Shown piece by piece: positions 1 through 37,415 of a stretch of DNA of 37,415 nucleotides (position 1 is the first letter of the stretch; the number at the start of each line of letters is the position of its first letter). Under the pieces are notes generated by a model, which saw only the letters and a program-made list of their open reading frames with translations, ran no database searches and was not told where the DNA came from. The DNA is from Pedobacter sp. GTDB lineage: Bacteria > Bacteroidota > Bacteroidia > Sphingobacteriales > Sphingobacteriaceae. The translations under genes were made by a program, and so were the position numbers. The stretch spans positions 1 to 37,415 of the forward strand of contig JACMND010000025.1 in NCBI GenBank assembly GCA_014378705.1, given 5' to 3'.

Positions 1-788
1 GCATATTTAATTCCGCCAAGCACGTGTTTTAAAAATAATGGTTCGCTAAAACTTTCATCCGTGTGCCCGCCACCTGTATAAAAGGCACGGCCGCCATCAA
101 ACTCATGGTACCAGGCAATTGGGTGGTTATCGCCATTTTCACCTCCTTCATACGTTTCTTCATCCAGGTTGGCCAATACTTTTAAATCACCCTGAATGTT
201 TTTGTAATTATACCATTCGTCTGTTCTTTCCCAGCGTTTTGGTAAACCTATAGTCGAAATATGCGTGCTGTCAAGCACCTCAACTGTGGCCTTTCTTACA
301 TTTGAATTATTCGGGTGACTTAAGAAATAAGCACCAACTAATCTGTTATACCAGGGCCAGTCATACTCTGTATCCGCTGCGGCATGAATGCCTACGTATC
401 CGCCGCCGGCTTGAATATATCGTTCAAATTGTACCTGCTGATCTGCGTTAAGCACATTTAAGGTGGTACTTAAAAAAATGACCGTACTGTAATTCTTTAA
501 ACTATCCTCCGTAAAATAGTCCGCGTTTTTAGTGGTGTCAACCAAAAAATTATTTTCTTTCCCCAGCTTTTGTAAAGCCGCAATTCCACTTGGGATAGAA
601 GTATGATACCAGCCCTTCGTTTTAGTGAATAATAAAACCCTTGGGGTTTTTTGAGATTTCACATTTTCAAGTATACTGGTTTCCTTTGAAGCCTGCGGAA
701 CCACCATTTTACAAGCGTAAAATAGGATGGACACAAAAACTATAGACAGAAAAAAATAGCTGATCTTAATAGATTTAGAACTAAACAT
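1..788 (-). CDS. ThuA-domain lipoprotein (3' end cut by window edge)
   Basis: An open frame starts at an ATG at 786-788 and runs off the left edge without a stop, giving about 262 residues. The N-terminus is a lipoprotein signal with a hydrophobic stretch ending in LFYAC (Cys about residue 26), so the protein is probably anchored in the envelope. The body matches the ThuA (trehalose-utilization-like) glutamine-amidotransferase fold: RVLLFTKTKGWYHTS near residue 50, GGGYVGIHAAADTEYDWPWY in the middle, and HPIAWYHEFDGGRAFYTGGG with HTDESF and HVLGGIKYA at the end. ThuA proteins are usually about 220-280 residues, so little of this domain is missing, though some carry extra C-terminal domains that could lie outside. 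It sits downstream of the sugar isomerase-like gene on the same strand with a 123-base gap, which suggests a role in sugar or sugar-acid catabolism. The substrate is unknown. Confidence 0.85.
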   Translation of the reverse strand, partial: MFSSKSIKISYFFLSIVFVSILFYACKMVVPQASKETSILENVKSQKTPRVLLFTKTKGWYHTSIPSGIAALQKLGKENNFLVDTTKNADYFTEDSLKNYSTVIFLSTTLNVLNADQQVQFERYIQAGGGYVGIHAAADTEYDWPWYNRLVGAYFLSHPNNSNVRKATVEVLDSTHISTIGLPKRWERTDEWYNYKNIQGDLKVLANLDEETYEGGENGDNHPIAWYHEFDGGRAFYTGGGHTDESFSEPLFLKHVLGGIKY

Positions 789-911
789 TATAAATTATGA
801 GGGATTAGGTTAAGGTTAAAGAACACAAACTATTGCGAGTAAAAGCAATCAATGAGGAAATATCTCAATGAAATTGAATGGCCGGAACAGAAAAATCAGA
901 TGTTTAACCGT

Positions 912-1808
912 TTAAGCAACATCACAAATCTGAACACCTTGTTTTAATGAAGCCAATTTATCCGGGCGTTTTGGAATAAATTCTTGTGCTACATACCCCT
1001 TATAGCCTGTATCAACAATTGCTTTCATAATTGCGGGGTAATATAGTTCCTGTGATTCATCAATTTCATTTCGTCCGGGTACGCCACCGGTATGGAAGTG
1101 GGAAATATATTTACTGTACTGCCTGATGTTTGCGATTACATTGCCTTCCATTATTTGCATGTGATAAATATCGTAAAGTAATTTAAACCGATCTGAACCT
1201 ACTTCATCGCATAACGCAACTCCCCATTCGGTATGATCACATTGATAATCTTTATGATCTACTTTGCTGTTTAAAAGTTCCATCACTAAGGTTACTTTGT
1301 GTTTTTCCGCAGCATTCATCAGGCGTTTTAAACCTATTGCGCTATTTTTAATTCCCTGCTCATCATCTAAACCATTGCGGTTACCAGAAAAACAAATAAT
1401 TTGGGTATAACCAGCTGCCGCTACTTTAGGCAATACATCCTCATAGCTTTTTACTAATTCATCATGAAGTTTTAAATCGTTAAATCCTTGCCCGATACCT
1501 TTACCTGCGCCCCAGGGCAAGGCGGATGTTAACCCATATTTTTTTAACATAGGCCATTCTTCCGGTCCGACCAATTCTATGGAAGACAAACCGATATTTT
1601 TCGCTGCTTTACAAAGATCTTCCAAAGGAATGGATTCATAACACCAACGGCAAACAGAGTGGTTTACTTTACCTTTTAAAGTGGTTTCCAATACGGCCTC
1701 GGCCGCAGAAACACGATCAATCAAACTGTTTCCCATAATGGCTGCTGTTGTAGCGGCAACAAATTTTAATGCGGTCCTCCTTGAAAGACCTGATTGATCT
1801 TGTTCCAT
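912..1808 (-). CDS. Tat-exported TIM-barrel sugar isomerase/epimerase (hydroxypyruvate isomerase-like)
   Basis: A 298-residue protein with a twin-arginine signal: LSRRTALKF (Arg10-Arg11) followed by an Ala-rich hydrophobic segment to about residue 36, implying export of the folded enzyme to the periplasm. The remainder is an AP-endonuclease-family-2 (xylose isomerase-like) TIM barrel. Candidate metal ligands lie in conserved contexts: Glu in LVMELLNSK, Asp in LLYDIYHMQ, His in HFHTGGVPGRNEID, and Glu in GYVAQEFIP. The HxHxGxxPGR pattern is typical of the hydroxypyruvate isomerase branch. It follows the susD gene after 174 bases and precedes the ThuA gene, so it probably acts on the sugar or sugar acid imported by this locus. 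The exact reaction cannot be read from sequence. Confidence 0.85.
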   Translation of the reverse strand: MEQDQSGLSRRTALKFVAATTAAIMGNSLIDRVSAAEAVLETTLKGKVNHSVCRWCYESIPLEDLCKAAKNIGLSSIELVGPEEWPMLKKYGLTSALPWGAGKGIGQGFNDLKLHDELVKSYEDVLPKVAAAGYTQIICFSGNRNGLDDEQGIKNSAIGLKRLMNAAEKHKVTLVMELLNSKVDHKDYQCDHTEWGVALCDEVGSDRFKLLYDIYHMQIMEGNVIANIRQYSKYISHFHTGGVPGRNEIDESQELYYPAIMKAIVDTGYKGYVAQEFIPKRPDKLASLKQGVQICDVA

Positions 1809-1925
1809 AATTTTTAATTAAATCATAATACTGAAAAGTAACGACAAGACTATAAGATTCTAAAAAGCCTTTCTGTATTTAGAATTCTTGCTAAGATAAA
1901 GCCTAAAAGTATTTATTTTTATATA

Positions 1926-1967
1926 ATTGTTATGCCTAATTTGCTTTCGCGTTTAAAGCATAACAAT
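1926..1967 (-). terminator. Inverted repeat after susD, possible terminator
   Basis: Perfect 10-bp arms ATTGTTATGC (1926-1935) and GCATAACAAT (1958-1967) enclose 22 bases. On the minus strand, an internal GCTTT/AAAGC pairing competes with the outer stem. The sequence after the hairpin on that strand is A/T-rich but lacks a clean T run, so termination is uncertain. It lies 16 bases beyond the susD stop and could reduce read-through into the TIM-barrel gene or stabilise the susCD mRNA end. Confidence 0.4.
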
Positions 1968-1982
1968 CAATTTAAGTTAATA

Positions 1983-3782
1983 TTAATACAGCGGATTTTG
2001 AATTAGTTTACTGTTTCGATTCATTTCATCAAGTTTTATTGGCAAGAAGTAAAAACGTGCGTTCCACTCTCTGGTTTGGGCATTAATAAGGGAGTAAGCT
2101 CTATCCGGCATCACCTTTCCGGAAGCGTCCATTGTGCCATCAATTCTTACACCTGCCGCATTTAAATAAGCTGTAGAGGCAATGAGCCAGCGACGAACGT
2201 CGAAAAAACGCTGGTCTTCAAATGCCAGTTCAACACGACGTTCATTTCTGTAACGATCAATTAATGCAGCACCACTTTCTGTTACCGGTGGCATTCCAAC
2301 TCTGGAACGGATCATATTCAGGTAGGTTATAGCCTCTGATTCCTGGCCTAAACCAATACAAGCTTCAGCATAATTAAGCAAAATTTCTGAATAACGGATG
2401 TGTCGCCACGGCTGCTCTTGTTTATTAAATTGCGCATCCAGAGTCGGATCAATGAATTTACGCATATAGTAACCGGTGTAAGTACCATTCCAATCTTCGA
2501 AAGCACTATTCCTGGTGTCTAAACCAGCCTGAACGGTTCCGTCAGGTTTTACGTAATATCCTGTTTGGATAATACCAATCGGATCTTTAGTTGCCGCGTC
2601 TGTTGGTCGTGGACGCCATACGGCTCCTTCATAATTGATGCTGGCATATAAACGTGGGTCGCGGTTTGCATAAGGGTTGGCTTTGTGCACAGGATTGCTC
2701 CAGCTAAACTTTGTTCCGTCAGCCATTTCGTAAGCGTCAACCATTTGGCCAATGGGCGTATTGCTTCCCCATCCATGCCATCCATTCGGGTTATTGTATA
2801 AACCCGGATTATATCCATCCCAATTTTCATCTGTTTTTTTTGTGAAATACCTGATGTAAATATCTTCTGAAGTTTCTTTTAAAAGGAAAATGTCACCGTA
2901 TTTTTTAGAAGCTTCAGCGGCCGTTGCAGGTGTACCAGGTTGATATAAACTGTAAGCGCCTAAATCAATTACCGCTTTCGCGGCATCTTTGGCGGCTTGC
3001 CAGCGTGCAGGTCTGTTACCATCGGCGTAACCAACTAATTCTTTGTTTACTCCGCCTGCCCATGCTGCGTTACTATTAAACAAATCACTGGCAGCGTATA
3101 ATAATACTCTTGATTTTAGCGCCAATGCCGCTCCTTTAGTTGCACGGCCTTTATTGTTCCCGGATTGTATAACGGGTAAAAATAATGCCGCTGAATCTAA
3201 TTGGGAAGTGATGTAATTAATACATTCTGCGTAGGTGTTCCTTTCAGCTTCAAAATCATCCTGCAGGCCATAGGCTTTTGTAATAATCGGAACCCCGCCA
3301 TAGATTGAAACTAGGTCATGATACAGAAATCCTCTTAAAAAATAAACTTCACCTTTTAATGCAGCTTTATCTTCAGCCCTGTCAAAAGGGACTTTCTCTA
3401 TATTTTCAAAAAAGACATTTGCGGCACGTATAAACTGGTATTTGTATGACCAGTTCATACCTCTCTGTCTGTTGGCAGACCAAAAGCCTGATTCAAAGAT
3501 GGATAAATCACTTGGCGTGATTAAGCTTTTAGTCACGTTGCTGCTTCCAAAATCAGCATTGTAACTGGTTTCATCCACCATGGATGACATCATGATGTTA
3601 CTAAACCCATGTGGAATGCCAAAATAAATATTGTTTACAAAGCTTTGAGCCAAAGCAGGATCACCCCATACAGCATCTTCAGCATATTTATCTAATGGTT
3701 TTTGGTTCAGAAAATCCTTTTTACACGATGCTATCCCAAAAGAGACCAAAACAATCGCAATTATATATTTTATCTTTTTCAT
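1983..3782 (-). CDS. SusD/RagB-family nutrient-binding lipoprotein
   Basis: The SusD-family surface lipoprotein that caps the neighbouring SusC barrel and captures substrate. The best start is the ATG at 3780-3782, giving MKKIKYIIAIVLVSFGIASC with a lipobox (IASC) at about residue 20 and KKD after the Cys. An in-frame ATG 21 bases upstream (3801-3803) would add MIKELNS, which makes a worse signal peptide. Family hallmarks are the N-terminal FLNQKPLDKY, TPR-like helices with GEVYFLRGFLYHDLVSIYGGVPII, and a C-terminal part with HIRYSEILLNYAEACIGLGQ, YLNMIRSRVGMP and RNERRVELAFEDQRFFDVRRW. About 599 residues is in the normal range. It lies 24 bases after the susC stop (3 bases for the longer start), clearly cotranscribed. 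The ligand cannot be predicted because no glycoside hydrolase is visible here. Confidence 0.95.
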   Translation of the reverse strand: MKKIKYIIAIVLVSFGIASCKKDFLNQKPLDKYAEDAVWGDPALAQSFVNNIYFGIPHGFSNIMMSSMVDETSYNADFGSSNVTKSLITPSDLSIFESGFWSANRQRGMNWSYKYQFIRAANVFFENIEKVPFDRAEDKAALKGEVYFLRGFLYHDLVSIYGGVPIITKAYGLQDDFEAERNTYAECINYITSQLDSAALFLPVIQSGNNKGRATKGAALALKSRVLLYAASDLFNSNAAWAGGVNKELVGYADGNRPARWQAAKDAAKAVIDLGAYSLYQPGTPATAAEASKKYGDIFLLKETSEDIYIRYFTKKTDENWDGYNPGLYNNPNGWHGWGSNTPIGQMVDAYEMADGTKFSWSNPVHKANPYANRDPRLYASINYEGAVWRPRPTDAATKDPIGIIQTGYYVKPDGTVQAGLDTRNSAFEDWNGTYTGYYMRKFIDPTLDAQFNKQEQPWRHIRYSEILLNYAEACIGLGQESEAITYLNMIRSRVGMPPVTESGAALIDRYRNERRVELAFEDQRFFDVRRWLIASTAYLNAAGVRIDGTMDASGKVMPDRAYSLINAQTREWNARFYFLPIKLDEMNRNSKLIQNPLY

Positions 3783-3806
3783 GCTATTAAGTTCTTTAAT
3801 CATCCC

Positions 3807-6800
3807 TTAAAAATTAACCGATAAACCGCCGTTTATAATTTTTTGCAGGGGATATCCCTGTCCACTTCCTGAACCCATTTCAGGGTCGAAATCTTTCATA
3901 TCCGGGCTGTATGTAAACAGATTATAAGCGTTTACATATACCCGAAGGTTCTGAAGGCTTAAGCGGGAGATCATTTTCTTTGGTAAATTAAACCCAAGTT
4001 CTATGTTTTTTAACCGAACATAATCTGTTTTCTTTAACCAAAATGTATTTCCCTGCCCAACCCAATATTCATTTCCCCTGTTAAAAGTCCGCGGTCCGGT
4101 TGCGTTTGGGTTTTCAGGCGTCCATCGGTTATCAGAGAAGCTGGACATATAATTTCCAATTTCACCAGACTCCGTAGAGATGTATTGAATTCCTCCCGTT
4201 GCACCTTGTACCAAGGCCGCCAGGTCAAAACCTTTAAATCGCAGGTTCATGTTTATACCACCGGTAAAAGTTGGATCATTATTTTTATCGATCCTTACGC
4301 GGTCAAAATCATCAATCTTACCGTCCTTATTATAATCTTCAAAGATTACATCACCGGGTTGTGCATTACTTAGGTGAGGATAATTATTAACTGCTGCCTG
4401 GTCTTTAAAAATACCGATCGCATTGTAGTAAACCCCGCTATTCATAGGCCGGCCGGTTGATTGCTGATAATCGGGATTGCCGGGCGTTTCATCCCAGAAA
4501 AGGATTTCGTTTTTAGAATAGCCACCGTTAAACCCAAAAGAATAAGTCAGGTTATTTGCTTGTTTGTTATAGTTTACACTAAAATCAAAACCTTTGTTCC
4601 CAACTTTCCCAATATTCTCCCTTGGCAAAGTTAATCCTGTTGATGAAGGCACAGAAGCATTGCGCCACCACAATATTTGCGACCGTTTATTATTAAAATA
4701 ATCTGCGGTTACTGTTAAGTTGTTGTTTAAAAATTCAGCATCAAATCCAATGTTTGCCTGATTTGCAACTTCCCACGTTACATCTCTATTGGGAGTTACT
4801 GTTTGGTATAAAGCGGGATTTTCAATGCCGCCGTTTGTAATAAAGGGAAGTGAAGGGTTATAGTTCTGGGCTCTTATCCCACCCAAACTATAGGTTGCCA
4901 GGTATTGCCACTCATCAATTTGATCATTACCGGTTTGACCCCATGAAGCCCTGATCTTAAGCGAATTTACTGCTTTGCTTAAGCGATTTTTCCAGAACTC
5001 TTCCTCAGAGATTTTATATCCTACAGAAACACCGGGGAAAAATCCGAAGCGATTGTTTTCTGGAAAAATATAGGAGCCCTGATATCTCCAAACAAATTCA
5101 GCGAGGTATTTTTGCTTAAAATCATAATTAACCCTGCCAAAATAATTTAAACGGGCTTGCGTAAATGCCGAGCCGTTGTTGGACATAAATTCGTCAGTTG
5201 ATCCGGCAAACATTTGATCTAGTAATGCCGAGTTAAAATTGCGACGGTATCCGCTAAAATTATCCCCTCTGCCGGTTATTTTTTCTGCCCCAGCTAAAAA
5301 AGTCACACTGTGATTTGTTAAAAATGTTGTTTCGTAGTTTACCAACCCGTTTAGAAGGATATTCTGCCTGTCTTCCATGTACTGGTTTAATGCCGGACTT
5401 TCAAATCCCCTCTTAGATTTTTGGAGGATAGGTTGATTATTCGCATCAAATCCATTTAAAGAGTATAGGTACCAGGGGGTTTGCCATGTTTTCTGAAACC
5501 TGAAATTTTTGTCGAATGAAGCATTACCTGTTAATGAAAGCCCTTTTACCCAGGGAACGATAACGTTAAGTCTCATATTACTATTTAATACATAACGCTT
5601 ATCATGGTCGTACCCGGTAGCTTTTGTACTTACAACGACCGGGTTATCACCATACTCGATATCTGGTCCGGGAGTTCCGTCAGGCCAATAAGCAGTCATG
5701 GTTGGTTTCCCCCGCATAACCATTCTAAATATGCTGCCTGCAGAACGGGTAGGGAAGTTGCGATCTTCATTTCGTCCAGCTATATCAAAAGCTAAACTTA
5801 TATTTTTGTTGATCTTGCCGTCCAGGTTGGTTCGGAAATCATATTGATTATACTTAGTTCCACTATTGTAATAAAATCCTGACTGCCCTTTGCTTGACAT
5901 CGAAACCAGGTATCTGACACTTTCACTCCCACCTGAAATGGACAAGTTTCCATAATTTTGACCAGACCAGGGTTTTAATACTTCATCAAACCAATTTGTA
6001 TTTGGAAAATTCCATGGATCGGATCCATCGGCGAATTTTTGAATCTGGTCATTGGTATAAACGGGTTTATAACCAGCCGGATCTTTATAGTAAGCAATTT
6101 CATTGATCATGGTTGCATAAGTAGGTGCATCAGCCATCTGAGGCAATCTGGTAGGTGCGCCGAAACCCTGATTGAAGCTTGCGGAGATAGTTGGCTTCCC
6201 AACTTTACCCCTTTTCGTGGTAACTAAAATAACCCCGTTTGCAGCTTGTGCTCCATAAATTGCCGCGGATGCATCTTTTAAAACAGATATGCTTTCAATA
6301 GTAGTTGGATCTATTCTTTCCAATGACCGGCCCGGGATGCCATCTACAACAACTAAAGGATCATTGTTATTTAAAGTATTACTTCCTCTTATCCTAAGTC
6401 GCGATCCGTCGGCTCCCGGTTCACTACTTGGAGTTACAACCACTAAACCTGATAATCTGCCTGCTAAACTATTGGTAACGTTAGTAGACGGGGATTGAGC
6501 AATTTCAGACCCTTTTACCTGACTGACCGCACCCGTTAATGTCGCTTTTTTCTGGGTACCATATCCTACAACAACTACTTCAGAAAGGCTTTGGCTATCT
6601 GTTATTAAAATTACTTTTATTTCAGTCCTGTTATTAATGGGTTCCTCTTTACTTATGTAACCAATGTAGGTAAACACTAATATGCCATTTCCATCTGGCG
6701 CATTTAGTGTAAACTGTCCCTTTTCATCGGTGCTTGTACCTATAGCTGTTCCTTTAATTTTTACACTTACACCAATTAGGGGCTCACCGTTGTCTTCTGT

Positions 6801-7241
6801 AACAGTTCCTTTAAGAGAAATTTTGTCGGAATTTACCTCAACTTCCAGTTTGCCAATGCTTAAGGTTGCAGGAAATGATGCTGGGGTACTTAATACAATC
6901 CGGTCATTAATTGCTTCGTAGGCAATCCCGTTTAATTTAAATAGTTTATCTAAAACGCTTCCTAGCTTTTCTTCGACAGCCGCAATAGAAATTTTTTGAT
7001 CTACTTTAATTAAATCTTTACTGTATATAAATTTCACTTCGGCATCCTTTTCCAAATTCTTTAAAATAAGATTTAAAGTTTTGCTTTCGGCAGTAATGTT
7101 AACAGTTCTGTTCAATACCGTTTGGGCATGAGTGTTACTGGCTAATGAAATTCCGGTAAAAACAAGCGTAATTATAAGTTGACTCAATGTAATCTTCATA
7201 ATTGTATACCAGTCAAAATGAATCGGTAAATTAATTTTCAT
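3807..7241 (-). CDS. SusC/RagA-family TonB-dependent outer-membrane transporter with STN domain
   Basis: 1144 residues. A second in-frame ATG (codon 15, at 7197-7199) begins MKITLSQLIITLVFTG, the actual signal-peptide core, with likely cleavage after THA near residue 39. The upstream start adds a 14-residue extension, so the start is uncertain. Domain order: STN (secretin/TonB N-terminal) about 50-118 (NRTVNITAESKTLNLIL, VKFIYSKDLI, GIAYEAINDRIVL); CarboxypepD_reg-like beta sandwich about 142-212 (LKGTVTEDNGEPLIGVSV); the SusC signature SLSEVVVVGYGTQKK; plug to about residue 345; then the 22-stranded barrel ending in INGGLSVNF. The STN domain is the element that talks to FecR anti-sigma factors in cell-surface signalling, matching the fecR and ECF sigma genes directly upstream. 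The partner SusD lies immediately downstream. Confidence 0.95.
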   Translation of the reverse strand: MKINLPIHFDWYTIMKITLSQLIITLVFTGISLASNTHAQTVLNRTVNITAESKTLNLILKNLEKDAEVKFIYSKDLIKVDQKISIAAVEEKLGSVLDKLFKLNGIAYEAINDRIVLSTPASFPATLSIGKLEVEVNSDKISLKGTVTEDNGEPLIGVSVKIKGTAIGTSTDEKGQFTLNAPDGNGILVFTYIGYISKEEPINNRTEIKVILITDSQSLSEVVVVGYGTQKKATLTGAVSQVKGSEIAQSPSTNVTNSLAGRLSGLVVVTPSSEPGADGSRLRIRGSNTLNNNDPLVVVDGIPGRSLERIDPTTIESISVLKDASAAIYGAQAANGVILVTTKRGKVGKPTISASFNQGFGAPTRLPQMADAPTYATMINEIAYYKDPAGYKPVYTNDQIQKFADGSDPWNFPNTNWFDEVLKPWSGQNYGNLSISGGSESVRYLVSMSSKGQSGFYYNSGTKYNQYDFRTNLDGKINKNISLAFDIAGRNEDRNFPTRSAGSIFRMVMRGKPTMTAYWPDGTPGPDIEYGDNPVVVSTKATGYDHDKRYVLNSNMRLNVIVPWVKGLSLTGNASFDKNFRFQKTWQTPWYLYSLNGFDANNQPILQKSKRGFESPALNQYMEDRQNILLNGLVNYETTFLTNHSVTFLAGAEKITGRGDNFSGYRRNFNSALLDQMFAGSTDEFMSNNGSAFTQARLNYFGRVNYDFKQKYLAEFVWRYQGSYIFPENNRFGFFPGVSVGYKISEEEFWKNRLSKAVNSLKIRASWGQTGNDQIDEWQYLATYSLGGIRAQNYNPSLPFITNGGIENPALYQTVTPNRDVTWEVANQANIGFDAEFLNNNLTVTADYFNNKRSQILWWRNASVPSSTGLTLPRENIGKVGNKGFDFSVNYNKQANNLTYSFGFNGGYSKNEILFWDETPGNPDYQQSTGRPMNSGVYYNAIGIFKDQAAVNNYPHLSNAQPGDVIFEDYNKDGKIDDFDRVRIDKNNDPTFTGGINMNLRFKGFDLAALVQGATGGIQYISTESGEIGNYMSSFSDNRWTPENPNATGPRTFNRGNEYWVGQGNTFWLKKTDYVRLKNIELGFNLPKKMISRLSLQNLRVYVNAYNLFTYSPDMKDFDPEMGSGSGQGYPLQKIINGGLSVNF

Positions 7242-7311
7242 ATTTTAGTGTGTTTCTTTTGGTTAAAATTGAGACAATTCAAGCCCCTCAAATCTGATTG
7301 TAGCAGATATT

Positions 7312-7363
7312 AAAGAAGGGTTTTAAGGCTCGGGAATGGTAATGACATTTCCGGGCCTTCTTT
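7312..7363 (-). promoter_or_regulatory. Overlapping inverted repeats between fecR and susC
   Basis: In the 138-base fecR-susC gap, an inner stem pairs 7325-7338 with 7346-7359 (12 of 14 positions pair on the transcribed minus strand, loop of 7). An outer perfect 8-bp repeat, AAAGAAGG (7312-7319) and CCTTCTTT (7356-7363), shares its right arm with the inner stem, so the two pairings exclude each other. No T tract follows on the minus strand. This may be an mRNA-processing or attenuation element that sets susC output relative to fecR. That function is inference. Confidence 0.4.
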
Positions 7364-7379
7364 ATAAAAATTTTAATTT

Positions 7380-8411
7380 CTATTCATTGGCGAAGGATTT
7401 TGGTTTAATAATTAGCTGGTTAGTGGTTTTTTTTAGGATAATATTATTCCCATTTATTTCATAAGTCACATTAAGAGATTTACCAAGCATTTCCAGAATC
7501 TCCGGGAGGCTCTGGTTTGTAAAATCAGCATTTAAAGTGTACAGTAAAATATTTGCATCGCTTGTATGAATATTGATTTGAAATTGGGTGTTAAGCGCTT
7601 TTAAAATGTCGGGCATAGCGGTATTTTCAAATGATATTGATTTTTTTCCCCATATCCTCGGAACTGAAATCTGCTTTTCATCCCTTTTCAGTAAATGAGG
7701 TTCATTTTTAGATAAAACCGCTTTTTGTTTGGGTAAAAGAAATACTTCTGTTTTTTCTACATCAGGAATTCTGACAGAAACTTCCCCTGTCAAAACGCAT
7801 ACTTCCGTTGGCAGGTCTTTAATTGCTTTTATAAAAAAACTCGTCCCTAAAACACGTGTAACAACACCACCACCGTAAATAACAAAGGGATGTTTATGGT
7901 CTGGCTTTACATCATAAAATACTTCTCCATCCATTTTTAACAGCCTTAAACGCCCTGCAAATTTTTTAGGGTATTTAATTGTGCTATTTGGATATAGCCA
8001 AACAATAGTACTGTCAGGAAGTACCCTCTTTTGAATCAAATTAGTTAAATTAGAAACAATAATTATCTCCTTGCGGATATTGGCTGGTTTTGATTCCCAT
8101 TTGAAAATAAAGAAAAACCCGAATACCATTAAAAAAATTGCCGCCGCGGCAGTTAAAAACCGGGAAATGGGTCTGTAGTTTCTGCTCCTGAAAACTTTTG
8201 GCTGAACAATTATGGTTTTTTTTGCCTCAATTTTTGTTTTTATCCCGTTTAACAAACGGCTCTTAATTAGATTTTGTTCAATTGTAGAAGGGGCCTCATC
8301 AGGCTCATTACCTAATGAATCATACCAATTATGAACATCTTGTATTTCTTCAGGGGTACAATTTCCCTTTAAATATTTTTGCAATAATTTATCGGTTACC
8401 TGATTTATCAT
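7380..8411 (-). CDS. FecR-family anti-sigma factor
   Basis: 343 residues. The cytoplasmic N-terminal part (about 1-83) contains LLQKYLKGNCTPEEIQDVHNWY, the usual sigma-binding helical segment. One membrane span lies at about 84-104 (FLTAAAAIFLMVFGFFFIF). The periplasmic FecR domain spans about 125-215 (LPDSTIVWLYPNSTIKYPKKF, RLLKMDGEVFYDV, HPFVIYGGGVVTRVLGTSF, VCVLTGEVSV). A C-terminal DUF4974-type domain (about 265-335: ISFENTAMPDILKALNTQFQ, LPEILEMLGKSLNVTYEIN) resembles the STN fold and is the expected contact for the transporter. It lies between the ECF sigma gene (173-base gap) and the susC gene. By family knowledge it holds the sigma factor until the STN domain signals that substrate is bound. 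Confidence 0.93.
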   Translation of the reverse strand: MINQVTDKLLQKYLKGNCTPEEIQDVHNWYDSLGNEPDEAPSTIEQNLIKSRLLNGIKTKIEAKKTIIVQPKVFRSRNYRPISRFLTAAAAIFLMVFGFFFIFKWESKPANIRKEIIIVSNLTNLIQKRVLPDSTIVWLYPNSTIKYPKKFAGRLRLLKMDGEVFYDVKPDHKHPFVIYGGGVVTRVLGTSFFIKAIKDLPTEVCVLTGEVSVRIPDVEKTEVFLLPKQKAVLSKNEPHLLKRDEKQISVPRIWGKKSISFENTAMPDILKALNTQFQINIHTSDANILLYTLNADFTNQSLPEILEMLGKSLNVTYEINGNNIILKKTTNQLIIKPKSFANE

Positions 8412-8584
8412 CGGCTGTTTTAGGTTTGTTTTTATTGATTACCGCCACACATATATAAAGACAGCTATCTCAGGCGCAACCCCTACCCAACTTGAAAATA
8501 TACTTGTAAACGGGCCTTTATAGCTTGTTAAAAATATTTTTTTAAGAACTTTATGGATTGTATGCTTACAGAAAAGAAGTGAAT

Positions 8585-9178
8585 TTATTCTAAAAAAAGA
8601 GATATGGTTAAATAAATAGCCAGGCGGCTTACTTCTTCCAACCCTACCCGAAGGCGACGGATGGCTTTTGTGAGGTGATTTTCAACGGTTTTCTCGGATA
8701 TATGCAGAAACTCGGCAATCTCCCGGTTGCTTTTGTGCTGTTTACGGCTTAGTTCAAAAACAGACCTGCACTTTTCAGGCAGATACTTAATTTCTCTTTC
8801 CAGGTTTCTGTTAAGGTCATTTAGTAAAATATTTTCCTCTAATGAGGTATCCAGATTATCAGAAACAATAAGCATTTTTTCTTTGTAGGCGTTTCTAATA
8901 ATTTCCTTTTTAATATGATTGATAACCCTGTACCTGATGGCCGTATATAGATAGGCTCCCAATGAATCCCTTATGTTTAAAGTTTCTCTGTTTAACCATA
9001 AAGCAGTGAAAACGTCCTGCACAATTTCCTCGGATACTTCTTTGTTTTTAATTTTTTTACATGAGGAACAATAAAGTTTTAACCAGTAACGATTGAAGAT
9101 TTCTTCAAAAGCATCCGCCCGGCTCTCTTTAAGAGAAACTAAAAGATCATGCTCCGTTATGTTTTCAAAATTCAGCAT
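8585..9178 (-). CDS. ECF-type RNA polymerase sigma factor
   Basis: 197 residues, the normal size for a Bacteroidota ECF sigma-70 factor. The sigma-2 region covers about 20-85 (ADAFEEIFNRYWLKLY, then VSEEIVQDVFTALWLNRE and LGAYLYTAIRYRVINHIKK). The sigma-4 region covers about 118-177 with a helix-turn-helix (LPEKCRSVFELSRKQHKSNR, EIAEFLHISEKTVENHLTKAI). A hydrophobic C-terminal tail (LAIYLTISLFLE) follows and is common in this group. It is the first gene of the sigma-fecR-susC-susD set and should drive it, possibly including itself. I see no clear TAnnTTTG promoter upstream, so an ECF-type or weaker promoter in 9179-9422 is likely. Confidence 0.93.
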   Translation of the reverse strand: MLNFENITEHDLLVSLKESRADAFEEIFNRYWLKLYCSSCKKIKNKEVSEEIVQDVFTALWLNRETLNIRDSLGAYLYTAIRYRVINHIKKEIIRNAYKEKMLIVSDNLDTSLEENILLNDLNRNLEREIKYLPEKCRSVFELSRKQHKSNREIAEFLHISEKTVENHLTKAIRRLRVGLEEVSRLAIYLTISLFLE

Positions 9179-9422
9179 ACCTTATTTTAAAATAAATTAT
9201 GTGTCTGCCGATGAATGGGCTTAAGTACAGCTTATTATTAAATTTTAGCTTCTTTATTGTTAAATGAAGTAACGAAAAATATTATTATCATCAAAAACAT
9301 TACTTGAGAAAAATTAATTTTTTATGAATTATGCTGTTAATTCAGGTTAGCATAAATTAGTGCATAGCAGGTATGATGTTTGAATTACAGACAACAATAT
9401 AAACCAATAAATTAAGTATTCT

Positions 9423-9998
9423 GTGAAATTCAAATACTATAAATTCGTTTTAACCTTGATAGGTGCTGTTTTTATACTTCTATGTGGATGCACTAAACAA
9501 GAAGTTACAGAGAGCAACGGTGTAATGTGGGTAGGAAATTCCCCCGAAACCAATAAATCAAAGTCGCCATACCTGATCAATCTGGAAAATTTGATTGAAA
9601 ATAAAGATCATACTTTCACGTGGATCTGGTCAGTAAGCAATCTTCATCCGGGCTCTGGTGCTCCGGGCAGCGGCACCGTACAGGATTTAATAAGCTGGGG
9701 AATAACTTTGGGGAGTTGCACTGATATAAATCAGATCGTTTATGGCTCTACAAGTTCAGACGGCATAACCTGGACAAATTTTGAACCTGCTATTACCGTA
9801 GAGACACAGTTACCTGGATTTGCAAAACCAGTACTGATGTTTGATCAGGGTACTGTAAATGACCAGAAAAGCTTTTACAAATTGGTTATTCTACCCAAGT
9901 TAAGTACAACACCTGATATTATAGCGATATACAAATCCGGAACTTTAACCGGAAGTGGCACTTTTACAATACAAGGTTTTGGTTGCCCAACTTACTGA
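9423..9998 (+). CDS. Putative lipoprotein of unknown function
   Basis: 191 residues starting at GTG. The frame has a TAA stop 15 bases upstream and no ATG before the signal peptide, so GTG is the only good start. The N-terminus KFKYYKFVLTLIGAVFILLC ends in a lipobox (LLCGC, Cys about residue 23), predicting an acylated envelope protein. The mature part is rich in Gly, Ser, Thr and Trp and looks beta-rich (TFTWIWSVSNLHPGSG, YGSTSSDGITWTNF, VLMFDQGTVNDQKSFYKLVI), ending in TFTIQGFGCPTY. I do not recognise the family. It is divergent from the ECF sigma gene with 244 bases between, but no further link is evident. Confidence 0.75.
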   Translation: MKFKYYKFVLTLIGAVFILLCGCTKQEVTESNGVMWVGNSPETNKSKSPYLINLENLIENKDHTFTWIWSVSNLHPGSGAPGSGTVQDLISWGITLGSCTDINQIVYGSTSSDGITWTNFEPAITVETQLPGFAKPVLMFDQGTVNDQKSFYKLVILPKLSTTPDIIAIYKSGTLTGSGTFTIQGFGCPTY

Positions 9999-10044
9999 TC
10001 AGAAATTTTAAGTCTTTATTATAAACTTTAGCTCTGCTGTTTTG

Positions 10045-10052
10045 TAATTTTG
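10045..10052 (+). promoter_or_regulatory. Candidate -10-type element (TAATTTTG) for the AHSA1-like gene
   Basis: TAATTTTG fits the Bacteroidota TAnnTTTG consensus and lies 15 bases before the ATG of the next gene, predicting a very short leader. I see no convincing upstream TTTG at the right distance, so confidence is moderate to low. Confidence 0.4.
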
Positions 10053-10067
10053 CAATTTAAAATGTAA

Positions 10068-10448
10068 ATGAAAGACTTTAAGAAATATTACCTGATCCCG
10101 GCCAATCCGGAAGAAGTTTATATGGCCTTGACCAATCCCTTAACTCTTAACCTGTGGACTGGGGCAGAAGCAGTTATGAATACGGAGCCGGATAGTGAAT
10201 TCTCTCTATGGGATGATAGTATTTCCGGCAAAAACATCGAATTTGTAGAGAACAAAAAGATCGTTCAGCAATGGTATTTCGGAGAACAGGTTGAAAAATC
10301 TATTGTAACTTTTATCCTTCATCCAGACCAAAAAGGTACTTCTGTCGAATTACGCCACACTAATATTCCTGATATTGACTATGAAGATATGGTTGAGGGA
10401 TGGAACGAAAGCTATTTCGGTGCTTTACAAGAGTTTTATGAAACCTGA
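10068..10448 (+). CDS. START/AHSA1-like (SRPBCC) domain protein
   Basis: 126 residues that fit a single Bet v1/AHSA1-type domain: an N-terminal strand and helix (KKYYLIPANPEEVYMALTNP) with the usual wtg-x-A motif (LNLWTGAEAVMNTEPDSEF). Then come F.LWDDSISGKNIEF, IVQQWYFGE, STVTF-like SIVTFILHPDQKGTSVELRH, and the C-terminal helix YEDMVEGWNESYFGALQEFY. Such domains bind hydrophobic ligands or act as co-chaperone-like modules, but the ligand is unknown. The start is the ATG after a short ATG-TAA decoy at 10062. Its 3' end overlaps the convergent mannosyltransferase-like gene by 13 bases. Confidence 0.85.
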   Translation: MKDFKKYYLIPANPEEVYMALTNPLTLNLWTGAEAVMNTEPDSEFSLWDDSISGKNIEFVENKKIVQQWYFGEQVEKSIVTFILHPDQKGTSVELRHTNIPDIDYEDMVEGWNESYFGALQEFYET

Positions 10449-11749
10449 CCGTCAAATATTTGTGATCCTTTCTTAAGAAAACCACTTTCAAACGTTACGA
10501 AGGCTACTACTACACAATATTCTAATCCTATTATCCAATAATTTTGCTGATAAGGAATTATTGAATAAGTGATATAGGTTAGCGGTACCAACGCGGACCA
10601 GATCATTGCAAAGCGATAAAATACGAACGGACTTAAAGCAACTAATATGGCTAAGTACCAGGGGTGAACGACTGCAGAAAAAAGTAAGTAAGCAGCCATA
10701 AGCCAAAAAAAACCCTGCAAAAAATCTTTTGATGACCGGTATATATATATAAATAAAGCCAGAGTTAATAAGACAAGCAGTTTACTGGTCCAGTATATCT
10801 GGTTAAAGCCGGTTAACCAATAACCTGTTCCTCTAAATAATGAATAAATACTCCCATTAAATTCAAATTTTCCGTAGTAAAGCTGTAAGCTGCTGATGAA
10901 ATGAAGATATCTTTCAACTCCTCCCCATAAAAAAGGACTGCTTATCCAGAATAACAAAAAGCAGGTAAATCCAATCCAGACAGTTTTTATAAACCCAACC
11001 TTTTTAATTAGCAATGGGATGGCGATAACCGGTATTAATTTAGCCTGAATAGCCAGGGTAAGAGCTCCGACAGTACCTGCAATTTGGCTTCGGGAAATAA
11101 AATAGGCACTTAACAAAATAAAAAATATCATGATCGCCTCAAAATGGATGTTTCCGGTAAGTTCAATGATTACAAGCGGATTAAAAATATAAATAAGCGA
11201 GTTTTTCGGGTCTAAGCCCTTCATCTTTAATAACCGAATCAATAAATAAATGCTACCACACTCAAAAAGGAAGATTATAGCTTTTAAAATGATTACAGCG
11301 TTAATTACACTCTGGCCGGCAATTTGAACTACCAATTTGAAAACATATTGAAGCAATTGCGGATAAACGCTAAAATAATCAGGAGAGTTAAGTTTGGGAT
11401 ATAGTTCCCGTAAAAACGCGTCAGTTGTTAATTCTGCAAGTTGTGATGGAGCATAGTCAAACGGGTTAATACCCAATTGCTGCAACCTTCCGTCCCATAA
11501 AAAACGATAGTAGTCATCAGATAAAGCGGGCAAACAAAATAATAAAGAGAACCTGAATATCAGTCCGGTAATAATGGAGATAGGAAGATTAATATGGTTT
11601 TTATGATGAAGAATTAGAAAATAAATTGCAAATAAAAAGCTGTACAGCGTAATTAAAAGGACGAAGTTTGACCTGTTTAATTGGTAACCGGTGATAAAAT
11701 AGGCTATCAACGAAACTATAAAAAGCAAATAAACCAGCTTTGCGGACAT
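10436..11749 (-). CDS. GT-C (DUF2029/GT87-like) membrane mannosyltransferase-like protein
   Basis: 437 residues with roughly a dozen hydrophobic spans. The first long loop carries LPALSDDYYRFLWDGRLQQL (Asp78-Asp79) followed by GINPFDYAPSQ. This is the GT-C catalytic-loop arrangement in which acidic residues after the first span contact a polyprenyl-phosphate sugar donor. The later IYIFNPLVIIELTGNIHFEA and HPWYLAILVALSPFV are also typical of the polyprenyl-phosphate-mannose-dependent alpha-mannosyltransferase group. The protein should transfer a sugar to an envelope glycan on the periplasmic face; donor and acceptor are inferred only. The start lies 28 bases from the divergent BtuF-like start, so the two promoters must overlap the opposite genes. 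A DPM1-like synthase that could make its donor is at 22150-22842. Confidence 0.8.
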   Translation of the reverse strand: MSAKLVYLLFIVSLIAYFITGYQLNRSNFVLLITLYSFLFAIYFLILHHKNHINLPISIITGLIFRFSLLFCLPALSDDYYRFLWDGRLQQLGINPFDYAPSQLAELTTDAFLRELYPKLNSPDYFSVYPQLLQYVFKLVVQIAGQSVINAVIILKAIIFLFECGSIYLLIRLLKMKGLDPKNSLIYIFNPLVIIELTGNIHFEAIMIFFILLSAYFISRSQIAGTVGALTLAIQAKLIPVIAIPLLIKKVGFIKTVWIGFTCFLLFWISSPFLWGGVERYLHFISSLQLYYGKFEFNGSIYSLFRGTGYWLTGFNQIYWTSKLLVLLTLALFIYIYRSSKDFLQGFFWLMAAYLLFSAVVHPWYLAILVALSPFVFYRFAMIWSALVPLTYITYSIIPYQQNYWIIGLEYCVVVAFVTFESGFLKKGSQIFDGQVS

Positions 11750-11770
11750 TAATAAAATGGATTATTTTTG
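11739..11770 (+). promoter_or_regulatory. Bacteroidota sigma-70 promoter for the BtuF-like gene
   Basis: TTTG (11739-11742), a 20-base spacer, then TATTTTTG (11763-11770) match both consensus elements. The -33 part lies inside the first codons of the divergent GT-C gene. Transcription would start a few bases on, almost at the ATG at 11778. This predicts a leaderless or nearly leaderless mRNA and rules out the upstream ATG at 11757 as a start from this promoter. Confidence 0.65.
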
Positions 11771-11777
11771 TAAAAGT

Positions 11778-12572
11778 ATGCAAATCACCACATTTATAGA
11801 TCAGATGGGCCGGGATGTTTCAATTCCATTTCCACCCAGGCGGATTATTTCTTTAGTCCCATCACAAACAGAGCTTTTATTTGATTTAGGGTTGAATAAT
11901 GAAATTGCGGGTATCACCAGATTTTGTATCCATCCTTCTGATGGTTATAAGACCAAAATTAAAGTAGGAGGCACCAAGAAAGTAAATCTAAATGTTATAA
12001 GGAATTTAAATCCTGACCTCATTATTGGTAATAAAGAAGAAAATGACGAAGAACAAGTAAGGAAGTTAATGGAAGAATTTACGGTTTGGATGAGTGATAT
12101 CAAAGACCTGAACGGAGCCTTACAAATGATTTCAGAAGTTGGAAAAATAACCCGCAAACATCAAAAAGCGGAGGAAATTATAAAAGATATTGAAAACGGG
12201 TTTCGGGATCTTCAGCAGCAAAATTTAAATACCTCTTGTAGAATCGCCTATTTTATCTGGAAAGATCCATACATAGTTGCTGGCACTGAAACTTTCATAC
12301 ATGATATTTTAATCCGCTCAGGTTGGAAAAACACGGTATTAACAAAAAGATATCCGGAGTTGAGGATGAAAGAAATCAAGAGTCTGAAACCTGACCGAAT
12401 ATTTCTTTCCTCGGAACCCTATCCTTTTAAAGAAAAGCATATTGCTGAATTTAGAGAGATTTATCCGAATGCGAAAGTGCTGCTAGTAGACGGCGAAATG
12501 TTTTCGTGGTACGGAAGTCGTTTATTAAAAGCACCCGCATATTTACAAACCTTATTGGAGGATGCGGGTTAA
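11778..12572 (+). CDS. BtuF-like helical-backbone metal receptor (cobalamin/Fe-chelate-binding fold)
   Basis: About 264 residues from the ATG at 11778 (MQITTFIDQMGRDVSIPFPP). An in-frame ATG at 11757 would add seven residues but lies upstream of the likely promoter element. The fold is the periplasmic-binding-protein-2/TroA-like type: PPRRIISLVPSQTELLFDLG, EIAGITRFCIHP, VGGTKKVNLNVIRNLNPDLI, then a linker helix and a C-terminal lobe with GRL-like RIAYFIWKDPYIVAGTETFI, EIKSLKPDRIFLSSEPYPFK and VLLVDGEMFSWYGSRLLKAP. Unlike classical BtuF it has no signal peptide or lipobox. No BtuC/BtuD or TonB receptor lies beside it. It may be a cytosolic binding protein or sensor for corrinoids or metal chelates; transport is not supported by context. 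Confidence 0.8.
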   Translation: MQITTFIDQMGRDVSIPFPPRRIISLVPSQTELLFDLGLNNEIAGITRFCIHPSDGYKTKIKVGGTKKVNLNVIRNLNPDLIIGNKEENDEEQVRKLMEEFTVWMSDIKDLNGALQMISEVGKITRKHQKAEEIIKDIENGFRDLQQQNLNTSCRIAYFIWKDPYIVAGTETFIHDILIRSGWKNTVLTKRYPELRMKEIKSLKPDRIFLSSEPYPFKEKHIAEFREIYPNAKVLLVDGEMFSWYGSRLLKAPAYLQTLLEDAG

Positions 12573-12778
12573 TAGAATAATTAATTAAGTGGTAGGTTTA
12601 GCAGTTGGAAACCAAATGTAAAAAATCAAATCACTTAAGTTTCCTAAACCCGATAGGAACAATAGACACGAATTTTATCGTGGATACAGCGGATAGCGGG
12701 AATGTCGTTAATAGAATCTTATATTTTGCTTTACTCAAATTATAATATAACCATTCATGTTTAACATATAATCAATTT

Positions 12779-13033
12779 ATGGATACTAAAATGGAACCCG
12801 TTGAAATTTTTGCCGGAAGTACCTGGGAAGCCGAAATGGTAAAGTCTTTGCTAGAAAACGAAGGAATTGCTGGTTTTCTTTTAAATGAAGCAGGAACCGT
12901 ATTCCCGTTTGAAATTACAGAGAATGGAACAGCGGCTGTAAAAGTAATGGTTTCGGATATAGACGCTGAAGCATCAAGAAAAGTTGTATCAGACTATAAA
13001 TCGAATTCGGATAGATTAGAAAGGAATGACTGA
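12779..13033 (+). CDS. DUF2007-domain small protein
   Basis: 84 residues. The N-terminal part EPVEIFAGSTWEAEMVKSLLENEGIAGFLLNEA matches the DUF2007 (putative signal-transducing protein) pattern, in which a beta strand is followed by a W-E-A-E-M-V-K-S-L-L helix and an E-G-I turn. The second half (GTAAVKVMVSDIDAEASRKVVSDYK) completes a small alpha/beta ACT-like fold. No signal peptide or membrane span is present, so it is cytosolic. The family has no defined activity. The 206 bases before it hold no gene; I see only weak inverted repeats there (GGTTTAG with CTAAACC, and CACGA with TCGTG). Confidence 0.85.
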   Translation: MDTKMEPVEIFAGSTWEAEMVKSLLENEGIAGFLLNEAGTVFPFEITENGTAAVKVMVSDIDAEASRKVVSDYKSNSDRLERND

Positions 13034-13081
13034 TCTTTCACATTTTAATATGGATATTTACTAAAATTTACTGATATAACA

Positions 13082-13113
13082 TTTGGCGTTGATAGGGAAA
13101 AAGATTAGTTTTG
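13082..13113 (+). promoter_or_regulatory. Bacteroidota sigma-70 promoter for tRNA-Leu
   Basis: TTTG (13082-13085), a 20-base spacer and TAGTTTTG (13106-13113) match the Bacteroidota primary-sigma consensus. Transcription would begin around 13118-13121, about 18 bases before the tRNA 5' end. The 20-base spacing is the same as in the promoter at 11739-11770. Confidence 0.75.
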
Positions 13114-13137
13114 CCGACCTAAAATAATCCTAAAAAT

Positions 13138-13219
13138 GCGGATGTGGCGTAATTGGTAGCCGCACCAGACTTAGGATCTGGCGCTTCACGGCGTGGGGGT
13201 TCGAGTCCCTTCATCCGCA
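13138..13219 (+). tRNA. tRNA-Leu (anticodon UAG)
   Basis: An 82-base class II tRNA. The acceptor stem GCGGATG pairs perfectly with CATCCGC and is followed by discriminator A at 13219. The D loop is AATTGGTA. The anticodon stem CCAGA/TCTGG encloses the loop CTTAGGA with anticodon TAG, reading CUA (and probably CUN) Leu codons. A long variable arm follows (CGCTTCACGGCG), as expected for tRNA-Leu, then a T arm with loop TTCGAGT. The 3' CCA is not encoded (ACCT follows), so it must be added enzymatically. Confidence 0.96.
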
Positions 13220-13233
13220 CCTAAGATCAATCT

Positions 13234-13265
13234 ATTCCCCGGCCATGTAACCGGGGAATTTTTTT
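13234..13265 (+). terminator. Rho-independent terminator after tRNA-Leu
   Basis: A perfect 9-bp stem, ATTCCCCGG (13234-13242) and CCGGGGAAT (13251-13259), encloses an 8-base loop and is followed immediately by seven T residues. It ends tRNA-Leu transcription 15 bases after the mature tRNA and separates it from tig. Confidence 0.9.
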
Positions 13266-13291
13266 ATTTAAAACAAACTAAAATTTAGAAA

Positions 13292-14638
13292 ATGAACATC
13301 ACACAGGACAAAATTGATCAGCTTAATTCAGTAGTAACGGTTAAGATCAACCCTGAGGACTACAAATTACGTGTAGAAAAAGCAATTAAGGACCAGGCTA
13401 AGAAAGCGAAACTTCCTGGGTTCCGCCCTGGAATGGTTCCTGCATCCCACATAAAAAAAATGTATGGCAAGAGCATCCTGGTAGATGAAATTAATACAAT
13501 GCTGAATGATACACTTACCAATTACATTAAAGATAATGATATAGAAGTTTTAGGACAGCCGCTGCCAAGGGTTGATTCGGCCAAAGAGTTTAGTTGGGAT
13601 AACAATGATGAATTTGAGTTTATTTATGAAATGGGTTTGGCGCCAGAATTTTCTGTTGATTTTTCTGCCAGTGATAATCTTACTCAATATAAGATCGTTG
13701 TAGATGAGGAAACTTTGGAATCACGTATTAGCAATCTGCGAAAAAGCTATGGCAAAATGACCAATCCTGACGTATCGGCAGACAATGACGTGCTATTTGT
13801 GGATTTCGTTCAGCTTGCCGTGGATGGTTCTGTTTTTGAAGATGGGATACATAATAAAGCAACTATCCGTTTAGATCAAATTAAGGACGAAGAAACTAAA
13901 GGTTTATTAATTGGGATAAAAAGGGAAGATCAGCGTGTTATTGATATACAGAAGGCTTTTGGCAGTGATGTAGCGGTTATTGCAAAAGCATTAAAGATAA
14001 GTGAAGAAGATGCGGAGTCCCTGAGGTCTAACTTTCAGATTACGGTTAGTAATATCAATCGTTTAGAAGAAGGGGATTTAAACCAGGAGTTTTACGATAA
14101 GCTTTTTGGAGCTGATGCCGTAAAATCAGAAGAAGAATTTAGAGCGAAGATAACTGAGGAAGTTGAAGCAATGATGGTTCAGAATTCAGATCAAAAATTA
14201 CAAAACGACCTCTATGAATTTTGTTTAAAAAAAGTGCAGATGCCTTTACCTGATGAATTTTTAAAGCGTTGGCTAAAAGCTACTAACGAGAAATTATCTG
14301 AAGATGAAATGCAAAATGGATACAATGATTTTGCCCGAAATTTAAGATGGACGCTGATAGAAAATAAAATCATCAAAGATAACAAGATTGAAATCAAGTA
14401 CGAAGAAGTGTTTAAAACAGCAAAAGCCCGTTTAGATGCTCAATTCAGGATGTATAGTCCACAACCTGTTTCAGAAGAACAGCTTGGACAATATACTGTT
14501 CAGTTTCTTCAGGATAAAGAAAATGCGAACCGGATATTTGACGAAGTGAAGGCTAAAACTGTTTTTGATCATTTAAAAACCGTTGTAACGCTTCAACAAT
14601 CAGAAATTAGTTCTAAAGAATTTGGTGAACTGGGATAA
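13292..14638 (+). CDS. tig: Trigger factor, ribosome-associated chaperone
   Basis: 448 residues. The N-terminal ribosome-binding domain contains the signature GFRPGMVP (43-50), the loop that docks on ribosomal protein uL23, preceded by DYKLRVEKAIKDQAKKAKLP. The central region (about 150-250), equivalent to the FKBP-type PPIase domain, is divergent, as is common in Bacteroidota. The C-terminal helical arms complete the chaperone (EEEFRAKITEEVEAMMVQNS, then LPDEFLKRWLKATNEKLSED). It binds nascent chains as they leave the ribosome. Downstream lie clpP and clpX, the same tig-clpP-clpX order known from many bacteria, with a 143-base gap before clpP that may hold a separate promoter. The start ATG lies 26 bases after the tRNA terminator. 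Confidence 0.95.
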   Translation: MNITQDKIDQLNSVVTVKINPEDYKLRVEKAIKDQAKKAKLPGFRPGMVPASHIKKMYGKSILVDEINTMLNDTLTNYIKDNDIEVLGQPLPRVDSAKEFSWDNNDEFEFIYEMGLAPEFSVDFSASDNLTQYKIVVDEETLESRISNLRKSYGKMTNPDVSADNDVLFVDFVQLAVDGSVFEDGIHNKATIRLDQIKDEETKGLLIGIKREDQRVIDIQKAFGSDVAVIAKALKISEEDAESLRSNFQITVSNINRLEEGDLNQEFYDKLFGADAVKSEEEFRAKITEEVEAMMVQNSDQKLQNDLYEFCLKKVQMPLPDEFLKRWLKATNEKLSEDEMQNGYNDFARNLRWTLIENKIIKDNKIEIKYEEVFKTAKARLDAQFRMYSPQPVSEEQLGQYTVQFLQDKENANRIFDEVKAKTVFDHLKTVVTLQQSEISSKEFGELG

Positions 14639-14781
14639 CGTTAATCATTATCCCATAATAAGTATTTGTTAAATTATTAATTCTTACAATTTTCAGATTT
14701 AATTTTCTTGATATTTGGTTAAATTGCCATAAATATTTTAATAATTGTATTGAAACCTTAAATTATACCGAAGCAATAACA

Positions 14782-15483
14782 ATGAACATAGATAAAAACG
14801 AATTTCGTAAATACGCTGTTAAACATCACCGCATTGGAAGTCAACACGTAGATAGTTTTATTGGCCGCGTTAACACGTTCGCGTTGCCTACTTCAATGAC
14901 TCCATATATTATCGAAGAAAGGCAATTAAACGTTGCCCAGATGGATGTTTTTTCCCGTTTAATGATGGATCGCATCATATTTTTAGGAGATGCCGTGGGC
15001 GAAGGAATTGCCAATATTATACAGGCACAATTGCTCTTTTTGCAATCAGCAGATAATAAAAGAGACATACAAATTTATATAAATTCCCCTGGAGGTTCTG
15101 TTTACGCCGGACTGGGTATTTATGATACTATGCAATACATATCTCCGGATGTTGCCACTATTTGTACCGGCATGGCAGCCTCAATGGCTGCGGTATTGCT
15201 TTGTGCCGGTGCTAAAGGAAAAAGAGCGGCTTTGCCCCATTCCAGGGTGATGATTCACCAGCCTTCAGGAGGTGCTCAGGGAGTGGCTTCTGATATGGAA
15301 ATTAACCTCCGTGAAATGTTAAAATTAAAAAAAGAGCTTTACGATATAATTTCAAACCACTCTGGTAAGAGTTATGACTGGGTTGAAAAAGCTTCAGACC
15401 GTGATTACTGGATGAAAGCAGATGAGGCAAAAGAATACGGCATGATTGATGAAGTTCTTGCAAGCACCGCAGAAAAGAAATAA
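14782..15483 (+). CDS. clpP: ATP-dependent Clp protease proteolytic subunit
   Basis: 233 residues of the ClpP serine peptidase. The catalytic triad is visible: Ser134 in [12 protein letters not shown], His159 in [12 protein letters not shown] and Asp208 in SDRDYWM. The oxyanion and handle regions are also standard ([36 protein letters not shown]). An N-terminal extension of about 30-40 residues precedes the conserved core, which begins near PYIIEERQ; it is longer than in E. coli and probably processed or disordered. The stop codon TAA overlaps the clpX ATG by one base (TAATG), so the two are translationally coupled and made together as the ClpXP protease. Confidence 0.96.
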
Positions 15484-16718
15484 TGAGTAAAAGCAACAAA
15501 GATATTAAATGTTCATTTTGCGGATCAGGAAAACAAGATACTCTGATGCTGATTGCCGGGCTCGACGCACATATTTGTGACAAATGTGTTGCGCAGGCAA
15601 ATCAAATACTAGCTGAGGAATTAAACGTCCGTAAAAATAAGTCAGAAACTTCTGTTACAATTTTAAAACCTATTGAGATCAAAACCCATCTTGATCAATA
15701 CGTAATTGGTCAGGATCAGGCGAAGAAAGTGTTGTCTGTAGCGGTTTATAATCATTACAAACGTCTGGGCCAGAAGATCGACAAGGATGAAGTTGAAATA
15801 GAAAAGTCTAACATTATTATGGTTGGCGAAACCGGTACAGGCAAAACTTTACTGGCAAAAACCATTGCCAAAGTTTTGAATGTTCCTTTTTGTATTTGCG
15901 ATGCCACTGTTTTAACCGAAGCAGGTTATGTTGGCGAAGACGTAGAGAGCATTTTAACCAGATTATTGCAAGCTGCGGATTACGATGTAGCTGCCGCCGA
16001 ACGGGGAATCGTTTACATTGACGAAGTTGATAAAATTGCCCGAAAAAGTGATAATCCTTCAATCACCAGGGATGTTTCCGGCGAAGGCGTTCAGCAGGCC
16101 TTGTTAAAAATTTTAGAAGGAACTATCGTTAACGTTCCCCCTCAGGGAGGGCGTAAGCATCCGGACCAGAAAATGATTGCCGTAAATACCAATAATATTC
16201 TTTTTATTGCCGGCGGGGCATTTGATGGAATTGAGAAGAAAATAGCCAATCGCTTAAGAACGCAGACCGTTGGATATAAATTTGATAAAAAGGATGAAAG
16301 CGTTGACCTTAAAAATCTCTATAAATACATCACACCACAGGATTTAAAAGCATTTGGTTTAATCCCAGAGTTGATAGGCCGCTTACCGGTTATCACGCAC
16401 TTGAATCCTTTGGACAGAGAAACTTTATTAAGCATTTTAACGGAGCCTAAAAACTCTTTGGTTAAACAGTATCAAAAGCTTTTTGAATACGAAACGGTTA
16501 AACTGGAATTTGATAAAGATGTTTTAGAATTTATTGTTGATAAAGCGATGGAATTTATGCTTGGTGCTAGAGGATTACGCTCTATTTGTGAAGCTATCAT
16601 GATAGATGCGATGTATGAAACGCCATCAGGTAAAGGCACCCATATATTGGAGATCACATTAGACTACGCCCGGAAAAAATTTGAGAAATCTGATCTTAAA
16701 AAATTAAAAGTAGCTTAA
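15483..16718 (+). CDS. clpX: ATP-dependent Clp protease ATP-binding unfoldase subunit ClpX
   Basis: 411 residues. The N-terminal zinc-binding domain has Cys10, Cys13, Cys32 and Cys35 ([17 protein letters not shown]). The AAA+ module shows Walker A GETGTGKT (115-122), pore loop GYVG (148-151), Walker [11 protein letters not shown] (176-185), the RKH substrate loop (224-226), an arginine-finger region IANRLRTQ, and sensor 2 in LGARGLRS. ClpX unfolds tagged substrates and feeds them to ClpP. It is coupled to clpP by a one-base overlap and followed by a strong terminator. Confidence 0.97.
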
Positions 16719-16720
16719 TA

Positions 16721-16750
16721 TAAACCCCGGAAAACCGGGGTTTATTGTTT
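16721..16750 (+). terminator. Rho-independent terminator after clpX
   Basis: A perfect 10-bp stem, TAAACCCCGG (16721-16730) and CCGGGGTTTA (16735-16744), with an AAAA loop is followed by TTGTTT. It begins 3 bases after the clpX stop and closes the clpPX operon. Confidence 0.85.
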
Positions 16751-16824
16751 AGTTAAAATGTATCTCAATACTTTTTAAACTATTAAACTTGGTTTTTGGG
16801 ATTTAAAGTAATTATTTAAAAGGG

Positions 16825-17688
16825 ATGAATGAAGAAAAAGAAGTAAAGCAGGATTCGGAAATCTTTAAAAAGTCAAAAAAAGTTAAAGAGGTTGAGTCGG
16901 CCGTAAAAACGGGGCTTAAAAATAAAACCGATATTGTAAGTAATTGGCTTCCAAGATATACCGGCCGTCCGCTTAGTGATTTTTCAGGCTTCATTTTACT
17001 TACCAACTTTTCAGGATATTTAACCCTTTTTTCCGAATGGCATAACAATGCACCCATCATGGGATTGAATAAACCCATGCAAAGCGTTTCTGCCAACGGC
17101 ATCACCCTGATTAATTTTGGGATGGGAAGCCCGATGGCTGCAACAATGATGGATCTGCTTAGTGCTATTAAGCCAAAAGCAGTTCTATTTTTGGGAAAAT
17201 GTGGGGGCTTAAAGCGTAAAAATAAAATTGGTGATCTGATTCTGCCTATAGCGGCTATCAGGGGAGAAGGAACTTCCAATGACTATTTCCCACCGGAAGT
17301 ACCAGCTTTACCTTCATTTGCTTTACAAAAGGCAATTTCCACTACCATCCGTGACCTTGCCAGTGATTACTGGACGGGTACCGTTTACACAACCAACAGA
17401 CGAGTATGGGAACATGACAGGAAATTTAAAAAGTATTTAAAAAGTGTTAGGGCCATGGCAGTAGATATGGAAACAGCAACCATTTTTACCACCGGCTTCG
17501 CCAATAAAATTCCAACCGGGGCATTACTTTTGGTTTCAGATCAGCCGATGATCCCGGAAGGTGTTAAAACCGCCGAAAGTGATTCGAAAGTTACGGAGCA
17601 ATATGTAGAAACTCATTTAAAAATAGGCATAGAATCTTTAAAGCAATTAATTAACAATGGATTAACCGTTAAACACTTAAAATTTTAA
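16825..17688 (+). CDS. amn: AMP nucleosidase (short Bacteroidota type)
   Basis: 287 residues of the nucleoside-phosphorylase/nucleosidase (PNP_UDP_1) fold. Visible features are GFILLTNFSGYLTLFSEW, LINFGMGSPMAATMMDLLSA, AVLFLGKCGGLKRKNKIGDL with LILPIAAIRGEGTSNDYFPP, and the nucleoside-binding AVDMETATIFTTGFANKIP followed by GALLLVSDQPMIPEGVKT. It hydrolyses AMP to adenine and ribose 5-phosphate, linking purine salvage to adenylate charge. The protein lacks the long N-terminal regulatory domain of the E. coli enzyme, as usual in this phylum. A charged Lys/Glu-rich N-terminus (about 1-35) precedes the fold. It is monocistronic between the clpX terminator and the beta-synthase gene (133-base gap). 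Confidence 0.85.
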   Translation: MNEEKEVKQDSEIFKKSKKVKEVESAVKTGLKNKTDIVSNWLPRYTGRPLSDFSGFILLTNFSGYLTLFSEWHNNAPIMGLNKPMQSVSANGITLINFGMGSPMAATMMDLLSAIKPKAVLFLGKCGGLKRKNKIGDLILPIAAIRGEGTSNDYFPPEVPALPSFALQKAISTTIRDLASDYWTGTVYTTNRRVWEHDRKFKKYLKSVRAMAVDMETATIFTTGFANKIPTGALLLVSDQPMIPEGVKTAESDSKVTEQYVETHLKIGIESLKQLINNGLTVKHLKF

Positions 17689-17821
17689 AGGGGATTATGA
17701 ATTAAGGTTTATCAATACAAAAGCAATCCTCCTTTTTCTTAATTTCCAAATTATTAACTGTTAAATTCTTAGCTCTTGACTCTTAATTTTTTCAACTCAC
17801 AAATCTAAACACACAACTCGT

Positions 17822-19183
17822 ATGTGGCATAATAATATATTAGAAACTATCGGAAACACACCGATGGTTAAATTAAACAACATAACCAAAGATATTAAGG
17901 CAACAGTTCTGGCCAAAATTGAAACAACCAATCCGGGCAATTCAATAAAGGACCGCATGGCCCTTAAAATGATTCAGGATGCCGAGCTGAAGGGTTTGTT
18001 AAAGCCCGGCGGAACCATCATTGAAGGAACTTCCGGAAACACAGGGATGGGTCTGGCTATGGCGGGGATTATAAAAGGGTATAAGTGTATTTTTACAACT
18101 ACTGATAAACAGTCCAAAGAAAAGGTGGATGCCTTGCGTGCTTTCGGAGCAGAAGTAATTGTTTGTCCTACAAACGTGGAGCCTGAAGACCCGCGATCTT
18201 ATTACTCAGTTTCTACCAGACTTGGAAACGAAGTACCTAATTCCTGGAAGCCTAATCAGTACGATAATTTATCAAACACGCAGGCCAATTACGAACAAAC
18301 TGGTCCGGAAATTTGGGCTCAGACAGAAGGGAAGATTACACACCTGGTAGCCGGAGTTGGAACAGGAGGAACAATTTCAGGAACAGGAAAATACCTCAAA
18401 GAAAAAAATCCTAAAATTAAAGTGTGGGGAATAGACACATACGGCTCAGTATTTAAAAAGTATAAAGAAACCGGTGAATTTGATAAAAATGAAATTTATC
18501 CTTACATCACCGAAGGGATAGGAGAAGATTTTCTGCCGAAGAACGTGGATTTTTCTGTGATTGATCGTTTTGAAAAAGTGACAGATAAGGATGCGGCGCT
18601 TATGACAAGGGATATCGCCCGTAAAGAAGGGATATTTGTTGGTAACTCTACTGGTGCCGCCGTAGCAGGATTGATGCAGTTAAAAGATGAATTGAAAGAG
18701 GGCGATGTTGTTGTGATTATATTCCCGGATCACGGTTCTCGATACATGGGCAAAATGTACAATGAAGATTGGTTGCGTGAACGTGGATTTCTAACAGACG
18801 AAAGGCTAACAGCTGGTTCCATTCTGGCTAAGCGTGAAAGCCAGGAAACGATTACGATTGATTGTGAGAAAACAATTATGGATGCGATAGGAACCATTAA
18901 AACTTTGAATATTTCCCAAATTCCGGTAACGCAAAACGGAATGATCATTGGCAAAATTACCGAAACAGATATATTCAACGCGGTAATGGAAAATCCAAAT
19001 TCAAAATCAAACCGTGTGATAGATCGTATGACTTCTACATTTCCATTTGTAAACCTGAACACTTCTATTGATAAGATTTCGGGAATGATCAATAAAGAAA
19101 ATACCGCTGTTTTGGTTGAGGATGAGAAAGGTCAGATACAGATTATTACGCAGTATGATATTATTGGTGCGATAGCGGGGTAG
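17822..19183 (+). CDS. Cystathionine beta-synthase-like PLP enzyme with C-terminal CBS pair
   Basis: 453 residues. The N-terminal PLP fold-type II domain (about 1-320) has the Schiff-base lysine Lys43 in TNPGNSIKDRMA, the substrate loop EGTSGNTGMGLAMAG, and the phosphate-binding loop VGTGGTISGTGKYL. The C-terminal part (about 340-453) is a pair of CBS domains (ISQIPVTQNGMIIGKITETD, INKENTAVLVEDEKGQIQII), a regulatory module that binds adenosyl ligands in this family. The architecture matches cystathionine beta-synthase without the N-terminal haem domain of animal enzymes. The probable reaction is serine plus homocysteine to cystathionine; cysteine-synthase activity cannot be excluded. The gene appears to stand alone. 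Confidence 0.9.
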   Translation: MWHNNILETIGNTPMVKLNNITKDIKATVLAKIETTNPGNSIKDRMALKMIQDAELKGLLKPGGTIIEGTSGNTGMGLAMAGIIKGYKCIFTTTDKQSKEKVDALRAFGAEVIVCPTNVEPEDPRSYYSVSTRLGNEVPNSWKPNQYDNLSNTQANYEQTGPEIWAQTEGKITHLVAGVGTGGTISGTGKYLKEKNPKIKVWGIDTYGSVFKKYKETGEFDKNEIYPYITEGIGEDFLPKNVDFSVIDRFEKVTDKDAALMTRDIARKEGIFVGNSTGAAVAGLMQLKDELKEGDVVVIIFPDHGSRYMGKMYNEDWLRERGFLTDERLTAGSILAKRESQETITIDCEKTIMDAIGTIKTLNISQIPVTQNGMIIGKITETDIFNAVMENPNSKSNRVIDRMTSTFPFVNLNTSIDKISGMINKENTAVLVEDEKGQIQIITQYDIIGAIAG

Positions 19184-19209
19184 GTGTGGGACTTTTTGAT
19201 TAGAATGAG

Positions 19210-19237
19210 GGAGGATGTTTACCGGGCAAACTCCTCC
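19210..19237. terminator. Possible terminator hairpin between the convergent beta-synthase and NmrA genes
   Basis: GGAGGA-T-GTTT (19210-19220) pairs with AAAC-TCCTCC (19228-19237), a 10-bp stem with one bulged T and a 7-base loop. A TTTTT run follows 13 bases later on the plus strand. Its place between convergent genes fits a terminator, but the spacing to the T run is poor. Confidence 0.4.
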
Positions 19238-19276
19238 TGATAAGGCGAGTTTTTAGTTGTGGCAGTATTTATTGCA

Positions 19277-20182
19277 CTACCTGGTATTTACATTTTCTTT
19301 TATTAAAAAGTCTTCTACCGAAGTCCACCTGATAGTTGGATATCTATCGTTGTCGTATTTCTGAAATATGATTCTTCCTTCCATCATATCACGCATATAT
19401 TGCATACCCTGCCAGGCTGGGTAAAGCTCTGTTTTCGCAGGAGAGAAAAACCGGGTCACTTTAATCAGTGTGTTTAATACTCCGATTCCTCCCGGTCTAA
19501 ACAACTTATATTTTTCGCCCGTCAGTTTTGTCAGCAATTTTACAAAGTCGTTGCAGGACAATCTGTCTCCGGCAATCCGAAGATACCTTGGCGTTTCATC
19601 ATCCATTGCGGCCGCTGCCGTAAACTCAGCAACGTTATAGGTGTTCGTAAATTCGATGATCTGATCCGGATTTCCCCAGCAAAGAATTCGCTTTTGTTTA
19701 AACATAATCAAAGGCATATCAGTAGTTAGTAAATCCATAAACGGACCATTGAAGACAGTGGTCGCTTTGATGGATGCCTGATCAAGGTATCGATGAAATT
19801 CTCTTCTTAAGTCTAAATTCCTGTTAGCACCTTCAATTAAATTTGTAAAGTCACTGGAATAATCACTTGGAATAAACCTGCGCACATTCGATTGTATAGC
19901 CGCATCTACCAATTTCTTTTGTAAGTCCACGATCGTTTCTTTAAACCCGGCCAAAGCAGAAACTACACAATGAGCACCTGTACAATGCTTTGAAATTTCG
20001 AATGTGCTACTCATATCTATCTGGAAGACTTTCACACCTTTTCCTTCCAGCTTCTCTATTTTCTTATTATCTGTCTCTAAACGAACAATTGCTTTAACAT
20101 CTGCTTCCTTAGCCAGTAGTGCATCAACTATTTTACCTCCTAAGTTTCCGGTGGCTCCGGCTATGACTATCGTTTTTTTCAT
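19277..20182 (-). CDS. NmrA-family NAD(P)-binding atypical short-chain dehydrogenase/reductase
   Basis: 301 residues. The Rossmann nucleotide-binding motif is at the N-terminus (KKTIVIAGATGNLGGKIVDA, GATGNLG) and an Arg after the second strand (AIVRLETDNKKIE) suggests NADP(H). Further NmrA/isoflavone-reductase-like features are CVVSALAGFKETIVDLQKKL, AAIQSNVRRFIPSDYSSDF, TVFNGPFMDLL and RYLRIAGDRLSCNDFVKLLT. There is no canonical YxxxK active site, so it may be a redox sensor or a reductase. The substrate is unknown. It converges on the beta-synthase gene and no operon partner is evident. Confidence 0.85.
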   Translation of the reverse strand: MKKTIVIAGATGNLGGKIVDALLAKEADVKAIVRLETDNKKIEKLEGKGVKVFQIDMSSTFEISKHCTGAHCVVSALAGFKETIVDLQKKLVDAAIQSNVRRFIPSDYSSDFTNLIEGANRNLDLRREFHRYLDQASIKATTVFNGPFMDLLTTDMPLIMFKQKRILCWGNPDQIIEFTNTYNVAEFTAAAAMDDETPRYLRIAGDRLSCNDFVKLLTKLTGEKYKLFRPGGIGVLNTLIKVTRFFSPAKTELYPAWQGMQYMRDMMEGRIIFQKYDNDRYPTIRWTSVEDFLIKENVNTR

Positions 20183-20308
20183 GCAGTTTTGAAGATTTAA
20201 TTAACTGTTTTTGTATGATTTAAAATTGCTCCAAGGAATATGAGGGTTTGAGCTTTGTGGATAAACGTTCACCAGGTCATTTTGCTTTTACTGAACTTTT
20301 ATTTTAAT

Positions 20309-20600
20309 CTACTCCCAATGATGGCTGATGCCATCAACTCCAATGATCAAACATTAGCTCCATGCACATGAAGTCAGCGATGTAGTTTATAACTGGCCTT
20401 TGTCTGCTGAAAGAATATTCTTTAGGTTTTTTCGCTCTCAAAATATATTTCCACAAACAAGCTTCTGCCTTGTTCATTTTCTTCCGCAAGGACGAAGCTA
20501 AGGGTTGCAAGGAGGAACTAAATGAATAAAAATTTTCATTATCTGCCCTCATTCCTAAATTTACTTTTAATAATGATAGTATAATTTCTTCATTTACCAC
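20309..20600 (-). pseudogene. Frameshifted remnant of a DUF559-family endonuclease-like gene
   Basis: The open frame (88 codons from GTG at 20600; an ATG at 20550-20552 is an equally good start) contains LASSLRKKMNKAEACLWKYI, then LRAKKPKEYSFSRQRPVINY and IADFMC. This is the N-terminal half of a DUF559 (PD-(D/E)XK-like) protein. After MELM the frame changes. Removing one T from the run at 20349-20351 restores LIIGVDGISHHWE before a TAG at 20309-20311, where the family normally reads LIIEVDG-x-x-H and continues about 40 more residues. The usual Glu of IIEVDG is Gly, and the C-terminal part is absent. The frameshift, lost acidic residue and early stop mark it as a decayed gene rather than a short functional one. 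It sits alone between the NmrA and GT2 genes. Confidence 0.75.
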
Positions 20601-20670
20601 TTCCGCTGGTGGAAGTGAGCTGCTTTATCGGCAGGAGAGAGGTGTAGCTTATTTTATTGGCAAGTTTCAT

Positions 20671-22140
20671 CTACCCTTCACCCTTAAACCTAGCCTGCAC
20701 ATATGAGTAGTACAGGATCAGGCCAAAGCCCAACAACATCACCAGGTGATAGGGAATAAAACCCAAATCCCGAAAATAAATTCCGGCGGCGACCGCAAAA
20801 AAGAAATATAAAAATAGGAGCATTTCGGGTAGTCTTTTTATCAGATTTCCTCCTTCATGATAGGCCGGGGTGCCGGAGATTTCGCTTCCGCTGATCTTAA
20901 ATTTAGGGGTACGCACAAAGGCGGTTTTCTTGCCTGTAATTCCCTGGAATATGGCCGTGGAGTTATGGTATGACATTCCTAATGAGATTAGAATAGCCAT
21001 TGGAAACACCTGGATAATCTGTAGAAAGGCCCTGGAAAAGCTTTTTTCTTCTATTCTGATAGTCGTAAAGCAATAAGAAAAGTTGATAAGGAACACCAGG
21101 AAAAAGACGGTGCTCAGTTGGAAGTAGAGCTCGAACTGGGGAGAAAGGTTTTTAACAAACATGGCCGGGACGCTCAGAATACTGTTGAGAAGAATGAACA
21201 GGTAGATGTAATTACTGAGCAGATGGAAGGAACCAAAAATTTTAACAGGCAGCGGCAGTTTGCAGGCCCACAACTTTCCCAGTATTTTGCGGGAAGTTTC
21301 AATTCCGCCCTTTATCCACCTGAATTGTTGTGTCTGAACGGCGTTTAGCAAGAAGGGTAGTTCTGCAGGGGTGACAATTTCCGAGCAATAGCGTAGTTTC
21401 CAGCCTTTCATCTGGGCCCGATAACTCAGGTCGAGATCTTCAGTCAGCGTATCAAATTGCCAGCCACCAGCGTCGATGACGCAGTTCTTTCGCCAAACTC
21501 CCGCGGTTCCGTTAAAGCTCATGAACATTCCCGATTTACTGCGGCTTTCCTGGTCGATAAGAAAATGACCGTTCAGGCCAAGTTCCTGCACCCTTGTTAA
21601 CCAGGATTGCGAAGCATTGATATGGCCCCAGCGGGTTTGTACCAAACCAATACGGTCATTCGCAAAATAGGGCAGGGTTCTCATCAGGAAGTCAGGCCCG
21701 GGAATAAAATCGGCGTCAAAAATAGCGATGTATTCGCCACTGGCCTGAAGTAGCCCATGCTGTAATGCGCCTGCTTTGTATCCAAGGCGATTGTGGCGGT
21801 GAATGTATTGAATGTTAAATCCCTCTTTTATCAGCTCTGCCGCTTTTTTTTTACAGATGTTGCTGCTTTCGTCGGTTGAGTCGTCTAAAATTTGTATTTC
21901 CAGTTTTTCTTTGGGATAATCGATCAAGGCAATCGCGTTAAGCAGGCGCTGAATTACATAGCGTTCATTATAAAGCGGCAATTGAATGGTAACCTGTGGA
22001 AGTTTAAAATGAGTTAGTGGAGTATTTATTTTTCTGCGGTTACGAAAGTAAAGGATCAGTAACGAAAGCTGCCCGATGCTGAAAAGGATGATAAAAAACA
22101 CCGACAGGGAATATAAAGAAAGGACGATTATTTCCCACAT
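20671..22140 (-). CDS. Membrane processive family-2 glycosyltransferase (CslA/cellulose-synthase-like)
   Basis: 489 residues. One N-terminal span (about 5-31) precedes a cytosolic GT2 domain with the processive-synthase motifs: Asp86-Asp87 in IQILDDSTDESSN, Asp142 and Asp144 in IAIFDADFIPGPDF, the catalytic TED (Asp235) in TLTEDLDLSYRAQMKGW, and QQFRWIKGG (Q..RW, 271-275). Several C-terminal spans follow (about 295-480). This layout matches beta-mannan/glucomannan-type synthases that polymerise and export a polysaccharide using nucleotide-sugar donors. The sugar is not determined by sequence. It lies 9 bases after the DPM1-like gene and is almost certainly cotranscribed with it. Confidence 0.88.
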   Translation of the reverse strand: MWEIIVLSLYSLSVFFIILFSIGQLSLLILYFRNRRKINTPLTHFKLPQVTIQLPLYNERYVIQRLLNAIALIDYPKEKLEIQILDDSTDESSNICKKKAAELIKEGFNIQYIHRHNRLGYKAGALQHGLLQASGEYIAIFDADFIPGPDFLMRTLPYFANDRIGLVQTRWGHINASQSWLTRVQELGLNGHFLIDQESRSKSGMFMSFNGTAGVWRKNCVIDAGGWQFDTLTEDLDLSYRAQMKGWKLRYCSEIVTPAELPFLLNAVQTQQFRWIKGGIETSRKILGKLWACKLPLPVKIFGSFHLLSNYIYLFILLNSILSVPAMFVKNLSPQFELYFQLSTVFFLVFLINFSYCFTTIRIEEKSFSRAFLQIIQVFPMAILISLGMSYHNSTAIFQGITGKKTAFVRTPKFKISGSEISGTPAYHEGGNLIKRLPEMLLFLYFFFAVAAGIYFRDLGFIPYHLVMLLGFGLILYYSYVQARFKGEG

Positions 22141-22149
22141 AAGAAGTGT

Positions 22150-22842
22150 TTAGATGTTTTTAAAGATGGTGAACAGGATTTTATAGCCTGCAAGTATTGT
22201 TCCCTTAACCGTTCCGGAAACTTTGCTTATACCAATTCTTTTACGATAACTGACTGGAACCTCGCTACAGATAAAATTTAGTTTGGCAGCTTTTACCTGC
22301 ATTTCAACTGTCCAGCCATAGGTTTTATCCTGCATATTTATTTTTTCGAGGGCTTCCCATTTAATCGCCCGAAAGGGCCCGAGGTCAGAGAAACGAACAT
22401 TGAAGAATGCCTTGATCAGGCGTGTAGCCAGCCAGTTTCCAAAAACCTGCTGCGGAAGCATGGATCCCGGTTGCCGATTCCGGCTTACTCTGGAGCCAAT
22501 AACAAGTTCAGCGTTACCGGTCAGGATAGGCTGAATCAGCAAGGGCATTTCTTGTGGAAAATCAGAATAATCCCCGTCTAAAAAAACGATGACATCCCAA
22601 TTGCTGACTTTGCCTTTCAGATACTCAATTCCTTTTAAACAGGCACGGCCGTAACCTTTTTTAGGTTCTGATAGAAGTGTAGCTCCGGCATTTAAAACAA
22701 CCTGCGCAGTTTGATCCGTGGAGCCATTATCAATCACAATGATTTCTTTAACCAGATTCTGAGGGATATCACGAATCACATTCGCGATGGAGGCAGCTTC
22801 GTTAAATGCAGGTATTAGAACGTAAACGAGAGGTAGCTGCAT
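22150..22842 (-). CDS. DPM1-like family-2 glycosyltransferase (polyprenyl-phosphate sugar synthase-like)
   Basis: 230 residues with a single GT-A domain: VYVLIPAFNEAASIANVIRD, EIIVIDNGSTDQTAQVV, the metal-binding DxD in VIVFLDGDYSDFPQEM (Asp89, Asp91), and the acceptor region DLGPFRAIKWEALEKINMQD followed by YGWTVEMQVKAAK. No transmembrane domain is present; a short hydrophobic C-terminus (ILAGYKILFTIFKN) could dock on the membrane. The family makes polyprenyl-phosphate-mannose or -glucose, or related products. That would supply lipid-linked donor sugars to the GT-C enzymes at 10436-11749 and 26526-28070. This link is inference. It is followed after 9 bases by the processive GT2. Confidence 0.85.
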   Translation of the reverse strand: MQLPLVYVLIPAFNEAASIANVIRDIPQNLVKEIIVIDNGSTDQTAQVVLNAGATLLSEPKKGYGRACLKGIEYLKGKVSNWDVIVFLDGDYSDFPQEMPLLIQPILTGNAELVIGSRVSRNRQPGSMLPQQVFGNWLATRLIKAFFNVRFSDLGPFRAIKWEALEKINMQDKTYGWTVEMQVKAAKLNFICSEVPVSYRKRIGISKVSGTVKGTILAGYKILFTIFKNI

Positions 22843-22965
22843 TATAGAGGAAGAAGATTAATGCAGATACGATCTTGGGAAAGTATAGCGAAACGGTTAA
22901 GCGGTTTGTAGTAACTTGTTCTGTATGGCCACGTCTTAACTTTCCATCTTTCACCTTCCAACCTG

Positions 22966-24294
22966 CTATCCTTTAACATCTTCAGGTCTTTTGTATTTTT
23001 CAAACCGTCCTTCTTCAGCAAGATTCTCCAATTTCAAAACCCCCCTCGGGCAAACAGAAGCGCAAATGCCGCATCCTACACAAGAAGCCCGGATTACGTT
23101 CTGGCCTTTCTGCGCATAGGCCCTGACGTCAATTCCCATCTCACAGTAAGTTGAACAGTTACCGCATGAAATGCATTGTGCGCCATTCGTAGTAATTCTA
23201 AACTTGGATTTAAAGCGTTGAATAATTCCCAATAATGCAGCCATGGGGCAACCAAACCTGCACCACACCCTGGCACCCATTATTGGATAAAAGCCAGTGC
23301 CAATTACGCCGGAAAATATAGAGCCAATAAAAAACCCATACCAACCCGCAAAGGTGCCTGAAATACCACCTAAGATAGCTCCTCCTTTCCAGGAGTTTAG
23401 CCAAAGCAGCACAGTAGTTAACGTAATGAAAGTAAGAATTGGATACACCATCCAGCGCTCAATTTTCCAGGCTCTTAATGATTTATCTGATAAATGCCGG
23501 TACGGATCCCCTGCCGTTTCCGCTAATCCGCCGCAGCCACAAACCCATGAGCAATACCATCTTTTGCCATACTTGTAAGTTAAGATTGGTGTTGCTATAA
23601 AAGTCATTACTGCGCCCCAAAAGATCATAAAAAAACCGATATTTCCGGATGAAATAAGATTTCCAACATCGCTGGGAAATAGGTAGGTATATTTTAGAGG
23701 CCAGAAGTAGGAAAAATAAAACTCGGGCTCATTTAATTTTTCAAGGAAAGCCGGGATTAAAAAAGCGAATCCCAACTGAAAAAACATGACTGAAATGGTT
23801 CTTATAACCTGGTAGCGTACATGGCGGTATTTTACGATAAAGCGAAAACCCATTACCAGGATTGCAAGCGTATAAAAAAATCCGTACATAAACCATTGGT
23901 TTGCTTCTTTACCTTTAAGTAACAAGCTTAATGGGTCCATAACCCGGATTAAACCCTCCAATAAATATGGAAACCAATAAAGCAAAATGTAAAAACCGGT
24001 AATTAAAATTGCAATTCCCCAGGCAACTGCACCGCGGTTGGTCAGTTTTTGATGCATTATGCCGTTATTTTTAATTCCGGCCGGTCCTTTAAATAACGGA
24101 AGGGAGTAAATAACTGTTCCGCTGATCGTTAAGCATATAATCAGCCAGAAAAATATGAATGGATGTTGTTTTCCGGGACCAAAAAGAGCTATAAAAACAC
24201 TTAATATGGCCATCGCAATTAACGTGGTGCCGGTCTTTTGTAAAGGATGGCTTTTGCCGGGCTCAGCGATAGATAAGGATATTTGATCTGACAT
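22966..24294 (-). CDS. Polytopic membrane 4Fe-4S ferredoxin-type protein (NapH/NosR-like)
   Basis: 442 residues. About eight hydrophobic spans occupy residues 20-340. Membrane-interface cysteine motifs CSWVCGC (248-254) and CRFGC (345-349) resemble the CxxxC(P) motifs of NapH, NosR and RdxA-type quinol-linked electron-transfer proteins. A C-terminal double ferredoxin domain has Cys374, 377, 380 and 384 (CISCGNCSTYC) and Cys405, 408, 411 and 415 (CVGCGICASVC), enough for two 4Fe-4S clusters. The gene lies 8 bases after the FAD oxidoreductase gene, so the pair probably moves electrons between a soluble NAD(P)H/FAD enzyme and the membrane quinone pool. The terminal acceptor is unknown. Confidence 0.85.
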   Translation of the reverse strand: MSDQISLSIAEPGKSHPLQKTGTTLIAMAILSVFIALFGPGKQHPFIFFWLIICLTISGTVIYSLPLFKGPAGIKNNGIMHQKLTNRGAVAWGIAILITGFYILLYWFPYLLEGLIRVMDPLSLLLKGKEANQWFMYGFFYTLAILVMGFRFIVKYRHVRYQVIRTISVMFFQLGFAFLIPAFLEKLNEPEFYFSYFWPLKYTYLFPSDVGNLISSGNIGFFMIFWGAVMTFIATPILTYKYGKRWYCSWVCGCGGLAETAGDPYRHLSDKSLRAWKIERWMVYPILTFITLTTVLLWLNSWKGGAILGGISGTFAGWYGFFIGSIFSGVIGTGFYPIMGARVWCRFGCPMAALLGIIQRFKSKFRITTNGAQCISCGNCSTYCEMGIDVRAYAQKGQNVIRASCVGCGICASVCPRGVLKLENLAEEGRFEKYKRPEDVKG

Positions 24295-24302
24295 ATAAAA
24301 GT

Positions 24303-25598
24303 TTAGACGGCTAGTTTTAAATTGGTATCTGACAGGAATTTATTCTGTATATCTTTCGTAAATAACTTGGAGAATTCAGGGTCAAACCAGCCTTTTGCCA
24401 ATTCTATTATACATTGATCAACAGGCTTTTTGTTTATAATCCATTCTTCTGCTAAAGCTTGTCTGAAACGCAGGCCAAGTAAATTAAATCCGACTAAACT
24501 GCGGTCCTGTTTATTGAAAGTAACCCTGAAAGACTTTTTACCACCTCGATTTTCCCAATAAAATGTTCCTTGATTTTCATCCAGACTGGCAGTCATGCGG
24601 CCATAAGTTTGATATTCAATATCCAAAAATTTTGCGGAGTTAAACCAGGTTCCACGCCTATATGCTGTTTTTTGCCCGCAAATTGTTTTAGCAAGGGCTT
24701 CGGCCTGCATTTTGCCGGTATACCAAAGTTGTTCAACGGGAGGATCGTTTAGTTCCGGATACTTAAACTCGGCGCAATCTCCTGCAGCGTACACCTGAGG
24801 AATGTTAGTCTCTAAATACTCATTCACTAAAATTCCACGATTACTTTCTATTCCACTGTTATTCAATAAATCAATATTTGGCTTTACGCCAACAGCTAAA
24901 CCAACAAACTGGCAATCAATAGAATTTTCATGGGATGTGATGATACTTTTAACTTTTCCAAATTCATCAGAAATAATTTCTTTAAGCTCAGTTTCCAGCA
25001 ATAAATTAATGTGGTGCTCACAGATATGCCGGTTAATTAATCGGGCTTCTTCTTCTGGCAAAATATTCGACCAGTAATTCTTTTCACGTACAAGCAAATG
25101 AACTTTAATATTGCGGCTGGTAAGCATTTCGGCCATTTCAATTCCGATAAGCCCGCCACCAACAACCACCGCTTCCCTAATTCCGCGGGTGTTTATTTCC
25201 ATCTCATTTAAATTCTGTAAAGAATACAGGCCCTGTACACCTTGCAAATCCTGGCCTGGCCAGCCAAAACGATTGGGGACAGAGCCAGAGGCAATAACGA
25301 GTTTGCTGTAGTGCAACATCCTTCCATTTTCAAGATTTACTACCTTAAACTCAGCTCCAATAAAATTTACATGGCTATGGATCAGGGTTATGCGGTTTTT
25401 TTTCCAGAACCAATCTTCGTAAGGTTTTGTATGTTCATATTTCATGTGGCCCATGTAAATGTACATGAGGGCGGTACGTGAAAAAAAGTGCTCAGATTCT
25501 GATGAAACAACGGTAATCTCTGAACCGGGGTCAAGTTTCCTGATATTTAACGCACAGGTTATTCCGGTTATTCCGTTTCCAATAACAACAATATGCAT
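24303..25598 (-). CDS. FAD/NAD(P)-dependent pyridine-nucleotide-disulfide-type oxidoreductase
   Basis: 431 residues. The FAD-binding GxGxxG is at the N-terminus (HIVVIGNGITGITCALNIRK, 7-12). A second Rossmann motif for NAD(P)H follows (EAVVVGGGLIGIEMAEMLTS). The C-terminal FAD motif is NIPQVYAAGDCAEFKYPE. The redox-active CxxxxC pair of true disulfide reductases is absent from the expected position, so it belongs to the ferredoxin-reductase/nitrite-reductase-like NAD(P)H:acceptor group. The C-terminal part (about 310-431) is family-specific. It is 8 bases upstream of the 4Fe-4S membrane protein and 88 bases downstream of the DUF547 gene; the three form a redox cassette. Confidence 0.87.
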   Translation of the reverse strand: MHIVVIGNGITGITCALNIRKLDPGSEITVVSSESEHFFSRTALMYIYMGHMKYEHTKPYEDWFWKKNRITLIHSHVNFIGAEFKVVNLENGRMLHYSKLVIASGSVPNRFGWPGQDLQGVQGLYSLQNLNEMEINTRGIREAVVVGGGLIGIEMAEMLTSRNIKVHLLVREKNYWSNILPEEEARLINRHICEHHINLLLETELKEIISDEFGKVKSIITSHENSIDCQFVGLAVGVKPNIDLLNNSGIESNRGILVNEYLETNIPQVYAAGDCAEFKYPELNDPPVEQLWYTGKMQAEALAKTICGQKTAYRRGTWFNSAKFLDIEYQTYGRMTASLDENQGTFYWENRGGKKSFRVTFNKQDRSLVGFNLLGLRFRQALAEEWIINKKPVDQCIIELAKGWFDPEFSKLFTKDIQNKFLSDTNLKLAV

Positions 25599-25686
25599 AG
25601 ATTTTAGGCTGGCCTGTAAAAATATTTAGTTAATTGATTATAATGTTTAAGATCGATATTAGTTCTGGCGATCTGTTAATTTAATT

Positions 25687-26466
25687 TTACTCGTTAAGGG
25701 CCCAGTTATACTCTAAAAATTTAATTTCCACATTTGGTTTTATTTTAACCGTTGAATACTTGTTTAAAAAGTCGATCAATGATCCGTTTCGTGTAAATTG
25801 ACCCTTATACCATTTAAAGATTTCTGAAATCATTGCACTGGAAGAAGTAATGTTATTTTTAGTGTGATCATTGATAAATTCCCCTGCCATTTGATTCATT
25901 AAGTTTTCAAGATTGCCGGTTGTGTAAGCCTTGTTTAATAAACGCGGACAAGAATAAGAAGCACAATTAATTACAAAATGTATTCTCGGGTCGAACAAAT
26001 CTTTCAAAAGCTTTTTATTCTCAATGTTATATAAAGATAGCTCCTCGCCATCAAAACTATAACGAAGCTTTTCAATCCATACCTGGCTTCCACCGGTTGC
26101 TTTTGCTACAAGTGACTTGGCATTCCGAATATCTTTTATGGATTTAACCGGGTAGTTTTTCGCTACGAGATCAACAGTAAAGGCGTTATACGCATTAATC
26201 CAATATGCCTGTTTCTCTGTTTTAGAATACCCGGATAGATTGGTATTGCTTAACATTTTTAGATATGAATCCAGCTTTTTGCTATCTGATTTAAAACCCG
26301 CGTAATCAACTTTGCCATTAGCGGATACATGCTTTTTAAGCAGTTGTTCCCATAAGGAATGATCAATTTTAACAGCTATACTATTGCCTTTTAATATGGG
26401 GGCGGAGTAACCATTTATTACTGCGATAAACAAGAAAATTAAAAAAAAACTAAGGCCTCTATACAT
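25687..26466 (-). CDS. Secreted DUF547-domain protein
   Basis: 259 residues with an N-terminal signal peptide (FFLIFLFIAVINGYSAP, cleavage around residue 22). The DUF547 domain fills the rest: LWEQLLKKHVSANGKVDYAG, KQAYWINAYNAFTVDLVAKN, SLYNIENKKLL, and the hallmark DPRIHFVINCASYSCPRLLN with two Cys residues in a HFxINCAS-x-SCP context. The family has no established activity; the conserved His/Cys motif suggests a periplasmic enzyme. It is the first gene of the DUF547-FAD oxidoreductase-4Fe-4S set on this strand. In this window the set is embedded among glycosyltransferase genes. Confidence 0.88.
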   Translation of the reverse strand: MYRGLSFFLIFLFIAVINGYSAPILKGNSIAVKIDHSLWEQLLKKHVSANGKVDYAGFKSDSKKLDSYLKMLSNTNLSGYSKTEKQAYWINAYNAFTVDLVAKNYPVKSIKDIRNAKSLVAKATGGSQVWIEKLRYSFDGEELSLYNIENKKLLKDLFDPRIHFVINCASYSCPRLLNKAYTTGNLENLMNQMAGEFINDHTKNNITSSSAMISEIFKWYKGQFTRNGSLIDFLNKYSTVKIKPNVEIKFLEYNWALNE

Positions 26467-26525
26467 TTCAATTATTTTTATCAGGTACGCAAATTCATCA
26501 TAAGAAGATTTATAAACTAATCTTA

Positions 26526-28070
26526 CTAATCAAATCTTTCTTCTCTATGTTTCTGATATACCGGCTGTAAGTTTTTAATGGGATGAGACAACAAGTATAC
26601 AGAAGTACCTTTTTCGCGGGCGTAAAAGTTTTTTACTTCGCCTATTTTTTTAAAGTTCTTAAACATGGGTATCAGATCATCCGGATATTCATCATCAATG
26701 TAAATGAAATATTTTGTTTTAATACTGTCTGGAGACCACAAGGCAAAGCTACTGCTGAGAGAAACCGAAGGAGGTAAATTATATTTATGACGAAAATGAT
26801 CAATCGCACCTGCCTGGCTATAGTTGCTTGCGAAGATGGTTGTTTCAATACGTTCAGGTACTGGTAGTAACTGGTAAACTTTAGCTACGCCTATAGCCAG
26901 TTCTTCCCAACCAAGCATATCCGCATAATCCTGGGTTATGGCATGAAATTTTTGATCTTCCCACTTTAAAAAGAAGTTTATGTTTAGTTTATCAGCAGAA
27001 TACTTAAAAAACGATAATGTCGTGTTGAAGGGTAAAATAGGAATTGCGATTGGAATAAAGAATAAACAAGGGAGTAGGATGAAGGTAAGTGCGGCAAACC
27101 TGTACCCGGTTTTAATGTAAGCCAGCAGTTTGCCAAAAGCAATGCCGCCCGCCGCAAAAAGTACTGGATATGCCCCAAAGCTATAGTAGGATTTGCCATG
27201 CATTATGATAAGTATCAGTATTACCAGCAAATAGGCAAACGCTAAAAACCTGTATGGTTTCAGACTTCTGGAAAAGAAAAGAAAAATGATTCCGGATAAC
27301 CATATTAAAGAAGCTGACGCGTGTAAGAACAATTGCTGAATAACGAAGTCGAGGGGGTTAATAAAGTTTAATTGTGTCTCCTGTAACTCTTTCATGTGGT
27401 TAAAAATTGGCAACCCGTTAGTAAACTGCCAGATTAGGTTTGGCAAAAAAATACCCAGGGCAATAACCGCAGCAAGCAAAAAGCTTTTATTAAATAAAAT
27501 TTTACGCTGTGGGGTTAATGCTAAAGCAAAGATTAGGGCCAAAGTATAAAACGCCATGGTATATTTATTCAGCATTCCAAAACCTACGGACATTCCTATA
27601 GAGTAGATGAAAATGTTCTGTCCGGTTTTTACATACCGGATAATTAAATAGGCGGTTAATGTCCAGAATAATTGATCAAATACAACGGGCTGCAATAAAT
27701 AACCCGAAGCCAGAAAAGCAGGGGAAACTAAAACCGCCAGGCAAGCAATTGAGATTTGCAGGCGTTTGCCACCCATCGCCAAAACGGTTAATCCCGTTAG
27801 GTAAACAATAAGGGCTCCGGCAAGAGTAGAAAAAATTCTGATTGCAAATACACTACTTCCAAAGATATTAGATGTAAACCAGGCAACTGCCGCAACAAAA
27901 GGCGGAACTTCTTTAAATCCCCAATCAAGGTGCTCGCCAAGTGCCAGATAAAGAAATTCATCACGGTGGATACCGAAATTGTTGTTTGCAAAGAAATGCA
28001 GCACCAATTTAATGCATGTAAAAAAAAAGATAACAGAAAATTCTTTTTTATTTCGTTTAAAAAACGACAT
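26526..28070 (-). CDS. GT39/PMT_2-like membrane glycosyltransferase
   Basis: 514 residues with about ten or more hydrophobic spans across residues 10-350 and a soluble C-terminal tail. After the first span the loop carries NFGIHRDEFLYLALGEHLDW (Asp37-Glu38) and FKEVPPFVAAVAWF. This is the acidic D-E motif and downstream P-P region of the PMT_2/ArnT (GT83/GT39) group that uses polyprenyl-phosphate sugars. The role is probably addition of a sugar to a lipid, protein or glycan on the periplasmic side; donor and acceptor are not determined. It lies 59 bases upstream of the DUF547 gene on the same strand, so it may head the glycosyl/redox transcription unit. Confidence 0.83.
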   Translation of the reverse strand: MSFFKRNKKEFSVIFFFTCIKLVLHFFANNNFGIHRDEFLYLALGEHLDWGFKEVPPFVAAVAWFTSNIFGSSVFAIRIFSTLAGALIVYLTGLTVLAMGGKRLQISIACLAVLVSPAFLASGYLLQPVVFDQLFWTLTAYLIIRYVKTGQNIFIYSIGMSVGFGMLNKYTMAFYTLALIFALALTPQRKILFNKSFLLAAVIALGIFLPNLIWQFTNGLPIFNHMKELQETQLNFINPLDFVIQQLFLHASASLIWLSGIIFLFFSRSLKPYRFLAFAYLLVILILIIMHGKSYYSFGAYPVLFAAGGIAFGKLLAYIKTGYRFAALTFILLPCLFFIPIAIPILPFNTTLSFFKYSADKLNINFFLKWEDQKFHAITQDYADMLGWEELAIGVAKVYQLLPVPERIETTIFASNYSQAGAIDHFRHKYNLPPSVSLSSSFALWSPDSIKTKYFIYIDDEYPDDLIPMFKNFKKIGEVKNFYAREKGTSVYLLSHPIKNLQPVYQKHREERFD

Positions 28071-28134
28071 ACAGAATAATGGTTTACAAAATAAAACTAC
28101 TTAAAAATAGAGTTATGGTCAGTTTTTATTTCGT

Positions 28135-29460
28135 TTAATGAGTAGGGGTAGTTGCTGAAATCCTTTTTATATCAGCTCCTAAAGCCCTTAGCCGGATATC
28201 AATATCCTGATAACCCCTTTCAATCTGTTCAATATTATGAATTACAGAAGTTCCGCTTGCAGATAAAGCGGCAATCAGCAAAGAGACCCCGGCCCTGATA
28301 TCCGGAGAAGTCATTTCTATCCCTTTAAGCTTTACTTTTTTATTCATCCCAATTACGGTTGCCCTGTGGGGATCGCATAAAATGATTTGCGCACCCATAT
28401 CAATTAATTTATCCACAAAGAACAAACGGCTTTCAAACATTTTTTGATGAATGAGCACATTGCCTTTGGCCTGTGTAGCCACAACCAACATAATACTTAG
28501 CAAATCTGGCGTGAAACCTGGCCATGGAGAATCCGCAAGCGTTAAAATAGAACCATCAATAAAGGTATCAACTTCATAATGTTTTTGTGATGGTATATAA
28601 ATATCGTCTCCGCGAAGTTCCAGTTTGATGCCCAACCTTTTAAAAACATCGGGAATCATTCCAAGTTCGTTGTAGTGTACGTTTTTGATCGTGATCTCAG
28701 ACTCAGTCATTGCGGCAAGGCCAATAAATGAACCAATCTCTATCATATCCGGCAGCAAACGATGTTCTGTTCCACCAAGTTTTTTTACACCTTCAATGGT
28801 TAAAAGATTTGAACTTATTCCAGATATTTTGGCACCCATGCGGTTAAGCATTTTACAAAGTTGTTGTAAATATGGTTCGCAGGCGGCATTGTATATGGTG
28901 GTAGTTCCGGTTGCCAGTACGGCGGCCATCACTACATTTGCAGTTCCGGTAACAGAGGCTTCATCCAGTAAAATATAGGCGCCTTTTAAATCGCTGGCAT
29001 CAACATTAAAAAAATTAGTTTTAGAATCATAATTAAATTTTGCGCCAAGCTTTTCAAATCCCAGAAAATGAGTATCTAATCTGCGACGGCCTATTTTATC
29101 ACCTCCAGGTTTTGGGATAGCGGCTTTTCCGAAACGGCCGAGCAGCGGTCCAACAATCATTATTGATCCGCGTAAGCTGCTCCCTTTCGCTTTAAAAGTT
29201 TCAGATCTAAAAAAATCCAGATTAATATCCCTGGCCTCAAATGTATAGGTATCCTTTTCTGGATGTTCAACCTTTACGCCCAGGTCAGCAATTAGCTCTA
29301 TCAGCTTGTTTACATCTTTAATATCCGGGATATTAGTGATCGTTACTTTCTCTTTAGTAAGAAGGACCGCGGCAATAACTTGTAAAGCTTCATTTTTGGC
29401 TCCCTGCGGGATGATTTCACCTTTCAGAGGTTTACCACCGTTTATTTCAAATGCATTCAT
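28135..29460 (-). CDS. murA: UDP-N-acetylglucosamine 1-carboxyvinyltransferase (Asp-type)
   Basis: 441 residues. MurA adds enolpyruvate from PEP to UDP-GlcNAc, the first committed step of peptidoglycan synthesis in the cytosol. Features are NGGKPLKGEIIPQGAKNEAL (the Lys-Asn pair in the active site), SSLRGSIMIVGPLLGRFGKA, the catalytic loop KPGGDKIGRRRLDTH, DEASVTGTANVVMAAVL, and the C-terminal DIRAGVSLLIAAL. The residue aligned with the E. coli catalytic, fosfomycin-alkylated Cys115 is Asp121 here (codon GAT at 29098-29100). Cys-to-Asp MurA enzymes are active but insensitive to fosfomycin in other phyla. The gene ends an apparent DUF4290-GNAT-murA operon, with gaps of 10 and 17 bases. Confidence 0.95.
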   Translation of the reverse strand: MNAFEINGGKPLKGEIIPQGAKNEALQVIAAVLLTKEKVTITNIPDIKDVNKLIELIADLGVKVEHPEKDTYTFEARDINLDFFRSETFKAKGSSLRGSIMIVGPLLGRFGKAAIPKPGGDKIGRRRLDTHFLGFEKLGAKFNYDSKTNFFNVDASDLKGAYILLDEASVTGTANVVMAAVLATGTTTIYNAACEPYLQQLCKMLNRMGAKISGISSNLLTIEGVKKLGGTEHRLLPDMIEIGSFIGLAAMTESEITIKNVHYNELGMIPDVFKRLGIKLELRGDDIYIPSQKHYEVDTFIDGSILTLADSPWPGFTPDLLSIMLVVATQAKGNVLIHQKMFESRLFFVDKLIDMGAQIILCDPHRATVIGMNKKVKLKGIEMTSPDIRAGVSLLIAALSASGTSVIHNIEQIERGYQDIDIRLRALGADIKRISATTPTH

Positions 29461-29477
29461 GTACTAATTGTGTGCTT

Positions 29478-30002
29478 TTAAACAGTTAAATGTTTTTTCA
29501 TCATCAGGTCGGTCTGCAAATCGCCGCCAAGATCGAAGATATGCGTTGCGAAAACTGAAAACCCCCACTTTTTATAGATTTCAATCGCTTTTAAATTTTT
29601 TTCCCAGACTCCTAACCAAAGAATTTCAAAATTATTATCACGGCCGATCTCTTCTGCTTTTTTAAAAAGATAATTACCAATACCCCTTCCCTGAAATTGC
29701 TTTAACACATATATCCGTTCCAACTCCAAACAAGTGTATTTCTGTAATTTTGGATGCCCTTCATTCTCATTTAAAACAAGCTTACAAAGTCCTGCGGGTT
29801 TAAAATCTACCTCAGCGATATAAAATTGGTTTTTGGGATTATTGAATTCGATTTCAACAGCTTCCAATACGTGATGGCTATTCAGGTAAGCATTAAAATG
29901 CACCGGATTATTTAAATGGGCAAATGCTTCAATAAAGGTTCTCCTGCCCATATTAGTGATCAATTCTAAATCTTCGAAAGTAACCAGTCTGATCGTAATC
30001 AA
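29478..30002 (-). CDS. GNAT-family N-acetyltransferase
   Basis: 174 residues. The acetyl-CoA-binding motif A is clear: LERIYVLKQFQGRGIGNYLF (Q-G-R-G-I-G), followed by KKAEEIGRDNNFEILWLGVW and NLKAIEIYKKWGFSVF (motif B with the usual Tyr/Phe). The N-terminus is IRLVTFEDLELITNMGRRTF. The predicted start is a TTG at 30000-30002, as no ATG occurs in frame between it and the preceding DUF4290 stop 10 bases away. The acetyl acceptor (small molecule or protein N-terminus) is unknown. It lies between the DUF4290 gene and murA and is presumably cotranscribed with both. Confidence 0.87.
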   Translation of the reverse strand: MITIRLVTFEDLELITNMGRRTFIEAFAHLNNPVHFNAYLNSHHVLEAVEIEFNNPKNQFYIAEVDFKPAGLCKLVLNENEGHPKLQKYTCLELERIYVLKQFQGRGIGNYLFKKAEEIGRDNNFEILWLGVWEKNLKAIEIYKKWGFSVFATHIFDLGGDLQTDLMMKKHLTV

Positions 30003-30012
30003 AGTAAAGATA

Positions 30013-30702
30013 TTAATATCTTTTGCCGGAATTGGTGTTGTTATTGGTTCGTGGCGGGCGGTTATTGCCCGGATTCCCTCGATTATTGTTATTGCGATTT
30101 TTGCCGTTTTGGTTGGTATTGTTCCTTTGACGATTTACAGGGTTTGGGGCACGCACCTCAACACGATTTAGATTAACATTGTCTTCTAACTGCAAATCGC
30201 CGTTTGACATCTCTCTAAGATCTTTTATTATCGTTTCATCAGCCACAGTATCCTTGTTCCAGGTAACATAAGCAATCTTCATAAAGTTCGCTATCGCTTG
30301 AATCATGTGTTGTTTTCTGGCAGGCTCTTCAATAGCCTTGGCTTTCACAATCATCAGTTCTACAGTTTTGCCATAATGTTTATACTTTATTCGCTGTTGC
30401 GGATAAGGTAAAGGGGCTGGTTTAAACCGGATAGCATCTTCAGAGGGTTTTGGGTATGGTGAATCTACATCAATCTTAAAGTCTGAAATGATGTGCAAAT
30501 GATCCCATAATTTGTGTTTAAAATCGGCAACATCACGCAAATGCGGGTTTAAAAAACCCATCAGGTCAATAACAACCTGGGCATATCGGTTACGTTCTTC
30601 TTTGGTAGGAAGCTCAACGATATATTTAACCATATTTTGAACGTTTCTACCATATTCGGCAAGAATCAGTTTTCTTCTGGTGGTATTGTAGTCAAAATTC
30701 AT
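30013..30702 (-). CDS. DUF4290-domain protein with Asn/Arg-rich tail
   Basis: 229 residues. Residues 1-180 match the Bacteroidota-specific DUF4290 family: MNFDYNTTRRKLILAEYGRN, VQNMVKYIVELPTKEERNRY, VVIDLMGFLNPHLRDV, FKHKLWDHLHIISDF. The domain is largely helical, without signal peptide or membrane span. Residues from about 186 to the end are low-complexity Asn/Arg/Gly/Pro (for example NRNNNNRGNPGNNRPPRTNN), a positively charged disordered tail that could bind nucleic acid or an anionic surface. The family has no assigned function. Its place at the head of a unit that ends with murA suggests a link to cell-wall growth, but that is context only. Confidence 0.87.
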   Translation of the reverse strand: MNFDYNTTRRKLILAEYGRNVQNMVKYIVELPTKEERNRYAQVVIDLMGFLNPHLRDVADFKHKLWDHLHIISDFKIDVDSPYPKPSEDAIRFKPAPLPYPQQRIKYKHYGKTVELMIVKAKAIEEPARKQHMIQAIANFMKIAYVTWNKDTVADETIIKDLREMSNGDLQLEDNVNLNRVEVRAPNPVNRQRNNTNQNGKNRNNNNRGNPGNNRPPRTNNNTNSGKRY

Positions 30703-31007
30703 GTTTTTAATTTTAGAAAAAGGGCAGCAAAAAAAAATAAATAACGTTTTTCTGAAGCCTTAATAAATGACAGCTGTGATAATAATACAGATTAACCGCT
30801 TATAAAAATTGATTTTACAGAAATGCCTGTACAGTTTGTGTTTTCATAAAGAAAACTTGATGATTAATTCCCGGCTTATTTTCTGAGTGGAAATACTGAC
30901 CGAAAGCCAGTGCGGAATTAATTAAGCTATATTTTTACTTCTTTATTTCTGTAAAGGTAATTGAATTTATAACAGGTTTAAAATAATTTGCATCCCAACA
31001 AAAAAAT
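30703..31007. other. 305-base non-coding spacer between DUF4290 and CvpA-CAP genes
   Basis: I see no gene here. It should hold the promoter of the DUF4290-GNAT-murA unit (minus strand), but no clear TAnnTTTG is visible in that direction. It contains an 11-bp perfect inverted repeat, TTTACAGAAAT (30814-30824) and ATTTCTGTAAA (30945-30955), with arms 120 bases apart, and a small TACAG/CTGTA hairpin (30816-30831). Both are of unknown meaning. Confidence 0.5.
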
Positions 31008-31964
31008 TTAATTTCTAAAGTTTTGTGTAACCATAATTCCGTACGTTCCGCCATCCATTATCCCTATTCCGACTTTGCCAAAATCAGGATGAAGTATGTT
31101 GGCTTTGTGCCCGGGAGATTCCATTAATCCGTAATGAGCTATTTTAAGAGTGGGAGATAAGGCCAGGTTTTCTCCGGCAGTTATAAATGATATCTTAGCT
31201 TCTCTAATACGGTCAAATGGATCTTTACCTTCCGGGGTATGATGAGAAAAATATCCTCTTTTAAACATATCTGTTGAATGGCGCCTAGCTACATACCTTA
31301 AAAGCGGATCTGCTTTTAAGGGTTTTAGTTTCCTGCTTTCTCTTTCTTTGTTAATTAATACGAGCATCTCTGCTTCAAGACTAGGTCTTGGTTTAGATTG
31401 GCTTACTTTAAACGGAAGCTTAATAAGTTTATTAGTTTCCGGATGTATGGTTACTATATTACCAGAATTAATTACCAAGTCAGTAAAAACAGGCCTGATC
31501 TTATTTTCTATCCATTTAGTTTGAGAAGTAAGCTTGTAGACGAGAGCACTATTTTGCGTTTCACCAGAAAAACTGTTTCCTAAAGGAATCCCGGAGAGCA
31601 CAATGGCTAATAAGGCAGCGAAAATAACCCCGTTAATAAAACCTGGGATAACACCTAAAAATTTATTTGAAAAGTGCTGGTGGGTTGGAGGAGAAATCCT
31701 GTTTAAAAAATTGTTTAATAAAAATGATAAGGGAATTCTTGCCAATACAATGGAAATTATGAAAATTAGCGGAGTTATCCAGAAAACAGGTTTGTTAACA
31801 AATTGAAGCACTTGGGAAGATAGATGTGGAAATAAAAAAAAACCAATTAACAAACTTCCTGTCCAGCCAATAAGTTCAATAGCTGTTAAGATAAAACCAT
31901 TTTTCGATCCGGCTAAAGCAGACAAGACAATGACTGTAAGTAAAAGCAAATCTATGTAATTCAT
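31008..31964 (-). CDS. CvpA-like membrane protein fused to a CAP (SCP/PR-1) domain
   Basis: 318 residues in two parts. Residues 1-130 are a CvpA/colicin-V-production-like membrane domain with four hydrophobic spans (NYIDLLLLTVIVLSALAGSK, NGFILTAIELIGWTGSLLIG, then spans near 60-85 and 105-127). After a linker (about 130-195) comes a CAP domain (about 196-318): LVLINKERESRKLKPLKADP, LLRYVARRHSTDMFKRGYFS with HHTPEGKDPFDRI, GENLAL (264-269), MESPGHKANILHPDFGKVGI and YGIMVTQNF. The CAP cavity residues His229, Glu265 and His286 are present in the expected motifs. Topology would place the CAP domain in the periplasm. Bacterial CAP domains are linked to envelope or spore functions without a firmly known reaction. 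Confidence 0.87.
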   Translation of the reverse strand: MNYIDLLLLTVIVLSALAGSKNGFILTAIELIGWTGSLLIGFFLFPHLSSQVLQFVNKPVFWITPLIFIISIVLARIPLSFLLNNFLNRISPPTHQHFSNKFLGVIPGFINGVIFAALLAIVLSGIPLGNSFSGETQNSALVYKLTSQTKWIENKIRPVFTDLVINSGNIVTIHPETNKLIKLPFKVSQSKPRPSLEAEMLVLINKERESRKLKPLKADPLLRYVARRHSTDMFKRGYFSHHTPEGKDPFDRIREAKISFITAGENLALSPTLKIAHYGLMESPGHKANILHPDFGKVGIGIMDGGTYGIMVTQNFRN

Positions 31965-32043
31965 TAAAAGGAAATTAATTCCTGCTACAAAAATCCCGAC
32001 ACCAGAAAAGAATTATAACCTCAATATGCATTTGGGAAACGAA

Positions 32044-34317
32044 TTATAAATATATAATCCTAAGCTTAGCGAATTTTAAAAGCAATTGTTTTTGTCCAAT
32101 CTCTTTAAAAAAAATGGTTGCCTTTAAATCAGGCTTGTTTCCTTCCATGTTGATTACTTTACCAAACCCAAAACGCTCATGTTCAACTTCCATTCCTACC
32201 TGAAGTTTTGAAGTGTCACTTGGCGTAAATCCTTCGGTGGGTATATGTGCTTTAGGTAAAATAGAGGTTGTTTTAGGAGCTGTTGCAGGTTTAGGTTTAC
32301 TAAACGTTTCTTTTTGTTGCCACGCCGACCGCTCATTATCAAAAAAAGGGTTTCCACTTATTTTTTGCTGAGGCTTAAATTCAAGTTCTAAATATTGCGC
32401 ATCAATTTCATCCAGAAACCGGCTCGGCTCACAACTTGTTAAGGTGCCCCAACGGTAGCGTGAGGTTGCGTATGACAGAGTTAATTTCTTGCCTGCCCGG
32501 GTAGTAGCAACATAAAATAATCTTCTTTCTTCTTCCAGATCTGTTCTGGAACTTAAGGACATTTGCGAAGGGAAAAGATTTTCTTCAAGCCCGACTACAA
32601 AAACATTGTCAAATTCAAGTCCCTTAGCCGAATGGATGGTCATCAGGGAAACTGTATCCGCGTTTGGATTTTTATCGTTATCGTCATTGGTTAGCAAAGC
32701 TACATCCTGCATAAAAATATCCAATCCGCGTTCTTCAATATCTTCACGCTCACTAAATTCTTTTATTCCGTTTAAAAGCTCTTGAATGTTTTCGTAACGA
32801 CTTAAACCTTCAACAGATTTATCGGAATACAGGTCTTTTAACAGAGTTGAATGCTGGGCAATGTGCAAAGCGGTATCGTACGCCGAATGCGATTTGGCCA
32901 TTACCTGAAAACTCTGAATTAAAGTCGAAAAAATACTTACTGCATTCGCAGTTCGCGAATCAAGAAATTTTTGGGCATCACAAATTATATCCCATATCGT
33001 TAAGTTGTTTTTATCAGCGGCAATCATTATCCGCTCCAGTGTAGTATTTCCTATCCCTCTTCTCGGATAATTAATAACCCTTTTAATTGCTTCCTCGTCA
33101 TTGGGATTAAATGTTAGGCGGAAATAGGCGATCAAGTCCTTAATCTCTTTGCGCTGATAAAACGAAAGGCCGCCGTAAATCTTGTAAGGTACATTTAGTT
33201 TGCGAAGTGCTTCCTCCATTGACCTTGACTGAGCGTTGGTTCGATAGAGAATAGCAAAATTAAAAAACGCCGAACCTTTTACAGCTCTTTCCTGAGCAAT
33301 ACTTTCCGCAACAATCTTTCCTTCTTCATTGTCGCTAAAGGCTCTTAAAACCTTTATTTTATCACCGGTTTCATTTTCAGAAAATACATTTTTTTTAAGC
33401 TGATTTTTATTGTTAGCGATAATACTGTTGGCAACATGAACGATGTTTTGAGTTGAGCGATAATTTTGTTCTAACTTAAAAACTTTTAAATCCGGATAAT
33501 CTTTTTCAAAGTTTAAGATATTTTGAATGTTGGCTCCACGAAAAGCATAAATGCTCTGTGCATCGTCTCCAACTACGCAAATATTTTCGTTAATGGCAGC
33601 CAACCTTTTTACAATCAGATATTGCGAAAAGTTAGTATCCTGATACTCATCAACCATTAAATACTTAAACTTATTTTGATACTTGTAAAGCACATCCGCA
33701 TTCTCTCTTAAAAGAATATTGGTTTTGAATAAGAGATCGTCAAAATCCATGGCACCGGATTTAAAGCAGCGCTGGGTATAAACCTGGTAAATTTCTCCCA
33801 GTTTACCTCTTCCAGTCGAAAAATCTTCTGCTTGAATATGTTCATTCTGAAGATATTCTGCCGGGGATATCAGGTTATTTTTGGCTGTAGATATTCGGTT
33901 GTACACAAAATTTGCATTGTAAAGTTTGTCATCCAGTTGCTGTTCTTTTAAAATCGCCCTAATCGCACTTTTACTATCATCAGTATCATATATGGTAAAA
34001 TTTGAAGGATACCCAATTTTTGAAGCTTCAACACGTAATATTTTAGCGAACACAGAATGAAAAGTACCCATCCAAATATTTTTGGCTTCAGGCCCTACAA
34101 CTTTCATTATACGATCCCGCATTTCTTTAGCTGCCTTATTAGTAAAGGTCAAAACCAAAATATTAAACGGATCTACTTTGTTTTCTATAAGATGCGCAAC
34201 ACGGCAAGTTATAACCCGGGTTTTACCAGAACCCGCACCTGCCACAATCATAACGGGCCCTTTTGTTTGTTTAACCGCCGCTTGCTGTGAAGGATTTAAT
34301 CCCTGTAAATAATTCAA
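32044..34317 (-). CDS. uvrD: UvrD/PcrA-type superfamily 1 DNA helicase
   Basis: 757 residues with all SF1A motifs: Q motif LNPSQQAAV, Walker A GAGSGKT (27-33), motif Ia LTFTNKAAKEMRDRI, motif II LMVDEYQDTN, motif III VVGDDAQSIYAFRGA, motif IV LEQNYRST, motif V TIHSAKGLEFDNVFVVGLEE and motif VI RRLFYVATTRA. The C-terminus (about 705-757: KLQVGMEVEHERFGFGKVIN, KATIFFKEIGQKQLLLKFAK) is the Tudor-like domain that in PcrA/UvrD contacts RNA polymerase. It translocates 3'-5' in nucleotide excision repair and transcription-replication conflicts. The start is TTG (34315-34317): the protein begins as its orthologues do and no in-frame ATG lies just upstream. Whether UvrD or PcrA is the better name cannot be settled here. 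Confidence 0.95.
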   Translation of the reverse strand: MNYLQGLNPSQQAAVKQTKGPVMIVAGAGSGKTRVITCRVAHLIENKVDPFNILVLTFTNKAAKEMRDRIMKVVGPEAKNIWMGTFHSVFAKILRVEASKIGYPSNFTIYDTDDSKSAIRAILKEQQLDDKLYNANFVYNRISTAKNNLISPAEYLQNEHIQAEDFSTGRGKLGEIYQVYTQRCFKSGAMDFDDLLFKTNILLRENADVLYKYQNKFKYLMVDEYQDTNFSQYLIVKRLAAINENICVVGDDAQSIYAFRGANIQNILNFEKDYPDLKVFKLEQNYRSTQNIVHVANSIIANNKNQLKKNVFSENETGDKIKVLRAFSDNEEGKIVAESIAQERAVKGSAFFNFAILYRTNAQSRSMEEALRKLNVPYKIYGGLSFYQRKEIKDLIAYFRLTFNPNDEEAIKRVINYPRRGIGNTTLERIMIAADKNNLTIWDIICDAQKFLDSRTANAVSIFSTLIQSFQVMAKSHSAYDTALHIAQHSTLLKDLYSDKSVEGLSRYENIQELLNGIKEFSEREDIEERGLDIFMQDVALLTNDDNDKNPNADTVSLMTIHSAKGLEFDNVFVVGLEENLFPSQMSLSSRTDLEEERRLFYVATTRAGKKLTLSYATSRYRWGTLTSCEPSRFLDEIDAQYLELEFKPQQKISGNPFFDNERSAWQQKETFSKPKPATAPKTTSILPKAHIPTEGFTPSDTSKLQVGMEVEHERFGFGKVINMEGNKPDLKATIFFKEIGQKQLLLKFAKLRIIYL

Positions 34318-34507
34318 ATCTGATCCTATTTTTTGTTGCTAAATTAAGAAACGGATTTCGGAAAAGGAGGATAAAGAATAGTTAAGTATTTTCTTAAGTT
34401 GCTAAGTGAGTATGCAAGAAGTGATTACAAAACTTTAACTGTGAAGTAGTGCTGATAAATTTTTAATTATTCATGTGGATATCAATGGACATAATAATAA
34501 ACCAAGA

Positions 34508-35947
34508 TTACAAGCTTAAGCTCTGCTTCTTATCATTGTTTAGCGTCTCGTTAATATTCATAATTTTTTGGTCAATATCTTCCGCACAAACACCAAGTTG
34601 TTGAATAAATTCTTCCTGATCGATGAGTTTTTCAGCTTCTAAAATTAACAAGCCTTTTATCGTTGCAACAGGACTGCGAATTTGGTGGGATAGGTGAGAG
34701 GAATATTCAGAAAGCTTCTTGTTTTTTATTTTTAGGTCTTTGGTGCGTTCGTCAATAATTTCCTCCAGGCTTTGATTAATTCTATTCAGATCTTCTTTTT
34801 GCTGAGAAACTTCCTGATTAAGTGTTAAAAGCTGTTTATTTGTCTTCGCCGATTTTTGGTTGTTACGAAAAAGCAGGAAAATGGCGAAAATAGCAAGTGC
34901 TGCGACTACAGAGCTGGCCCAAAAAAGAGTTTTCGTATATTTCTGTTCCAAAATAATACGGTCGTTCTCCAATTGTTTGGCCTGCTGCCGATATTGTTTG
35001 TCCCGAAGAGTTAATTTTATTGACTCATTATTTTTATAAACCAGGCTATCCTGGGTATATATTTGTTTTAAATAACCCAATGCCGCCTGATAATTTTTTT
35101 TTCGGTTCTCCAGTTCAAATAATGTAAATGTAAAATCGTACTCTAAACGTGTATCGTTAATAATTCTTGAATATGTAATACCCTCATTTATTGATTTTTC
35201 GGCAGCTCCATAATCTCCTTTTGCTATATAAACTGATGATAGGGTCAAATTACTTCCAGCAACAACAAAATTTTGATCCTTTTCTTTTGCTTTGGTTATT
35301 GCATCCTTTAAATAGGTCTCGGCTTCTGGAAGTTTATTAAGTCGAAAATAAGCTACACCTATATTTTGGAGACATGCTGTAATACCTGTTAAATTATTGA
35401 GTTTCTGAAAATTTATAAAGCTTTTTTTGTAACTGATCAAAGCCTGGTTATAAAGTTTCTTTTTTTGATAAACTGTACCAATATTTAAATTAAGACCTGC
35501 TATTAAGCCTTCCATGTTTAAATCTTGAGCAAGTTTTAGAGATTTATGAAAAAATTCTAAGCTCCTATCGTAATCTATACTTATATAAAGATTACCAATA
35601 TTGTTAAAAACCTTAGCCTCCCCTTCTTTATTTGCAGTTTTTTGAAAATAACTCAGAGAATTTAAATATGATTCAAAAGCACTCTCATTTTCATTTTTAT
35701 ATGATTTACCAATACCAATAATTCTGTATGATTCTCCAATGCCGTTTAAAAAATTTAGTTTTTTTGATAATTTTAAGGCTTTTTCACCATACTGTAATGT
35801 TTGGGTTGGGTCTACCATTCTATTATCGTAGCCTAGTTTATTAAGCCTTATAATTTCAGCAGTGTCAGATAATTTAGAATTTGGTGATTGAGAGAATGTA
35901 GGATGTAAAATGAGGAAGGATATAAATAAAATAGAAAAAAACTTCAT
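34508..35947 (-). CDS. TPR sensor protein with DHp-like domain but no kinase ATPase domain
   Basis: 479 residues. A signal peptide ends near residue 20 (FLILHPTFSQ). Residues about 30-300 are tetratricopeptide repeats, for example EAKVFNNIGNLYISIDYDRS, LNLNIGTVYQKKKLYNQALI and CLQNIGVAYFRLNKLPEAET, placed in the periplasm. A membrane span lies at about 341-360 (LFWASSVVAALAIFAIFLLF), then a coiled coil (365-410). A histidine-kinase dimerisation-like segment follows: LSEYSSHLSHQIRSPVATIK, with His421 at the H-box position. The protein ends about 50 residues later with no HATPase_c domain (no N, G1 or G2 boxes), and the 190 bases to the next gene leave no room for one. It may be a phosphorelay dimer lacking its own kinase, or a receptor that acts through other partners. 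Confidence 0.85.
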   Translation of the reverse strand: MKFFSILFISFLILHPTFSQSPNSKLSDTAEIIRLNKLGYDNRMVDPTQTLQYGEKALKLSKKLNFLNGIGESYRIIGIGKSYKNENESAFESYLNSLSYFQKTANKEGEAKVFNNIGNLYISIDYDRSLEFFHKSLKLAQDLNMEGLIAGLNLNIGTVYQKKKLYNQALISYKKSFINFQKLNNLTGITACLQNIGVAYFRLNKLPEAETYLKDAITKAKEKDQNFVVAGSNLTLSSVYIAKGDYGAAEKSINEGITYSRIINDTRLEYDFTFTLFELENRKKNYQAALGYLKQIYTQDSLVYKNNESIKLTLRDKQYRQQAKQLENDRIILEQKYTKTLFWASSVVAALAIFAIFLLFRNNQKSAKTNKQLLTLNQEVSQQKEDLNRINQSLEEIIDERTKDLKIKNKKLSEYSSHLSHQIRSPVATIKGLLILEAEKLIDQEEFIQQLGVCAEDIDQKIMNINETLNNDKKQSLSL

Positions 35948-35955
35948 TAACGCTA

Positions 35956-35978
35956 ATTCTTATGTGCAGTGTAAGAAT
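35956..35978. repeat. Inverted repeat upstream of the TPR-DHp gene
   Basis: ATTCTTA (35956-35962) and TAAGAAT (35972-35978) form perfect 7-bp arms around a 9-base loop, starting 9 bases before the start codon of the TPR-DHp gene. It may be an operator, a leader hairpin over the translation start region, or the end of the winged-helix gene transcript. Confidence 0.35.
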
Positions 35979-36038
35979 ACATATAATGTGGCAGTTTTTC
36001 AAATTAACTTTGAAGCAAAGAAGTGTAATTTTTAATAA

Positions 36039-36443
36039 TTATTTATTCCATTCAATCAATCCGTATTTGTCATCTCTTTTTTTGAAAAGTTTCCCTGAGC
36101 GTCGGCTCAGTATAGATGCAACAGATGACCGGGTACTGCTTTCCTCAGCTAAACCTGGAACACGGTTAACTATTTCTGCAACAATTTCATTGGTTGTCAT
36201 CATTTTTTGAGAGTCAAAAAGCACCTGAACTATTTTTTTCGACCAGGGTAAGATCTCGAAATTATTAATTACATTGTAGTTAATTGCTGTAAAAGAGTTT
36301 CCCGAATCATATTGAGAGAGAAAATTTTCGTGATCAGCTAATTCTGTTAACAACGGTGCAACAATCATTTTAACTTCATCAATGCGGTTTTTTAGCGCAT
36401 GTATGAGTAATTCTAATTGTTTTTCTGTTAACTTTATTGCCAT
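36039..36443 (-). CDS. Small putative winged-helix DNA-binding protein
   Basis: 134 residues, no signal peptide or membrane span. The N-terminal third is helical and charged (TEKQLELLIHALKNRIDEVK). The C-terminal part (about 68-134: WSKKIVQVLFDSQKMMTTNE, IVAEIVNRVPG, TRSSVASILSRRSGKLFKKR, DDKYGLIEW) has the layout of a winged helix: helix, T-x-N-E-I turn, Ser/Arg-rich recognition helix, and a beta wing ending in Y-G-L. I do not recognise a named family, so DNA binding is a prediction. It is divergent from the tandem small lipoproteins across a promoter region with mirrored repeats, and the TPR-DHp gene follows 91 bases downstream on the same strand. A local regulator role is therefore plausible but unproven. 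Confidence 0.7.
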   Translation of the reverse strand: MAIKLTEKQLELLIHALKNRIDEVKMIVAPLLTELADHENFLSQYDSGNSFTAINYNVINNFEILPWSKKIVQVLFDSQKMMTTNEIVAEIVNRVPGLAEESSTRSSVASILSRRSGKLFKKRDDKYGLIEWNK

Positions 36444-36455
36444 AGTTTAGCTAAC

Positions 36456-36463
36456 CAAATATA
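36456..36463 (-). promoter_or_regulatory. Candidate -10-type element (TATATTTG) for the winged-helix gene
   Basis: Read on the minus strand, TATATTTG matches TAnnTTTG, with a weak TTTC about 21 bases upstream. It lies 12 bases before the ATG at 36443, predicting a very short leader. It forms part of the 12-bp mirrored repeat at 36452-36463. Confidence 0.45.
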
Positions 36464-36523
36464 TAATTTCTATCTTAGTTAGCAGAAATAAAAAATAAAT
36501 TCTTTTATATATTGTTAAACATT

Positions 36524-36531
36524 TATATTTG
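36524..36531 (+). promoter_or_regulatory. Candidate -10-type element (TATATTTG) for the tandem small lipoproteins
   Basis: TATATTTG matches TAnnTTTG exactly; the upstream partner is weak (TTTT at 36503-36506, 17-base spacer). A second, poorer match TATCTTTA lies at 36547-36554. From the first element the leader would be about 90 bases. Confidence 0.45.
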
Positions 36532-36628
36532 GTTAACAAAAAGTTATATCTTTAGAAAAATAATTAAACAATAATGATCGTACAGTAAGTTTAACTAACA
36601 AAAATTAACACTTTAAAAACTCTCAAAA

Positions 36629-36769
36629 ATGAAAAAAGTATTACTCGCAGTAATTGCAATGATTGTGTTAGGTATTTCCTCATGCAAAAAAGAAGATGGT
36701 GCGCAGCCTCAAGCTAAAAGCACTGCTGTTAAAGTCCTTGACAAAAAAGACACTACTCAGTGGGACTAA
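36629..36769 (+). CDS. Small lipoprotein A of a tandem pair (46 aa)
   Basis: An ATG at 36629-36631 opens a 46-codon frame ending in TAA. The protein begins MKKVLLAVIAMIVLGISSC, a textbook lipoprotein signal with lipobox ISSC (Cys19) followed by KKED. The mature peptide has only 28 residues: a Gln/Ser/Thr-rich linker, then the tail KVLDKKDTTQWD that ends the protein. The next gene encodes a paralogue with the same tail. The leader before the ATG (AAATTAAC and ACTCTCAAAA) also resembles that of the second gene, so the pair looks like a duplication including the upstream region. Lys residues after the acylated Cys are compatible with outer-membrane retention; surface exposure cannot be judged. 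No family is recognised. Confidence 0.8.
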   Translation: MKKVLLAVIAMIVLGISSCKKEDGAQPQAKSTAVKVLDKKDTTQWD

Positions 36770-36802
36770 TTTCACGTTAAATTAACTTTCAACTCTCTCA
36801 AA

Positions 36803-36940
36803 ATGAAAAAATTATTATTGGTAGTTGCCGTATTTGTATTTTTTGGTATCAGTTCTTGCAAAAAAGATCAAGGTGTGCAGCCTCAAACAACTTCTACATC
36901 TAAAGTATTAGACAAGAAGGATACCACCCAGTGGGATTAA
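36803..36940 (+). CDS. Small lipoprotein B of a tandem pair (45 aa)
   Basis: A 45-codon frame from ATG at 36803-36805 to TAA, 33 bases after the first small lipoprotein. It begins MKKLLLVVAVFVFFGISSC with the same ISSC lipobox at Cys19, continues KKDQGVQPQ, and ends in KVLDKKDTTQWD, identical to the tail of its neighbour. Over these 12 codons the two genes differ at 9 bases in 8 codons, all synonymous, while the signal peptides and linker differ in residues. This indicates selection on the tail peptide itself. The genes are probably cotranscribed. The function is unknown. Confidence 0.8.
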   Translation: MKKLLLVVAVFVFFGISSCKKDQGVQPQTTSTSKVLDKKDTTQWD

Positions 36941-36990
36941 TCTTATTAACATTTCCACTTAATTCGTGTAAAAAGTGTTCAAGCTTGAAG

Positions 36991-37046
36991 TTTGTAAAAC
37001 CTAATTTATTGAAAGATTAATTTCTAGATAAATTAGTTTTTACAAA
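36991..37046 (+). repeat. Long A/T-rich hairpin downstream of the small lipoproteins
   Basis: Arms 36991-37009 and 37028-37046 (19 bases each) match at 18 of 19 positions around an 18-base loop. A run of TTTTT lies inside the right arm rather than after it, so it is not a classic terminator. It begins 51 bases after the second lipoprotein stop and may protect the 3' end of that mRNA. Confidence 0.6.
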
Positions 37047-37176
37047 TAGTTTAAGACAATACTTGAATTCGTTTTTGTATCCCTAAATGGATCTTTACAA
37101 ACTCATGTTTTAATTTTTTTTTGTTTTTGTAATTACTTAACTACCTATTGGTTTTGTCTTTTCATCCTTGTTTATT

Positions 37177-37209
37177 CGTCAGAACTTTTTCTGACGGTAC
37201 CTCATTTTT
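37177..37209 (+). terminator. Possible weak terminator
   Basis: CGTCAGAA (37177-37184) and TTCTGACG (37189-37196) form a perfect 8-bp stem with a CTTT loop. A TTTTTT run starts 7 bases later (37204-37209). The gap makes it a poor intrinsic terminator, but it is the only GC-richer hairpin in the spacer. Confidence 0.4.
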
Positions 37210-37243
37210 TAGCAAATTTTACAATGAATTAGATTCTAAAATA

Positions 37244-37273
37244 TTGTTGCATTTCAATAGATTTATATATTTG
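37244..37273 (+). promoter_or_regulatory. Bacteroidota-type promoter for the M20 peptidase gene
   Basis: TTG (37244-37246), a 19-base spacer and TATATTTG (37266-37273) fit the Bacteroidota primary-sigma consensus. The ATG follows 16 bases after the second element, giving a leader of about 10 bases. Confidence 0.6.
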
Positions 37274-37289
37274 TTCAAATCATTGAAAG

Positions 37290-37415
37290 ATGCGAGAGAT
37301 TAAAGAATATGTAGATTCTAACAAGCAACGCTTTTTAGAAGAATTGTTCGAGTTATTAAGATTCCCTTCCGTAAGCGCTGATCCTAAGTATAAGTCCGAC
37401 ATGCTGTTAACTGCA
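37290..37415 (+). CDS. M20-family peptidase (N-terminal fragment, cut by window edge)
   Basis: The frame opens at ATG 37290-37292 and stays open for 42 codons to the window end. The sequence MREIKEYVDSNKQRFLEELF followed by ELLRFPSVSADPKYKSDM is the characteristic start of M20 dipeptidases/deacylases: an N-terminal helix, then L-x-x-F-P-S-V-S-A-D-P. In complete proteins this leads to the zinc-binding HxD motif, which lies outside this window. No signal peptide is present, so it is cytosolic. Substrate specificity cannot be judged from this fragment. Confidence 0.85.
   Translation, partial: MREIKEYVDSNKQRFLEELFELLRFPSVSADPKYKSDMLLTA

Follow-up and report, generated by a model that had tools for sequence, protein, structure and literature searches.

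Results

Two mini-lipoproteins with the same tail

The stretch of DNA analysed here (37,415 nucleotides, referred to as the window) contains two tandem open reading frames (ORFs), each encoding a very small lipoprotein, and, in divergent orientation, the gene of a larger protein with tetratricopeptide repeats (TPRs), which we call fam1 (Table 1). The first-pass annotation had described the two frames, of 46 and 45 aa, as having an ISSC lipobox and a common 12-residue tail, KVLDKKDTTQWD, and this is what the sequence contains; the two proteins are 69% identical. In the tail, 8 of the 12 codons differ, at 9 bases, and all changes are silent. That the peptide had been held fixed during this divergence agrees with a simulation in which the 9 changes were placed at random: the tail peptide was preserved in 0 of 200,000 placements. 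The Nei-Gojobori count for the tail is 8 synonymous and 1 nonsynonymous change, but the latter arises solely from averaging the CTT/TTA change over two paths, of which one goes via Phe. The leaders upstream of the two ORFs (aactctcaaaaATG and aactctctcaaaATG) are similar when judged by eye, as had also been noticed.

A minimal surface-export signal, C-X-K-(D/E)2-X, has been reported for Capnocytophaga (PMC5080379). The CKKED of lipoprotein 1 fits this LES motif, C-X-K-(D/E)2, which was defined in another bacterial family, while the CKKDQ of lipoprotein 2 is not an exact fit. A Pfam scan of both small proteins gave nothing above cut-off, and neither did an NCBIfam scan of the two and eight relatives or pieces thereof. 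PADLOC, which has no cut-offs and was applied to a repeat ORF and one of the window's small proteins, had no match at E ≤ 0.01, and Rfam gave none over positions 35900-37415. Promoter-like sites at the locus numbered 7 (7.5 in shuffled sequences) and terminator-like sites 0 (0.5 in shuffled sequences). In the rest of the window's genome, which is 99.7% complete, the next matches to the small proteins were weak and lay inside longer frames.

Table 1. Features of the locus (positions in the window)
Feature	Position	Strand	Remarks
fam1, candidate receptor, 479 aa	34508..35947	-	predicted signal peptide, TPRs, transmembrane (TM) helix at about 341-360, coiled coil, HisKA-like end; divergent from array
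Region between fam1 and array	35948..36628	.	holds 134-aa ORF
134-aa ORF	36039..36443	-	weak, sub-cut-off HARE-HTH-like match; homologous ORF also in G012 and in G015
Mini-lipoprotein 1, 46 aa	36629..36769	+	lipobox ISSC, then KKED, linker, tail
Tail unit 1, KVLDKKDTTQWD	36731..36766	+	
Mini-lipoprotein 2, 45 aa	36803..36940	+	lipobox ISSC, then KKDQ, linker, tail
Tail unit 2, KVLDKKDTTQWD	36902..36937	+	same peptide as unit 1, 9 base differences
M20-family dipeptidase, start	37290..37415	+	cut by contig end; usual downstream neighbour; family named on the G012 homologue

A family of small secreted precursors

The mini-lipoproteins belong to a so far unnamed, lineage-restricted Sphingobacteriaceae family of secreted, often multi-copy peptide precursors. 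Homologous small ORFs, for which the first-pass annotation had suggested a search, were found with mini-lipoprotein 1 as a single query in 13 of 100 genomes (E ≤ 1e-3), the window's own counted. Ten of the 13 contain two to seven such genes in a row and three a single one, in one case at a contig end. Genome G012 has seven consecutive genes ending in KKDTTQWD. Other genomes have different tails, which are the same or nearly so within each (KRDLGSYD, QKDNGNWD, KTLGSFD, KKDMSGWD, KGNLGTWD). The array of a genome consists of one to ten small secreted proteins and is divergent from fam1. Most relatives are shorter than about 103 aa, and the polyproteins described below have about 141-553 aa. The precursors start with a hydrophobic N-terminus, with or without a lipobox, as judged by hydropathy and regular expressions only. 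The original observation was right, and it leads to a family larger than first described.

G012 is recorded as Flavihumibacter soli R14, yet the genome search places it in the window's genus; the record may be mislabelled. Twenty loci came out of a pattern-based scan that covered 84,980 species genomes, 14 of them small precursors and six longer lipoproteins. The latter (L061-L066, 151-472 aa) were rejected as relatives of the small precursors, only the N-terminal part being common. In six genomes of the window's genus (L068-L073, in G009, G003, G006, G004, G007 and G018) there is only one mini-lipoprotein, and its unit, in place of the KKD type, contains Cys and ends in WD; it reads C-x-x-C-G-x-W-D in five genomes and T-G-C-G-A-G-W-D in G004.

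In many genomes (L037, L039, L041, L068-L073, L187, L204 and others) the last gene of the array encodes a distinct small secreted protein of about 51-69 aa, the end of which resembles the array ending of the same genome (LGSYD and ELASYD in G005, LGSFD and ELASFD in G015). No such companion with a similar ending is listed for the window or G012. The endings of array and last ORF were tabulated with an automatic rule for 35 genomes, and mismatches were seen in G335 and G183 (AD/ID) and in G326 and G167 (GD/AD); a separate table of the arrays has further ones in G030 (MD/WD) and G052 (YD/WD). No statistic is given on these endings because some of the picks are array members (e.g. in G155, G251 and G332) and five genomes list a further downstream ORF.

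The tail is a repeated unit under purifying selection

Comparison of the sequences indicates that the tail is the functional unit of the precursors, held as a peptide, and the part that is conserved and amplified. Its consensus is about K-[KR]-D-[LVI]-G-x-[AWG]-D, KKDTTQWD being the form of the window. KKDTTQWD itself is not universal: 75 different dominant 8-mers (one per genome) were counted in 100 genomes. K or R is found at position -7 in 80 of these, D at -5 in 59 and G at -3 in 77, and position -1 is A in 48, W in 22 and G in 19. As the units were hand-picked from the 8-mer counts, the final D (position 0) is fixed by construction.

Two features that the first-pass annotation had derived from the window, a fixed free C-terminus and a lipid anchor, could not be generalised to the family. 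Internal copies of the unit are present in 70 of the 100 genomes (C-terminal copies only in 30), and many polyproteins have, by eye, a non-lipoprotein signal peptide (e.g. the precursors of G033, G151 and G206). Repetition of the unit inside ORFs is frequent in the genus of Mucilaginibacter hurinus (g15). Several genes each carry two to eight copies in G305, G311 and G206, and long polyproteins contain 13 copies of KKSTGSAD in one ORF (G033), 11 copies (G151) or 21 copies (G141), while a 490-aa ORF of G320 holds 29, which are of two forms. The number of exact copies in a genome reaches 24. No single cleavage motif between units could be recognised by eye. In some draft genomes (L183, L197, L203, L205, L210, L220) the repeat ORFs contain runs of N or X, as if assembly halted there; copy numbers in these are therefore lower bounds.

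The dN/dS test that had been suggested for the tail was extended to 81 pairs of adjacent ORFs from related arrays. The last 9 codons had a pN/pS of 0.12 (pS 0.42), versus 0.35 for the signal-peptide codons. Purifying selection on the tail thus extends beyond the window. As pS is higher in the tail than in the signal region, a recent gene conversion confined to the tail is unlikely as its cause. The pairs were limited to ORFs of up to 60 aa with at least 50% identity in the first 18 residues and the same last residue, identical DNA being dropped; the requirement for the same last residue biases the set slightly toward a conserved tail. A partner probably recognises the tail.

The candidate receptor fam1

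Pfam identified TPRs in the window's fam1 (TPR_12, 3.1e-17). At the C-terminal end HisKA scored 22.5 bits, which is under the curated cut-off of 26.9, with SHQIR as the H-box. No HATPase family was found by Pfam at E ≤ 1, and fam1 accordingly falls outside the definition of a sensor histidine kinase, which combines a DHp His with a HATPase domain. PADLOC gave a generic TPR match only. In a set of 37 sequences including the window's, the length was 458-495 aa in 36 and 514 aa in one, with the ORF rule used. A hydrophobic N-terminus was found in 36 of the 37 and a TM helix between the TPRs and the HisKA-like end in all of them, a predicted topology that would place the TPRs in the periplasm. The His, Arg and Pro of the H-box are invariant (37/37 for His), and the residue following the His is Gln in 35 sequences and Glu in two.

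In the AlphaFold model (mean pLDDT 81.4) the TPRs form a superhelix, with 10-residue blocks at 85-97 from residue 31 to 290, the C-terminal half being less certain. The 25 best solved folds in a fold search were LGN/Pins, followed by Rap phosphatases, kinesin light chain, BtubC, TONSOKU and ciliary proteins. The resemblance to Rap phosphatases, several of which have been solved with a peptide, is also found by sequence. Asn residues are conserved at positions 36, 116 and 155 (37/37), 195 (36/37) and 233 (34/37), with a spacing of about 38-40 residues, the distance from 36 to 116 corresponding to two steps. In other TPR proteins, comparable Asn residues grip the backbone of the peptide that is bound, and by analogy this ladder may contact a peptide backbone in fam1.

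A profile search detected fam1 orthologues in 118 of 301 genomes of the family. The list contained 121 genomes at E ≤ 1e-70, from which G001, G002 and G010 were excluded, their shorter match (about 280-335 bits) being to a longer paralogue; fam1 is partial in G132 and G138. A class-wide draw of 395 genomes contained orthologues in eight, each of which belongs to the window's family.

The array and fam1 occur together

In 13 neighbourhoods that were compared, fam1 flanks the array divergently in 11, and the other two are cut by contig ends. The dipeptidase follows the array in 11 of 13, with two again cut. A 134-143 aa ORF lies between fam1 and the array in three of the 13 (window, G012 and G015), and this HARE-HTH-like ORF was discarded as a part of the system on account of this restricted occurrence. 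The wider block, as annotated in G012, comprises a PcrA/UvrD helicase, DUF4290, MurA, GH25, enolase-like, DsbH-like and FKBP-like proteins, the FKBP-like gene being present in 8 of the 13 neighbourhoods. No response regulator or complete kinase is found among the ten proteins annotated in G012.

We then considered the sequence upstream of fam1 in 114 of the 118 genomes (G129, G138, G224 and G287 are left out of this table). A precursor was present in 110: 100 with the unit, eight with a small lipoprotein whose tail has diverged (G011, G037, G049, G137, G148, G161, G191, G242) and two with a precursor that is only partial because the contig ends there (G020, G130). In G039 and G111 there is no sequence upstream of fam1, and the array ends another contig. 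No precursor was found in the stretch read in G248 and G281. G248 (L196) has three fam1 copies, and G281 (L207) has the lowest-scoring full-length fam1 (about 404 bits). Conversely, none of 19 genomes without a fam1 orthologue had a precursor upstream of the dipeptidase by lipobox and signal-peptide rules. These fam1-negative genomes were checked at the dipeptidase, and elsewhere via the family-wide array searches only; one of them, G010, offers about 425 bases upstream of the dipeptidase, near a contig end, and G017, also without fam1, was left out. Within the window's genus, precursors accompany fam1 in all 13 genomes that have it (shortened in G011) and were found in none of the six that lack it; in one of the six, G010, a contig end is close by. 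In G044, G054 and G236, fam1 and the array lie away from the dipeptidase, beside which no precursor remains. We therefore rejected the M20 dipeptidase as the partner of the array.

Searches for arrays in the 301 genomes gave strong matches in 31 with a profile (E ≤ 1e-9) and in 34 with a repeat ORF (E ≤ 1e-4), 64 genomes together, thresholds that were set after the lists had been seen. All 64 are among the 118 with fam1 (P 6.6e-33, uncorrected for phylogeny); any P value on this co-occurrence is inflated because of shared descent. At E ≤ 1e-3 the profile matched 276 of the 301 genomes, many of the weaker matches being N-terminal and inside longer frames. The tie between the array and fam1 is well supported by these observations.

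We also looked for receptor columns that track the A/G switch at the next-to-last position of the unit, and found none beyond chance in seven matched pairs. The best column reached 6, and 45 of 300 null draws did as well or better; four columns reached at least 5 (null mean 1.4), two of the four in the signal peptide. The residue class at position -1 changed 11 times on the fam1 tree versus about 35 times with shuffled labels, which therefore indicates only joint descent of peptide and receptor.

Discussion

A putative peptide-receptor pair

The annotation from which we started had proposed that the tail is a recognised peptide, such as a ligand or pheromone-like signal. This is still the best reading, and a candidate receptor, fam1, is now found adjacent to the precursors; the contact between the two at the protein level is what we infer. 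We give about an even chance to the locus being a peptide-ligand and receptor pair, made of the precursor units and the adjacent fam1. This builds on the observed precursors, the amplification of their unit, the purifying selection acting on it, its adjacency to and co-occurrence with fam1, and the predicted topology and fold of the latter. The mini-lipoproteins and their polyprotein relatives would be exported precursors of a repeated unit, which, free after some proteolytic release or still tethered, would be gripped by the TPR superhelix of fam1 on the periplasmic side. The bound state could be relayed inward via the TM helix and the coiled coil to the HisKA-like end. This end keeps the phospho-acceptor His but has no ATPase of its own; it must work on or with another protein, and its output might be phosphotransfer, a phosphatase activity or dimerisation with another two-component protein. 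The presence of several genes and of several units per gene would increase ligand dose, valency or avidity. Such a system might act between cells or within one cell. Against the pair speak G248 and G281, which keep fam1 without a precursor, and the diverged tail in 8 of the 110 genomes. The surface display predicted by CKKED would likewise count against contact with a periplasmic receptor. So do, for the model as a whole, the lack of receptor columns that track the A/G switch, of a cleavage motif recognisable by eye between all units and, in the ten annotated G012 proteins, of a response regulator or complete kinase, together with the sub-cut-off HisKA score and the less certain C-terminal half of the AlphaFold model.

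Comparison with known systems

The RRNPP systems (Rap-Phr, PlcR-PapR, NprR-NprX) also pair a TPR protein of 250-500 aa with a small precursor, encoded next to it, which is exported and has its unit close to the C-terminus. Intragenic duplications of the propeptide have been reported (PMC10075063), and the fold of fam1 matches RapF, RapJ, RapI and phi3T Rap. The signature used in PMC10075063 has five criteria. With respect to these, the window's precursors have 46 and 45 aa (propeptide of 10-100 aa), fam1 has 479 aa and TPRs (receptor of 250-500 aa), and the genes are direct neighbours in 110 of 114 genomes, with one ORF of 134-143 aa in between in the window, G012 and G015; for Sec secretion we find a hydrophobic N-terminus by hydropathy and regular expressions only, and the receptor is not intracellular, since all 37 fam1 sequences have a TM helix. 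This last difference places the locus outside RRNPP, though by analogy it may work in a similar manner. While RRNPP receptors are intracellular HTH or Rap proteins of Bacillota, fam1 is a predicted membrane protein of Bacteroidota, with TPRs outside the cytoplasm and a HisKA-like end, and it is accompanied by up to ten precursor genes or by polyproteins, often lipoproteins. As PMC10075063 analysed complete genomes of Firmicutes and viruses, its scope did not make it a test of Bacteroidota. RRNPP is treated under Gram-positive bacteria in a 2026 review (PMC13220807), whose text contains no word starting with 'bacteroid'. In the open-licence PMC literature accessible to our search, we found no peptide-signalling system of this kind in Bacteroidota and, by title and start of the abstract, no description of this locus.

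Among NCBIfam models, the PG1828 family lipoprotein (NF050142) is likewise small and shares N-terminal similarity over residues 1-39, but the window's proteins score 30.0 and 23.9 bits, under the 50-bit cut-off, and the end of the tail lies outside the match. Of the TPR sensor histidine kinases known from Bacteroidota, FimS (NF053520) matches in its TPR part, over residues 76-398 of the G012 relative of fam1 with 53.4 bits, below the cut-off of 600 bits, and differs from the window's fam1 in that no HATPase is detected in the latter. The Chryseobasin-related MNIO RiPP precursor model (NF050125) gave 17.2 and 13.5 bits for a cut-off of 40, and no MNIO modification gene is found among the ten proteins annotated in G012. 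Another parallel is yeast alpha-factor, a peptide pheromone of fungi made from a multi-copy precursor. As in the polyproteins, identical units lie head-to-tail in one secreted precursor; unlike it, the family described here is bacterial, has no spacer common to all members and is paired with a TPR protein rather than a GPCR.

Other explanations

RcsF/Rcs and NlpE/Cpx are known sentinels of envelope stress. The mini-lipoproteins might similarly serve within one cell as cheap reporters of lipoprotein sorting or periplasmic proteolysis, those retained in the periplasm being bound by the TPR protein through their tail, which would then signal stress. We hold this to be unlikely. It would account for the many copies that are lipoproteins, it agrees with the predicted periplasmic location of the TPRs, and the CKKED of lipoprotein 1 matches C-X-K-(D/E)2-X (PMC5080379); this LES-like motif favours surface display and therefore speaks for a sentinel, or else for contact-dependent signalling. 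It leaves unexplained the polyproteins, which have 13 to over 20 units and non-lipoprotein signals, as well as the change of unit between species (75 distinct ones in 100 genomes). Somewhat less likely still, in our estimation, is that the small proteins are effectors, either bacteriocin-like or surface- or metal-binding repeats, with fam1 only regulating them or giving immunity. The divergent layout is that of a regulator and its effector, the copy number of the repeats is high, and a repeat ORF weakly resembles the acid-shock repeat protein Asr (18.3 of 50 bits, sub-threshold). On the other hand, the TPR fold is a peptide-binding one, the annotated shared neighbours include no modification, transport or immunity gene, and neither fam1 nor any of the precursors tested scores above cut-off for a toxin, RiPP or defence family.

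It is quite improbable that the small proteins are decoys or substrates of a periplasmic protease or chaperone regulated by fam1. In its favour, most single-unit precursors end in D, and many arrays close with a further small secreted protein of similar ending. However, the only genes near such a role among the annotated shared neighbours are the dipeptidase, which is elsewhere in three genomes, and the FKBP-like gene, found in 8 of 13 neighbourhoods. Finally, a small lipoprotein gene beside a housekeeping block might have expanded in tandem selfishly or neutrally. This would be compatible with the wider block (PcrA, MurA, dipeptidase) being conserved for its own reasons, but it is disfavoured already by the pN/pS of 0.12 of the unit over 81 pairs and by the co-absence and joint movement with fam1, and we give it hardly any credit.

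Significance

If the ligand-receptor reading is true, Bacteroidota would have a peptide-signalling system whose receptor and ligand are encoded side by side in about a hundred sampled species, some of them named strains, and a kinase-less TPR membrane protein would gain a function. More tentatively, and with a chance that we put slightly below even, it would be a form of peptide communication that arose independently from the RRNPP systems of Gram-positive bacteria and is read by a membrane TPR protein that has its peptide groove in the periplasm and a HisKA end lacking the kinase, with exported multi-copy peptides that differ between species. Such peptides could signal kinship or cell density in Mucilaginibacter, Arcticibacter, Daejeonella and their relatives. 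Because the genome itself gives the peptide sequence, binding and specificity are testable with synthetic peptides. Should the signalling interpretation fail, it would still be striking that secreted polyproteins with 13 to over 20 nearly identical short units stand beside one TPR protein; sample members yielded no above-cut-off family when scanned with Pfam and NCBIfam.

Longer paralogues of fam1

The longer paralogues of fam1 (about 607-638 aa), which matched it over the TPR and TM part only, were considered as a second system and rejected, no small precursor adjoining them in the six loci read. In four loci (L223-L226, in G010, G001, G002 and G009), a paralogue of about 607-617 aa lies near an ORF of about 260-293 aa that is, by eye, response-regulator-like.
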